Of a stretch of 43,980 nucleotides of DNA, positions 1-43,980 are shown one piece after another. Numbering within the stretch: the first letter of the stretch is position 1; each line of letters starts with the position of its first letter. The notes below the pieces were generated by a model. It was not told the DNA's origin, did no database searches, and saw only the letters and a program-made list of their open reading frames with translations. Origin of the DNA: Candidatus Bathyarchaeota archaeon (GTDB lineage: Archaea > Thermoproteota > Bathyarchaeia > Bathyarchaeales > Bathycorpusculaceae); contig JADGNF010000035.1 in assembly GCA_017883615.1 (NCBI GenBank), forward strand, positions 1 through 43,980. Reading direction: 5' to 3'. The position numbers were made by a program, and so were the translations under genes.

Positions 1-1
1 A

Positions 2-118
2 GAATACGCCAGATGTCCATGCGAGTTCCGTCCAGAGGATGTGTTTTCTGATTTTACTCGCTCACTATTAAACATTGGCAACTGGAAAATGTGCGTGTCT
101 GCTTCAGCTATTGAATAA
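2..118 (+). CDS. C-terminal fragment of an unidentified gene
   Basis: Frame 2 is open from the window edge to a TAA at 116-118 and encodes 38 residues starting EYARCPCEFRPEDVF and ending in SASAIE. The clustered CPC and lack of low-complexity sequence suggest a real C-terminus, but with no N-terminal part I cannot name it. The other two frames close within the first 60 bp or carry no start. It could be chance, so confidence is low. Confidence 0.3.
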   Translation, partial: EYARCPCEFRPEDVFSDFTRSLLNIGNWKMCVSASAIE

Positions 119-184
119 GTGTTAATCATAGACGCAACGGTATTTTTGAATAGGAGCTTGCTGGTTTAATTGGCGTATGCAATT

Positions 185-194
185 TTTATATAAG
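185..194 (+). promoter_or_regulatory. TATA box for the carboxyltransferase gene
   Basis: TTTATATAAG is a near-consensus archaeal TATA box. Initiation about 25 bp downstream (near 215-220) would leave a short leader before the GTG start at 238. Confidence 0.5.
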
Positions 195-237
195 TGCCCG
201 TGAAAGTAACTCTAGTTAACTTCCGACTTATTGGACT

Positions 238-1593
238 GTGCAACTGATGAGGAAGACTATATTCAAGAAGCTTGAGGCTCAAGGCTTAATTGCCAACTAC
301 AATCGCCTCCGCAAAAACCTGCCGCCTAAGCTGCCTGACCGTGTGTACATGGTAGATGAAACCTTCCGAGAAGGCATCAAGGCACCAATGGTCTTTCTAA
401 CTTACGTTGAAAAACTTAAGCTCGCTAAGATGATGGATGAAACTGGCATATCTGTCATAAACGTAGGTTTCCCGGGCTTAAACGAGGAAGAAAAGCGCAG
501 CGTCAAGCGGATTGTGAACGAATCTTTCGAGAGAGCTACGTTAACTGCCTCGTCAGCTGCTGCCCGAGCTCACGTTGATGCGTGTTTGGAAGTGGGCATG
601 AAGGAAATTAACATTGAAGCCCCAATTAACGGGTTGAACCTGCAGTATAGGCTAAAGATAAGCAAAGAAGAAGCTGTCAAACGAATTGTGGACAGCGTTG
701 AATATGCAAAGAAACATGGGTTAAAAGTGGATTTCGTGTTGTCTGACGGTAGCAGAACCGCTCTTGAGGATATTTTGATGGTTTTTGAAGCCGCCGCGGG
801 GGCGGGAGCATCAAAACTTGCTATAGCTGACACTGTGGGTTTCCTTAGACCGCTTGCTATGCGTTACTTGATAAGTCATGTTCGTGATGGTCTTTCAGAA
901 GCGATTCGCAAGAAAACTCCTCTTTCTGTACATTGCCACAATGACTTCGGGTTAGCCACCGCGAATACGTTGGCGTCAGTGGAGGAGGGCGCCACTTACT
1001 TGCATACGAGCCTCATCGGATACGGGGAACGTGCTGGTTTAGCTCCATTTGAGGAAGTTGTTGCTGCCTTGGAGTTGCTGTACAACATAGATACCGGTAT
1101 CGATATGGAGCGGATTTACCGGTTAGCTCAACTTACGGAGAAATCGTTTGCTTTGCCCATCCAATTCCACAAACCGATCGTCGGCGACACAACTTTCACT
1201 CACGAAGTTGACGAACACGTGCAGGGCATGTTGGCTCACCCCTTGATGTTTGAGCCTTTTCCCCCTGAAATCGTCGGACGCGAAACCTCACTTTTCGTTG
1301 GCAGAAACACAGGTCAAACCCTTCTTCAGGGACTGCTAGAGAAAGCGGGTATCCGAGCGTCGCCACGGCAAGTTGATGAAATCCTTCGGCACGTGAAGGG
1401 ACCTGCGGAAAGCCTCGACAAAGGCGAAGCCCAAATGACTTTTTATCAGGTGAAGAAGCTACTTAGGGAACTGCAAAAGGGGTTGGTTATGCCTGAGTTT
1501 TGGCGATTGGTAGAGCAGGTGACTCGGCAGAAACCCAAGTTACCTCAACCGGGCGAAGGCGGCGGAAAAGCGCTTACGTCCGTAACAACCTAA
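238..1593 (+). CDS. HMGL-like (DRE-TIM) acyltransferase, isopropylmalate/homocitrate synthase family
   Basis: The 451-residue protein belongs to the DRE-TIM metallolyase fold, which condenses acetyl-CoA with a 2-oxo acid or cleaves such products. The family metal/substrate signature appears as DETFREG (residues 40-46, with D40, R44 and E45), and the metal-binding HxH lies in HCHNDFGLA (from residue 232). LSDGSRT and the glycine-rich region after residue 255 also fit the barrel. The C-terminus is a short helical segment, not the LeuA dimer regulatory domain of about 130 residues, so feedback-regulated isopropylmalate synthase is less likely. Homocitrate-like, citramalate-like or lyase activity cannot be separated by eye. 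The start is GTG at 238; an ATG four codons in (247) is an alternative. It is convergent with the radical SAM gene. Confidence 0.8.
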   Translation: MQLMRKTIFKKLEAQGLIANYNRLRKNLPPKLPDRVYMVDETFREGIKAPMVFLTYVEKLKLAKMMDETGISVINVGFPGLNEEEKRSVKRIVNESFERATLTASSAAARAHVDACLEVGMKEINIEAPINGLNLQYRLKISKEEAVKRIVDSVEYAKKHGLKVDFVLSDGSRTALEDILMVFEAAAGAGASKLAIADTVGFLRPLAMRYLISHVRDGLSEAIRKKTPLSVHCHNDFGLATANTLASVEEGATYLHTSLIGYGERAGLAPFEEVVAALELLYNIDTGIDMERIYRLAQLTEKSFALPIQFHKPIVGDTTFTHEVDEHVQGMLAHPLMFEPFPPEIVGRETSLFVGRNTGQTLLQGLLEKAGIRASPRQVDEILRHVKGPAESLDKGEAQMTFYQVKKLLRELQKGLVMPEFWRLVEQVTRQKPKLPQPGEGGGKALTSVTT

Positions 1594-1614
1594 AATCACA
1601 TTTTTCGGTTTTTC

Positions 1615-2640
1615 CTATTCTAAATATGGTTCCAATTGGTGTTTTGTTTCCACTATTTCCTGATTAGTTAGGTTTCGGGGGTAGTTGTAGATCGGTCCAC
1701 TTGGTTTCTCGTTGTAGAAGGGACGATTGCAGTCTGAACAACCGGAGGTCAAGAAGGGTTTTCCTGCGTCTACAGCATGCGCCAAAACATCTTTTCCAAC
1801 CCCGAAATCGACGATTTGCCCAGCCGGGCTGAAAGTCATATCCTCAAGCCTTCCTTGGGCGTTGACGATGAGGTACCTTGCAAGTTGCACTCGTCTATAA
1901 ACCTCAAGTTGAGGCTGTTTTTTCCTTTCAAGCGTTGTTCCCCGTACAGGTGTGAAAGTGAAGAGACCAGGTAAGACTCCCATGTCAATACATTTTTGTA
2001 GGATCTGAACGGCGTCTTTTTCGGTTTCGCCTAGTCCAACTATGAGGTGTGTACTTACGTTGCCTTCGCCGAAAACTCCGATGGCGGTTCGCAAAAGGAC
2101 AAACTCGTTTTGCCAATTGTAAGGTCCCCCCGCGGCTTCGCCTTTGATTTGGTTGAAGAGTTTCTCTGTTGCAGTATCCAGGGCAATGCCGATTCTGTCG
2201 ACACCTGAGTTGGCGAGGTTCCACATGTTCTGGCTGTTGAGCGGCTGGCAAGAAACGGAAACGGGCACATGAACTTGCTTTTTCAGGGTGTTAACGAATG
2301 TGCAAAGGTCACTAAAAACCTGAGGATAGTTCAGGGCTTGTAAGCAGACTCGCCTAATTTTTCCGGCCTGACAGGCGTTTGCGATTTGTCCAATGACGCT
2401 GTTAACTGAAAACGGCGGCCACGAAACCCGCGAGAGTAATTCAGCTTTACTGTGGCTGTCTCTGGCCTGAGGGCAAAATCCACAGTTCGCTACGCATTTG
2501 CCTGCCTTGTAGGTCATGAGGTAAGCGGTTGTGGGGTCCGCGTCCAGTTTGCCCTCTAGCAGCCCCAATACGATGGCTGTGCCCACGGAGACTCGGATTT
2601 GCTGCATCCCACTTTGTTGGGTTGTGGGTGATTTAGCCAA
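1615..2640 (-). CDS. Radical SAM protein, biotin/lipoyl synthase-like
   Basis: The 341-residue protein has the radical SAM cluster motif CxxxCxxC as CVANCGFC (C49, C53, C56), followed by a TIM-barrel domain with HLIVGLGETEKDA typical of the biotin synthase/LipA branch. A second cysteine pair near the C-terminus, SGCSDCNRPFYNE, lies where sulfur-inserting enzymes of this branch carry an auxiliary cluster ligand. The length and C-terminal CxxC resemble the archaeal two-component lipoyl synthases (LipS1/LipS2), which are usually annotated as biotin synthase-like. That assignment is inference, and no second subunit is visible nearby. It lies 70 bp downstream of the TspO-like gene on the same strand and could be co-transcribed with it. 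Confidence 0.75.
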   Translation of the reverse strand: MAKSPTTQQSGMQQIRVSVGTAIVLGLLEGKLDADPTTAYLMTYKAGKCVANCGFCPQARDSHSKAELLSRVSWPPFSVNSVIGQIANACQAGKIRRVCLQALNYPQVFSDLCTFVNTLKKQVHVPVSVSCQPLNSQNMWNLANSGVDRIGIALDTATEKLFNQIKGEAAGGPYNWQNEFVLLRTAIGVFGEGNVSTHLIVGLGETEKDAVQILQKCIDMGVLPGLFTFTPVRGTTLERKKQPQLEVYRRVQLARYLIVNAQGRLEDMTFSPAGQIVDFGVGKDVLAHAVDAGKPFLTSGCSDCNRPFYNEKPSGPIYNYPRNLTNQEIVETKHQLEPYLE

Positions 2641-2710
2641 AATTTTTCACCACGTACTTATTGATTGAAGGCAAATATTAGCTTAGCCAATATCCACAAG
2701 GAAAATCTGG

Positions 2711-3484
2711 TTACGCTTTCTTTCTGCTTCTGACGATTAGGACAACTGTGGCAATTATTGCGGCGGCCACGACAACTGCGCCCAAGTAAGCGGTATAAAC
2801 GATGCTGGAGACGGCGCTTTGGTTCACAGCGATGCCGACAAACGCCCAAATCACAACCAAACCGTAAGCAAAGTCTTTTCTTGCTGTAACAATCATAATC
2901 GCTACTGCTAAAATTATTGCAGCCGCGAATATGCCCCAAACTGCATCTGCAGATGTCCACTTGACCCATCCAGCCGCGGACAAAGCGGCGGCAACGTCTG
3001 CTGCGGTGGCAACGGTAATCCATGCAAAGTAAATGCTAAGTGGCAAGTGTAGGCAAACCTTCTCTCTTCTTGTAATGTTTGATTTACCGATTTTCAATCG
3101 AATATAAATTGCAGCCAAACATGCCAACAAAACGACAATGGGGATCACGGAGGCAGCAACGTAGTTGTAACCCCAGAGGAAAATCCATATCACGTTGAAT
3201 ACGCTGCTGAGAATGAAAAGCGTGGAGATTTGTTTTTGGAATTCTTTGGACCTGTTGCGAGGTAAAGCTTGGTAAAAGACGAAAACGGCTAGGAACGCGT
3301 AAATTATGCCCCAGATCGCGAAGACGTATCCTGCGGGCGTAATCAATGTAGGATATTGGTTGCTAATTTGAGCTGTCGTTTTTCCGCCCAAAACCGAAGT
3401 GTTGGCTAATCCATTAATTGTCAAAGTAGTGATGAAGGCAATTATGTTTCCAACTTGCAATGCAACTGCTCTTGAAGTCGACAT
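2711..3484 (-). CDS. TspO/MBR-related tryptophan-rich membrane protein
   Basis: The 257-residue integral membrane protein has about seven hydrophobic segments. The stretch PAGYVFAIWGIIYAFLAVF (from about residue 51) matches the conserved start of the longer TspO-like 'tryptophan-rich sensory' proteins. Conserved tryptophans continue at IWGIIY, VIWIFLWGYN, YFAWITVA and GWVKWTS. The family binds porphyrins or other hydrophobic ligands in some members, but the role of this long archaeal form is unknown. The protein ends in a basic tail (RSRKKA), placing the C-terminus in the cytoplasm. The ATG at 3484 is the first in the frame and starts just before the first segment. Confidence 0.7.
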   Translation of the reverse strand: MSTSRAVALQVGNIIAFITTLTINGLANTSVLGGKTTAQISNQYPTLITPAGYVFAIWGIIYAFLAVFVFYQALPRNRSKEFQKQISTLFILSSVFNVIWIFLWGYNYVAASVIPIVVLLACLAAIYIRLKIGKSNITRREKVCLHLPLSIYFAWITVATAADVAAALSAAGWVKWTSADAVWGIFAAAIILAVAIMIVTARKDFAYGLVVIWAFVGIAVNQSAVSSIVYTAYLGAVVVAAAIIATVVLIVRSRKKA

Positions 3485-4024
3485 GATGATATTTTCTTTC
3501 AGCAGTCTGGGCTTATAAGATTTAAGAATTCAGACTCTCCACCCAAAGCGGAAATTAAGATTAATAAAAAGAAAAATGAATAGATGAGTTCTGGTAGAAC
3601 ATAAGCTCTAATTAATTGCCTTTATCACGGATACCTGAAGCCGGTTCCCGCGGAAAGAGCAGTTGAGTTTACTTTGTTTTGCCAGTTTTTGCTTCGTGTT
3701 TTGCTTTCTTTGCCTTGTTCTTTTTTTCCAGAGATGGCATGTAAATTTCACCATGACTATGTTGACGTATGACGCTTAAAAGACTTTTCACAAAATCCCA
3801 TATGAATGTGGACAAACGGTTAGTTTCCGGGGGTAAAATGGCGCCACTTATTAAAGTTTCGAGTAAAATGATCATATGATATTCGTGTTATAGATTTTTG
3901 CTCTCATTCTCAGCGGATACACAATTTCAGTCGAAATTTAACGCGAAATAATCCATTTAATCGGGCCGTGGGATAATTCTTAATTATGGGCTGTTAATCA
4001 CATAATCAACCTTGAGGAATCACT
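3485..4024. other. Intergenic region between the divergent TspO-like and ilvC genes
   Basis: Apart from the possible basic peptide, I see no gene here. The sequence is AT-rich and must hold the TspO promoter (near 3485-3530) and the ilvC promoter. For ilvC, AT-rich stretches near 3950-3995 could serve as TATA elements, and TTGAGGA about 10 bases before the ATG at 4025 is a plausible ribosome binding site. No repeats or strong hairpins were noticed. Confidence 0.4.
3669..3740 (-). CDS. Possible small basic peptide
   Basis: This is a 23-residue lysine-rich peptide starting MPSLEKKNKAKKAKHEA. A GGTGA Shine-Dalgarno-like sequence sits about 8 bases upstream of the ATG at 3740. The same frame stays open upstream to 3875, but those 45 residues look less protein-like. 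It could be a small nucleic-acid-binding peptide or chance; conservation would decide. Confidence 0.3.
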   Translation of the reverse strand: MPSLEKKNKAKKAKHEAKTGKTK

Positions 4025-5092
4025 ATGGTTAAGATAGATTTCGGTGGCGTAAAAGAAGATGTCATCACCAGAAAAGAATTCACAATCCAAATGGCACAGA
4101 AAATCCTGAAAAACGAGGTTGTTGTCTCTCTTGGATACGGCATTCAAGGTCAAGCTCAATCACTCAACATGCGTGACCAAGGAATAAAAGTAATCATTGG
4201 ACAGGAAAAAGAAGGCGTGTTCAAAAAGGAATGGGACAAGGCAGTCGCAGACGGATGGAAACCAGGCGAAAATCTGTTCCCTATGGAAGAAGCAGCTAAA
4301 AAAGGAACAATTAAACTGTTCCTGCTCACCGATGCAGCTCAAAAAGCTGTATGGCCAAAAGTCAAAGCAACTCTCAAAAAAGGAGACGCGCTCTACTTTA
4401 GCCACGGCTTTAGCATCGTCTACAAAGAACAAACAGGCGTTATCCCACCCAAAGACATTGACGTAATTCTTGTCGCACCTAAAGGCTCAGGCACATCTGT
4501 GCGTAGAAACTTTGTTGACGGAAGCGGCATTAACTGTAGCTTTGCAGTCTTCCAAGACGCCACAGGTAAAGCCGAAGAACGCGCTAAAGCGCTTGGTATC
4601 GCCATTGGCGGAGGATACCTCTTTCCAACCACATTCGAGAAAGAAACCTACAGTGACCTAACAGGCGAACGAGGCACATTAATGGGCGCACTCGCAGGCA
4701 TCCTAGAAGCCCAATACAAAACCTTGCGTGAACATGGACACAGCCCGAGCGAGGCATTTAACGAAAGTGTCGAGGAACTCACGCAAAGTTTAATCCGCCT
4801 TGTTGATGAAAACGGGATGGACTGGATGTACTGCAACTGCAGCGAAACCGCACGTATTGGCGCGCTACGCTGGAGAAGCCGTTTCCGTGAAGCAACTCAA
4901 CCAGTGTTTGATTCTCTCTACGAGCTTGTTGCTGCTGGTGAAGAAACCCGCATCGTTCTCGAAAAGAGCAAAGCACCAGACTACCGCCAGAAACTCGCTG
5001 ACGAACTCAAAGAAATGGGTAACAGCGAAATGTGGCGCGCTGGCGCAACGGTTCGTTCCCTGCGTCCAGGCAAGCAAAATAAACCTGAATAA
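4025..5092 (+). CDS. ilvC: Ketol-acid reductoisomerase, fungal/Bacteroidetes type
   Basis: This enzyme converts 2-acetolactate or acetohydroxybutyrate to the dihydroxy acid in valine/isoleucine synthesis, using NADPH and Mg2+. The nucleotide-binding loop is GYGIQGQAQS (near residues 38-47). The catalytic C-terminal domain has SDLTGERGTLMG, HSPSEAFNESVEELTQS and CSETARIGALRW. These motifs, VAPKGSGTSVR and the ending W(R)AGATVRSLRPG match yeast Ilv5 and Bacteroidetes enzymes far better than the usual archaeal class I form (which starts with a short MKVYYD-type strand and has GYGSQGHA). The 355-residue length is near the class I norm. It stands alone, with no ilvB, ilvH or ilvD in the window. 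A T-rich terminator follows. Confidence 0.95.
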   Translation: MVKIDFGGVKEDVITRKEFTIQMAQKILKNEVVVSLGYGIQGQAQSLNMRDQGIKVIIGQEKEGVFKKEWDKAVADGWKPGENLFPMEEAAKKGTIKLFLLTDAAQKAVWPKVKATLKKGDALYFSHGFSIVYKEQTGVIPPKDIDVILVAPKGSGTSVRRNFVDGSGINCSFAVFQDATGKAEERAKALGIAIGGGYLFPTTFEKETYSDLTGERGTLMGALAGILEAQYKTLREHGHSPSEAFNESVEELTQSLIRLVDENGMDWMYCNCSETARIGALRWRSRFREATQPVFDSLYELVAAGEETRIVLEKSKAPDYRQKLADELKEMGNSEMWRAGATVRSLRPGKQNKPE

Positions 5093-5093
5093 A

Positions 5094-5126
5094 CTATCTT
5101 TCTTTTTCTTTTTGTTTCTATTTTCT
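5094..5126 (+). terminator. T-rich terminator after ilvC
   Basis: Immediately after the ilvC stop there is a pyrimidine tract with several T5-T6 runs and no hairpin. Archaeal RNA polymerase terminates at such runs. The next promoter begins about 12 bp later. Confidence 0.55.
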
Positions 5127-5138
5127 GCCAAGCTAATC

Positions 5139-5147
5139 TTTTATATG
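5139..5147 (+). promoter_or_regulatory. TATA box for the ArsB-like transporter
   Basis: TTTTATATG lies 29-37 bp before the TTG start at 5176, so the transcript would begin only a few bases before the start codon. This near-leaderless arrangement fits the absence of a clear Shine-Dalgarno sequence and supports the TTG start. Confidence 0.5.
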
Positions 5148-5175
5148 CGAATAGAATGCATGCTCAGTAACACAT

Positions 5176-6549
5176 TTGGGACTTGACGCATTGAACTGGA
5201 CTGCAGCCGCCGCAATAGCAATCTTCGCTTTTACGCTGTTTTTAATGATTAAGCGCCCACGGGGAATCCGCATAGGCTACGCAGCCGCGGTTGGCGCCGC
5301 CGCATCGCTGCTCTTGGGCACAGTTTCACTTGGTCAGGCTGCTCAGTCGTTTCTGAACATCTGGGATGCCGCTTTGGCTTTCATCGGAATCGTCGCTTTG
5401 TCAGTGACTTTGGATGCAATGGGTTTCTTCAAGTGGGCAGCGCTACGCGTCGTGCGGCTTGCTGGCGGAAACGGTTTGAAACTCTACTTCTACGTCGCTT
5501 TACTAACTGCCGCGGTAAGCATCCTATTTGCCAATGATAGCGCCGTTTTGATTCTAACACCAATCGTGCTCGAAATCGTGACTTGCATAGGCATAAGTTC
5601 AGACGGGCGTTTAGCTTACTTGTTCAGCGCAGGTCTAATTGCAGATACTTCAGCTATGCCGCTGATAACGAGTAACCCAATTAACATATTGAGCGCCGAC
5701 TTCTTCCACTATAGTTTCATTCAGCACCTGATTTTTATGGGTCCAATTGCAGTTGCAACAATCACAAGCAGCCTTTTCCTGGTTTACTTTTTCTTCCGCA
5801 GAAAAATCCCCAAAACCTACAATGTTGCCGCTGTCGCGGAATTGAATTTGGGGAAGCAACAGATTTCTCCTGGTTTGCTCAAAGTAAGCGTTGCCACATT
5901 GGTCGCGATTGACGTAGGTTACGTTTTGACTTCTCTTTGGCGGGTTCCGGTTTCATTGGTGATTTGTTCCGGAGCCATCTTCATGATTTTCGTCTATTGG
6001 GCAAGTATCAGGAAAACGGTTTCTGTAGATGGCGAAAAGAAAGGTCTGAACCGTTTGGCGAGAGAGATTAACTGGGACATTATCCTGTTCATGCTAAGCA
6101 TCTTTCTGGTTGTGCAGGGGTTGGAAAACGCTGGCGTTGTGGAGTTGCTGGCTTCTGCGCTCATCAAAACGAGCGCGTTGCCTTCCGTTCTGGGCATATT
6201 CGTTCCCAGCATGGTGATTACGGTTGGCGCGAGTTTCATGAATAATTGGCCCATGACGATTCTGGGGTTGCTGTCGGTGAATCATGTAGCAGCGGTTGCG
6301 GGGTTTGGTGGAACTGCGTTAACTGGGCTGATTTTCAGCAATGTAATTGGGAACAATTTGGGTCCGCACTTTTTCCCACTGGGTTCGTTAGCCATTCTAA
6401 TGTGGCTGGAGATAATGCGCAAGAAAGGCGTGAATATAAGCCTCAAAGATTATCTCAAAGTTGGAGCAGTGGTGTCCATTGCGGAAGTTGCAATTGCATC
6501 GCTGGTTCTGTGGGCTGAACTCAGTTCCGGTTTCACTCTGAGTCTATAA
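5176..6549 (+). CDS. arsB: ArsB/NhaD-family (ion transporter superfamily) membrane transporter
   Basis: This is a 457-residue polytopic membrane protein with about 11 hydrophobic segments. The two inverted-repeat hairpin motifs of the ion-transporter superfamily are recognisable. The first half has SILFANDSAVLILTPIVLEI, near-identical in pattern to the ArsB motif FANDGAALILTP. The second half has SFMNNWPMTILGLL followed by NVIGNNLGPHFFPLGSLA. ArsB exports arsenite, with or without an ATPase subunit; related NhaD proteins exchange Na+ for H+. No arsR, arsA or arsC is nearby, so the substrate is not certain. The start is TTG at 5176. Confidence 0.75.
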   Translation: MGLDALNWTAAAAIAIFAFTLFLMIKRPRGIRIGYAAAVGAAASLLLGTVSLGQAAQSFLNIWDAALAFIGIVALSVTLDAMGFFKWAALRVVRLAGGNGLKLYFYVALLTAAVSILFANDSAVLILTPIVLEIVTCIGISSDGRLAYLFSAGLIADTSAMPLITSNPINILSADFFHYSFIQHLIFMGPIAVATITSSLFLVYFFFRRKIPKTYNVAAVAELNLGKQQISPGLLKVSVATLVAIDVGYVLTSLWRVPVSLVICSGAIFMIFVYWASIRKTVSVDGEKKGLNRLAREINWDIILFMLSIFLVVQGLENAGVVELLASALIKTSALPSVLGIFVPSMVITVGASFMNNWPMTILGLLSVNHVAAVAGFGGTALTGLIFSNVIGNNLGPHFFPLGSLAILMWLEIMRKKGVNISLKDYLKVGAVVSIAEVAIASLVLWAELSSGFTLSL

Positions 6550-6662
6550 TCTATGAAGAGTTATGATTTTGCATATCTCTCGTTTTTATGTGCCGAGCAG
6601 AGATGACCTTTTCAAAATCTAAGTTCGAATAGTTTAGAACAAATGTTTGGGGGGTTTTGGCT

Positions 6663-6818
6663 CATTAACTTGGCGCGGATTGGAAAAGGAACAGGGGGAT
6701 GAGGGGAATTCCGCGTTACGTTAACTCCTAACCCGCCAAACCTTTTGATGCAACGTTTGATGGCTTCAGGGCACTAAGTATTGGTTCTCTTCAAAGACTA
6801 ATAGAGATTTGTGACTGT
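6663..6818 (+). repeat. Copy 1 of a duplicated, apparently structured element (possible ncRNA)
   Basis: This element aligns with the copy at 7069-7238. Shared parts, in order, are CTTGGCGCGG (6669-6678), a GGAAAA stretch, GATGAGGGGAAT, CCGCG (6711-6715), an identical 44-nt block at 6727-6770, and TTGTGACTGT at 6809-6818. Nested complementarity is present: TTGGC (6670-6674) pairs with GCCAA (6735-6739), and CGCGG (6674-6678) with CCGCG (6711-6715). Stems kept while loops vary suggest an RNA. No continuous reading frame is shared by the copies. I cannot assign a known RNA family. Confidence 0.75.
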
Positions 6819-7068
6819 GCCCGGGCAGCAACAGCTCGGTGATTAATTCAACTTGGAAGAGCCAGTAGACTTAGGTGCGGTTCGAAGACCTGCGGTCCCA
6901 CAGGAAGCACTCATGATCAGCCAACAAAGCAAAAGCTTTTCGCTAACAATACTCAATAAACCAAATTCAACTGTTGTGAAGATTTATTTGTTATCTTCTC
7001 TAAAAAACAAATGCATTATGCTTTTGGAAGAATTTTGGTCCTAAAAATTATTGCTTGGCGGATCTGGT
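6819..7068. other. Spacer between the two repeat copies
   Basis: No convincing gene lies here. A 63-codon frame at 6853-7044 has no family features and no ribosome binding site. A short hairpin, CCTG...CAGG, and GGTTCGAAGACC near 6880 recall a tRNA T-arm, but the rest does not fold as a tRNA. Confidence 0.4.
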
Positions 7069-7238
7069 GGCTGTCTTGGCGCGGGGTGGAAAAACTACCT
7101 TACTGGGGAATGAGGGGAATCTGTTTTCCGCGTGGTCGCCAGCGCCTAACCCGCCAAACCTTTTGATGCAACGTTTGATGGCTTCAGGACACTGAATACC
7201 ATTTACGGCTGTTTTTACTTATAAAAACTTGTGACTGT
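7069..7238 (+). repeat. Copy 2 of the duplicated structured element (possible ncRNA)
   Basis: This is the second copy, about 410 bp downstream in the same orientation. TTGGC (7076-7080) can pair with GCCAA in the identical block at 7145-7188, and CGCGG with the CCGCG near 7128-7132, as in copy 1. The loop between the inner stem arms is longer and differs in sequence, yet the GAATGAGGGGAAT core is kept. A second TTGGCGG at 7055-7061 offers an alternative pairing with CCGCCAA. The element ends 147 bp before the ABC transporter ATPase gene, so a long-leader role is also possible. Confidence 0.75.
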
Positions 7239-7384
7239 ATCTACATTACAACAAACTACAGTTTCCACTTCACCCGCATTTTGGCTTGTTTCTTACAAAG
7301 CCCCTTTTTCCTTGTGGCTGCTAGCTCACAGTCACATATCCTTAATTTGCGAAGAAAAATTCCTATCAATACGCAGGCTCATTT

Positions 7385-8383
7385 ATGTCGGACATTATCA
7401 CCGTCAAAGATCTAGTTTTGGTATACGGAGATGGAACCAAAGCAGTCGACAACATCTCTTTCACAGTGCAAGATGGCGAATTCTTCGGGTTTCTCGGACC
7501 CAACGGTGCAGGCAAAAGCACCACTATCAAAGTCCTCACGACGCTCCTGAGAAAAACCTCAGGTTCCGCTACCGTAGCAGGCTACGATGTGGAAAAAGAG
7601 GCAGGCGCCATCCGCAAAGTCATAGGCGTTCAAAGCCAAGAAACAACCGTCGATGGAGACCTCACTGGCAGAGAAAACCTTGAACTCCAAGGTCACTTCC
7701 ACCAAATGAAAACCAGCGAAATCAAACAACGTGTCAACGAACTGCTCAAACTCGTGGAGCTCGAAAGCGTCGCTGAAAAACGAGCCCGAAACTATTCCGG
7801 CGGCATGAAAAAACGCTTAGACCTTGCCACCGCATTGGTTCACAAACCCAAATTGCTATTTTTAGACGAACCCACAACAGGGTTGGATCCACAGTCACGG
7901 TCAACCATTTGGACATACTTGCAGAAACTCAATAAAGAAGATGGAATAACCATTTTCTTGACAACCCAATATTTGGAGGAAGCCGACAAACTCTGTAAAC
8001 GACTTTCAATTATTGATTTCGGGAAAATCGTGGCAAGCGGCAGCCCTACCGAGCTCAAGCATGAGGTCGGCGCGGATAGCATCCGAGTCGCGCTGGAGAA
8101 CTGCGACAAAGACAGGGCCAAAGCAAAAGAAATAATCAAAACCATGAGTGGCGTCTCCGAAATCATAGATTCGGAGGACTGCATTAACGTTTACGCTAAA
8201 AACGCAGGGCAACTCATTGCGGACATAGTGCGGGCCCTTGACAGCAGCGACATCCGCTTGTCTTCAGTGACGTTTTCGTCGCCTTCACTAGATGACGTAT
8301 TCATGAAACACACCGGCAGGCGGATACGTGCCGAAGACCTCGTCAAGGCTCCAAGCGCTATGTTCGGAGGGCGGAGGCGGTAA
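7385..8383 (+). CDS. ABC-2 type exporter ATP-binding protein (DrrA-like)
   Basis: This 332-residue ATPase carries Walker A GPNGAGKST (residues 38-46), signature NYSGGMKKRLDLA, Walker B LLFLDEPTTGLDP and the switch region TIFLTTQYLEEAD. The C-terminal extension of about 90 residues after residue 235 (ending near SPSLDDVFMKHTGR) is typical of the DrrA/daunorubicin-resistance subgroup, which pairs with a single ABC-2 permease to export lipids, drugs or polysaccharide. The permease gene follows after 2 bp, so the two form an operon. The start is ATG at 7385 with no strong Shine-Dalgarno. The substrate is unknown. Confidence 0.92.
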   Translation: MSDIITVKDLVLVYGDGTKAVDNISFTVQDGEFFGFLGPNGAGKSTTIKVLTTLLRKTSGSATVAGYDVEKEAGAIRKVIGVQSQETTVDGDLTGRENLELQGHFHQMKTSEIKQRVNELLKLVELESVAEKRARNYSGGMKKRLDLATALVHKPKLLFLDEPTTGLDPQSRSTIWTYLQKLNKEDGITIFLTTQYLEEADKLCKRLSIIDFGKIVASGSPTELKHEVGADSIRVALENCDKDRAKAKEIIKTMSGVSEIIDSEDCINVYAKNAGQLIADIVRALDSSDIRLSSVTFSSPSLDDVFMKHTGRRIRAEDLVKAPSAMFGGRRR

Positions 8384-8385
8384 AA

Positions 8386-9153
8386 ATGACTCTTTTTTCA
8401 GATACACGTTACTTGTTCGTGCGGTACCTAAAGAAACTCGTCCGAAACCCAATCCTGCTGTTCTTCTCACTCTTTCAACCCATCATTTTCCTAGTGCTTT
8501 TCACACAGCTTCTCACAAACTTCAGCAAATTCGTCGTGTTGCCTGGTGGGTCTTACATAGAGTTCGCCACAGCGGGCATCCTGCTTCAAAACGCATTTGG
8601 AAGTGCCCTGCAGTCGGGGACATCAATCGTGCTTGATATTGATTCGGGTTACTTGCAGAAAATGCTCGTAACACCTGTTCGGAGAGAAGCCATTTTGTTG
8701 GGCAGGTTAACAAGCGACGCCTTCCGAGTCGTGGTTCAATCAGCAATAATTTTAGGTTTAGCTTACGCGTTTGGTGCCTTCGTAACAACAGGCGTCATCG
8801 GCATTCTGCTCATATTCTTTACAATTGCCTTTTTTGGATTGGCGTGGTCCGGAATTTCGCTGGCAATTGGAATGAAGACAAGAAGCTCTGAAACCGTATT
8901 TGCCATAGGCGGCTTCCTCACATTTCCGCTGTTGTTTCTAAGTCCAGCATTATTCCCCATCGATTTTCTACCTCCATGGGTGGGTACCGTGTCAATGTTT
9001 AACCCGATCAGTTACGCCGTTAACGCCATTCGAGTTCTGATGACTACGGGTTATGATTGGGGCACGATTCTTCCATCTTGGGGCGTAATCGCGCTGGTAG
9101 CACTTGTGACGATGAGCCTTACACTCTACCAATTCCGGAAGGTTGTTCGCTAA
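8386..9153 (+). CDS. ABC-2 type permease (DrrB-like)
   Basis: This 255-residue membrane protein has about six transmembrane segments. An N-terminal cytoplasmic segment, RYLKKLVRNPILLFFSLFQP, is the usual coupling/entry region of ABC-2 permeases. LFLSPALFPIDFLPPWV and FNPISYAVNAIRVLM are the conserved C-terminal motifs of DrrB-type proteins. It forms the membrane half of the exporter with the ATPase encoded 2 bp upstream. The ATG at 8386 is preceded by GGAGGCGG at 8373-8380, a strong ribosome binding site inside the end of the ATPase gene. Confidence 0.9.
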   Translation: MTLFSDTRYLFVRYLKKLVRNPILLFFSLFQPIIFLVLFTQLLTNFSKFVVLPGGSYIEFATAGILLQNAFGSALQSGTSIVLDIDSGYLQKMLVTPVRREAILLGRLTSDAFRVVVQSAIILGLAYAFGAFVTTGVIGILLIFFTIAFFGLAWSGISLAIGMKTRSSETVFAIGGFLTFPLLFLSPALFPIDFLPPWVGTVSMFNPISYAVNAIRVLMTTGYDWGTILPSWGVIALVALVTMSLTLYQFRKVVR

Positions 9154-9228
9154 AAGAGCAACATGCATCTGTAAGGTTCCCTTCTTTTTGTTTTCCAAAA
9201 GTGTATGGGTCATCGAGAAATTTCAGTT

Positions 9229-9301
9229 GGTAGTACACGTTATTGGTAGTACTTCAACTTATTGAGAAAGCTTATAAGTACTACAAACATATCGGTAGTA
9301 C
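9229..9301 (+). promoter_or_regulatory. VapBC promoter with four GGTAGTAC boxes
   Basis: GGTAGTAC occurs at 9229-9236, 9245-9252 and 9294-9301, and its reverse complement core GTACTAC at 9278-9284. The boxes form two pairs, each with 16-bp start-to-start spacing, on either side of a TATA-like CTTATAAG (9271-9277). The start codon lies 12 bp beyond the last box. Autoregulation by the AbrB-type antitoxin, alone or with VapC, is the simplest reading. Confidence 0.7.
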
Positions 9302-9312
9302 CGAGGATAAGT

Positions 9313-9543
9313 ATGGACGACGAAGTCATAGTCACACGTAAAGGACAAACCACCATCCCGATCAAACTCCGCGAAAAATACAACATCGAAGAAGGCACCC
9401 GACTCCAAGTCACCGACACTGACAACGGCATTCTCCTCCGCCCCAAACAATCCACCCTTGACCTGGCGGGTTCAGGAGCCAAATACGCCTCGCCAGATCA
9501 AATGAAACGGCTTTTGGAGAAACTCAGGGACTTAGATGCCTAA
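9313..9543 (+). CDS. vapB: AbrB/SpoVT-type antitoxin
   Basis: This 76-residue protein is a swapped-hairpin DNA-binding antitoxin. The family core is VTRKGQTTIPIKLREKYNIEEG, followed by LLRPKQ. The C-terminal third (about residues 45-76) is helical and probably wraps the toxin. The ATG at 9313 is preferred to a TTG 51 bp upstream, because that longer version would translate through the TATA box and two operator boxes. It overlaps the toxin gene by 8 bp, giving translational coupling. Confidence 0.85.
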   Translation: MDDEVIVTRKGQTTIPIKLREKYNIEEGTRLQVTDTDNGILLRPKQSTLDLAGSGAKYASPDQMKRLLEKLRDLDA

Positions 9544-9922
9544 AACCGCATACGACACTAGATTTTTCTTAGAACACTATTACAGCCGAGAAGCCATCGT
9601 ATTGCGCAAAACCCAAGCGGCGATACGCAAAGTCAAAGAACGCTTCATTTCTGCAATTGTACTTCACGAAATTTACTGGCTTACTCTTCAAACAGAAGGC
9701 CAAGAAACCGCAGAACTTAGAGCCACCCTTTTGGAGAAAGATTTTAAAATTGTTAAAATCGACGCAGAAATCGCCAAAACCAGCGCCCAACTCCGCCACA
9801 AATACCGCCTCAATATGGCCGACAGCATAATCGTTGCCACCGCCCAACTGCTCAAAGCAACCTGCCTCTCAGACGACCCACATTTCAAAACGGTGGACGA
9901 AATCAAAACCGCTTGGCTCTGA
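9536..9922 (+). CDS. vapC: PIN-domain ribonuclease toxin (VapC)
   Basis: This 128-residue PIN-domain protein cleaves RNA in a Mg2+-dependent way in characterised members. The acidic active-site residues are D7 (YDTRFFLE), E45 (VLHEIYW), D96 (MADSIIVATA) and D114 (SDDPHF), so the toxin looks intact. It begins inside the antitoxin gene (ATGCCTAA overlap). The RNA target cannot be deduced. Confidence 0.88.
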   Translation: MPKTAYDTRFFLEHYYSREAIVLRKTQAAIRKVKERFISAIVLHEIYWLTLQTEGQETAELRATLLEKDFKIVKIDAEIAKTSAQLRHKYRLNMADSIIVATAQLLKATCLSDDPHFKTVDEIKTAWL

Positions 9923-10025
9923 CTTCGATACCTTCCTCTGCCAGGTAAGTCCCAATAGCCAAACTTGCTTGAAGAAACTGGTTAATCCCTATATTTTCAG
10001 AATAATATAGAACAGTGGTGTTTTT

Positions 10026-10634
10026 GTGAGCGTTTTTTCTCGGCAACGGGAAACGGATCGTCTTGAAGCATTCAGCGACGGCATATTCGCCTTTGCAATC
10101 ACACTGCTTGTTCTAGGTCTCTATGACCCAACCACCCGCGGCAGTAGCCTCCTCCAAGGGCTCCTAAACGAATGACCCAGTTTTCTTGCGTCCGCCATCA
10201 GTTTCATAACTATTCTCATTATGTGGATGAATCACCATAACATGTTTAACTACGTTAAAAGAGTCAGTCGTGAATTCATGCTCCTCAACGGGCTGCTCCT
10301 TTCGTTTGTGACTTTAACCCCGTTCACGACTTTGTTAGTTTCTGAACATCTTCTTCACGCCGACGCCAATGTAGCTGCAGCTTTCTATTCAGGGTCGTTT
10401 TTTCTGTTGGGCGTAGTCTGGAATATACTTTGGCACAACGCTTCACACCACCATAACTTGATTAGCGAGAATGTTCCTCCAAGCCAAATCAAGCGTATAG
10501 CCCGCCAGTACGTTATCGGTCCCATTTTCTACGGGGTCGCTTTCATGGTTGCATTCGTTAATGCTTTCGCTTGTGTGGTTCTGATTATCTTGATTGCAGT
10601 GTACTATGGAATTACGGTTACGGGCGTCGAATAG
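10026..10634 (+). pseudogene. TMEM175-family (DUF1211) potassium channel gene with an in-frame TGA
   Basis: From the GTG at 10026 one frame runs to 10634 (about 202 codons), interrupted only by TGA at 10173-10175. Upstream lies the family signature RLEAFSDGIFAFAITLLVL, the pore-lining FSD motif of helix 1. Downstream come PSFLASAISFITI and MWMNHHNMFNYVKR, then further membrane helices. In the family the residue before PSFLAY is usually tryptophan (TGG), so a single G-to-A change explains the stop. No other defect is visible. Without the first helix the downstream part could not form the pore. Recent inactivation, a sequencing error, or readthrough are the options. Confidence 0.8.
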
Positions 10635-10652
10635 CATTCAATTAGGACGAAC

Positions 10653-11216
10653 TTAAGGAGTCCGCAGAAACGCAACTGCTTTTTCAACCAGTTCATCTGA
10701 CAATTTCTCCCTGTTTTCGACGGTTACCGTGAAGACTTCTGCGTTTTGCTTGCCTTTTGCTTCTGTTATCAGTTTGTCTTGGGCTTTCTGGTGAACGACC
10801 GCGAGGACGAGTTTGTTGCTGTCGAGGGCTTTTTTTGTGGCCTCTTTGAATTTTTGGGAGAATAGTTCCATTGGTCCGATTTCGTCGATGGCGACTGCAT
10901 CGCTTTTTTCGACAGCCGTGTTAATTGCTTGGGCGCCAATGCTTTCTAAGTCGTTGAGGTTCACTCGGTACTTGCCCACTTGAGGTCCATCCTTCTGTTT
11001 AACGCTTGCCAAGCAACCCACCTTCGCCGCGGCAACATCAACCAGTTCAAAACCCACACGGTTTGTGCCTTCGCGGACTTCACGGCTAAACATCCCGCCC
11101 ACGTTGACGCCGCGTCCCCTCAAGTCACTAACGGTTTTTGCAAGCACCGTTGTCTTTCCCACGCCGGGGCTGCCTGTCAAAATCAAGATACGCTTTACCA
11201 AAGCCTTTCGCTCCAC
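10653..11216 (-). CDS. Nucleoside-triphosphatase, THEP1 type
   Basis: This 187-residue P-loop NTPase of the THEP1/KAP family hydrolyses nucleoside triphosphates in characterised members; its cellular role is unsettled. Walker A is LTGSPGVGKTT (residues 14-24), and the family-typical Walker B is AIDEIGPMELFS. VGGMFSREVREG and GFELVDV are other conserved THEP1 stretches, and the length is normal. It is divergent from trm1 with 55 bp between starts, so their promoters share a short AT-rich spacer. It is convergent with the broken TMEM175 gene. Confidence 0.9.
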   Translation of the reverse strand: MERKALVKRILILTGSPGVGKTTVLAKTVSDLRGRGVNVGGMFSREVREGTNRVGFELVDVAAAKVGCLASVKQKDGPQVGKYRVNLNDLESIGAQAINTAVEKSDAVAIDEIGPMELFSQKFKEATKKALDSNKLVLAVVHQKAQDKLITEAKGKQNAEVFTVTVENREKLSDELVEKAVAFLRTP

Positions 11217-11271
11217 TTAACCAGAAGTCTAATATCTGCATAAAATTCTTTTCATACAACCGGCGCAAATC

Positions 11272-12486
11272 ATGGCAGAACCTTGGCCAGAATTCCCATC
11301 TGAAACCATCACGGAAGGAAAAGCCAGAGTGGTGGTTCCGAACCTGAAAGCTTACGGCGTCTGCCCCCAAGATTACGCGCCAAGCAAAGCACCCGTTTTC
11401 TTCAACCCCGTCATGGAGTTTAACCGCGACTTGACAGTTTTGGCTTTTCAGGCTTACCAGCGGATGGTCAACAGGGAAATCACCATATGTGAACCTCTCA
11501 CTGCTACTGGGATTCGAGGCATACGGTTTGCAACCGAAATTCAAGGCGTAAAAAAAGTCATTAGTAGCGACATTAATGAGCACAGCGCTAAACTCGCTGC
11601 ACACAATGTTGTCCTAAATAACCTACAGAAACGTATGTCCGTCAAGCATAAAGACGCCAACCGCCTGATGAGTGAGCACAGTGCGCCCAAAACCCGCTTC
11701 GACATAATCGACATTGATCCCTTCGGAACTCCAGTTATCCACCTTGACGCCGCAATCCAAGCCCTCCGAAACAACGGGCTGCTTGCGACAACAGCCACGG
11801 ACATGGCGCCCCTCTGCGGAGTCCACGCCAAAGCATGCATACGCAAATACGGCGGCAGACCTCTACGAACTGAATACTGCCAAGAGCTCGCTGTCCGACT
11901 CCTCGCCGGACAAGTAGCCTCAACCGTAGCGAAACATGACATCGGAACCCGCGTCCTGTTCAGCCACTGCAGCGACCACTACATCCGTGTCTACACCCAA
12001 ATCAGCTACGGCTGCCAGAAAGCTGACGAAGCTCTGAAAAACATGGGTTACGTGCTGCATTGCTTCAACTGCCTCCACCGAGAAACCGCAACCAAACCCT
12101 TCCCCGAATCTGCCGCTAAATGCCCAGAGTGCGGCACACGAATGGATTATGCGGGTCCGTTGTGGGCGGGAAAAATTTTCGATGCTCCTTTCATTGATTT
12201 GATGATTGGGGAAAACGGACATAAGGCGTTTAGGAACAGCGGCAAAATAACCAAACTCCTCACCACCACCAAAGAAGAAGCGGAGATGCCTCCGACTTAC
12301 CACGTTTTGGACCGGTTAAGCGGCAAATTTGGGTTGCCCGCGCCAGCAATGGCGGCGTTTTTTGGGGCTCTGCGCGAAGGCGGCTTTTCGGCGGTTGCGA
12401 CACATTTTAGCCCTCGGGGAATCAGAACAAACGCACCTGCATCTGTTATGCAGCAGATAATTCGAAAGATAACCCCGCCCAAGTAG
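11272..12486 (+). CDS. trm1: tRNA (guanine(26)-N2)-dimethyltransferase
   Basis: This 404-residue archaeal Trm1 methylates G26 of tRNA with SAM. The N-terminal Rossmann domain has EPLTATGIRGIRFA (SAM-binding loop) and the catalytic DIDPFGTP, followed by TTATDMAPLCG. The C-terminal part contains a zinc site, CFNCLHRE then CPECG (near residues 264-290), and ends with the RNA-contacting THFSPRGIRTNAP motif typical of the family. The ATG at 11272 is 55 bp from the divergent THEP1 gene. Confidence 0.95.
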   Translation: MAEPWPEFPSETITEGKARVVVPNLKAYGVCPQDYAPSKAPVFFNPVMEFNRDLTVLAFQAYQRMVNREITICEPLTATGIRGIRFATEIQGVKKVISSDINEHSAKLAAHNVVLNNLQKRMSVKHKDANRLMSEHSAPKTRFDIIDIDPFGTPVIHLDAAIQALRNNGLLATTATDMAPLCGVHAKACIRKYGGRPLRTEYCQELAVRLLAGQVASTVAKHDIGTRVLFSHCSDHYIRVYTQISYGCQKADEALKNMGYVLHCFNCLHRETATKPFPESAAKCPECGTRMDYAGPLWAGKIFDAPFIDLMIGENGHKAFRNSGKITKLLTTTKEEAEMPPTYHVLDRLSGKFGLPAPAMAAFFGALREGGFSAVATHFSPRGIRTNAPASVMQQIIRKITPPK

Positions 12487-12554
12487 CTTATTTGCGATAA
12501 AGGTTTAAGAGCAAAAACAGCACGTAGTAGAAAACACACAAACGGTGATTACGT

Positions 12555-13370
12555 ATGGCTGACAAGATCGCGGTTATCGGCACCGGCATGATGGGCGGCG
12601 CCATAGTCAAAAGCCTCCTCAAAGGCAAATACGCCGGAAAAATCACGGCTGCAGACTTTATAACCGAAAAACTCAAGGACCTCGAAGACTTGGGCGCCGC
12701 GGTGACTTCGGATAACCAGAAAGCCGCCGCGGAAGCAGACATCGTTTTTGTCGCCGTAAAACCAGGTGACCTCGAAAAGGTCCTCAAGGGCATAAACAAA
12801 GAGGTCAAAGGCAAAATTGTGGTCTCAACCGCCGCAACTGTGCCCATCTGGTTCATCAAGAAGAATGTTCCCGATGCGAAGGTTGTGCGGATCATGCCTA
12901 ATGTCGCCGTTTTGGTTCAGGCTTCTTACACCGCGTACTGCTACGACCAAACCGTAACCGCAAAGGAGAAAGAGAAAATCCAAATGCTTCTGAGTATGAT
13001 GGGCATCGCAGAAGAGATGGACGAGAAATACATGGACGCAATCACGGGGCTCAGCGGCAGCGGACCAGGCTACCTCTCCATCATAGCCGAAGCCCTCACC
13101 TACGCCGGACTCAAAGTTGGATTGCCCCGAAACATAGCCGAGAAAGCCGCCGCGCAAAACATGCTTGGAACCGCCAAACTCATCCTCGAATTGCCCGAGC
13201 ATCCAGCGAAAATCCGAGACATGGTCACCACGCCAGGCGGAACCACCATCGAAGCCGTCTACGAGTTGGAAGGCAGTCAAGTCAGGCAGGCGTTGATGCG
13301 GGCAGTTGAGCAGGCTACGAAGAAGAGTACGTTGATTCGGGAGAAGGTTTGCCCCGAAGACAAACGCTAA
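12555..13370 (+). CDS. proC: Pyrroline-5-carboxylate reductase
   Basis: The enzyme makes proline from 1-pyrroline-5-carboxylate with NAD(P)H. The 271-residue protein has the Rossmann loop IGTGMMGGAI (residues 8-17), the FVAVKPGDLE strand-turn, MPNVAV and the substrate/dimer segment GLSGSGPGYLSIIAEAL. TTPGGTTIEAVYELE is the conserved C-terminal helix pair. The length matches the family. No proA or proB is present here, so the pyrroline precursor may come from ornithine or arginine catabolism (inference). A TATA-like AAGGTTTAAG lies about 50 bp upstream. Confidence 0.95.
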   Translation: MADKIAVIGTGMMGGAIVKSLLKGKYAGKITAADFITEKLKDLEDLGAAVTSDNQKAAAEADIVFVAVKPGDLEKVLKGINKEVKGKIVVSTAATVPIWFIKKNVPDAKVVRIMPNVAVLVQASYTAYCYDQTVTAKEKEKIQMLLSMMGIAEEMDEKYMDAITGLSGSGPGYLSIIAEALTYAGLKVGLPRNIAEKAAAQNMLGTAKLILELPEHPAKIRDMVTTPGGTTIEAVYELEGSQVRQALMRAVEQATKKSTLIREKVCPEDKR

Positions 13371-13376
13371 ACCCCA

Positions 13377-13392
13377 CTCCTCTTAAGAGGAG
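13377..13392. promoter_or_regulatory. Perfect 16-bp palindrome covering a ribosome binding site
   Basis: CTCCTCTTAAGAGGAG is perfectly self-complementary and is followed by GCTTTTTC. It lies between the proC stop and the HAD-phosphatase ATG (13401). Its right arm provides the GGAGG that serves as that gene's Shine-Dalgarno. If the RNA folds, the site would be masked; it may instead act as a proC transcript end. Confidence 0.5.
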
Positions 13393-13400
13393 GCTTTTTC

Positions 13401-14063
13401 ATGTTTGAAGCTGTCATTTTTGATTGGGACGGAACCCTAGCCGATACCCGAGACGTAATCTTAGCAAGTTTCCATGAGGCACTCCGCGAAATCACCCGAC
13501 TGGATGTCCCTGACGAGTTTGTCGAGCGCCGAATAGGCGTAGGCGCGGCAACCACATTTCGCGAAATCCTGACGGCGAAAGGCGTAAAATTCGATGACGA
13601 ACTGATCAGGCAGTTGGTTGCGGTGAAGGTCCGCGTGGAAATTGACCGAACAGGCGATGTTAAACTGTTTCCGGGCGCCAGAGAACTTTTGGAATCTCTC
13701 CAAGGAAAAGTCAGTATGGCTTTGGCGTCTATGAATAATCGCAGAGTTATCGACCACATGCTCAATGGGCTCCAAGTTCAAGAATTCTTCAGCGAAGTCC
13801 TCACAGGAGATGAGGTAACCTGCTCAAAGCCTGATCCCGAAATCTTCCTGAAAAGCGCCCATAAACTGGGGATTAAGCCAGAGAAATGCGTAATTTTGGA
13901 GGACTCGATTTTCGGCGTGAAAGCCGCCAAAGCAGGGAAAATGGCATGTGTGGCCGTAGTTCAAGGGGCATATAGCGCAAAAGAGCTTGCAAAAGAAAAA
14001 CCGGACTTGATTATCAATTCGCTTCGTGAAAAAGATGCGCTTCTCAAGTTTATTTTGAAGTAG
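13401..14063 (+). CDS. HAD-superfamily phosphatase (phosphoglycolate phosphatase-like)
   Basis: This 220-residue HAD hydrolase has motif I FDWDGTLADT (residues 7-16, nucleophile D8), motif II S/T in MALASMNNR, and motifs III/IV KPDPEIFLKSAHKLG and CVILEDSIFGVKAA. A helical cap of type C1 (residues 16-80) lies between motifs I and II, as in PGP/GPH-type phosphatases. The substrate is probably a small phosphomonoester but cannot be specified. Its Shine-Dalgarno lies inside the palindrome upstream. Confidence 0.88.
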   Translation: MFEAVIFDWDGTLADTRDVILASFHEALREITRLDVPDEFVERRIGVGAATTFREILTAKGVKFDDELIRQLVAVKVRVEIDRTGDVKLFPGARELLESLQGKVSMALASMNNRRVIDHMLNGLQVQEFFSEVLTGDEVTCSKPDPEIFLKSAHKLGIKPEKCVILEDSIFGVKAAKAGKMACVAVVQGAYSAKELAKEKPDLIINSLREKDALLKFILK

Positions 14064-14160
14064 AAGCATCTTCGTATGGTCTTGATTTATTTGTTGGTGT
14101 AAGGTTACAGTCACATAGATTTAAGAATTTTCGAAGGCAAATAAATGTACCAAGCAATCA

Positions 14161-14460
14161 GTGGGCGTTTTGAGAAAAACCGAAGAGAAAGTGAGAAGGC
14201 TTATGTTAAGTAAAATGTTGGAAATAAAACCGTGTAGGTTCCAAGTGCTATTCTTGCACAACGACGACAGCGAACAAGTCGAAGTTCACGAAGTGAAAGA
14301 AGTAGATTTTCTCACGATACAGGAACGTCTAGAAAACGGCGAATCAGTTTTCATAACAAGCAAAAACTCGCAAAGAATCACCTCTCCCAAACAGAAACGC
14401 CGCGTTTCCAGAAGCATAAAAACAAAGCTGGTAACCGCGTTCTATTTAGACCGCATTTAG
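14161..14460 (+). CDS. Small hypothetical protein
   Basis: This is a 99-residue soluble protein from GTG at 14161; internal ATGs at residues 15 and 19 are alternative starts. It is basic at both ends, with an acidic, strand-like middle (VLFLHNDDSEQVEVHEV) and a predicted helix, IQERLENGES. I recognise no family. Codon use matches its neighbours, and the opposite-strand frame over it looks like a shadow. Confidence 0.5.
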   Translation: MGVLRKTEEKVRRLMLSKMLEIKPCRFQVLFLHNDDSEQVEVHEVKEVDFLTIQERLENGESVFITSKNSQRITSPKQKRRVSRSIKTKLVTAFYLDRI

Positions 14461-14662
14461 GAAACTTTCCTTCTAATTTTCTCAGAGGAAAGGCGGAAAA
14501 AGTTGAAAGCCCTTTTCTGTTTTCGAGCCCAAGCGAAAAATAATAGCTATCTTTCTCTGCTGACGAATTTCGGCTCTTTTCATCATGCTTTTTTGGTGTA
14601 TGGAAGATTGTTTCATAGCAATTTATCTTTGACAACTTCAGATGATACTTTGAGGTAGAGAA

Positions 14663-14836
14663 GTGGAAGGAGAAGGCATAAGTTTTCCCTCCGTTTGTCA
14701 AGAGACCTGTGACCATTCTACGCATAGGTCCTACAAGCAGAGGCGTTTCGACATACTCAACGGGTTTGAGCTTAATTTGACGCGATGCATAAACTGCCAC
14801 AAAAACTTAGCATTGGACATAAAGAAACTGAATTAG
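14663..14836 (+). CDS. Small Cys/His-rich protein, probable zinc binder
   Basis: This 57-residue protein starts at GTG (14663) behind an excellent Shine-Dalgarno (TGAGGT, spacing about 7). It has VCQETCDHSTH near residues 11-21 and RCINCHKNL near 42-50, so CxxxC and CxxC(H) pairs could bind one zinc ion. A TATA-like CAATTTATC lies about 40 bp further up. The opposite strand holds a longer frame (14378-14800), but that one overruns the neighbouring gene and has no ribosome binding site. The stop overlaps the stop of the convergent HAD gene. No function can be assigned. Confidence 0.5.
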   Translation: MEGEGISFPSVCQETCDHSTHRSYKQRRFDILNGFELNLTRCINCHKNLALDIKKLN

Positions 14837-15528
14837 TCCTTTACACTTTCGGCTTTGTTTATGCGTTCAATAAGAGTCGGCAGGTCCGTTATCGAGGTCG
14901 CAATGTAGTTTGCCCCGTGTTTGATTAGCTGTTCCTGTGAAGAAACTCCAGTTGGTATGCCGACGGATTCTGCTTTTATTTCTGCTGCGGCTTGAATGTC
15001 GGTTATGCTGTCTCCAACAATTAAAGTTTCAGATGCAGAGACCCCCATGGACTTCAATGCCATGCTGCAATGTTCTGGGTTGGGCTTGTAATTGGCTGTT
15101 CCATTACGTGTTATAATCGCATCAAAATACTGAGTAAGTTTAAACCGTTTGAGAATGCGGTCGGTGGAGTTTGCGCTGTTGATAGTGCATAAGGAAATTT
15201 TCAATCCCATTTTTTGCAAGTCTTTTAGAGTCTCTATTGCCCCTGGAATGAGACTTGTTTGAGTGGCAGCTTCTAACTCGTATTTCTCCGCTATTCGCAG
15301 GGCTTGTTCCCGAGTTTTTTCTATTGCTGCTGACGGTTTTCCTGTGTTGCTCATGAAAAGTTCCGTTTTTTTGAGCATTTCAAATATGTTTTCATTAACG
15401 GTTATTACTGAAGCTGGAACTCCGATTTTCATTAGGTAGCCTCGGACCTCAGAGCGGACCGTTTTGTAATCCAAGTTGAAGGTAGCGATTGTTCCGTCTA
15501 AGTCAAATATGACTGCTTTTATCGTCAT
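14833..15528 (-). CDS. HAD-superfamily phosphatase
   Basis: This is a second HAD hydrolase, 231 residues from the ATG at 15528. That start places motif I, FDLDGTIATF, near residue 8, as in the family. An upstream in-frame ATG (15669) would add 47 residues without HAD character and is rejected. Motif II is SLCTINSAN, motif III KPNPEHCSMALKSMG, and motif IV LIVGDSITDIQAA. The helical cap fits phosphoglycolate phosphatase-like enzymes. It is only distantly similar to the HAD gene at 13401, so it is not a recent duplicate. Confidence 0.85.
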   Translation of the reverse strand: MTIKAVIFDLDGTIATFNLDYKTVRSEVRGYLMKIGVPASVITVNENIFEMLKKTELFMSNTGKPSAAIEKTREQALRIAEKYELEAATQTSLIPGAIETLKDLQKMGLKISLCTINSANSTDRILKRFKLTQYFDAIITRNGTANYKPNPEHCSMALKSMGVSASETLIVGDSITDIQAAAEIKAESVGIPTGVSSQEQLIKHGANYIATSITDLPTLIERINKAESVKD

Positions 15529-16088
15529 ACAAAGCTCACTCTCGGGAGGTTTGCGATTTGGTTGCTTATGCAGATTGCGGAGGAAAGATATACTTTGTGG
15601 TGGCGTGGAAAATAAGGTGCCAAAACTTAACCAAGCTGGTCTAAGCTCGACTTGTTGGAAGTTTTTCATCTCTTCACGGTAAAATTGAAAGACAGTAAAA
15701 GAATCCTGTAGGTCACGAGTATAAAGAGTTACCCAACGCTGGAATCAGTTAGCGTGCGACGACTGCATTGATATTACTTTCCCAATTCAAACAGATTTGA
15801 TGAATTTGTTCCACTTTGTATTTTGACAGTTTCACCTAAAATCACTTTTTTTAACCTCTTCTTTAATACGAAACAGTTCTCTAAGCAAATAACTGAAAAG
15901 CGGTTCCAAACAATGTGGTGAAAAGTGGTTTTCAGTTGTCAGGTCAGCCAATTGCGCCGCAAAAGGCTATCAAAGCCGACAAAAACTCGCCGTACGACAA
16001 TAACGTATCCAATCAGACAGTGATTGACAATGCATAAGCTTTTAATCTTTCAATCTCCCGCCCTTACCATCAGAAGGTAAGCACCAGA
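15529..16088. other. Intergenic region upstream of the acyl-CoA synthetase
   Basis: No gene is visible. TTTTAATC at 16040-16047 is a plausible TATA box for the synthetase (start 16089), and CAGAAGGTAAG about 12 bases before the ATG may help ribosome binding. The promoter of the HAD gene on the other strand must lie near 15530-15570. The middle, 15650-16020, shows no repeats or strong hairpins that I could see. Confidence 0.4.
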
Positions 16089-18926
16089 ATGGGTACCTTA
16101 AACCTTGACAAGATTTTCAATCCTCAAAGCGTAGCTATAATCGGCGCAAGCGATTCCGAAGGTTCAGTCGGATACGCCATAGTTAAGAACTTCACCCGCC
16201 TAGGCTACGCTGGCAAAGTTTATTTTGTTAACAATCGCAAAGCAGAAATCCTTGGAGCCAAAACCTACCCTTCCGTTGACAAGATTCCTGAACCAGTGGA
16301 CTTGGCTTTAATCGCAACGCCAGCCAAAACCGTCCCAGGAGTAATGGAAGAATGCGGAAAAGCCGGCGTAAAAGGAGTTATTATTGTCTCCGCAGGCTTC
16401 AAAGAAACGGGCCCAGCTGGCAAAGCTCTGGAAGAGGAAATGATGCGAATTGCCAAAGAATACGGAATAAGAATAGTGGGTCCAAACTGCATAGGTATAA
16501 TTCGCCCCGGAATTAACCTGAACGCAACATTCGTGGACAAACTGCCTAAACCGGGAAACTTGGCTTTCCTAAGCCAAAGCGGTGCACTGGGCTCAGCCAT
16601 CCTTGACTGGGCAATCCACGAAAACATTGGTTTTAGCAACTTTGTCTCAGTTGGTTCCATGATTGATGTGGATTTTGGCGACCTCATCGACTATTTCGGC
16701 ACTGACCCAAAAACCAAAAGTATCCTCATGTACGTGGAAGGCATAACAGAAGCTCGCAAATTCATGAGTGCAGCCCGTCATTTCGCCAGAACCAAACCTA
16801 TAATTGTAGTGAAAGCCGGCAAATTTAGCGAAAGTGCAAAAGCAGCAGCCTCTCACACAGGTTCTCTGTCGGGTGAAGATGCAATTTATGATGCCGCATT
16901 CAAACGTGCTGGAGTCGTTCGTGTAGACGAAATAGCAGATCTTTTCAATGCAGCAGAAGTGTTGGGCACCCAGCCTTTACCAAAAGGTCCCAACCTTGCA
17001 ATAATCACTAACGCGGGTGGACCTGGCGTGATGACGACTGACGCACTGATCGCGCGCAACGGAAAATTGGCGAAAATAAGCCAGAAAACTATAGACGCCC
17101 TCAACAAGGCTTTGCCGCCTTTCTGGAGTCACGGAAACCCCATCGACGTTCTAGGTGACGCAAAAGCTGACCGCTACCGTGCAGCATTGGATGCATGCTT
17201 AAATGATGAAAACATCGACGGTATCCTGATTATCTTCACGCAGCAAGCAGTCTCCGAGGCAGTGGAGATATCCAAGAGCATCGTTGAGCTAGTTAGAAGT
17301 AAAACTTACCAAACCAAAACAATCTTGACAAGCTTCATGGGTTATGGTGCTGTTCTGGAAGCAAACAACATTTTGAATGCGAATAACATTCCGACGTACT
17401 CGACTCCTGAGCAAGCGGTCAAAACTTACATGACTATGTACCAATATCAACGTAATGTCGAGTTAATTTATGAAACGCCCGAGGAATTCCCCGTTGAGGC
17501 CCCGCCTAAACGTCCTGTGAACGTTGTCCTAAGAAACGCAGCATTCGATGACCGCGAAATCTTAACCGAGGACGAAGCAAAACGTGTTCTCAAATATTAC
17601 AACTTTCCCGTCGTGAAAACAGCAGTAGCTAACAACGTTGACGAAGCAGTGGGATATGCGCAGCAGATGGGTTTCCCAGTTGTGCTAAAGATCCTCTCTC
17701 CCCAAATCGTTCACAAAAGCGATGCTGGTGGTGTCATTCTCAACGTGCACGACGCAAACGAAGTGCGAGATGCGTTTGACATTTTGATTCAGCGAGCAAC
17801 CGCCTACAACCCTAACGCGCAAATAATCGGGGTTACCGTACAACCGATGGTTCAGAAAAAAGGTTATGAAGTTATTCTCGGAGGCAAGACTGACCCCATT
17901 TTTGGTCCCGTGGTACTTTTTGGAATGGGTGGAGTCGGTGTTGAACTCTTCAAGGACTACTCTATGGGACTTCCTCCGTTAAACACCACATTGATAAGGC
18001 GGATGATGGAGGAAACAAAAATCTACAAGCTCCTGAAAGGCTACCGAGGCTCACCACCCGCAGACATAAAGAAGCTGGAAGAGACTCTGCTGCTTTTCTC
18101 GCAATTACTCATTGATTTCCCACAGATAAAAGAAATCGACATAAACCCTCTTCTGATAAATGAGAAAGAAGCCGTTGTCCTGGACGCACGAATAGTAATA
18201 GACAAAGCAAGTGTCTGCAAAACTTTCGAGCCACACGAGCACCTAGTCATCAGTCCTTACCCGAAAAAGTATGAGATGATTTGGGGTCTCAAGAGCGGGC
18301 AAGATGTACTCTTACGACCAATAAAACCTGAGGACGAACCTATGTGGCTGGATATGTTCCAGAGTCTGAGTGAAGAATCTATCCGTTACCGTTTCTTCCA
18401 AATGCTTAAGGATACTCCTCATGAGGTCCGAGTGCGTTATTGCAACATCGATTACGACCGCGAAATAGCCATGGTGGCAGAACTCCTCGAAGATGGACGC
18501 AGAAAAATCCTAGGCGTAAGCCGCGTAAGCATCGAACCAGACGGGAAAACAGGCGAAATGGCATTCATCGTTGGCGACAAATGGCAGAATCTTGGCTTAG
18601 GCACCAAGATGGTGGATTACACTTTGGACATAGCCACAATGATGGGCGTAGAAAGTGTTTATGCTATCATGCTGCCGGACAATTACCGCGCGTTAAGCTT
18701 AACGAAGAAGATGGGTTTCGACATAGAATACCTCGGCGACGGCACTGTCAAAGGTAGCCTTAGCCTCAAAGAAGACCTTCCCGACCAAAGATGTCTATTA
18801 CTCAATAATCCTCAAGAGGTCCCTGCTGAGCAAGAAAAACCTGCCACTCCCGTTCTCACTGCAGCGTCAGCCAAAAAGGAAAGCCCAGAAACTGAACAAC
18901 CGAAAGCACAAGTAACCTCAAGTTAG
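16089..18926 (+). CDS. ADP-forming acyl-CoA synthetase fused to a GNAT acetyltransferase
   Basis: The 945-residue protein joins three parts. The first is the alpha unit of an ADP-forming acetyl/acyl-CoA synthetase (residues 1-460, CoA-binding Rossmann and ligase domains). The second is an ATP-grasp beta unit (about 480-700). The third is a GNAT acetyltransferase (about 740-890, with acetyl-CoA loop QNLGLGTKM). The catalytic phospho-histidine is present in SHTGSLSG (H256), as is the second histidine in IVHKSDAGGV (H542). The synthetase should therefore be active, making ATP from acyl-CoA and ADP. Bacterial Pat/PatZ lysine acetyltransferases share this architecture but often lose the alpha histidine. 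The last 40 residues are disordered and Pro/Glu-rich. This is probably both an energy-conserving enzyme and a protein acetylase (inference). Confidence 0.9.
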   Translation: MGTLNLDKIFNPQSVAIIGASDSEGSVGYAIVKNFTRLGYAGKVYFVNNRKAEILGAKTYPSVDKIPEPVDLALIATPAKTVPGVMEECGKAGVKGVIIVSAGFKETGPAGKALEEEMMRIAKEYGIRIVGPNCIGIIRPGINLNATFVDKLPKPGNLAFLSQSGALGSAILDWAIHENIGFSNFVSVGSMIDVDFGDLIDYFGTDPKTKSILMYVEGITEARKFMSAARHFARTKPIIVVKAGKFSESAKAAASHTGSLSGEDAIYDAAFKRAGVVRVDEIADLFNAAEVLGTQPLPKGPNLAIITNAGGPGVMTTDALIARNGKLAKISQKTIDALNKALPPFWSHGNPIDVLGDAKADRYRAALDACLNDENIDGILIIFTQQAVSEAVEISKSIVELVRSKTYQTKTILTSFMGYGAVLEANNILNANNIPTYSTPEQAVKTYMTMYQYQRNVELIYETPEEFPVEAPPKRPVNVVLRNAAFDDREILTEDEAKRVLKYYNFPVVKTAVANNVDEAVGYAQQMGFPVVLKILSPQIVHKSDAGGVILNVHDANEVRDAFDILIQRATAYNPNAQIIGVTVQPMVQKKGYEVILGGKTDPIFGPVVLFGMGGVGVELFKDYSMGLPPLNTTLIRRMMEETKIYKLLKGYRGSPPADIKKLEETLLLFSQLLIDFPQIKEIDINPLLINEKEAVVLDARIVIDKASVCKTFEPHEHLVISPYPKKYEMIWGLKSGQDVLLRPIKPEDEPMWLDMFQSLSEESIRYRFFQMLKDTPHEVRVRYCNIDYDREIAMVAELLEDGRRKILGVSRVSIEPDGKTGEMAFIVGDKWQNLGLGTKMVDYTLDIATMMGVESVYAIMLPDNYRALSLTKKMGFDIEYLGDGTVKGSLSLKEDLPDQRCLLLNNPQEVPAEQEKPATPVLTAASAKKESPETEQPKAQVTSS

Positions 18927-19233
18927 CTGCTCCAAACACGATTTTCTTCTTCATACGCTCCTTTCTTAAACCTCAAGAACTACGTTTTTAGTTTTGAAAT
19001 TATTTTTGGCATGGATTGAACAGCTGCAAGTTTGGCTCAACCTTTATGTACTGGGAATTGGCTTTTTGGGTCTTTATGCGCGTATGGTGCATCAAAATGT
19101 TGCCCCTGGCTTCAAAGAATAGGGCGCGTTTAATCCAAAGTCACCTGCGAACGGTAAATTCTTTAAATTTATTCATCGAAGAGAATTGCGTAAAAAGCTG
19201 TTTGCAACCCAGATATCTGGGGGTTAAAGCTTA
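18927..19233. other. Intergenic region upstream of the Hdr-hydrogenase operon
   Basis: A T-rich stretch after the synthetase stop (18940-19010) may terminate it. CTTTAAATTT at 19161-19170 is the best TATA candidate for hdrC (start 19234). A 72-codon frame at 19016-19234 has no features and is rejected. Nothing else was seen. Confidence 0.4.
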
Positions 19234-19797
19234 ATGGTGGAGAATGTTACACCAACAATTAAAGACAATATGCGCGAGCCGATTAAAGCTTCCGAAATCG
19301 ACCCAAAATTCAAATATCAACTTACAAAGATGCACGGCGCCGAAAAACTGCTTAAATGCTTCCAATGTGGAACCTGCACCAGTGACTGCCCAGTTGCAAG
19401 GTATAGCGACTCCTACAGGCCACGCACAATTCTTCATATGGCAAGGCTGGGACTTAAAGAACGAGTTCTCAAAAGCGACACCCTCTGGCTATGCGCAGCA
19501 TGTTTCACTTGCACTGACAGGTGTCCACAAGATGTGGAAGTAGCAAGCGTGATCCGCGTGCTTAGGAACTTGGCTGCCGAAGAAGGCTTTTTCCCTGCAG
19601 TTTTCAAGGACCAATGTGCCAGTGTGTTAGAGTCCGGTTATGCTTTCAAGATTCCTGAATTGAGAATAAAGAAAAGGGAAACTCTTGGATTGCCATCGTT
19701 GCCCAAAGGCAACCCTGAAAGCATAAAGAAGAGTCTCAAAGGCGTCAACTTCATGAAACACATGAAAAACAAAGGTGAATCCCCTGCCAAACAGTAA
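19234..19797 (+). CDS. hdrC: Heterodisulfide reductase subunit C-like iron-sulfur protein
   Basis: This 187-residue protein carries two [4Fe-4S] motifs, CFQCGTCTSDCPV and CAACFTCTDRCPQ, with the helical spacer containing YRPRTILHMARLG typical of HdrC. HdrC passes electrons between HdrA and the catalytic HdrB in the cytoplasmic heterodisulfide reductase. The C-terminal 60 residues are basic and variable. It is the first gene of a tight operon; the hdrB start lies 23 bp inside it. No hdrA is present in the window. Confidence 0.9.
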   Translation: MVENVTPTIKDNMREPIKASEIDPKFKYQLTKMHGAEKLLKCFQCGTCTSDCPVARYSDSYRPRTILHMARLGLKERVLKSDTLWLCAACFTCTDRCPQDVEVASVIRVLRNLAAEEGFFPAVFKDQCASVLESGYAFKIPELRIKKRETLGLPSLPKGNPESIKKSLKGVNFMKHMKNKGESPAKQ

Positions 19798-20674
19798 ATA
19801 CCTAATCTTCTTAGGCTGCGCAATTCCTTACAGAGTTTCCGCCTACGAAATTTCTTCACGTAAAGTTCTTGTTAAACTCGGCGTTGAATTGATCGAGATG
19901 CCTGAATTCAACTGCTGCGGCTTACCACTTGATCCCGTCAGCCACGAAACCATGATGATTCTTGCCGCAAGAAACTTAGCCTTAGCAGAACAACAAAGCT
20001 TGAACATTCTCACTTTGTGTCCAGGGTGCGCCGGTAGTCTAAAGAAAGTTAATAAGATTTTAAAGGAAGACAAGACATTAAGAGAGCAAATTAATGGTCA
20101 CCTGAAGGAATCAGGCCTAGAATTCAAAGGGACAATTGAGGCGAAGCATCTGCTACAGGTCTTGAAAGAAGACGTAGGCATAGACAACATAAAAAAGGCA
20201 GTTGTAAAACCGCTAACTATGCTTAAAGTGGCTGAACATAACGGCTGCCATATCTTGCGCCCCAAAGAATACATTGGCTTCGACGACCCTGAAGATCCCC
20301 AGACCCTCAAAGCTCTTGTCGAGGCCACGGGCGCTACTTGTTTAGACTATATTGATGAAACCGAATGTTGCGGTGCTCCCAGCGTTGGAGTAAGCGACAA
20401 GGTGGCGTTGCAGCTTGCCAAAGACAAGTTGAGCCATGTTAAGCAAGTGGACGCGCAAGCTTTAATAACAATTTGTCCGTTCTGCCACATCATGTACGAC
20501 ACGAATGAACTGCGCATAGAAAAAATGTTCAACGAAGTCTATGGCATTCCTGTTCTGCATTATCCACAACTTTTAGGGTTAGCCTTAGGCATGACGCCTG
20601 AAGAACTTGCTTTTTCCGAACTCAGAGTTAGCGCTAAAAAATTATTAGAACAAGTCAATGAAGGTGCAAAATAG
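19775..20674 (+). CDS. hdrB: Heterodisulfide reductase subunit B-like protein
   Basis: This 299-residue protein has two CCG domains: FNCCGLPLD with LCPGCAGS, and TECCGAPSVG with ICPFCHIMYD. In methanogen HdrB these bind the two noncubane [4Fe-4S] clusters that split CoM-S-S-CoB, and both cysteine sets are complete here. No methanogenesis genes are visible, so the disulfide or other acceptor is unknown. The GTG start at 19775 lies inside hdrC, and mvhG follows after 3 bp. Confidence 0.92.
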   Translation: MNPLPNSKYLIFLGCAIPYRVSAYEISSRKVLVKLGVELIEMPEFNCCGLPLDPVSHETMMILAARNLALAEQQSLNILTLCPGCAGSLKKVNKILKEDKTLREQINGHLKESGLEFKGTIEAKHLLQVLKEDVGIDNIKKAVVKPLTMLKVAEHNGCHILRPKEYIGFDDPEDPQTLKALVEATGATCLDYIDETECCGAPSVGVSDKVALQLAKDKLSHVKQVDAQALITICPFCHIMYDTNELRIEKMFNEVYGIPVLHYPQLLGLALGMTPEELAFSELRVSAKKLLEQVNEGAK

Positions 20675-20677
20675 AAA

Positions 20678-21658
20678 ATGAGCAACAAACTGAAAATAGC
20701 CTTTTACTGGGCAGCAAGTTGCGGCGGCTGCGAAATAGCCGTGCTAGATATCAACGAAAAAATCCTAGACGTAGTAAAAATCGCGGACATCGTGTTCTGG
20801 CCAGTAGCCATGGACATCAAGTACAAGGATGTAGAAGCGATGAAGGACGAATACATCGACATCACATTCTTCAACGGGTCCATCCGCAACTCAGAGCAAG
20901 AACACATGGCAAAGTTGCTGCGTGCAAAATCTAAGACGCTTGTTGCATTCGGCTCCTGTGCTCACGAAGGCTGCGTACCTGGTTTAGCAAACTTGAATGA
21001 CCACGACGAAATCTTTGATCACGTTTACATCAAAGACAAATCAAACGTGAACCCGAACAAGGTTATGCCCAAAATCTCCACTGTCGTGAAGGAAGGCACT
21101 CTCAAGATTCCAGAATTTTACGATACAGTGAAGACTTTAGCACAAACGGTAGACGTAGACTACTTTTTACCCGGTTGCCCACCACCAGTGAAGTTAATCA
21201 GCAACGCTATAGACGCAATCGCCGCGGGAAAGTTGCCGCCCAAAGGCTCTGTTCTTGCCCCGCTGCCGGCAGTCTGTGACGAATGTCCAAGGAAACGTGA
21301 AAATAAGAAAATAAACAAAATTTACCGTGTATACGAGAAGACTCCTGAACCTGAACGGTGTCTAATGGAACAGGGCATAATCTGCATGGGTATGGCGACT
21401 CGAAGCGGATGCGGTGCTCAATGTCTCACAGTGGATATGCCTTGCACAGGATGTGGAGGAGCCGCTCCAAACCAGCCGGAAGTCGGCGCAGGAATGATAA
21501 CCGCATTAGCTTCAATCCTGGGATTAGACAAGGAATCTGGACAATACACAAACGAAGATGTAGTGAAATTGATGGCTCAAGTTAAAGATCCAGTCGGTAC
21601 ATTTTACATGTATAGTTTGCCTGCTTCCATTCTTAAACGCAAGGTGATGAAAAAGTGA
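20678..21658 (+). CDS. mvhG: [NiFe] hydrogenase small subunit, F420-non-reducing (Mvh) type
   Basis: This 326-residue small subunit carries the three iron-sulfur clusters that take electrons from the NiFe site. The proximal cluster starts at SCGGCE (near residues 14-19) and continues with GSCAHEGC and LPGCPPP. The other clusters are in CDECPRKR and the Cys-rich C-terminal SGCGAQCLTVDMPCTGCGG. There is no Tat signal or membrane anchor, so the enzyme is cytoplasmic. It overlaps the large-subunit gene by 4 bp. Methanogen Mvh hydrogenases use MvhD to reach HdrA; MvhD is absent here. Confidence 0.93.
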   Translation: MSNKLKIAFYWAASCGGCEIAVLDINEKILDVVKIADIVFWPVAMDIKYKDVEAMKDEYIDITFFNGSIRNSEQEHMAKLLRAKSKTLVAFGSCAHEGCVPGLANLNDHDEIFDHVYIKDKSNVNPNKVMPKISTVVKEGTLKIPEFYDTVKTLAQTVDVDYFLPGCPPPVKLISNAIDAIAAGKLPPKGSVLAPLPAVCDECPRKRENKKINKIYRVYEKTPEPERCLMEQGIICMGMATRSGCGAQCLTVDMPCTGCGGAAPNQPEVGAGMITALASILGLDKESGQYTNEDVVKLMAQVKDPVGTFYMYSLPASILKRKVMKK

Positions 21659-23106
21659 AAGAAATAACTATAGACCCAATTACAAGACTTGAAGGGCACG
21701 GAAACGTATCCATATTTCTCAACGACAAAGGCGATGTAGAAAGCGCTTACCTCAAAGTTCCCGAACTGCGAGGTTTTGAAAAATTCTGCATCGGACGACG
21801 CGCTGAGCTCATGCCAATCCTCACAACGAGGATCTGTGGAGTTTGCCCCGTTGCTCACCACTACGCCGCAGTCAAAGCCCTAGATGCAGCCTTCAACGTT
21901 GAGCCGCCATCTGCAGCCAAGAAGCTCCGCGAACTCCAATATGTAGGATACTACATCTACGACCACATTTTGCACTTTTACTACTTGGGCGGTCCAGACT
22001 TTATCGTTGGCCCCGACGCACCAGCAGAGAAACGCAACATCTTAGGCGTCATTGAGAAAGCAGGCATGGAAGTTGCAAAAGAAGTCATAAAGCACCGAGC
22101 TTACGGGCAGAAAATCACGCAAATAATCGGCGGCAAAGCCACCCACCCCGTTTCCGGATTGCCCGGAGGAATGAGCAAGGCACTTAACGAGGAAGACCGC
22201 AAAGAAATCCAAGCAATGGCAGAATCGTCAGTCAAATTCGCCCAGTTAACACTCAAAATCTTCCACGACCTCGTATTAGGCAACCCAAAATACCTGGAGA
22301 TGATTAAGAGCGACGCCTACACCATGAACACCTACTACATGGGCACCGTGGACGCCAAGAACAAAGTTAACTTCTACGACGGCAAAGTCCGCGTAGTTGA
22401 CCCGTCAGGCAAAGAGTTCCTCAAGTTCGAAGGCAAAGACTACCTCAAACACATAAGCGAACACGTGGAACAATGGACTTACAGTAAATTCCCCTACCTG
22501 ACGAAAGTCGGCTGGAAAGGCTTCAGCTATGGTCCAGACAATGGCGTTTACCGCGTTGGTCCACTGGGTAGGCTTAATGCATCAGATGGAATGACGACTC
22601 CGCTGGCACAAGCCGAATACGAAGCTATGTTCAAGACGTTGGGCAAACCAGTCCACGGCACACTCGCTTTCCACTGGGCACGTCTAATTGAATTGCAGTA
22701 CGCTGCTGAACGCGCAGTTGAGCTGGCTAAAGACAAAGAAATCACGAGCACTAACATCCGCAACAAACCAGGCGCTCCAGGCGAAGGCGTCGGCGTTGTC
22801 GAAGCAGCCAGAGGCACTCTCATCCACCATTACACTTTAGACAAAGATGCAATGGTCAAAGACGTCAACATGATTGTTGCCACAACCAACAACTACCCCG
22901 CTATCTGCATGAGCATACGCGACGCAGCCAAAGGCTTAATCAAAGGCGGCAAATGCGACCAAGGCATACTCAACAAAATCGAAATGGCGTTCAGAGCTTA
23001 CGATCCCTGCTTCGGATGCGCAACCCACTTTGCAGTAGGACAAATGCCCTTAGAAGTCAAAGTCTACAAAAACAACAAAATGCTTGTCCAGACTCTGAAG
23101 CGGTAA
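21655..23106 (+). CDS. mvhA: [NiFe] hydrogenase large subunit, Mvh type
   Basis: This 483-residue catalytic subunit oxidises or produces H2. The NiFe ligands are in the L1 motif RICGVCPVAHH (near residue 60) and the L2 motif DPCFGCATHF near the C-terminus; all four cysteines are Cys, not selenocysteine. About 20 residues follow the L2 histidine, the peptide normally cut off by a maturation protease such as the HycI-type protein encoded at 26310. The GTG start at 21655 overlaps the mvhG stop, giving translational coupling. It ends the operon, and a pyrimidine-rich tract follows. Confidence 0.95.
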   Translation: MKEITIDPITRLEGHGNVSIFLNDKGDVESAYLKVPELRGFEKFCIGRRAELMPILTTRICGVCPVAHHYAAVKALDAAFNVEPPSAAKKLRELQYVGYYIYDHILHFYYLGGPDFIVGPDAPAEKRNILGVIEKAGMEVAKEVIKHRAYGQKITQIIGGKATHPVSGLPGGMSKALNEEDRKEIQAMAESSVKFAQLTLKIFHDLVLGNPKYLEMIKSDAYTMNTYYMGTVDAKNKVNFYDGKVRVVDPSGKEFLKFEGKDYLKHISEHVEQWTYSKFPYLTKVGWKGFSYGPDNGVYRVGPLGRLNASDGMTTPLAQAEYEAMFKTLGKPVHGTLAFHWARLIELQYAAERAVELAKDKEITSTNIRNKPGAPGEGVGVVEAARGTLIHHYTLDKDAMVKDVNMIVATTNNYPAICMSIRDAAKGLIKGGKCDQGILNKIEMAFRAYDPCFGCATHFAVGQMPLEVKVYKNNKMLVQTLKR

Positions 23107-23145
23107 AAACTTCTTTTCTCTTTCCCTTTTAAATCTTGTTTTCAG
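23107..23145 (+). terminator. Pyrimidine-rich terminator after mvhA
   Basis: Directly after the mvhA stop there are several T-runs without a hairpin, an archaeal-type terminator. The region lies between convergent genes and could serve both strands. Confidence 0.4.
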
Positions 23146-23179
23146 TAAAATTTTGAGTTCAACTTCTATTTCTGATTGC

Positions 23180-26100
23180 TTAGGATGCTCCAACATTGCT
23201 TTTCTCTCTTCTGACCCAAACCATCTTTGTCAGTTCCAGCAATCCAATTGGAGCTAATCCCAACGCAAGAACTACCAGCCAGTCAAACGCAGTCAATTGA
23301 ATTATCGCAAAGTTGATGCCGATCGCTCCTAACCCGTACTGCAATTGCGGCACATACATCAGAATAGCGTGAAATACGGGGATGGAAAGAACAAGTGGCA
23401 TTATCCTCCAATTCCAGTCTTCCTTTAATGATTTGTAAATAGGCTTGTTTAATCGTCTGAGCGAAAGGATAAGTGCGCTTTGGGCGATGATGGCGACAGT
23501 GAGCAGCATTGTTCGGGCTTTTGCCTGCTCCCACACTATCATACTGGGAGTTTCAAGTGAGTCTGAGCCTAAAACGTGGCTAGCCGTGTTTAAGCCCGAA
23601 ATTGGTAGAATATCATATAGGGCTAAGAGGTAAGCGACGGTTAACATTAATGCTAAAGACAAAGAAAAAACTACAAGTGCTGTTCTTCGTTTGCCGCCAA
23701 TAAGTCCTTCTTTGCTTCGCGGTTTCTCTTTCATTACATCTTGACTAAGTTTGTCTGTAACCAGTGCAATTGAGGGAGCAAATTGGGTTATGGCTATGTA
23801 GATTAGTTGCCACGTTTGCAAGATGAAGAATTCTTTTACAAACGATGAACCGAATAAAACCAGAGCCTCTGCAATGCTTATTGCAATGTAGAAGAACACG
23901 ATGTTTTGAATTTTCTCAAAGACTCCTCTGCCTTCTCGGATTCCTGTCACAATAGAATTGAATGAATCGTCGGCGAGCACGATTCCTGCTGACTGCCTAG
24001 CAACATCCGTACCAGTCGCGCCCATAGCTATACCTACATCCGCGGCAACGATTGCTTGAGCGTCGTTTACTCCGTCGCCCGTCATAGCGACAACGCAATT
24101 CAGTTTTTGATACCGGACAACTATAGTCCTCTTGTCATCTGGTGAAGTTCTGGCAAAAACAGCCGTATTTAGGAAGTCTTGGTCTGAAAGACTTTTGATT
24201 TGGGATCCTTCCACTACCAGCTGGTCCCCGTCTATCAGCCCAATTTCTCTCCCGATACTTTTGGCAGTAGCTAGGCTATCGCCCGTTATCATGACTGGCT
24301 TAATGCCTGCTCCTCTCAATTCGGATACTGCAAACCGAACTCCTTCCCTGGGCGGGTCGGTGATTGCTACGAGTCCTATGAAAGTTAGGCAGCTTTCGCA
24401 GTTTTCACGCATATCCGTCTGGTCAAAATTCTCTACTTCTCGAAGAGCGAAAGAAACAATTCTCTGCCCTAACTCGGAAAAGAGTTCAACCCTTTCGCAC
24501 ACGTGATTCTTGTATTCTTTGCTGAAAGCTTCAGTTTCGTTTTCTTTGGATAGAACGTGGTCGCATTGTGTTAGAAGCGTTTCTGTTGAGCCCTTCACGA
24601 AGAAGACGAATCGCTTGGTTTTGTTGTCTTGGAACACTTTTGTTATGAGCTTTGACTTTGGGTCAAGCGGCCAACTTTGAAGAAGCGTGAATCTTTCAGT
24701 ATATGCCTCAGGTTCCAAAATTGCTCGTTCAAATAAACACAGCATGGCTATGTCTGTTGCGTCGCTTGTGACTTTGCGGCTTGTATCAATCTGGCAAGCT
24801 TTGTTTTCCCCATTATCGTCACCAAAGATAGGCCTGTCGTTGTTAAGCAAAGATGCGGCAAGAAGATATTCGAGTGCATTTTCTTCATCGATTTTGACAG
24901 GCGCCGATTCCTGGTATTCTTGGGGGTTTTCAAAGGCTTTCTTGAAGCCTTGGCTAATGTTGATTTTGACGATTCTGCCATGATCAATGGAGTCTGGACT
25001 TGTGATGAAGTAAAGTCTTTCTTGTCCCTCTTTGATTGGGGTATAAACCCATTTTACTGTCATTTTATTTTGCGTGATTGTTCCGGTTTTGTCCGTGCAG
25101 AGAACGGATACTCTACCCGCACTTTCGATAGCGTTTAGGTTGCGGATGATCACATTGCTTTTGACCATATAGAGAGCGCCTGCCAGCATGACGATTGTGA
25201 CAAGCAGAGGTATGCTTACGGGCATGATGTTCAACGCGGTGATGAGGCTGTTTGCGATATCCTGTGCGATCAAAGCAACAGTTGGTGAATTGCCACTCAG
25301 ATACAAATTTGCAACATTGTAAGTTATCGAAATTCCTAGGTAGATTAGGACTATGTAAGTAAGGTTTTTTGCGAGTATGTTTATTCTTTTGCGTAGAGAT
25401 ATTTCTGGAGCGACAATTTTCAGTTTGCCTGCCATCTTGCCTATCTGTGTATTCTTTCCTGTTTCCAGAACCACTGCAGTTGCGTTTCCCGTAACGATGG
25501 AAGTCCCCAGGAAAAGGCCGTCTCGCTTTTGAAAAATTGACCCTTCTTCCTTATCCCCTGATGCATTCTGGGATTTTTCAGCGTCGGCTGATTCGCCGGT
25601 CAAAATCGCTTCGTTTACTCTAAGATTTACAGAGGAGATAATTCTTGAGTCTGCGGGAATTATATCTCCCTGTTTGAGAAGAATAATGTCTCCCGGAACT
25701 AAATTCTCAGAACAAGTCACAGCGATTTTGCCGTCCCGCTTTACCTTGCTTTTTGGGCTTGAAAGCTTCTGAAGCGCTGTAAGTCCTCTCTCGGCCCTTA
25801 TAGATTGAACAATTATTACAACAACGTTTCCTGTTATGATTGGTAGCCATACTCCCACTTGAAACCACAGGTGCGGCAAAACAACAAGGGCAAGTATTGC
25901 AAGTATCGTACTTACTATGAGGTAAACGGCGATTAGCCAGTTTGATAGTGGAGCGAGGTACATTTTTATGCGGTTGACCGCTATTTTTGGGACGCTGTTC
26001 GGTCCAACTTGCAGTAACCTTTTTTCTGCCTCTTGCTGGGTTAGACCTGTATCAAGGTTTGTTTCTAGTTTTTTGCTGATTTCGTCAAGCGGCAGAGCGA

Positions 26101-26182
26101 ATGCTTCTTTTTCCGCCAAAATAAATTCTTGTTCTGGTGAAGCTGGTAACGTCTGTTTTTTCAATTCGCCTTGACCTTTCAA
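23180..26182 (-). CDS. P-type cation-transporting ATPase
   Basis: This 1000-residue P-type ATPase has the full domain order. It begins with an N-terminal cation-ATPase segment (residues 30-75) and M1-M2, followed by an actuator domain with LTGESAD (194-200). M3-M4 contain MPVSIPL, and the phosphorylation site is CTDKTGTITQNK (D364). A nucleotide-binding domain, the TGDGVNDAQA hinge and six C-terminal membrane segments complete it. MPVSIPL replaces the PEGLP of Ca2+ pumps, and there is no CPC, so Cu/Zn transport is excluded. A P2- or P3-like pump for Ca2+, Mg2+, K+/Na+ or H+ fits, but the ion cannot be named. The start is TTG at 26182, and it is divergent from the hydrogenase protease gene. 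Confidence 0.9.
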   Translation of the reverse strand: MKGQGELKKQTLPASPEQEFILAEKEAFALPLDEISKKLETNLDTGLTQQEAEKRLLQVGPNSVPKIAVNRIKMYLAPLSNWLIAVYLIVSTILAILALVVLPHLWFQVGVWLPIITGNVVVIIVQSIRAERGLTALQKLSSPKSKVKRDGKIAVTCSENLVPGDIILLKQGDIIPADSRIISSVNLRVNEAILTGESADAEKSQNASGDKEEGSIFQKRDGLFLGTSIVTGNATAVVLETGKNTQIGKMAGKLKIVAPEISLRKRINILAKNLTYIVLIYLGISITYNVANLYLSGNSPTVALIAQDIANSLITALNIMPVSIPLLVTIVMLAGALYMVKSNVIIRNLNAIESAGRVSVLCTDKTGTITQNKMTVKWVYTPIKEGQERLYFITSPDSIDHGRIVKINISQGFKKAFENPQEYQESAPVKIDEENALEYLLAASLLNNDRPIFGDDNGENKACQIDTSRKVTSDATDIAMLCLFERAILEPEAYTERFTLLQSWPLDPKSKLITKVFQDNKTKRFVFFVKGSTETLLTQCDHVLSKENETEAFSKEYKNHVCERVELFSELGQRIVSFALREVENFDQTDMRENCESCLTFIGLVAITDPPREGVRFAVSELRGAGIKPVMITGDSLATAKSIGREIGLIDGDQLVVEGSQIKSLSDQDFLNTAVFARTSPDDKRTIVVRYQKLNCVVAMTGDGVNDAQAIVAADVGIAMGATGTDVARQSAGIVLADDSFNSIVTGIREGRGVFEKIQNIVFFYIAISIAEALVLFGSSFVKEFFILQTWQLIYIAITQFAPSIALVTDKLSQDVMKEKPRSKEGLIGGKRRTALVVFSLSLALMLTVAYLLALYDILPISGLNTASHVLGSDSLETPSMIVWEQAKARTMLLTVAIIAQSALILSLRRLNKPIYKSLKEDWNWRIMPLVLSIPVFHAILMYVPQLQYGLGAIGINFAIIQLTAFDWLVVLALGLAPIGLLELTKMVWVRREKSNVGAS

Positions 26183-26309
26183 AATATTGTGTTATGAACC
26201 TTGTTATCTGAGTCCTTTAATCTTTTGTTTGAACAAAATGTAATCATAAGCTGATTGGTGGCGGGGAACTGACCTAAACCCTTTTCTTGTTTGTCTCTTC
26301 CTTTGTTTG

Positions 26310-26813
26310 ATGTGTCCAAACTTGCTGGCAAACGACAATATTGAAAGAGAGCTGAGAGAATGGCTCAGAGGCGCAACTAGCATAGTCATCGCGGGAATCG
26401 GCAATGAAATCCGAATGGATGACTTTGTCGGCGTCAGAATACTTCAGGATCTAACTGGCAAGGTCTCCAAAAAAGTACACTTAATCGAATGTGAAACGGT
26501 GCCGGAAAGCTTCATGGATGAAATCGTGGAGCTTAAGCCTTCACATGTGCTACTCATTGATGCCGCGATGCTAGATTTGGAACCAGGAGCAATCCGCCTG
26601 TATGATGCATGTAAGGTTGCGAATATGCCCGCAATTACCACGCATATGTTGCCGCTTAGGGTATTTTGCGACTACATTACCCAGATGGCGCAGACCAAAC
26701 TTGCCCTTCTACTCATTGAGCCAAAGAACACGGATTTTGGCGAGGGGTTAACTCCTGAAATTGTTACGTCAGCGGGTCGGGTTGCGGGAGTTTTGTTGAA
26801 GATTCTTCCTTAG
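26310..26813 (+). CDS. hycI: Hydrogenase maturation protease (HycI/HyaD family)
   Basis: This 167-residue peptidase removes the C-terminal peptide of [NiFe] hydrogenase large subunits after nickel insertion. The family signature GIGNEIRMDDFVG (near residue 30) contains the nickel-sensing Glu/Asp, and SHVLLIDAAMLDLEPG and ITTHMLPL supply the other conserved Asp and His. The ATG at 26310 is chosen over the adjacent TTG (26307). mvhA, 3.2 kb away, is the obvious substrate; the divergent P-type ATPase gene separates them. Confidence 0.9.
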   Translation: MCPNLLANDNIERELREWLRGATSIVIAGIGNEIRMDDFVGVRILQDLTGKVSKKVHLIECETVPESFMDEIVELKPSHVLLIDAAMLDLEPGAIRLYDACKVANMPAITTHMLPLRVFCDYITQMAQTKLALLLIEPKNTDFGEGLTPEIVTSAGRVAGVLLKILP

Positions 26814-26986
26814 CTTGGCGAAAGAATCTGTTTTGCCACTTCAAACGTCTAAACTGCATCAATCAAAAGACTTGCAGTTGTCATTTGCATGAGAACTGAC
26901 TATTAAAAACCATGCAGATGTGTGTGCACAAACATATCGCGCCGTCTTTATTTAAAATGCAAGACAACCGTATGTTTTCAGGGGTG

Positions 26987-27012
26987 GAATCCATTAGGTT
27001 TATATCGGATTC
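26987..27012 (+). promoter_or_regulatory. AOR-1 promoter with inverted repeat around the TATA box
   Basis: The TATA-like TTTATATC (26999-27006) is flanked by GAATCC (26987-26992) and GGATTC (27007-27012), an inverted repeat with a 14-bp spacer that could be a dimeric regulator site. Transcription would start near 27030. A strong GGAGGAAAAGG ribosome binding site precedes the ATG at 27058. Confidence 0.5.
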
Positions 27013-27057
27013 GACAGCCTAATAGTAAAACACACGTACGGAGGAAAAGGGAAACTC

Positions 27058-28968
27058 ATGTATTCCTACGCTGGAAAAATACTGCGTGTTAATCTTACTA
27101 CTGGGGAAATAAAAACTGAGCCACTAACTGAAGAAGTGGCGAAGCAGTACATCGGTGGTATAGGCCTCGGAATAAAACTCCTTATGGATAACTCAGTTCC
27201 AGGTGCAGACGCTTACGATCCATCTAATCCACTCATCTACCTGACTGGTCCACTGAGTGGAACCATGGGGCCAACGGGCGGCAACAGCTATGCCGTAGTG
27301 TCTAAATCTCCCGCCACAGGCGGTATTGGCAATGCTGAATCCCACGGTTTCTTCGGACCTGACTTCAAACGGGCAGGCTATGATGCTATCATAATTACGG
27401 GCAAAGCCCCTAAACTAAGCTACTTATGGGTTGACGACGACAAAGTCCAAATCATGAATGCTGAACACATGAAGAACTTCACAGTTAACCACACTGACCA
27501 CGCAATCCGAGAAGAACTCGGAGACTTCTACATCCGCGTCTCTGCCATCGGCGAAGCAGGAGAAAAACTCTGCCGATTTGCGGCAATCATAAACGACGAG
27601 TTTCGCGCCATTGGACGTAGCGGCATGGGCGGCGTCATGGGCAGCAAAAACCTCAAAGCCGTCGCAGTCCGAGGAACACACGATGTCAACGTGGCAAACA
27701 AGCCCGGCTTCATAGAATTCGTCAAACTAATTCATGAACGCATGAAAGGCCCATCAACAAAGAAATACAAGACTTTGGGTACCCCAGAAAACGTTCTTGT
27801 TTTGAATTCACTCTCAGCGCTGGCAACCCGCAACTGGACCAACGCTACATTTGAAGGCGCTAACAAAGTTAGCGGCGAATGGTTAAACGAACACTATGTC
27901 AAGAAAATTGTCGGCTGCGCAACCTGCGGGATGCGTTGCGACCACATCGCTGTTGTCCCCGAAGGTCCCTACAAAGGCAGCACCAGTAGACTCGAGTTTG
28001 AGTGCCTTTGGAGTATGGGTCCACTTTGTGGAGTAGATCGTCTAGACGCAATTATCGAAGCTATGCGTATCACCAATGAGTACGGTATGGACGGCATCAG
28101 CATTGGCGTTGTCGTCGCGTTTGCCATGGACCTATATGAACATGGCATAATTACCAAGGAACAAACTGACGGTATCGACCTCAAATTCGGAAACGCCGAA
28201 GCTATGATTGCGATGATTCACAAAATCGGGAAACGCGAAGGCTGGCTCGGAAGCGCGCTCGCTGAAGGTGTCGCGAAGGCAGCAGAAATTATCGGCGGCG
28301 ATGCTTACAAGTACGCTTGCCACATCAAAGGCTTAGAGCTTCCAGGATACGACCTGCGAACATTGAAGACTGCAGCCCTCGGATTTTCCGTAAGCTTCCG
28401 TGGCGCTTGCCACCTCAGAAACGGAGCCTACTCACCCGACGTAAAGGGCAAGGTGAACCGCTTCAAAATCGAGGCTGGACGCGGCAAAATGATCACCGAC
28501 GAAAGCCACATGTACAACATCATCGACTCGCTCATCGTGTGCAAATTCAGCAGAGGCACCTATTATGACGGTTGGAAAGACCTCACCAACTACTATACAC
28601 TTGCTACCGGAATCCCAATAACCGTTGAAGAAATGACTGCAGACGGAGACCGCATCGAGAATCTCGCAAGGCTGTTTAACATCCGCGAAGGCAAAGGCAC
28701 CCGCAAATACGATGATGTTCCCTACAAGATAAAGAACTTCCCAGTGCCCGACGAGGGACCCGCCAAAGGTGTGTGCGTGAACGATGCGGAGATGGCTGTG
28801 GGCTTAGATGACTATTACGCTTCAAGAGGCTGGACCAAAGAAGGCATCCCAACGATTGAGCGTCTGCAAAAACTAGGCCTGGACAAATATGCTTACATCG
28901 CTGAGAAAGCACTCAAGGAAACCCCGCCTGTGCAAGCGTCTGCCCCAGCAACTGTAGGAGGAGCCTAA
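27058..28968 (+). CDS. aor: Aldehyde:ferredoxin oxidoreductase (tungsten type), copy 1
   Basis: This 636-residue tungstopterin enzyme oxidises aldehydes to acids, or reduces acids, with ferredoxin. It opens with the conserved YAGKILRVNLTTGEI. The [4Fe-4S] ligands are C287, C290, C294 (CATCGMRC) and C495 (LIVCKF), almost the same positions as in Pyrococcus furiosus AOR. Pterin-contact segments such as GIGNAESHGFFGPDFKRAGYDA and GYDLRTLKTAALGFSVSFRGACH are intact. The partner ferredoxin begins 1 bp after the stop. It is a paralogue of the enzyme at 30075. Confidence 0.95.
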   Translation: MYSYAGKILRVNLTTGEIKTEPLTEEVAKQYIGGIGLGIKLLMDNSVPGADAYDPSNPLIYLTGPLSGTMGPTGGNSYAVVSKSPATGGIGNAESHGFFGPDFKRAGYDAIIITGKAPKLSYLWVDDDKVQIMNAEHMKNFTVNHTDHAIREELGDFYIRVSAIGEAGEKLCRFAAIINDEFRAIGRSGMGGVMGSKNLKAVAVRGTHDVNVANKPGFIEFVKLIHERMKGPSTKKYKTLGTPENVLVLNSLSALATRNWTNATFEGANKVSGEWLNEHYVKKIVGCATCGMRCDHIAVVPEGPYKGSTSRLEFECLWSMGPLCGVDRLDAIIEAMRITNEYGMDGISIGVVVAFAMDLYEHGIITKEQTDGIDLKFGNAEAMIAMIHKIGKREGWLGSALAEGVAKAAEIIGGDAYKYACHIKGLELPGYDLRTLKTAALGFSVSFRGACHLRNGAYSPDVKGKVNRFKIEAGRGKMITDESHMYNIIDSLIVCKFSRGTYYDGWKDLTNYYTLATGIPITVEEMTADGDRIENLARLFNIREGKGTRKYDDVPYKIKNFPVPDEGPAKGVCVNDAEMAVGLDDYYASRGWTKEGIPTIERLQKLGLDKYAYIAEKALKETPPVQASAPATVGGA

Positions 28969-28969
28969 A

Positions 28970-29482
28970 ATGGTACGCCCTCAAGACCGAAAATTCGTAA
29001 CTGCTGACCCCGAGAAATGCATCGGCTGCTGCGTTTGCGAATACGCCTGCAGCATGGTGAACGAGGATACGTTTAACCCGACCAAGAGCCGGATTCGCGC
29101 CATGCGGTTGGGACCATTGACTAACTTGGCTGTCACTTGTAGGCACTGCGAAGACCCCGCATGCGTCTCTGCATGTCCAAGAGATGCCCTGAGCCAAGAA
29201 GAGGATAGCGGCATAATTCGCGTCGACGAAAATCTCTGCAACGGCTGCGGATGGTGCATCGCCGCCTGCCAATTTGGCGCTATGAACATGCACCCCGAAA
29301 GGAAAGTCGTGTTCACCTGCAACAGCTGCACCGACAAAGCCAAAGGCGAACCCCAATGCGTCAAATGGTGCCCCGAAGAAGCCTTAACATTCGTGACGGC
29401 GGATGCATTGGCACAGAAATCACGCCAGAAAGCAGTGCGCAACCTGTTCCAAACAGCCGACTCAGAAGCAAAAGCAAAATAA
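28970..29482 (+). CDS. Four-cluster ferredoxin subunit partnered with AOR-1
   Basis: This 170-residue DmsB/HycB-type iron-sulfur protein has sixteen ligand cysteines in four groups: C17/20/23/27, C57/60/65/69, C90/93/96/100 and C117/120/130/134. That suggests four [4Fe-4S] clusters forming a wire. There is an extra C21. It starts right after the AOR-1 stop, with GGAGG at the end of that gene as its ribosome binding site, so the two are translationally linked. It probably carries electrons between AOR and another carrier. The C-terminus is helical and lysine-rich. Confidence 0.9.
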   Translation: MVRPQDRKFVTADPEKCIGCCVCEYACSMVNEDTFNPTKSRIRAMRLGPLTNLAVTCRHCEDPACVSACPRDALSQEEDSGIIRVDENLCNGCGWCIAACQFGAMNMHPERKVVFTCNSCTDKAKGEPQCVKWCPEEALTFVTADALAQKSRQKAVRNLFQTADSEAKAK

Positions 29483-29489
29483 ACCCATA

Positions 29490-29525
29490 AGCGCCTTCTT
29501 TGCGCTTTCCTTTTTGTTTTCAAAA
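29490..29525 (+). terminator. T-rich terminator after the AOR-1 module
   Basis: A pyrimidine tract with T4-T5 runs follows the ferredoxin stop. It lies between this operon and the convergent MoaD-like gene. Confidence 0.35.
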
Positions 29526-29549
29526 CATCTTTTTGGCACAGAATTGTAT

Positions 29550-29837
29550 TTATCCGCCTGTTACGAGCGGCATAAGAATCACCAAATCGCCGTCCTTCAG
29601 TTTCGTGTTGACCCCGTCAAGTTGACCAATAAATATTCCGTTGACTGTAATGCTGAAGTTGATTTTGATGTATTTGGCGTCTGGTTGGTAGATATCTTGG
29701 ATGAATTGTTTGCCGAATCGTTGGGCGATTTTGTTTAGTAAGTCGGAGAGGGGGACGGCGTCTGGGAGTTCGACGGTGTCTTCTGTTTGGTTGGTGTAAG
29801 TTTTGACTAGTCCGAGGTAGTGGATTTTTATTTTCAT
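29550..29837 (-). CDS. MoaD/ThiS-family sulfur carrier
   Basis: This 95-residue beta-grasp protein ends in PLVTGG; the terminal Gly-Gly is the thiocarboxylate site of sulfur carriers. LSDLLNKIAQRFG, FSITVNGIF and LKDGDLVILMPLV match the MoaD pattern. MoaD supplies sulfur for the dithiolene of molybdo/tungstopterin, the cofactor of the AOR enzymes on both sides. It could also be a specialised ThiS/SAMP-type protein. It is transcribed against both AOR modules and diverges from AOR-2. Confidence 0.85.
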   Translation of the reverse strand: MKIKIHYLGLVKTYTNQTEDTVELPDAVPLSDLLNKIAQRFGKQFIQDIYQPDAKYIKINFSITVNGIFIGQLDGVNTKLKDGDLVILMPLVTGG

Positions 29838-30020
29838 CGTTTGCGTCTCTTGCCCCTGTTATTGCTGGGATATGGATGTGGATTTGGGTTCTCATATTTC
29901 TTTTCTCCCCAAACCAACATTGGGATGGTCAACCCATCAAGAAACGTTATGCTTCAGAGTTCATGACGCCAAAAACACGCATCCAATTTAGCCATGTTTT
30001 TTGTGACTCCCAAGCCATTA

Positions 30021-30031
30021 AATTAATATAG
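30021..30031 (+). promoter_or_regulatory. TATA box for AOR-2
   Basis: AATTAATATAG lies about 50 bp before the TTG start at 30075. The predicted initiation near 30048-30055 is downstream of the ATG at 30039, which argues that this ATG is not the real start. Confidence 0.5.
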
Positions 30032-30074
30032 TTTTCAAATGACTATACACCTTCAAACATTGGAGGACACGTGT

Positions 30075-31931
30075 TTGCTCGGTTACGCAGGTAAAGTTCT
30101 CTACGTCGACTTATCCACCGGAAAGACGCGAACTGAAAAACTCAACGAAGAAACCGCCAAGAAATACATCGGCGGCATCGGCTTAGGCATGAAGCTCTGG
30201 CTTGCAAACTCAACTGCAGGCGTCGACCCGCTTAGCCCCCAAAACCCTCTTGTTTTAGCTCTGGGTCCAGTCTCAGGAACCATGTTCCCAACAGGAGGCA
30301 ACGGTCACGCGTTCATAACAAAGTCACCCGCCACAGGAGCCGTTGGTGAAGCAGTTTCACATGGCACTTTTGGCGCTGAACTCAAACGCGCCGGATACGA
30401 CGCAATTATTTTAACAGGCAAATCGGAACGGCTAATTTACCTTTGGATAGACGACGACTCGGTCCAGCTTCTTGATGCTTCCCAGTTGGCAGGTAAATCG
30501 CCCAGCGAGACCGAAGACGCAATAAAAGACGAAATAGGCGACTACTACGTTCGTGTAGCTTCAATCGGTTTAGCAGGAGAGAAACTTAGCAAAATCGCGT
30601 CCATAATTAACGAGAAAACCCGAGCAGCCGGGAGAACCGGTTTGGGCGCAGTTTTAGGCTCAAAAAATGTCAAGGCGATCGCCGTACGCGGCACACGCGA
30701 CATTACAGTCGCGAAACCCGAAGAATTCATGGACATGGTTAGAGACTTTCATGAACGCATGAAAGGCCCATCCACGCAGAAATACCGCACCCTTGGCACC
30801 GTTGAGAATATTCTCGTTAACAACACCATGTTCTGCATGCCCACACGCAACTACAGTACTGCCCACTTTGAAGATGCTGAAAAGGTAAGCGGGGAAGCAC
30901 TAAACGAAAAATACGTTTCAAAAATAATTGCGTGCAGCTCTTGTCCAATGCGTTGCGAACACGAAGCCGTAGTCCGCGAAGGACCCTACAAAGGCGCAAT
31001 GGCAAGAATCGAGTATGAATCACTTTGGGCTCTGGGACCTTACACAGGCGTAAACAAACTTGACGCCATCATAAAAGCAGCCGAACTCTGCAACTATTAC
31101 GGTTTAGACGCCCAAAGCACAGGTGTAACCGTCGGGTTCGTGATGGACTGCCACGAAAAAGGTATACTCACCCACGATGACCTTGGCGGAATCGACGCGC
31201 ACTTTGGAAACGCAGATGCACTTTTACAGTTGATTGAGAAAATTGGCAAGCGCGAAGGCATCGGCAACATCCTCGCTGACGGCGTTAAAGCAGCCGCAGC
31301 AAAAATTGGCAAAAACTCCGAGAAGTTGGCTCAGCATATTAAAGGATTAGAAGTCACAGGTTACGACTTGCGATGCCTCAAAACCGCAGCTTTAAGCTAC
31401 GCAGTTTCCTTCCGAGGCGCCGACCACAACCGAAGCAGCGCCTACGCCGTAGACCTCAAAGGCAAAGTTGACCGCCTCAAAGCAGAAAAAGGAAGAGGTA
31501 AACTCGTTAAAGACCTCGAAGATACGTACGCTCTGCTTGATTCTTTCATAGTCTGTAAGAACGCCAGAGGAACATTCTACAAGGACCTGCAAGACATGGC
31601 AAAACTCTACAGCTCAGTAACCGGAATCGACATGTCCGTGGAAGAGCTCGCGGCATCGGCAGAACGGATAAACACTATTGCTAGACTAATTAACACCCGC
31701 GAAGGTCTAACCCGCAAAGACGACACACTACCGTGGAAAGTTATGAATGAACCCATTCCTGATGATGGACCAGTGAAAGGTGCCTTCGTAACCCAAGATG
31801 AGCTTGATTTGATGCTCGACGATTATTACCTGTCCCGTGGATGGACACCAGACGGGGTGCCAACAACTAAAAAGCTAAAGGAACTGGGCATGGAAGAATT
31901 CAAAAGCATAGTTGAACCCAAGGAGGCATAA
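30075..31931 (+). CDS. aor: Aldehyde:ferredoxin oxidoreductase (tungsten type), copy 2
   Basis: This is the second AOR paralogue, 618 residues from the TTG at 30075, which sits 8 bases after GGAGG (30062-30066). With this start the protein begins LGYAGKVLYVDL, like family members, and the cluster cysteines fall at C287, C290, C294 (CSSCPMRC) and C494. These numbers match copy 1 and the Pyrococcus enzyme. An ATG at 30039 would add 12 unrelated residues. Segments AVGEAVSHGTFGAELKRAGYDA and GYDLRCLKTAALSYAVSFRGA are kept. Several active-site-proximal residues differ from copy 1 (for example DHNRSSAYA versus CHLRNGAYS), suggesting a different aldehyde. Confidence 0.95.
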   Translation: MLGYAGKVLYVDLSTGKTRTEKLNEETAKKYIGGIGLGMKLWLANSTAGVDPLSPQNPLVLALGPVSGTMFPTGGNGHAFITKSPATGAVGEAVSHGTFGAELKRAGYDAIILTGKSERLIYLWIDDDSVQLLDASQLAGKSPSETEDAIKDEIGDYYVRVASIGLAGEKLSKIASIINEKTRAAGRTGLGAVLGSKNVKAIAVRGTRDITVAKPEEFMDMVRDFHERMKGPSTQKYRTLGTVENILVNNTMFCMPTRNYSTAHFEDAEKVSGEALNEKYVSKIIACSSCPMRCEHEAVVREGPYKGAMARIEYESLWALGPYTGVNKLDAIIKAAELCNYYGLDAQSTGVTVGFVMDCHEKGILTHDDLGGIDAHFGNADALLQLIEKIGKREGIGNILADGVKAAAAKIGKNSEKLAQHIKGLEVTGYDLRCLKTAALSYAVSFRGADHNRSSAYAVDLKGKVDRLKAEKGRGKLVKDLEDTYALLDSFIVCKNARGTFYKDLQDMAKLYSSVTGIDMSVEELAASAERINTIARLINTREGLTRKDDTLPWKVMNEPIPDDGPVKGAFVTQDELDLMLDDYYLSRGWTPDGVPTTKKLKELGMEEFKSIVEPKEA

Positions 31932-31935
31932 TACA

Positions 31936-32433
31936 ATGGTTAAGATTCATGAGCGAAAATTCGTTTCCTGCGACCCCGAAAAATGTGTCGGCTGCCAAAC
32001 TTGCGAATACGCCTGCTCATTTAACAAAGAAGAAGCCTTTAACCCAATCAAGTCACGCATCCGTGTCGTTCGCGAGAACCAAGTTGTCAACATGGCTGTA
32101 ACTTGCAGACTATGCGAGGACCCCGCATGCATCGCCGCCTGTCCAAGAGACGCCCTCACACAGTCCACAGAAACAGGCATAATCACTATTGACAAAGACA
32201 AATGCAACGGTTGCGGATGGTGCATCGAAGCCTGCGACTACGGTGCCATGATGCTGCACCCAGAAACCAAAACAGTCTACACCTGCGACCTATGCAAAGA
32301 CAAAGCAGACGGACCCCAATGCGTCAAATGGTGCCCCGAAGAAGCCTTGACACTGGTTACGAGTGATGTGCTGGCGCAAAAGGCAAGAATCAGCGCCATC
32401 AAGAAGCTGTTCCAAGAAAAAGGACAGCCATAA
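31936..32433 (+). CDS. Four-cluster ferredoxin subunit partnered with AOR-2
   Basis: This 165-residue protein is a close paralogue of the ferredoxin at 28970 with the same four cysteine groups (CVGCQTCEYAC, CRLCEDPACIAACP, CNGCGWCIEAC, CDLCKDKADGPQC...CP). The ATG at 31936 follows AGGAGG (31921-31926) and is preferred to a TTG at 31912 inside the AOR gene. Together with AOR-2 it repeats the AOR-1 module, so the pair was probably duplicated as a unit. Confidence 0.9.
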   Translation: MVKIHERKFVSCDPEKCVGCQTCEYACSFNKEEAFNPIKSRIRVVRENQVVNMAVTCRLCEDPACIAACPRDALTQSTETGIITIDKDKCNGCGWCIEACDYGAMMLHPETKTVYTCDLCKDKADGPQCVKWCPEEALTLVTSDVLAQKARISAIKKLFQEKGQP

Positions 32434-32552
32434 ATTCGCAGGGAATTTTCTTCCCTTCCAATTGTATTTCATCAAGAAGCTGCTAAAAGCTTTTTCAGTG
32501 CTTCTTCAAATAATAAATACAACTTCTTATCATAACGAAACAAACGGGGGGG

Positions 32553-33131
32553 TTGAAAGATACCTTATTGTGGAAATTGCGGTGCACAAGTAACCGAAGA
32601 CATGAACTTCTGCATTAAATGCGGTTCTCCACTGAAAACCCCACATCCATTGACTGTCGTCAACCCCCGTGATTCCTATCCCCATGGTGCGCGTCAACTG
32701 ACTATGGACATACTGCTCACAGTCACGTGGAGCTTCCTTGCATTTTTGACTCTTTCCACAATTGACGCCTCTAAACATTTCACACTCCTTTATGTTGGCA
32801 CAGCGATAGCCCTATCCTTTATTGTCAGCTTTGCCCTCAGCTACTCCAGCACTTGGTGGCAGCTACGCATTTTAGAACAAAAAGGAGCGATACGCTCCTC
32901 CATGAAAACCCTTCTGGTAGCCATAGGTGGCGCAATAATTCTATTGCTTTGCTATTTTATTTCATGTCCATGATTCCTCAGGAATCGCTTGCCTTATTCA
33001 CTAACTTCTTCTATCCCATTTTCCCGATTTTTCTTTTAGTGAGAGTAATTCTTTTTGCGAATTGGGAGCGTAAGCACGGTAAACGAATTTATGGTGGATC
33101 TTTTGTGATTTTCGTTTTCCCGAAGAATTAG
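32553..33131 (+). pseudogene. Zinc-ribbon membrane protein gene, frameshifted near both ends
   Basis: A zinc ribbon, YCGNCGAQVTEDMNFCIKC, is followed by three or four membrane segments. The ribbon frame has no start codon: a TGA (32554-32556) sits directly before AAG ATA CCT. Removing one A from the TTGAAAG at 32553-32559 would give a TTG start one codon before it, typical for this family. At the 3' end the frame stops at 32973 in mid-membrane segment, while another frame continues the hydrophobic pattern (FTNFFYPIFPIFLLVRVILF) to a basic tail and stop at 33131. Two independent shifts suggest decay, or assembly errors at homopolymers. Confidence 0.6.
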
Positions 33132-33200
33132 CTGGCCGATAAACAAATTTGTTTTCTTAACGGGAAAATTTACAAGCCAGCCCGCTAACCCTTCATACTG

Positions 33201-34277
33201 GTGCCTCATTTGAAACGTGTAAACGCGCTAAAAGAAGCAGCCTTCGAAGAAGGCGGGTTTGACGGTTACTTAATCTTCAACGGCATAAATCAACTGTATT
33301 TTCTGGGGTTTCCCGGAACCTCCGCCCTCCTCGTTCCCCCTGATGGCGAAGCCACGCTCTACGTTTACAGCGTTAACTACGAGCAGGCCAAAGCCATGGG
33401 CAAAGGCTTTAACGTCGAATTGGTAAAAGCAAACGAGAATTTTCTGGCAAAAATCGCCAAAAAGGCAGTTGACTGCAAAATCAAAAAGCTCGCGGTTGAT
33501 GCTTTAGGGGTGCAAACTTGGGTTAACCTCATCGACGAGCTAGGCGGACCCAAAGTAGAAGTCAACAATAGCCACATTGAATCGCTCCGCTTGGTGAAGG
33601 ATGAGGTAGAAATCGGGTTGATGCGTAGGGCGGGGGAGTTGACTGGTGAGGGGATGAAGGCGGCTTTTGAGGTGGTTAAGCCGGGCGCGAAGGAGTTTGA
33701 GGTGGCGGCGCAAATCGAGTATGCCATGCGGAGTCGCGGTGCGGGTCCAACTGCGTTTGAGAGCATCGTTGCGTCAGGTCAATGCTCGGCGTTCCCACAT
33801 GGCGGTTGCAGCGGGAGAGAAATCCGAGAAGGGGACCTGGTTGTGGTAGACATTGGCGCCACCTACCAATATTACTGCTCCGACATGACCCGCACATTCG
33901 TCGTCGGAAAACCTTCATCGAAACAGCAGAAAATATACGATACTGTAAAAGTAGCGCAGCAGAAAGCTTTCGAAGCGGCAAAAGCGGGCGTATCGGCGGC
34001 GGATTTGGATGCGGTAGCGCGAAAATTCATAACTGCTGCGGGCTTTGGACAGTACTTTGTTCATAGGTTGGGGCACGGTGTCGGCTTGGAAGTGCATGAA
34101 CCGCCTTCGATGAGTTCAACCAACAAGAACAAGCTGGTCGCTGGCTGTGTCGTGACGGATGAACCAGGGATTTACGTTCCTGGCTTTGGCGGTGTACGCA
34201 TCGAAGACACCTTGCTAATGGGGCTGCACGGCGCGGAAAGACTCACAACTGGACCTTACAACCTAAAACCAGCATGA
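33201..34277 (+). CDS. Xaa-Pro aminopeptidase/prolidase (M24 family)
   Basis: This 358-residue metallopeptidase cleaves Xaa-Pro bonds. It has an N-terminal creatinase-like domain (residues 1-125) and a pita-bread catalytic domain. The dinuclear metal ligands are in VVVDIGATYQYYCSDMTRTF (two Asp), HRLGHGVGLEVHE (His), TDEPGIYVPG (Glu) and GVRIEDT (Glu), all present. The GTG start at 33201 lies 17 bases after the likely end of an AT-rich promoter; no ATG fits better. The length is normal for PepQ-type enzymes. Confidence 0.93.
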   Translation: MPHLKRVNALKEAAFEEGGFDGYLIFNGINQLYFLGFPGTSALLVPPDGEATLYVYSVNYEQAKAMGKGFNVELVKANENFLAKIAKKAVDCKIKKLAVDALGVQTWVNLIDELGGPKVEVNNSHIESLRLVKDEVEIGLMRRAGELTGEGMKAAFEVVKPGAKEFEVAAQIEYAMRSRGAGPTAFESIVASGQCSAFPHGGCSGREIREGDLVVVDIGATYQYYCSDMTRTFVVGKPSSKQQKIYDTVKVAQQKAFEAAKAGVSAADLDAVARKFITAAGFGQYFVHRLGHGVGLEVHEPPSMSSTNKNKLVAGCVVTDEPGIYVPGFGGVRIEDTLLMGLHGAERLTTGPYNLKPA

Positions 34278-34339
34278 CCTCTTTTTCTGTTTGCGAAAAT
34301 TAATAACCGACAGATTCCCAATCTGATTAAGGGATCGGT

Positions 34340-34694
34340 ATGAACATTCTAGTTGTCTACGACAGTAAAACTGGAAACACGGAAAAAATGGCGAAAGCCG
34401 TAGCTAAAGGCGCACAAGAAACTGGCGCCAAAATCGTTCTGAAACGCGCCGAAAACGTGAAAAACCAAGACTTCGAGGATGCAGACGGTATCCTCATGGG
34501 TTCACCCACTTACTTTGGGCAAATGTCCGCCAAACTCAAGCACATAATCGACGACTCAATCGGCGTACATACGAGGCTCACGGGAAAAGTCGGAGGAGCT
34601 TTCACCAGCAGCGGCGGAACAGCGACGGGACCTGCAGGCATGCGAAGAACTTGGTGAAAAAGTTGCAGTTCTGATTCAGAAATTGAAGGCGTGA
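34340..34694 (+). pseudogene. WrbA-like flavodoxin with an internal deletion and frameshift
   Basis: Residues 1-97 are a good WrbA/flavodoxin N-terminus: the FMN phosphate loop YDSKTGNTEKMA, MGSPTYFGQMSAKLKH, and VGGAFTSSGGTATG. The frame then stops at 34657 after eight unrelated residues. In another frame the typical C-terminal helix appears (LQACEELGEKVAVLIQKLKA, 34632-34691, stop TGA 34692-34694). The segment that normally lies between, about 30-50 residues forming the last strands of the FMN site, is missing, so a deletion near 34628-34632 removed it and shifted the frame. The product could hardly bind FMN. The remnant ends 3 bp before the tRNA gene. Confidence 0.75.
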
Positions 34695-34697
34695 TAG

Positions 34698-34772
34698 TGG
34701 GCCCGGCCGGATTTGAACCAGCGATCAACAGATTATGAGTCTGGCGCTCTAGCCGGACTGAGCTACGGGCCC
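34698..34772 (-). tRNA. tRNA-Met (CAT)
   Basis: A full cloverleaf lies on the minus strand. The acceptor GGGCCCG (34772-34766) pairs with CGGGCCC (34705-34699). The D arm is GCTC...GAGC, the anticodon loop CTCATAA has CAT at 34737-34735, and the T arm is GCTGG TTCAAAT CCGGC. The discriminator is A at 34698; CCA is not encoded and no intron is present. A CAT anticodon could also mark tRNA-Ile2 (modified C34). Elongator Met is the default, since the acceptor lacks the initiator features. Confidence 0.92.
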
Positions 34773-35122
34773 GACGATTCTCTTACATATGCTGTTTCAG
34801 ACGGAATTTAAACGTTTTCCGATATGTCAAATCCAAAAAGTCGAAGCGAGAAAATTTTAGACGCTGCTGCAAATGAAAAGAAACCCTCTGCTGTACTCGG
34901 CAGAATTCCGTATTTTCACTCTTTATCAATATGAACGCTTACGAATCCACCATAGATTTGGAAATATGTTGATAGTATTTGTAGAGGGGGTATAGACAAA
35001 AAATCGCGATTGACCCCCAACTTTTGTAACCCGAAACATGGTTCGAATGTTGGTAAAACCTTAAAACAGGTTTTGACGATCCAACACGAAAGAGAAGAAC
35101 CAAAAGAAAGAAAACGCTAACC
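34773..35122. other. Gene-poor region beside the tRNA
   Basis: Besides the tRNA promoter, a 36-codon plus-strand frame (34824-34934) begins MSNPKSRSEKILDAAANE, faintly like the first turn of a TetR regulator, but it ends after 36 residues and may be a remnant or chance. A short GGGGGT/ACCCCC inverted pair (near 34985-35017) could form a hairpin. Nothing else was seen. Confidence 0.35.
34803..34814 (-). promoter_or_regulatory. TATA box of the tRNA gene
   Basis: On the minus strand CGTTTAAATTCC lies 31-42 bp upstream of the tRNA 5' end, the expected distance for an archaeal tRNA promoter with a short leader. Confidence 0.45.
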
Positions 35123-35872
35123 TTAGAATGGCCAGCGGGACTTCCCGAACCGATACATCAAATCCATTTCTCCTTTAATTGGGGCTATGACGTTTTCGAT
35201 TCGGTCAACCACGACGCCAAGTTTTTCGTCGCCGTCAAAGTGTACTCGGATTTGAACTGCACAACTTAATCTTCTGTGGGCAAGCTCCACGTAGCCGCAT
35301 TCGTCATCCCAGAAGTACTCGTCTCCAAACTTCGCCACTTCCTTATCAGTAATAAAGTCGATGGCTTCAAAACGCGATTCAATAGCTTCTATTATTTTGC
35401 TATTCTTTTTTGTAAGGCTCCTACGCCAAAAGGACTCAAGCTTCTCTAGTCGCTGGGCATAATCCTTGAGCGCTTTCGAAGCGTCCGCAACGGTCATTTG
35501 TTTGAGTTTTGGAGCAACCATGCCCAAATTCACTTCTACATGCCCTTCGCCAATGACATCAGGATGATCCCGAACTATGTTGAAGAGGAAATCGTTAATC
35601 TGGTCTTGCAGCTTCTGGGCATCCTGCTTTTTTATCTTCTTAAGTTCTTTCACTCTCTCTTTAGGCACGTACTCAACGTAATACTTGGCTAAAGCTTTCT
35701 TGTTGAGGTTTCCATACCAGAAGAAAACGTAGCCAAAGTTTGTCGGAACCGATTTGAGGCAGTTTTTGCCGTTCTCGTCAATTGTGAGGTCCACCAAATC
35801 CAGAAACAAGTCGCGCATTGAACGCTTAAACGAAGTAGCAGGGATATTTTGAAGCGCAAATTTCTCCGTCAT
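35123..35872 (-). CDS. Hypothetical protein, mixed alpha/beta with a helical middle
   Basis: I recognise no family in this 249-residue soluble protein. The first 75 residues contain KSVPTNFGYVFFWYGNLNKKA. A charged helical region, KERVKELKKIKKQDAQKLQDQ (about 80-160), follows, and the C-terminal part, FGDEYFWDDECGYVELAHRRL then AVQIRVHFDGDEKLGVVVD, looks like a beta sheet. The ATG at 35872 (GGAG just upstream, TATA-like GATAAAAG about 30 bp up) is preferred to an ATG six codons earlier (35890). It is transcribed away from the tubulin-like cluster. Confidence 0.6.
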   Translation of the reverse strand: MTEKFALQNIPATSFKRSMRDLFLDLVDLTIDENGKNCLKSVPTNFGYVFFWYGNLNKKALAKYYVEYVPKERVKELKKIKKQDAQKLQDQINDFLFNIVRDHPDVIGEGHVEVNLGMVAPKLKQMTVADASKALKDYAQRLEKLESFWRRSLTKKNSKIIEAIESRFEAIDFITDKEVAKFGDEYFWDDECGYVELAHRRLSCAVQIRVHFDGDEKLGVVVDRIENVIAPIKGEMDLMYRFGKSRWPF

Positions 35873-36050
35873 GAATCTCCATAGCAGCATTTTGAGGCTT
35901 TTATCCTAATTGGTCGCCCACCCAAGAAAACCTCGTTAGGAAACCAAAACAAGCCAAACTTAACTGCAGTAGATATACGCCCATGTTACAAACGGTTATA
36001 AAGTGCTAAGACAGAAACGAGAAGTTACCAAGTGAGGTGAAAAGCAAAAA

Positions 36051-36179
36051 ATGCTTAGCCGAGACTGTGATGGATGCGAGCTGCTTCAACCGTGCGTGAA
36101 ACGTTATCAAAGTGTTTCCAAAGGCGGAAAAGTGTACTGCCCAGATGGAACTGCCCACTTAGTCGACCACAAACAATGA
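36051..36179 (+). CDS. Small four-cysteine protein
   Basis: This 42-residue protein starts at ATG 36051 with GAGGTGA about 12 bases upstream. It contains CDGCELLQPC (C6, C9, C15) and VYCPDG (C31), enough ligands for a zinc ion or a small iron-sulfur site, plus His36 and His40. It has no hydrophobic segment and is too short for most gene finders. It stands alone at the upstream edge of the tubulin-like cluster; any link to that cluster is unproven. Confidence 0.55.
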   Translation: MLSRDCDGCELLQPCVKRYQSVSKGGKVYCPDGTAHLVDHKQ

Positions 36180-36408
36180 ATGACACAATTATCCCTGTTT
36201 TTGTCCCTTACTTCTAGAATTTTTTATACATAAAACATGTTTGAAGGTTGCCAAGTAGAATTGGAAACGTTTCTTTGAAACGCATCTTCTGAAAGTGGGT
36301 AGAACGCCAACCCTGTTTTTCTTTTATGTGTTAACTTTTTATGCTCTTCATACTATAATGCTACGCAAGCAAAATAAATTGGGGACATGCTCATTCAGGT
36401 GATGTTTG

Positions 36409-36642
36409 ATGGTTAATTGGAGAGAAGACATCGAATTCGTTTATGCTTTGTTCATGCTTGTTTCATGCATAGTTGTATTCTTCGTTTTGTATGACTCAAT
36501 GAGTTTAACGTTGGCAGCAGTAGCAACCGGTGTGATTGTTTTGGTGGAAGCCGCAATTGCATTCGCAGCTCTTGAAAGCGACACAGCCATAGCCAACTGG
36601 GAAAAACTCGGAAAGAAAGAACATGAAAGTGAGCAAAAATGA
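36409..36642 (+). CDS. Small two-TM membrane protein
   Basis: This 77-residue protein has two hydrophobic segments (about residues 8-28 and 32-55) joined by a very short loop, then a charged cytoplasmic tail ending KKEHESEQK. I choose ATG 36409 over the adjacent TTG at 36406; the AGGTGAT at 36398-36404 is the ribosome binding site. Its stop overlaps the start of the next gene (ATGA), so the two are translated together. No family is recognised; a membrane adaptor for the downstream protein is a reasonable guess. Confidence 0.6.
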   Translation: MVNWREDIEFVYALFMLVSCIVVFFVLYDSMSLTLAAVATGVIVLVEAAIAFAALESDTAIANWEKLGKKEHESEQK

Positions 36643-37565
36643 CGCGCCCCCAATCGAAACGGAAACTTCAAAACCCATTCGAAAAACCATCTGTACAAAT
36701 CTCTTCGAAGGCCTATCTGAGAAACTTTGGAAAAGGCAAACTCAAATTTGCCGACGACGCCTTAAAGTTTTACCAATATAGTGGGCGATTGACAAAAAAG
36801 AAATCGCTGGCTAAACTAATTCCGTTAGCTAAAATTGAGAAGGTAACTTTGGTTTCAGACGAGTTAAACGTCACTTCACAAGGAATAACCGAAAGCTTTG
36901 TCATCAATGATAAAGCATTCGCCCAATTCGTCTACCTAAAAACAAACGAGTTTCTCTCGCAGCCTGAAGAATCAAAAGAAACGCAGATACCTTCCACAAT
37001 CGAAGCTCCCGCGAAACAACAGCTTGGACAAACATTAGACGTTTCCCTCTCAATAATTGATTCATTATTTGACGGCCTCATGTGTTTGCAAGGGCGAGTA
37101 GACTGGAATCAAATCACTAACCATGTAAAAAAATGCGAAGAGGACGTCAAAAAAATCGACAAAGGCATCTTTGAAACCGTCAACTTGGATTTTTCGGTGC
37201 TTTTCTCAGCCGCTACCGATCGTAATGTAGAATCGTTTACTAAAGAAGCCTATCGCCTCTTGGAAACGCTTCATGGAAACTTCCAAGGAATAGCGCCAGA
37301 ATTCCTGAAAGCAAAAAATGTTGTCACGTCATACTACATTCTAAATGACACCATGTTAGCCGTGGTCGTAGGCGACGCGAACGTCGAGGATGAACTAACC
37401 CAGCTATCTCTCTCGCTTGCTGATTTGTCAAAAGATATCGGCTTGAACGCGATAGAAGTTGTTAATCCTATGAATAATCTGCTTAAGGAGAAACAAAAAG
37501 ACCCCTATGCCCAAGAAGCTAGGGCAATTTTCAAAAAACAGGTAGCAGCTGCAATGGCAAAGTAA
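36639..37565 (+). CDS. Hypothetical protein with a possible PH-like domain
   Basis: This is a 308-residue cytoplasmic protein. Residues 25-105 alternate short strands and end in a helix (KLKFADDALKFYQYSGRL, then IPLAKIEKVTLVSDELNV, FVINDKAFAQFVYLKTNEF), a pattern typical of bacterial PH/GRAM-like folds. This is inferred from pattern, not from a family match. Residues 110-125 form a linker. Residues 130-300 are mostly helical with a small alpha/beta part (NVVTSYYILNDTMLAVVVGDA). It is coupled to the two-TM gene by a 4-bp overlap and sits directly upstream of the anchored coiled-coil protein and the FtsZ/tubulin-like gene. Confidence 0.6.
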   Translation: MTRPQSKRKLQNPFEKPSVQISSKAYLRNFGKGKLKFADDALKFYQYSGRLTKKKSLAKLIPLAKIEKVTLVSDELNVTSQGITESFVINDKAFAQFVYLKTNEFLSQPEESKETQIPSTIEAPAKQQLGQTLDVSLSIIDSLFDGLMCLQGRVDWNQITNHVKKCEEDVKKIDKGIFETVNLDFSVLFSAATDRNVESFTKEAYRLLETLHGNFQGIAPEFLKAKNVVTSYYILNDTMLAVVVGDANVEDELTQLSLSLADLSKDIGLNAIEVVNPMNNLLKEKQKDPYAQEARAIFKKQVAAAMAK

Positions 37566-37616
37566 TCTTCTTTTTTGCCATCTAAAATTTTTTTGTATTC
37601 CCAGAATGTACACAAA

Positions 37617-37633
37617 AGTTATATGTTAAATAA
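37617..37633 (+). promoter_or_regulatory. TATA box for the anchored protein and tubulin-like operon
   Basis: AGTTATATGTTAAATAA lies 31-47 bp before the ATG at 37664, with TGAGGGAG as ribosome binding site in between. The downstream tubulin-like gene has no separate promoter visible and should be on the same transcript. Confidence 0.5.
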
Positions 37634-37663
37634 TTCAACATAAACAGGCTGAGGGAGTGCAAA

Positions 37664-38629
37664 ATGAAAAGAGGAATGTTAGCCATATTAGTCGTAAGTC
37701 TATTATTACTTGTACCCATTCTTTCAATAACACAAGTGAAAGCACAAACAACCGGAAATTGGATAACCACCTCCGCAATAACCGACCGGAATACTGGTCA
37801 AGCCCTAGATCCAAACGGAATTCCTGCTGGGGCAGACCTAGAAATATCCATAACAATCCAAGTAACAACTTCCAGCCCATCTACCACTCTAAAACTTTCC
37901 ACATCAATGGATCATCCTTCTCAAGGTAACTATTGGGAGATTCACGGAAGCTACGGCGGCATCGACACATCCACATACAACCCCAACACACAATCCGTGA
38001 GCTTTAAGCAAACCATTGGGACACTCACAATATCTTGCTTTGGTAAAATAAAACAAGACATAACTCAAACCGTAATTTCGGGAATAACTTTCGACAAGGC
38101 AGTCGCTAAAGACCTCGTTACACTCACTGACCAGACAAACAATCAGCTGGACAAAATTAGCGTAAACATCGTGGACGCTGCCATCACCGACTTCTCCAAC
38201 AAGTTGGCTTCCGCTAGAGCAGAGTACCAGACCTTGAGCGATCAAGCCATAGACCAAGCTTACCTTAACCTTTACCAAACCGTAATTAACCAAGCCACAA
38301 GCCAAGCAAACTCCGGACTAGTGGACAGCGCCATCGGCACCCTAGACCAGCTTTCACAAGCCGAAAGCGCAGCCGCGCCTTCCACAACAAGCACTCCTAT
38401 AGAGGCTACTCTATTTCTGCCAGCCGTAATTGTGTTAGTAATTATCGTCGTTTTGGTCGCCTTCTTGATGGTGAAAGCCCGCGGAAAAGTAAGCTATGAC
38501 AAATTGGTAATTGAAGATCAAATCAAAGACTTAGAAGGGTTAACTCTCCGAGCCTCAAAAGTCGACAGAAACTTAACTGTAAGCTTGGAGAGCATAAAGG
38601 ACAGGTTGAAGAACCTGGTTGAGGTGTAA
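37664..38629 (+). CDS. Signal-anchored surface protein with cytoplasmic coiled-coil tail
   Basis: In this 321-residue protein, a signal peptide (residues 1-27, likely cut after VKA) is followed by a strand-rich, Ser/Thr-rich outer domain (about 30-145) and a helical outer stalk (145-235). A short Ser/Thr linker leads to one membrane segment (249-270) and a 50-residue cytoplasmic tail predicted as coiled coil (VIEDQIKDLEGLTLRASKV). I know no named family. Its stop lies 5 bp before the probable ACG start of the FtsZ/tubulin-like gene, and the end of this gene supplies that gene's Shine-Dalgarno. An anchor linking envelope and filament is a natural hypothesis. Confidence 0.75.
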   Translation: MKRGMLAILVVSLLLLVPILSITQVKAQTTGNWITTSAITDRNTGQALDPNGIPAGADLEISITIQVTTSSPSTTLKLSTSMDHPSQGNYWEIHGSYGGIDTSTYNPNTQSVSFKQTIGTLTISCFGKIKQDITQTVISGITFDKAVAKDLVTLTDQTNNQLDKISVNIVDAAITDFSNKLASARAEYQTLSDQAIDQAYLNLYQTVINQATSQANSGLVDSAIGTLDQLSQAESAAAPSTTSTPIEATLFLPAVIVLVIIVVLVAFLMVKARGKVSYDKLVIEDQIKDLEGLTLRASKVDRNLTVSLESIKDRLKNLVEV

Positions 38630-38634
38630 ACGCT

Positions 38635-41328
38635 ACGAGACCATATCAAAACACAGTTCAAGTAATCGGTCTTGGATCAGCAGGAACAAACATCGTAGAA
38701 GTCTTCATGACTAGCAAGAAAACCATGGAAATGCTAGAGAGCGACATCTCACGCGTTTCACTTCTAGCTATCGACATCGCGGATCCTGAAATCAGAGCAC
38801 TACTAGAAACCAACGAACAAGTCATGAAGGCCATGGTTAAAGCAGGCATTCCAAAAGAACGGATGCGTTTAGTTGCACAATCAATAAAGTTCCCCACCGC
38901 CGAAACAATGTTTGACTTCGTCAATCTAAAATTCAACGAATATCTAGTAAACGAAGGCGCCAAAATGGGTGATTTTACCCCTTGGTTAACTTCCACAATG
39001 GCTATACCTCCTATGGCTGGAGGTGCTGGCAGAAGAAGAGCACTGGCTAAAGCCATCTACGCTTTAAACTACTACCAACTTGGCATCGTGAAGAGCGCAA
39101 TTAACACTTTCAAAGAACAGGCCTTCTCCTCAATCGTCACGCCAACAGTAGTTTTGTTTTTCGGTCTAGGCGGGGGAACTGGAAGTGGCGTATTCTTTGA
39201 CTTCGCAAAACACCTCCGGAAGGTCCTCGGCTCCAGCGTGCCAATAATTGCATTTGTAATTTCTCCATGCGGTGGCGACGATCCTCCAGCGAAAGGATGC
39301 TCATCATTTACTGCCATGAACGAACTTTCATTGTTCTTGAACAAGGATTACAACGAATACATCACAAAGACGTTTGGCGAATGCTACAGAAACCCCCTCA
39401 ACGCACTGATTTACTTGCCGCTGTTACCTGCTTACTCAAAGATAGGTAACATAGTTTCTGCACGCCGAGAAATGGATGAAATGGTCGTTGACATGCTCTA
39501 TATGCTAATGGACTTCGATCTTGCAGACTTAATGGGCGGCATCGGAACCGAGGTGGGATTAGGCAACAACTTTGTACATACCCTCGGCTCAGTGAAAGTG
39601 ATGTACCCCGTTGAGGACTACATTCTTGCACTCAAGTTGTACTTCGAAAGACTAGAAATACTCTATAATCTTCGAAAAGAAAAACTAGCCATAATGGATG
39701 CGATTCGAGACATATTCATCCAGACCAATGGTGACCTTGTCGAACTCTATAGAAAATACCTCATAAAAATTGGCGAATACGTTGACGAAGAGTTTGAGAG
39801 CAGAGTCAACAATGTAATCCACAGCAATCCAAAACTAGATGAAGACTACATCCTACATGTTCGAGCAATCGAGGATCAAATGGAAGCTTGGCTCAACGAA
39901 ATAATGAAGTTCCTGACAACCATCAAGTTGATGACAAGGACCGGACCAATTGAAGAAACAATCGTTAACCTGATGCTGCGCAAAGAAGGTTCAAGAAAAA
40001 TTGACAATCTCGAAGCCTTGCTACGGTCACTTCAGAAGACACACTTAGATTTCCCGGAAAGGAAGAACGAAATATTTGAGCGGCTAAAACACTTGATACC
40101 GAGCAGCCAGATTTTCACTTTGAGGCAAAAGAGGCTCATGGAAGACTTCATGGACCTCGCTGACATGACTGAAAAGTCTCTAGCTACGCTAAAGTTTTAT
40201 GACGAAAGCAGGTACCTCACAGAAGCGGTTATTGGATTCTATGAAGTCATGCCTGAATCCGAGGCGGAACTTGCAGAATTGCGGAATATTCGGTCAGAGC
40301 TCTCTACGTTGTATCTAATGATGCAGTTAATGCTCAGGACGCCATCTGACGAAAGAAAGATGATAGATGAACACATGACGTACTTAAACGAAGTAAAATC
40401 CATATTCCTCATGAAAAAATCTGATGCTGAAAACGGACTGCTACTTGTTCAGGAAGCTATTCAACGCAAAGATTTCGATAAGAGGAAGGCCGAACGTGAT
40501 CTTAAGAGAACTTTCGGTTCCAAGCGCTATGCCACAGAACAACATACAAGTGTTGATCGCGACTTAAAGAGGCTAGAAGAAGAACAAGCAATGGCACTTG
40601 ATGAACTTAACCGGATGGATCAGGTTGTTATGCTTTATGATGTGCTTGCGACTCAGATTGACCCAGTATCGGAATATCGGAAGATGCTCAATAAGATTGC
40701 AGACTTAACTGAAGAGTACAACAACAAGATTTCTGACATTATTCAGCCCAAGAAGTACTTTGAGCGTTCAACAGAGCTTACCCAAGCAGAGCAAATGAAG
40801 ATCATTTTCAAGATTCTAATGGAACAAGAGGACACATTGACTAAGAAAGCGATTCTTAAGCAGGTCCTAGACATGGCACACTTCAAAGACTACATGAAGA
40901 GCCTGATACGGATTTTCAAAACACCAAGCGTTTTGGGCTTCAAGCCGACATACAAGACAGATTACCTCTGGGTTACCGTTTCCACGCCAGAAGACCTTTG
41001 GAGTGAGGACTTAACGCAGGAAATCTACACTTCTTTGGCTGGCTACGTTACCAGCGAAGTGTCACGGACTATAACAGTTCGCGTGGTCGACAGCCGGGAT
41101 GAATGGACTACCAGAATCATGGTTGTAGCGGGCAGAGGAAAACCTGAAGACATGGAAGCATTTGACGAAATGCAGTTGCTCTATACCAAATCTAGCTCTT
41201 TCGAAAGACATCTCAGCCGCTCCTACTTGCTTGAACATGGCGTCGCAGCAGTGCCGCTAATTAACGACATCAATCACAACAACAACCTTAACGGTAAGAA
41301 ACTAACCGCTTCCGATGAAAAACCTTAG
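38635..41328 (+). CDS. Large FtsZ/tubulin-superfamily GTPase with a long helical insertion
   Basis: The protein has about 897 residues from a probable ACG start. The GTPase domain holds T1 GLGSAGTN (12-19), a T2/T3 region (SLLAIDIAD; AGGAGRRRALAKA), T4 signature GLGGGTGSG (177-185) and a T7 loop DFDLADL (293-299) equivalent to NVDFADV of FtsZ, keeping the aspartates that drive GTP hydrolysis across a filament. About 430 mostly helical, charged residues follow (324-764). Then comes a segment resembling the FtsZ C-terminal domain (776-835: YLWVTVSTPEDLW...RIMVVAGRG). The first canonical ATG (38707) would delete T1 and is not the start. FtsZ is about 360-400 residues, so this is far larger. Its closest described relatives are probably the divergent long tubulin-like/FtsZ-like families of bacteria and archaea. 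Confidence 0.85.
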   Translation, partial: TRPYQNTVQVIGLGSAGTNIVEVFMTSKKTMEMLESDISRVSLLAIDIADPEIRALLETNEQVMKAMVKAGIPKERMRLVAQSIKFPTAETMFDFVNLKFNEYLVNEGAKMGDFTPWLTSTMAIPPMAGGAGRRRALAKAIYALNYYQLGIVKSAINTFKEQAFSSIVTPTVVLFFGLGGGTGSGVFFDFAKHLRKVLGSSVPIIAFVISPCGGDDPPAKGCSSFTAMNELSLFLNKDYNEYITKTFGECYRNPLNALIYLPLLPAYSKIGNIVSARREMDEMVVDMLYMLMDFDLADLMGGIGTEVGLGNNFVHTLGSVKVMYPVEDYILALKLYFERLEILYNLRKEKLAIMDAIRDIFIQTNGDLVELYRKYLIKIGEYVDEEFESRVNNVIHSNPKLDEDYILHVRAIEDQMEAWLNEIMKFLTTIKLMTRTGPIEETIVNLMLRKEGSRKIDNLEALLRSLQKTHLDFPERKNEIFERLKHLIPSSQIFTLRQKRLMEDFMDLADMTEKSLATLKFYDESRYLTEAVIGFYEVMPESEAELAELRNIRSELSTLYLMMQLMLRTPSDERKMIDEHMTYLNEVKSIFLMKKSDAENGLLLVQEAIQRKDFDKRKAERDLKRTFGSKRYATEQHTSVDRDLKRLEEEQAMALDELNRMDQVVMLYDVLATQIDPVSEYRKMLNKIADLTEEYNNKISDIIQPKKYFERSTELTQAEQMKIIFKILMEQEDTLTKKAILKQVLDMAHFKDYMKSLIRIFKTPSVLGFKPTYKTDYLWVTVSTPEDLWSEDLTQEIYTSLAGYVTSEVSRTITVRVVDSRDEWTTRIMVVAGRGKPEDMEAFDEMQLLYTKSSSFERHLSRSYLLEHGVAAVPLINDINHNNNLNGKKLTASDEKP

Positions 41329-41331
41329 TGG

Positions 41332-42459
41332 CTAATCAGTTAAGACCTTTATGAGGTCTTGCCACTCTTTTTCTTTTATGTAACCGTTTTTCTCCGCGTA
41401 AACTTTTATTTCCTTTGCTTTCTTATCTGCTGACTCAACCATCTCAGCCAAGTCAAAACCTCCAACAAACAAGATGAGGTCTATTCGGTCGCTCAAATCC
41501 TCAACATATATGGGTTCGCTCACGTGGACAGACTTGAGACTTGTTTTTTCATTAAACCATTCTTCAACCCAAAATTCGATTTGGCTTTGTGAAAGTTTCT
41601 CTTTCAGATGGCGTGGTGCACGGACAAGGACGTAAAGCATGGTCGCCGTGGACATGTCGAACTGGATAAAGGGTCTGATCAATGTGCTGTCAAGTATGTT
41701 TTTGAATGAACCGTAGATTTTTAGGCTGGCTCCGGTGGCTACAAGTGCGGTGAACATTTTAAGATTAAATGATTTGGATAACTCGAGAAACTCTTGATTG
41801 AATTCTTCTTTTTCTAACGCCAACTCTATGACGTAGTTAAGAACGCGGTTTCCTTTGAGGACTGAGCCTTTTCTATCTACGCCGACGTAGTTTTCGAGGG
41901 CTTCTCTTTCTATCAGGATTTGTGTGAGCCCGTTTGTCATGCATTTTGCCATGGACCAAAGTGTATTGAATTGGGCATCCGCTGGCTGAAGATGAGACGG
42001 TACAATTGCGAATGCTACGGAATTTACATTCCCCTCTTGGAAGCGGGCAGTTAAGTCAGGTAATAGAGCACTCCCCACCCCTTCCCATAAAGATGCCACC
42101 ATAATGGCTCCATATAGTTCGTCGATGGGTTTGCTTTTCAACTTCTCAACGATCGCGTCGTGTTCTGCGATGTATTTTTGGACGTTGAACCAGTAGTGGG
42201 TATCAGCTTTTTCGTCTATACCAATGGTTTCGTTGTTTTCTTTGGTTGTTTTTTTCGATTTGGATTTTCCTTGTTTGGTTTTTTGTACGAAAAATTTTAG
42301 GAGTTCTTCGTTTTCGTTTATGTCGGCGCTTTTGAGGAGAATTTGAGAAGAATAGTCGCCGATTGAAATTATTGCGCGCTGAGGAAACATTGGTTTTAGC
42401 ATTGATATGTGTTTTTGTATACTAGCGTTTAAGTCAAGAGTCACTTTTTCAGCGGACAT
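41332..42459 (-). CDS. Degenerate FtsZ/tubulin-fold protein, probable partner of the large GTPase
   Basis: This 375-residue protein follows the FtsZ order with degraded motifs. A T1-like strand-turn, AIISIGDYSSQIL (29-41), has lost the glycine loop. A T4-like VASLWEGVGSALLPDL (121-136) stands where GGGTGSG would be. These are followed by AFAIVPSHLQP, a conserved-type helix (NTLWSMAKCMTNGLTQILIE), a T7-like region (SFNLKMFTALVATG) lacking the aspartates, and a C-terminal-domain-like segment (MLYVLVRAPRHL...IDLILFVGGF, 274-334). Residues 60-85 are a Lys-rich linker. It probably cannot hydrolyse GTP. It is convergent with the large GTPase, 3 bp apart. The homology is my inference from motif order and should be tested by structure prediction. 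Confidence 0.65.
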   Translation of the reverse strand: MSAEKVTLDLNASIQKHISMLKPMFPQRAIISIGDYSSQILLKSADINENEELLKFFVQKTKQGKSKSKKTTKENNETIGIDEKADTHYWFNVQKYIAEHDAIVEKLKSKPIDELYGAIMVASLWEGVGSALLPDLTARFQEGNVNSVAFAIVPSHLQPADAQFNTLWSMAKCMTNGLTQILIEREALENYVGVDRKGSVLKGNRVLNYVIELALEKEEFNQEFLELSKSFNLKMFTALVATGASLKIYGSFKNILDSTLIRPFIQFDMSTATMLYVLVRAPRHLKEKLSQSQIEFWVEEWFNEKTSLKSVHVSEPIYVEDLSDRIDLILFVGGFDLAEMVESADKKAKEIKVYAEKNGYIKEKEWQDLIKVLTD

Positions 42460-42473
42460 CAGCCAAACTCACG

Positions 42474-42511
42474 ATAAAGCTTTAAGACCAAACGTTGCAA
42501 ATAAAGCTTTA
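42474..42511. promoter_or_regulatory. Crossed divergent promoters with paired TAAAGCTTTA boxes
   Basis: ATAAAGCTTTA occurs at 42474-42484 and 42501-42511, each containing the perfect palindrome TAAAGCTTTA. Because each box is the wrong distance from its nearest gene but 39-52 bp from the farther one, the left box probably serves the rightward membrane-protein gene (start 42523) and the right box the leftward FtsZ-fold gene (start 42459). Confidence 0.5.
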
Positions 42512-42522
42512 GACGATGCACG

Positions 42523-43980
42523 TTGGCCTCAGAGAAGAAACGGTTTAGAGATCATTTCAAGTTAGGAAAATCCAAAGAGCCTAAGGAACCTCAGGAATCC
42601 AAAGCTGAACCAGACCAATCGACGCCGCTAAAGAAGCAGCGCAAGTCTTACTTAGACTCCCTTAGGGACGTTACTGTTGGGTCCTACGAGAAACGCATGC
42701 AGAAGGAAAACAAAGACTTAGCCAACGAGGGTAGAGGGGCTCGAATCGCAGCGTTTGTTTTGACTTTAATAAGCATGGCGCTTGTTATGTCGTTAATTCC
42801 CTTTTTACCGCAGCCTTTACCGATTTTGGTAGCTGTATTGATTGCGTTTGCGGTTTACTTTAGCCCTGCGGTTGGCATGTCTGTGGGTTCTCTTTTCATC
42901 GTTTTTAGCATTCTGTATCAATTGTCCCTAGTTGATTTCATCGCAATGCTCGGTTCAACTATGGTTCGTGTGTTGTTCATTTCATTGTTAATTTTCTTCT
43001 TTGTGGCGCTTGCCATTCGTTTCCGAACTTACGAAAACGCTATAGGAATAAACCTGGGCATAATCGCAGCTGTACTGTTGTTTTCCAATTTCACCTTCTT
43101 TATGGCAATTCCGCTGCTTTTGACCGTGGCGATTCTTTTCAAGAGAACGCAGGCGGGATTGGCTTTCGGTTATTATCTAATGATTTCCGTGCCGATTATG
43201 GTGATGCAGTACTTCACTCACATCCTGACGATAACCCGCACGGATTTCTGGAATGACCCAACAGCTGTTACTCCAATCTATACTTCCTTATCCTCAGCTT
43301 TTACGAGTGCACAAACCGGGGTTGCCCATTTCAAACTATTTGATTTATCGCAGACGCTAGTATCGATTGGCAACAATGTCATTGAGGTACCGCCTGTTCA
43401 ATCTCACACTGTTCTACAGGCAGCGAACCAGTACGTTAACTCGTTCCCGGGTGTGGTTTTACTTATTGTGATTGTTGGGGGTTTCGTTTGGGCTATTTCA
43501 TTTATTTTGCCTTGGCTTACAAGTAACCTTAATTTGAGAAAGGGTGGAGTCGTTTCCCCGATTTTAGCTGCTGCGGGCTTAACTGCGTTGTTTTTCTTGT
43601 TAGCGTCTTTTCTTCAGGGTCCGCTGTCCTTTTCGATGAAAGTTAGCTCTACAAACATGGTGCTTGGGGTTTTGTCTTCGTTCGCTTTTACAATTCCACT
43701 TGCCATGCTTAACTTTGCGCCTAAAAGGCGCGAGGAAACCGAAGAAAATGTCGGGACAATAACAAGCAAAGTTGAAGGTCTAATGACGAAGGTATCAGCT
43801 TTTGAAGATACAATGGGAAAAGTCAAAGGCCATGTGCCGGTAGATGTACGTGATTCGGAAATCAGGTTGAACTTGATCAAAGATCGACTCGCTGCCTTTC
43901 TGGGTCAAGTGCAGGATCAAAGGCTCAGTCTACCTGAGACTGTTAGGATGCTTGAAGAGTTGAAAGTTAATTTGGGCCAA
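42523..43980 (+). CDS. Polytopic membrane protein with cytoplasmic coiled-coil C-terminus (runs off window)
   Basis: The frame is open for 486 codons to the window end, from a TTG at 42523 (the nearest upstream stop is TAA at 42502). Residues 1-72 are charged and cytoplasmic (KKRFRDHFKLGKSKEPKEP). About six to seven membrane segments (76-232) follow, then an outer loop of about 75 residues (235-308) and about three more segments (310-397). A cytoplasmic, heptad-like region (400-486+) has KVEGLMTKVSAFEDTMGKV and RLNLIKDRLAAFLGQVQDQ. No transporter motif is recognised. The C-terminal part resembles in style the cytoplasmic tail of the protein at 37664, so both may contact the tubulin-like filament (inference). 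It is divergent from the degenerate FtsZ-fold gene. Confidence 0.75.
   Translation, partial: MASEKKRFRDHFKLGKSKEPKEPQESKAEPDQSTPLKKQRKSYLDSLRDVTVGSYEKRMQKENKDLANEGRGARIAAFVLTLISMALVMSLIPFLPQPLPILVAVLIAFAVYFSPAVGMSVGSLFIVFSILYQLSLVDFIAMLGSTMVRVLFISLLIFFFVALAIRFRTYENAIGINLGIIAAVLLFSNFTFFMAIPLLLTVAILFKRTQAGLAFGYYLMISVPIMVMQYFTHILTITRTDFWNDPTAVTPIYTSLSSAFTSAQTGVAHFKLFDLSQTLVSIGNNVIEVPPVQSHTVLQAANQYVNSFPGVVLLIVIVGGFVWAISFILPWLTSNLNLRKGGVVSPILAAAGLTALFFLLASFLQGPLSFSMKVSSTNMVLGVLSSFAFTIPLAMLNFAPKRREETEENVGTITSKVEGLMTKVSAFEDTMGKVKGHVPVDVRDSEIRLNLIKDRLAAFLGQVQDQRLSLPETVRMLEELKVNLGQ

Follow-up and report, generated by a model that had tools for sequence, protein, structure and literature searches.

A conserved archaeal gene module with a tubulin-type GTPase, a degenerate tubulin-like partner and two membrane proteins looks like a membrane-anchored filament system

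Proteins of the FtsZl1 group (PF13809, Tubulin_2) were assigned to predicted membrane-remodelling loci linked to vWA proteins by Makarova and Koonin in 2010 (PMC2875224). In that analysis, T6-H7 and an FtsZ-like C-terminal domain were not identified in FtsZl1, and filament formation was left open (PMC2875224). Bathyarchaeia have also been noted for non-canonical FtsZ-like sequences of unknown role (PMC9723716). Here we describe a bathyarchaeal gene module that looks like an undescribed membrane-anchored filament system. No description of it was found in the literature searched, an absence that is not proof.

The window analyzed is a whole contig (G000:C73, 43,980 bp) of an archaeal genome of 1.73 Mb that is 95% complete, and the relatives sampled were Bathyarchaeota/Bathyarchaeia genomes, including 'Candidatus Bathycorpusculum'. 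The gene cluster lies at the right end of the contig, and gene F is truncated because position 43980 is the contig end. All of the gene features described in a sequence-only reading of this DNA, which had proposed a membrane-linked cytoskeletal or membrane-remodelling cluster around two FtsZ-fold genes, are present in the sequence. The features are as follows.

36409..36642, + strand: gene A, a 77-aa two-TM peptide with hydrophobic segments at aa 10-28 and 35-53; a doubtful member of the system
36639..37565, + strand: gene B, 308 aa, with a predicted PH/PTB-like domain (aa 19-115) followed by a helical domain
37664..38629, + strand: gene C, 321 aa, with an N-terminal hydrophobic signal, an ectodomain, one TM segment (aa 248-266) and a conserved cytoplasmic helical tail
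38617..38629, + strand: putative Shine-Dalgarno-like GAGGTG overlapping the C stop region and positioned to serve the ACG of D (position approximate, by sequence inspection)
38635..38637, + strand: probable ACG start codon of D, from codon conservation among loci
38635..41328, + strand: gene D, an 897-aa tubulin/FtsZ-type GTPase with a helical/coiled-coil insert of ~440 aa
41332..42459, - strand: gene E, a 375-aa FtsZ/tubulin-fold protein convergent to D, with degenerate T1 and T4
42523..43980, + strand: gene F, a polytopic protein with ~9 TM segments and a long cytoplasmic helical region, truncated by the contig end

A Pfam scan of the cluster returned Tubulin_2 for D and a weak Tubulin match for E as its only matches, and an NCBIfam scan of the cluster genes gave no match above cut-off. 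Elsewhere in the window, two aldehyde ferredoxin oxidoreductase genes lie near each other (27058-28968 and 30039-31931), with hydrogenase-like subunits close by (20678-23106), and a flavodoxin-like short ORF (105 aa) ends just ahead of an opposite-strand tRNA-Met (34697-34772; region 34340-34772).

With the large GTPase as query, the check that the sequence-only reading had proposed, the neighborhood proved to be conserved: C, E and F are kept with D across bathyarchaeal families. The gene order and orientation C+ D+ E- F+ was found in every bathyarchaeal locus of sufficient length, L047 alone having an insertion between D and E. In a control of 25 loci, C, D, E and F were each homologous in 588/588 ordered cross-group pairs, compared with homologues in 11% of pairs for the first upstream gene (counted anywhere in four slots) and 1% for the first downstream gene. 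Flanks at 1-11% against 588/588 make the borders of the module sharp, and the linkage of C, D, E and F is not due to chance (588/588 pairs versus 0-11% for flanking genes). Neighbors of the conserved GTPase thus clearly do not vary at random; genes beyond the module vary, and C, E and F do not. In Bathyarchaeia, E is convergent to D and F is divergent from E, so that the module genes do not form one transcript there, a point against the filament reading.

D was present in 11 of the 100 relatives, the weakest match (G008) being a 26%-identity fragment that was not counted as D, and in 39 of the 256 class genomes. A profile search of 398 phylum genomes detected D in additional Thermoproteota families, in which C, E and F also stay with it as recognizable homologues. 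Five of these genomes (G262, G290, G565, G250 and G527) carry a C-D-F-E operon on a single strand, with a possible B next in most, and G566 has C-D followed by an inverted E candidate and then F. In profile comparisons, homology was supported for the distant F (5e-32) and E (2e-12), and only suggested for the G566 candidate for E (0.004) and for the distant B candidates (0.003, with the bathyarchaeal B profile the best of five and aligned over the PH-like part). In G210, D was found alone, with no match to C, E or F among its neighbors. G527 carries D as two neighboring ORFs that part where the coiled-coil insert begins (L088 8514-9767 and 9806-11170), possibly a genuine two-gene form or else a disrupted gene.

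The match of D to PF13809 Tubulin_2 (4e-12) clears the curated cut-off, and its score for canonical FtsZ (TIGR00065) is 14 bits, below the cut-off of 295. An AlphaFold2 model of D, built with 31 sequences, had a mean pLDDT of 81 and a pTM of 0.72, and Foldseek placed FtsZ, TubZ and tubulin at the top of its matches. VIA-align superposed the model on CetZ1 with a Z-score of 26.7 (317/330 residues, 3.4 A rmsd), and since this alignment spans model residues 6-855, D has both FtsZ domains, one on either side of the insert. The GTPase domain occupies aa 1-323 and the FtsZ-type C-terminal domain aa 777-852, with ~440 helical residues inserted between them. As modelled, D is a complete tubulin/FtsZ fold with a helical insert, in agreement with the FtsZ fold claimed for it earlier. 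Confidence in the model is low around aa 120-150 and 305-310, and this weighs against the filament reading, as does the size of the insert, which could hinder lateral or longitudinal assembly.

The T4 loop GGGTGSG (aa 179-185) is found in all members of the D family. Helix H7 (aa 273-292) leads into a T7 loop of sequence DFDLAD (aa 293-298), in which all 31 sequences have Asp295 and Asp298. GGGTGSG and xFDxAD persist beyond Bathyarchaeia into the distant families, the latter as xxDxAD there. D is apparently an active GTPase, judging from its sequence, with both halves of the polymerization-coupled site kept. The T7 acidic residues of FtsZ and tubulin act on the nucleotide of the neighboring subunit, and their conservation in D consequently argues for longitudinal assembly. 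It also bears on the idea that D is a GTP switch that forms no filaments, with E as its regulator. The large insert of D, the missing nucleotide motifs of E and the fact that filaments have so far been deduced rather than seen would all suit such a switch, yet residues that act only across the FtsZ/tubulin subunit interface are conserved across the phylum, and we regard the switch as quite improbable.

The structural matches raise another interpretation, that the module is a cytoskeleton of the CetZ kind, in which D filaments beneath the membrane set cell shape or support motility and the membrane proteins just tether them, with no remodelling. The best structural matches of D are three CetZ structures, its distribution is patchy and apparently non-essential (39/256 class genomes) alongside FtsZ or ESCRT-III, and passages of PMC9723716 cite literature on a role of CetZ in shape. 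CetZ, however, does not have the long insert, and here the GTPase gene is always linked to those of a dedicated ectodomain protein and a polytopic one. This interpretation is possible, though we hold it to be distinctly less probable than a system that acts on the membrane.

The start of D required separate attention. Initiation at the first ATG in D (38707) was rejected, since this codon is downstream of the GTP-binding T1 loop and a protein begun there would lack the loop. Among 22 loci of the window's family with an intact D N-terminus, the codon just ahead of the conserved (R/K)xYQN is ACG at 20 loci, ATG at L068 and TTG at L054; in a second family, an ATG or TTG nearby serves as the D start. 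The D starts concerned are those of the window (38635-38637), L013-L019 and L043-L055, with the C stop a few bases upstream. By inspection, 17 of the 20 ACG loci have no ATG, GTG or TTG from the nearest in-frame stop up to the ACG. Among the remaining Thr codons in D, 12% are ACG; for independent sequences the chance of 20/20 would be ~3e-19, but these sequences are not independent. A Shine-Dalgarno-like GGGATGTGA or GAGGTG sits shortly before D, overlapping the 3' end of C. Taken together, it is most likely from the sequences that D initiates at ACG 38635, an exceedingly rare start codon, possibly through re-initiation once C has been translated, a mechanism that would hold D below C in amount. 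We rejected a C-D fusion produced by frameshifting or stop read-through: among genomes, D is in frame 0, +1 or -1 with respect to C, and the ACG is fixed. No conserved ACG start in archaea was described in the literature searched, which is not proof of absence. One consequence of the conserved ACG is that automatic gene callers begin D downstream of its nucleotide-binding loop, and this truncation may partly explain why D has been overlooked; the conservation also suggests regulated non-canonical initiation in archaea.

E is the second FtsZ-fold protein of the cluster. On its own it matched PF00091 weakly (0.0055), and 12 of 28 family members match PF00091. The E family profile matched the Asgard tubulin AtubB2 (3e-6), Methanosaeta CetZ (3zid; 2e-5) and also FtsZ, bearing out the second FtsZ fold proposed from the sequence. 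Comparison of the D and E profiles gave weak similarity around T4 alone. In place of a GGGTGSG-type T4, E has a WDGVGSA-like sequence, its T1 is IGEY-like, and these motifs are degenerate in 28/28 members. T1 and T4 are degenerate in six distant E candidates as well, which likewise have no GGGTGSG. E is best read, from these motifs, as a pseudo-tubulin lacking the nucleotide motifs. Distant E homologues (L066 4950-5990, - strand; L088 13383-14393) start with a CxxGH...CxxC zinc-ribbon-like motif that is absent from bathyarchaeal E.

Both membrane proteins that had been described around the GTPase are present: C, a signal-anchored protein with a conserved cytoplasmic helical tail, and F, a polytopic protein with a cytoplasmic helical region that is cut by the contig end. 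The tail of C, which ends in a SLESxKDRLKxLVGM-like sequence, is more conserved than the ectodomain (0.72 versus 0.51), a pattern that a docking segment would be expected to show. F combines eight to nine TM segments with a cytoplasmic helical C-terminal region of ~400 residues, and its complete relatives are ~770-985 aa long with a 400-aa helical C-terminus. The C tail (38560-38626) ends in IKDRLKNL, and the cytoplasmic part of F (about 43850-43880) contains IKDRLAAFL. This short common motif might be a docking site for D or E, or possibly a chance resemblance. Neither family gave a convincing Pfam match, and SecE, RIFIN, MscL, PspB and other sub-threshold matches for A, C and F were discarded as far below cut-offs and inconsistent among members.

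The architecture of C and F would also suit a scaffold for secretion, surface assembly or transport, in which F is a channel or transporter core, C a surface module, and D with E a GTP-driven cytoplasmic platform. C has an ectodomain, F combines ~9 TM segments with a long cytoplasmic part, and a reviewer of the 2010 paper suggested that FtsZl1 proteins act in transport or signalling (PMC2875224). Pfam scans of 31 C members and 27 F members nevertheless found no known transporter, channel or secretion domain, and we consider a transport scaffold unlikely.

The remaining genes, A and B, had been described as a two-TM peptide coupled to a possible PH-like protein. Both are present, and the stop of A overlaps the ATG of B (ATGA), coupling A translationally to B. 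A was nevertheless rejected as a conserved partner, with no homologue in relatives and no consistent two-TM peptide ahead of B elsewhere, and B lies in the cluster in some genomes only. The PH-like guess for B held up in its predicted fold: seven strands (residues 22-89) and a helix (92-106) are predicted at its N-terminus, as in a PH-type sandwich with its helix cap, and VIA comparison with PH, PTB and FERM-F3 domains gave Z-scores of 10-12.5 over 80-90 residues. The Foldseek E-value was only ~0.01, so the assignment of B to a predicted PH/PTB-like fold rests on the Z-scores and topology. B gave no convincing Pfam family match, and a PDB sequence search with the B and F profiles returned nothing convincing. 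B lies directly after F in nine genomes (G007 and eight of a second family), and in the window it lies upstream of C instead. In most genomes of the window's family B is outside the cluster, and many have B relatives at other sites, in some cases as several copies. B is thus a partial member of the module. Several genomes of one genus have PH-like B relatives outside the cluster (L096-L106), sometimes in two or three copies and often with a conserved 'ALDFIVNVLKEHEKDLDKLI' protein and proteins with signal peptides close by.

From the gene linkage, the folds and the motifs kept or lost, we infer polymerization, contacts and a cellular role as follows. We put the probability at roughly 60% that the module is a membrane-anchored filament system, with GTP-dependent D filaments tied to the membrane by C, F and probably B and with E as a non-hydrolyzing partner or regulator. 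D would bind GTP and assemble head to tail, its T7 aspartates completing the GTPase site of the next subunit as in FtsZ and tubulin, and its helical insert would reach out from the filament, acting as a spacer or as an arm for docking. The conserved cytoplasmic tail of C and the helical cytoplasmic half of F would hold the filament at the cytoplasmic membrane, the C ectodomain would couple it to the cell surface, and B, where present, would be a PH-like adaptor. E, with an FtsZ fold and no nucleotide motifs, could be a non-hydrolyzing co-subunit, cap or regulator. The output may be local shaping of the membrane or cell envelope and not obligatory division. The position of B outside the cluster in most family genomes and the lack of conservation of A count against this system. 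At slightly less than even odds, the module would be a distinct class of tubulin-based membrane machine found widely in Thermoproteota, comprising an active giant GTPase with its coiled-coil insert, an obligate pseudo-tubulin and two dedicated membrane proteins, with D kept low and coupled to C through its conserved ACG start. Of the two descriptions in the sequence-only reading, 'membrane-linked cytoskeletal' is well supported by the anatomy of the proteins, and 'membrane remodelling' is a suggestion that goes beyond it.

A membrane-shaping role for the filament system is consistent with the presence of another division machine, as ESCRT-III was found in the window genome and in 95 of 100 relatives. 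That near-universal distribution also speaks against D being an alternative division machine that replaces FtsZ. Such a replacement would account for the absence of an FtsZ match from the window genome and for the lower frequency of FtsZ in genomes with D (12/39) than in those without (136/217; Fisher p 3e-4, uncorrected for kinship). However, 12 genomes have both D and FtsZ, and six genus-mates of the window genome (G001-G006), all with ESCRT-III matches, have neither D nor a detectable FtsZ. D is therefore unlikely to be an obligatory divider, and of the readings weighed here replacement of FtsZ is the least probable.

If the filament reading is right, the module provides a compact parts list for an archaeal cytoskeletal system: an active tubulin, a dead tubulin, two membrane anchors and a PH adaptor. 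Its hosts are TACK-group archaea, a group relevant to how the eukaryotic cytoskeleton arose.

Compared with FtsZl1, D resembles that group in exceeding the Tubulin_2 cut-off, in having an N-terminal FtsZ domain that carries GGGTGSG and leads into a long coiled coil, in its linked membrane proteins and in its co-occurrence with other division systems. In contrast to FtsZl1, whose C-terminal domain is mostly helical, the model of D has a recognizable H7, T7 and C-terminal beta-alpha FtsZ-type domain, and the filament question is thus directly testable with one protein. The module also differs in its second, degenerate FtsZ-fold protein, in its fixed partners C and F, and in lacking vWA, kinase, OmpA and P-loop GTPase partners. 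Pfam scans of the whole C, E, F and B families found no vWA, protein kinase, P-loop GTPase or OmpA domain, in line with the earlier remark that VWA- and OmpA-type partners were not seen. The module is therefore not the vWA/OmpA FtsZl1 system, even though D exceeds the Tubulin_2 cut-off. FtsZl1-type proteins with N-terminal TM segments occur in other single-contig phylum genomes (L090 6552-9707 and L091 7807-10857); they have the GGGTGSG loop and a possible FDLxD T7 in common with D, and different neighbors.

The CetZ proteins of Haloferax and Methanosaeta are the closest solved folds to D (Z 25.5-26.7), a likeness of fold only, and they have neither the 440-residue insert nor the partner genes of the module. 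Canonical FtsZ with SepF shares with D the GTPase fold and the catalytic T4 and T7 motifs, but FtsZ is a separate gene where present in these genomes, D is ~2.5 times longer, and no SepF-like partner is recognizable in the module by Pfam. The bacterial tubulins BtubA/B/C and the Asgard AtubA/AtubB likewise comprise two tubulin-fold proteins encoded together, and the best sequence match of E is AtubB2. The module described here differs from them in the loss of the nucleotide motifs from E, in the very unequal sizes of D and E, and in the presence of membrane proteins in the locus.

Follow-up and report, generated by a model that had tools for sequence, protein, structure and literature searches.

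What does an archaeon do with a tubulin-type GTPase of 897 residues, roughly half of which is a helical insert, and is such a protein new? This question was raised by a sequence-only reading of the window, that is, of the whole stretch of 43,980 nucleotides of contig JADGNF010000035.1 from a Candidatus Bathyarchaeota archaeon (assembly GCA_017883615.1). We followed it up by comparing the gene, its predicted protein and its neighbors with relatives from other genomes.

The GTPase gene and its family

The gene and its GTP-related loops are located as follows.

38635..41328, + strand: giant GTPase of the FtsZl1 (Tubulin_2) type, 897 aa (Pfam Tubulin_2, relatives, AlphaFold2, Foldseek)
38665..38691, + strand: T1 loop IGLGSAGTN, residues 11-19 (alignment of 35 sequences)
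39163..39189, + strand: T4 signature GLGGGTGSG, residues 177-185 (alignment of 35; aligned with CetZ)
39517..39528, + strand: T7 loop DLAD, residues 295-298 (alignment of 35; paired by profile with LDYAD of CetZ)

The frame proposed at 38635-41328 proved to be single and uninterrupted, with 897 codons plus a stop, and it is open from position 38623. The encoded protein has relatives that are 63-68% identical to it, and the relatives that carry names are Bathyarchaeota, including Candidatus Bathycorpusculum. Residues 10-211 matched the Pfam family Tubulin_2 (PF13809) with 46.6 bits and an E value of 3.7e-12, above the curated cut-off of 27, and the Pfam family Tubulin was matched below its cut-off (E 4.5e-6), in agreement with the earlier assignment of the N-terminal part to the tubulin/FtsZ type. 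The score against the canonical FtsZ equivalog, NCBIfam TIGR00065, was 14 bits and did not reach the cut-off of 295. A PDB sequence search with the single protein gave no useful match.

All four motifs named in the sequence-only reading (T1, T3, T4 and T7) were found, and their key residues are invariant across the 35 aligned relatives. These residues are G12, L13, G14, G17 and N19 in T1; G129 and G130 in T3; G177, G179-G181 and G183-G185 in T4; and D295 and D298, that is, both acids, in T7. The signature loop GGGTG(S/T)G, which reads GGGTGSG at residues 179-185, is complete in 34 of the 35 relatives and reads GGGSGSG in the other one. The GTPase is a member of the FtsZl1 (Tubulin_2) family, and this kind of protein is already known.

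Position of the helical insert

39667..40944, + strand: probable helical insert between H9 and S8, about residues 345-770 (AlphaFold2 secondary structure; lowest conservation)
40960..41142, + strand: predicted S8-H10-S9-S10 of the second domain, about residues 776-836 (AlphaFold2 secondary structure; core-level conservation)

An AlphaFold2 model of the GTPase was built on the 35-sequence alignment (pLDDT 83.9, pTM 0.74). In this model, H7 (residues 273-292) and the T7 loop (295-298, with D295 and D298) are intact, and they are followed by H8 (296-303), a strand at 314-323 (S7) and H9 from residue 326, from which helices continue to about residue 770, two of them being long (570-625 and 630-675). 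The C-terminal part is predicted to consist of a strand (778-784), a helix (791-804) and two further strands (813-819 and 825-835). The labels S7, H9 and S8-S10 were assigned from the order and spacing of the predicted secondary structure; the S8-to-S10 spacing recurs in the model of the partner protein described below (partner residues 274-333).

The long helical region that had been claimed was thus recovered in the model, at residues of about 345 to 770, but not at the claimed place. The earlier reading had it separate the core from the activation domain at H7, whereas H7, T7, H8, S7 and the beginning of H9 all precede it. That is, an insert of about 425 residues probably lies between H9 and S8, inside the second domain. 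The conservation profile agrees with this placement, since the mean share of the commonest residue was 0.748 before the insert, 0.605 within it and 0.731 in residues 766-836.

Structure prediction followed by Foldseek matched the N-terminal part of the GTPase to the folds of TubZ (3.7e-5) and FtsZ (2e-4) over about 340 columns, corresponding to the N-terminal 340 residues or so; an alignment of this length is unlikely to bridge the insert and says nothing on the last segment. Residues 1-342 also matched CetZ-like proteins of the same class in a profile comparison (E 1.2e-7), with the T7 loops paired. Profiles of FtsZ, CetZ and the partner gave no signal with the C-terminal segment, either alone or joined to the core; the scores were no better than those of shuffled and other-segment controls. 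In the model, this segment seems to supply the half of an FtsZ-type second domain that was missing. The order and spacing of its secondary structure do not contradict a packing of residues 776-835 on the core, as assumed in the earlier reading. This suggests that the published picture of an FtsZ domain, a coiled coil and a new domain is better understood as a single tubulin fold that an arm interrupts.

In one relative from another family (L068:5484-8167, on the one-contig genome G528), the GTPase gene consists of two overlapping frames. The split falls on six consecutive G in the insert and may be a frameshift, a sequencing error or a true split.

The gene module and the tubulin-fold partner

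The GTPase gene belongs to a module of four genes, encoding a bitopic anchor, the GTPase, a compact tubulin-fold partner and a polytopic coiled-coil protein of about 800 aa. In the window, the other three genes are as follows.

37664..38629, + strand: bitopic membrane protein, 321 aa, proposed anchor of the GTPase (upstream gene, alignment, hydropathy)
41332..42459, - strand: compact tubulin-fold partner, 375 aa, without T1, T4 and T7 signatures (AlphaFold2, Foldseek, profiles, loop letters)
42523..43980, + strand: polytopic membrane protein with a cytosolic coiled coil (gene cut by the contig end; TTG start guessed)

The bitopic protein is encoded immediately 5' of the GTPase in 25 of 26 loci. 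It has a signal peptide, an extracytoplasmic domain and one transmembrane segment near the C-terminus, with hydropathy peaking both at the N-terminal end and close to the C-terminus, and it ends in a tail of about 46 residues, which is the best conserved part of the alignment. The tail carries the motif EDQIKDLEGLTLRASK.DR...KDRLK and is predicted to be cytosolic. The protein matched no Pfam family. We propose that it ties the GTPase to the membrane. The earlier reading had suggested that the insert could reach the membrane; the linked anchor gene with its predicted cytosolic tail explains membrane reach better. The polytopic protein, found near the GTPase in 21 of the 26 loci, shows 6-9 hydrophobic peaks and likewise matched no Pfam family.

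The partner has a two-domain tubulin fold according to its AlphaFold2 model (pLDDT 83.4, pTM 0.84). Over its full length Foldseek matched TubZ (3.2e-15), CetZ (6.2e-14) and tubulin (1e-13), and profiles matched the Asgard tubulin AtubB2 (6.7e-7) and CetZ (6.8e-6). In all 25 sequences, however, IGEYP, (S/L)WDGVGSA and FN(V/I)K replace T1, T4 and T7, respectively. Judging from these loops, the partner probably does not bind GTP in the usual manner and probably does not activate it on a neighboring subunit. BLAST found it in 17 of the 26 loci, and profiles found it in more, including loci of other classes.

The module also occurs in other Thermoproteota. The partner gene is convergent to the GTPase gene in the window, and in five loci (L058, L068 and L072-L074) the four genes share one direction, with that of a diverged partner last; the diverged partners were recognized by profile with E values of 2.6e-8 and 1.9e-7 versus 0.007 for the best control. 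The genes that flank the module vary from genus to genus. Among its recurrent neighbors, namely the anchor, the partner and the polytopic protein, there is no vWA, GTPase, kinase, OmpA or Hsp70 protein. The sequence-only reading had mentioned neither these neighbors, in which most of the novelty lies, nor the ACG start described below. Of the new points, we consider three the strongest: a tubulin-fold partner that is GTP-blind, the module of four genes, and the start at an ACG codon.

Several variations were seen around the module. The partners of one genus (L008, L009, L010, L012, L034, L061 and L062) have a long C-terminal tail, rich in Pro/Glu and then in Lys/Arg, which brings them to about 450-506 aa in all and is missing from the partner in the window. 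Two diverged partners (L058:1953-3002 and L068:10377-11390) start with two CxxC-type pairs and are zinc-ribbon-like there. A lone diverged relative of the GTPase (L057:5950-8787) has a C-terminal zinc-ribbon-like extension and adjoins an Orc1/Cdc6 gene, with neither anchor nor partner nearby. In the window, a 308-aa protein matching no Pfam family is encoded upstream of the anchor (36639-37565, + strand), and relatives of it lie near the module only in L020 and L023.

An ACG start codon

38621..38626, + strand: GAGGTG of Shine-Dalgarno type, 8 nt ahead of the ACG; it overlaps the anchor gene's end (sequence, pairing with the 16S tail)
38635..38637, + strand: ACG start codon of the GTPase gene (19 ACG, 1 ATG and 1 TTG among 21 relatives)

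The first codon of the GTPase frame as it had been proposed, at 38635, is an ACG. In the window there is no in-frame ATG, GTG or TTG before the T1 motif, and the first ATG, at 38707, was rejected as the start, as the T1 loop would be lost. In the clade of 21 relatives, 19 have ACG at the start position, and the two exceptions have ATG (L026) and TTG (L044). Threonine codons elsewhere in the same genes are ACG in 9% of cases, and no conserved Thr column exceeds 40% ACG. Mapped on the tree, one gain and two reversions are enough.

In many of the 21 relatives, a stop codon stands in frame two or three codons ahead of the start position, so translation of the GTPase must begin at or next to the ACG. 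A candidate ribosome site also precedes it. At the window locus, pairing of the upstream region with an archaeal 16S tail was -9.5 kcal/mol, and over the 19 ACG loci the mean was -7.8 kcal/mol versus -4.7 for shuffled sequences, the site being 4-7 nt from the ACG; pairing was weak in 2 of the 19. We also considered whether ribosomes enter the GTPase frame from the anchor gene by a programmed frameshift or by readthrough. The spacers between the two genes are 4, 5 and 6 nt among relatives, which gives all three frames, and since the frame relation is not conserved, such a mechanism is ruled out as a general explanation. Judging from this comparison of relatives, the ACG at 38635 is the true start.

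A literature search found no precedent for an ACG start in archaea, which is a weak negative, most subscription papers having been outside the search. Gene finders limited to ATG, GTG or TTG truncate the GTPase through its GTP-binding loop, and this truncation may have hidden the protein. The conserved ACG start makes non-AUG initiation in archaea testable in one gene.

Distribution and relation to cell division

Whole-genome searches found the GTPase in 39 of 257 genomes of the class Bathyarchaeia and in more from other classes of Thermoproteota. Its occurrence is patchy, in that only some species of a genus carry it. A contaminating contig was rejected as an explanation of the window: another gene of the contig is 81-86% identical to its counterparts in each of the other six genomes from the genus.

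In the window's own genome, no FtsZ passed the Pfam cut-off. Among the 128 genomes of the class that are at least 90% complete, counted by hand, a strong FtsZ/CetZ match was present in 6 of 28 carriers versus 64 of 100 non-carriers (p 8e-5, uncorrected for kinship). Non-carriers of the same genus and the same family, too, have neither FtsZ nor the GTPase gene. ESCRT-III-like genes occur in carriers and non-carriers of the window's family, and all its carriers in the set have them. That most carriers lack FtsZ and have ESCRT-III-like genes is counted among the new points. Because related non-carriers also lack FtsZ and both groups have ESCRT-III-like genes, the GTPase gene is accessory and not a simple replacement of FtsZ; given its patchiness within genera as well, it is not needed for division.

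SepF is the known FtsZ anchor of archaea. In eight genomes (G000, G001-G005, G007 and G017, including the one-contig genome G005), SepF was found above its cut-off together with no canonical FtsZ match.

Possible function of the module

The family, the motifs, the partner fold, the gene module and the ACG start with its ribosome site were computed; polymerization, anchoring, capping and the cell process we infer. With middling confidence we think that the GTPase is the engine of a membrane-tethered, GTP-controlled polymer or scaffold. Bound GTP would bring subunits together head to tail, the GTP of each being activated by the T7 aspartates of its neighbor. The upstream bitopic protein may fasten the assembly to the cell membrane by its cytosolic tail, and the helical arm may stick out and connect the assembly with its neighbors or with the polytopic coiled-coil protein. 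Having kept the fold and lost the GTP motifs and T7 acids, the compact partner could serve as a GTP-blind cap, adaptor or alternating subunit. The task would be local remodeling of the membrane or envelope, or cell shape, and not that of a division ring. A gene neighborhood does not prove physical contact.

How do other explanations compare? The GTPase might be a switch that alternates between states, possibly paired with the partner as a dimer, and controls the membrane proteins through its arm with no filaments at all; we think this rather unlikely. A partner of the same fold without GTP motifs would suit a fixed heterodimer, the insert lies within the second domain, part of which faces neighbors in filaments, and the authors who described FtsZl1 left a non-filament action open. 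On the other hand, T4 and the two T7 aspartates are invariant. In known members of the tubulin superfamily, T7 works only where two subunits meet, and this speaks for longitudinal contacts at the least. A division protein that took over the role of FtsZ would agree with the absence of FtsZ above the cut-off from the window's genome, with the rarity of strong FtsZ/CetZ matches in carriers and with the retention of SepF without FtsZ. We nevertheless regard it as improbable, as species of the same genus and family divide with neither FtsZ nor the GTPase gene, all carriers of the window's own family in the set have ESCRT-III-like genes and the gene is patchy within genera.

A defense role seems more improbable still, to the point of being barely credible. 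In biological-conflict systems, tubulin-domain proteins stand alongside GTPases, Hsp70 and vWA proteins, and their tubulin domains are fused to coiled coils, sometimes with two per locus (PMC7159879). Such fusions and the patchy distribution would fit. PADLOC, however, matched none of the four proteins convincingly (14.7 bits and E 0.0068 at best), vWA proteins, GTPases and Hsp70 are missing from the recurrent neighbors, variable effectors were not seen in what is a stable module, and there is no viral relative. An origin from a phage or plasmid was likewise rejected, since no relative was found on viral contigs and the GTPase, partner and anchor had no PHROG match; a viral fold search returned long-helix artefacts and one weak match to a phage FtsZ.

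Returning to the membrane-tethered polymer or scaffold, a bolder form of it may be put forward tentatively, and we ourselves are inclined to doubt it. In this form, the module would be an ancient thermoproteotal membrane cytoskeleton of two tubulins, in which a giant catalytic subunit, its arm set into the second domain, would assemble with an obligate GTP-blind partner or be capped by it, and in which a dedicated bitopic anchor would hold the assembly at the membrane, the anchor gene's stop codon and the ribosome site being coupled to the conserved ACG start.

Comparison with known systems

The sequence-only reading rightly recognized, in this archaeon, a GTPase of the tubulin superfamily whose T7 aspartate loop is intact and which holds a large helical insert, but its statement that no archaeal system with this layout had been described does not hold. 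FtsZl1 was published in 2010 by Makarova and Koonin as an FtsZ-like domain followed by a long coiled coil and a helical C-terminus, with eight archaeal members, one of them haloarchaeal and 1051 aa long (PMC2875224). These authors did not find T6-H7 or the FtsZ-like C-terminal domain in FtsZl1, and considered that it might not form filaments (PMC2875224). Later authors called the family FtsZ-like/Tubulin_2 (PMC9871819), and it was noted in two Sulfolobales (PMC9723716). Our literature search found no experimental study of any FtsZl1 protein, though the sequences have been known since 2010. The module gives handles for one, namely an anchor candidate whose short tail is conserved, a tubulin-fold partner lacking the GTP site and a candidate membrane receptor.

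The GTPase of the window shares with FtsZl1 a Tubulin_2 match above the cut-off, an FtsZ-like N-terminus followed by a long helical and then a C-terminal region (here 897 aa, with helices from residue 326 to about 770), a family size of about 900-1050 aa, a patchy occurrence in archaea and linkage to membrane proteins. It differs in its recognizable T7. The C-terminal domain was described in 2010 as unlike FtsZ, whereas the AlphaFold2 model predicts the FtsZ-like order S8-H10-S9-S10. FtsZl1 operons have vWA, kinase, GTPase and OmpA neighbors, whereas an anchor, a tubulin-fold partner and a polytopic coiled-coil protein are found here. The Sulfolobales type also has a Tubulin_2 domain and a long helical part, in FtsZ-poor Thermoproteota. 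Its member in the 2010 paper, SSO1376, probably resembles our L070 and L069. Unlike the window's clade, these two proteins have 1022-1060 aa, hydrophobic N-termini and only local similarity to it (E about 1e-6 to 1e-9), and neither anchor nor partner was seen next to their genes.

TubZ, CetZ, FtsZ and tubulin share their fold with the N-terminal 340 residues or so of the GTPase and with the whole partner. Their second domain is compact, however, whereas that of the GTPase appears to hold the insert of about 425 residues, and unlike them the partner has no GTP motifs or T7 acids. As in BtubA/BtubB and alpha/beta tubulin, two tubulin-fold proteins are encoded together. In those pairs both subunits bind GTP and are of similar size; in contrast, the present genes encode one giant, presumably catalytic protein and one compact protein without GTP motifs. 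If the two-tubulin reading is true, this would be a tubulin pair that evolved apart from alpha/beta tubulin, and one in which ACG initiation was kept through the divergence of a family.

Follow-up and report, generated by a model that had tools for sequence, protein, structure and literature searches.

A diverged FtsZ/tubulin homologue that has lost its GTP loops, paired with an FtsZl1-type GTPase in a membrane-linked cassette of Bathyarchaeia

A 375-residue protein, here called C, is by its sequence profile a distant and diverged homologue of the GTPase core of FtsZ and tubulin; it lacks the GTP loops of that superfamily, and its gene travels with that of an FtsZl1-type GTPase, B, in which the loops are kept. 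Both are encoded in the window, i.e. the whole stretch of 43,980 nucleotides of Candidatus Bathyarchaeota DNA that we analysed, a complete contig of a metagenome-derived genome, as parts of a conserved five-gene membrane-linked cassette, A-B-C-D-E, that recurs across the phylum. A preliminary description had taken C for a degenerate FtsZ-fold partner of an active GTPase and had proposed that the two form a mixed filament, or that C is a cap or a nucleator. Homology, motif loss and pairing bear out the picture of a degenerate superfamily protein dedicated to a neighbouring active GTPase; the choice of a mixed filament, cap or nucleator goes further than the data establish, and we weigh it below.

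C is a distant homologue of tubulin and FtsZ

Gene C is confirmed as a real open reading frame of 375 aa, and its loop segments lie as follows.

41332..42459, minus strand: gene C, 375-aa degenerate FtsZ/tubulin homologue, ATG start
42334..42375, minus strand: T1-like segment of C, residues 29-42, AIISIGDYSSQILL, placed by the alignment of 25 relatives and a low-posterior HHalign match to FtsZ T1
42067..42096, minus strand: T4-like segment of C, residues 122-131, ASLWEGVGSA replacing GLGGGTGSG, placed by the alignment, the PDB profile and HHalign
41767..41799, minus strand: probable T7-like segment of C, residues 221-231, NQEFLELSKSF, placed by the alignment and low-posterior HHalign

Relatives are needed to recognise the homology. 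The C protein of the window alone matches Pfam PF00091 with E=0.0055 (17.4 bits, below the 33-bit cut-off), and as a single-sequence query of genome contigs it returned no matches, where an alignment query returned ten loci. We aligned 25 members taken from f1 (the family of the window) and f27, both of the same class; 13 of them match PF00091, the best at 4.3e-5, and at E<=0.01 it is the one Pfam family matched. The profile built from them matches 83 PDB sequences, the best 60 of which are all tubulin, CetZ, FtsZ or RepX, with AtubB2 at the top (E 1.3e-6) and CetZ-type structures among the others (3zid, 3.7e-6; 4b45, 1.1e-4). The confident match spans S4-T4-H4-S5-H5-S6, about residues 101-195 (~95 residues); past S6, HHalign continues through T7 and the C-terminal domain at low posterior, which suggests a resemblance to the C-terminal domain of FtsZ. 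Outside its own family, the profile selects an FtsZ-like protein of 317-334 aa, picked up in 20 genomes that all come from a single further family of the phylum. Its sequence includes AGKAGSA, a motif that has been reported in thaumarchaeal FtsZ; the profile-profile comparison of C with the thaumarchaeal FtsZ-like protein (HHalign E=1.2e-5 over 286 columns) is the best match outside the C family. At the loci of this kind in family f29 (L182-L196), a T1-like GLGGAGSK is intact beside the degenerate T4, as has been reported in Nitrosopumilus. Structure prediction did not add to this evidence: the AlphaFold model of C, from an 11-sequence alignment, has pLDDT 44 and pTM 0.37 and is too poor for fold comparison, and searches with it in Foldseek and VIA-align gave unrelated rows that are uninformative on the fold.

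The loops themselves are degenerate throughout. At the T1 position the window has IGDYSSQ, and relatives usually have IGEYPxK (the family version of residues 29-42 being AIICIGEYPxKILL); GxGxxGxN is missing in 25/25. At T4 the consensus is SSLWDGVGSA, mostly WDGVGSA and in f27 SEGV/SEGSxS, and GGGTG[ST]G is intact in 0/25. NxDxxD, which in T7 of FtsZ carries the aspartates of NxDFAD, was not found in the C sequences of the 25-member alignment. The probable T7 site reads ELxE in f1, with E223 and E226 invariant in 17/17, and DxxK/R in f27, on a mapping onto the FtsZ DxxD that is of low posterior in HHalign and uncertain by ~1 residue; the acidic pair is thus absent from f27, and in distant C proteins it is unrecognisable. 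The preliminary description was accurate in giving C no GxGxxGxN loop (all 25 have the IGDYSSQ/IGEYPxK type of segment) and WEGVGSA in place of GGGTGSG, which is read in the window and degenerate in every aligned relative. Its statement that the T7 aspartates are missing is literally true, but passes over the glutamates, or the aspartate with lysine or arginine, at the likely site. The FtsZ order of strands and helices that it described is found from S4 to S6; the C-terminal-domain-like segment appears only in the low-posterior HHalign.

C is under purifying selection. In four close pairs it gives dN/dS values of 0.08-0.22, so that C is not a decaying gene. Conservation is higher in the half from H7 to the C-terminal domain (0.60) than in the GTP-loop half (0.53), and C evolves faster than B. 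We dropped the idea that C is a recent paralogue of B: the B and C profiles do not match (probability 0.5%), and C is therefore not recognisably derived from B. It is nearer to tubulin/CetZ and the thaumarchaeal FtsZ-like proteins.

B is an FtsZl1-type GTPase with an apparent ACG start

The neighbouring gene has the following features.

38635..41328, plus strand: gene B, 897-aa FtsZl1/Tubulin_2-type GTPase with T1, T4 and T7 intact and a long helical insertion
38635..38637, plus strand: ACG, the codon at which gene B apparently starts
38621..38626, plus strand: GAGGTG, which overlaps the end of gene A, precedes the ACG by 8 bases and may be a Shine-Dalgarno sequence

B of the window matches PF13809 at 3.7e-12 (46.6 bits, cut-off 27), and 8/10 B members match the same family, the best at 3.9e-14; the remaining two are truncated fragments. 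GLGxxGxN, GGG[TS]GSG and a T7-like DxxD are each present in 29/29 members, and the GTPase part aligns with Bathyarchaeal FtsZ, T7 included (HHalign E=1.4e-7). An FtsZ-like C-terminal domain in B was considered and dropped, as it scored no better than a reversed control. The AlphaFold model of B, from 9 sequences, has pLDDT 49.7 and is too poor for fold comparison; its structure matches include FtsZ/tubulin rows with probability 0.92-0.96 and E-values >0.08, and its best-scored part is formed by predicted helices at about residues 326-760, which fits an extended coiled-coil middle region.

Where does B begin? The P-loop, GLGSAGTN, lies outside the open reading frame that starts from ATG 38707; it is found upstream, after the apparent ACG at 38635. 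The N terminus thus lies 24 codons upstream of that ATG, and the reading frame is conserved there. At the start position, 16/17 f1 relatives have ACG and the 17th (L120/G103) has ATG, and in 14/16 of the ACG genomes no ATG, GTG or TTG occurs from the upstream in-frame stop to the ACG; relatives outside f1 mostly start with ATG. These comparisons make a conserved non-canonical start codon likely, and if it is real, it is an unusual conserved initiation codon; our literature search found no paper on ACG start codons in archaea. A call from ATG 38707 loses the P-loop, so that automated annotation would give an active GTPase a defective look. In other words, the neighbour does deserve the name of active GTPase that it was first given, with all three loops intact, provided that the P-loop upstream of ATG 38707 is counted as part of it. 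A frameshift or stop readthrough fusing A to B was also considered and dropped, given that the frame relation of A to B varies between genomes. At one locus (L201 of genome G527, 5484-8167), B is split into two ORFs of 427 and 482 aa in a cassette that is otherwise intact; Makarova and Koonin (PMC2875224) have reported that in S. solfataricus a transposon interrupts an FtsZl1 gene.

B and C occur together, within a membrane-linked cassette

Whether B and C co-occur was set beforehand as a test that could refute their pairing, and the pairing came through it. Among 256 genomes of the class, C is present in 37 and B in 39, with both in 36, C alone in 1 and B alone in 3; in the 90-genome family, each is present in 26, of which 25 are common (Fisher p=6e-20 for the family and 3e-39 for the class, phylogeny not corrected). 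The exceptions are few in kind: the genes of the C-only genome (G122) and of one B-only genome (G103) are at contig ends, and the cassette of a second B-only genome (G250) holds a much more diverged C. Only in G210 was B present and no C found. Within family f1, canonical FtsZ is present in 5/27 cassette carriers vs 33/63 non-carriers (p=0.005, phylogeny not corrected). Replacement of FtsZ by the cassette was nevertheless dropped as an explanation, since those five carriers keep canonical FtsZ and the p value is uncorrected for phylogeny.

Three further genes accompany the pair.

37664..38629, plus strand: gene A, membrane anchor of 321 aa, with an N-terminal signal-like hydrophobic segment, an external part, one C-terminal TM helix and a short cytoplasmic tail
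42523..43980, plus strand: gene D, polytopic membrane protein, cut by the contig end
36639..37565, plus strand: gene E, 308 aa, no TM

B and C have no TM segments, and they lie tail to tail: B ends at 41328, and 3 bases separate the two stop codons, the convergent arrangement that had been described. Full-length relatives of D range from 742 to 1001 aa; their N half has multiple TM segments, and their C half is soluble. E is possibly PH-like, on a weak bacterial-PH match (E=0.066) of one distant relative; it stands before A in the window and after D in f27 and one f1 relative. The order A, B, inverted C, D holds in f1 and f27 wherever the contig allows. Elsewhere in the phylum, the cassette recurs in five genomes that belong to other families and have a strong B: one has A-B-inverted C-D-E (D and E assigned by position), and the other four have co-directional A-B-D-C-E, with the last gene given by position and, in one, beyond the contig edge. 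The C proteins of these five are more degenerate and join the C profile at an HHalign probability of 98.7% (E=2.3e-16, 243 columns). The most distant C proteins, in which T1-T4 are no longer recognisable, match C within residues 148-268. Additionally, distant C proteins at three loci (L201 10377-11390, L109 1953-3002 and L108 3405-6287) have a zinc-ribbon-like N terminus with paired Cys motifs, and the one B with no C, that of G210, is zinc-ribbon-like at its C terminus (CPNC...CSEC); these ends hint at a possible fusion.

No vWA domain was matched in A, C, D or E, and OmpA, kinase and P-loop GTPase domains were found in none of the five genes. An anti-phage defence system was rejected, the best PADLOC match (E=0.0068) being partial and not convincing, and repeats and tRNAs in the region offer nothing notable.

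How C might act on B

We tentatively favour, with a little less than even confidence, a reading in which C is a nucleotide-blind subunit that docks on the GTP face of B as a cap, a nucleator or a regulator of the GTPase site. The homology of C, the loss of T1 and T4 in 25/25 and the retention of the B loops in 29/29 argue for it, as do the pairing by Fisher test and the purifying selection on C. On this reading C would no longer bind GTP and would be the dedicated partner of the GTP-binding B, in a five-gene membrane-linked system with A and D in the membrane and E possibly at its surface. At the membrane, B would most likely assemble in a GTP-dependent way into protofilaments or short oligomers, and C would use its lower side (H7-T7-H8 and the C-terminal part) to dock on the exposed GTP face of B; this side is favoured because the half from H7 to the C-terminal domain is the more conserved one and because residues 148-268 match the most distant C proteins. 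Lacking a nucleotide face, C would allow no nucleotide-dependent joining of a further subunit above it, and since none could join there, C might cap or nucleate B assemblies or set their length or turnover. In f1, the acidic T7 site of C may speed hydrolysis by B; in f27, the K/R site may hold B in the GTP state. The difference is suggestive because there is a precedent in tubulin, in which the T7 residues E254 of alpha and K254 of beta decide across the interface whether hydrolysis is switched on or off (PMC13394414). Against docking we count the B without C in G210, the pLDDT-44 model of C with no tubulin-like match, the low-posterior mapping of T7, and an acidic pair that is not kept in f27 and is unrecognisable in distant C proteins. 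Being convergent, C is not co-transcribed with B in these genomes, which together with the faster evolution of C disfavours an obligate stoichiometric heterodimer.

The pair belongs to a five-gene membrane cassette, and C may therefore bind another of its proteins instead. It is plausible, if distinctly doubtful, that C acts as a scaffold or an adaptor: it would retain the tubulin fold without meeting B filaments any longer, would link the soluble half of D, the tail of A or E elsewhere, and would be present with B only since the cassette operates as one unit. The five genes travel as a set and C often adjoins D; the very distant C proteins with no recognisable T1-T4 have gained a CxxC-type N terminus resembling a zinc ribbon, and the thaumarchaeal FtsZ-like proteins are another degenerate group with no demonstrated role in a polymer (PMC3684127). 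However, it is the half bearing the lower polymer face that is more conserved in C, and it is B with which C co-occurs almost perfectly, in a genome-wide tally that covered these two genes. The mixed filament implied by the comparison with paired tubulins, stoichiometric as in alpha/beta-tubulin, we consider unlikely. An active/inactive pair is what it calls for, and tubulin heterodimers do contain one non-hydrolysing interface (PMC13394414); yet both tubulin subunits bind GTP, whereas C keeps neither T1 nor T4, and one of the two longitudinal interfaces of such a filament would therefore be without nucleotide. The sizes are also mismatched, 897 aa with a large insertion against 375 aa, and the two genes are transcribed in separate directions.

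Two other accounts concern C itself. That it has no tubulin fold and shares only a Rossmann-like S4-S6 segment would suit a confident match of only ~95 residues, the poor AlphaFold model and the low posterior of the C-terminal-domain alignment, but we think it very improbable: the best 60 of the 83 PDB matches come from many depositors and all belong to one superfamily, PF00091 is the sole Pfam match at E<=0.01, the matched part follows the S4-T4-H4-S5-H5-S6 order, and the alignment to the thaumarchaeal FtsZ-like protein runs over 286 columns at E=1.2e-5. That C is a decaying, functionless paralogue is hardly credible; its motifs are lost and it evolves faster than B, but its dN/dS of 0.08-0.22, residues invariant over 25 genomes and an adjacency conserved across families all speak against it.

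Relation to known systems

B resembles the FtsZl1/Tubulin_2 (PF13809) proteins of Makarova and Koonin (2010; PMC2875224), for which the paper describes the same N-terminal FtsZ-like domain, long helical or coiled-coil region and C-terminal domain, with membrane-protein neighbours and a proposed membrane-remodelling role, as in the cassette here. The cassette differs from those systems in that its five genes gave no vWA, OmpA, kinase or P-loop GTPase domain. The part of the paper available holds no mention that we found of a dead FtsZ/tubulin homologue such as C, and in it T6-H7 could not be placed for the FtsZl1 family, whereas a T7-like DxxD is recognisable in B. The thaumarchaeal FtsZ-like protein Nmar_1262, with a degenerate T4 (AGKAGSA) and a T7 reported lost, formed no polymer when expressed alone in yeast (PMC3684127). 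It resembles C in these two loops, but keeps its T1 (GLGGAGSK), has ~320-335 aa and has no reported FtsZl1 partner, whereas C has lost T1 and is bound to the cassette. Alpha/beta tubulin and the Asgard AtubA/AtubB (PMC13394414) are likewise paired superfamily members, in which an acid or a lysine in T7 sets hydrolysis; unlike B and C, both partners bind GTP and are similar in size and sequence. Archaeal FtsZ1/FtsZ2 and CetZ belong to the same superfamily as C, but keep their GTP loops. In the literature searched (supplementary files lay outside the search) we found no description of the B-C pair, and none of any biochemistry of the FtsZl1 family, whose function was predicted in 2010.

If C regulates B by direct contact, archaea would possess a dead subunit of the tubulin superfamily that serves a single GTPase and is conserved far beyond one lineage, and FtsZl1 function becomes testable with two soluble proteins. 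Such a contact would bear on the origin of paired tubulins and on the cell biology of archaea in which most carriers show no canonical FtsZ. It is possible, although we hold the idea with clear reservation, that the cassette is a cytomotive or membrane-remodelling system found throughout this archaeal phylum. Its FtsZl1 GTPase would then be under the control of an obligate, nucleotide-blind subunit of tubulin fold, which would provide the catalytic T7 loop, or obstruct it, from only one side. One-sided control of this kind would be a third pairing mode of tubulin-superfamily proteins, besides homopolymers and two-GTP heterodimers.

Variant relatives

Several relatives depart from the common form. 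Frameshifts break B, C and D of one cassette (L122 of genome G104, 236-7365), which reflects either joint decay or an error-prone assembly. C has a repetitive Pro/Lys/Thr-rich C-terminal tail at L026 (5917-6189), and in several other g12 relatives it is 80-220 residues longer than usual. Finally, a 3874-base contig (L037, JAEOSF010000110.1) of a Ca. Borrarchaeum yapensis MAG encodes a C that is 47% identical to that of the window; this is likely a misbinned Bathyarchaeial contig.
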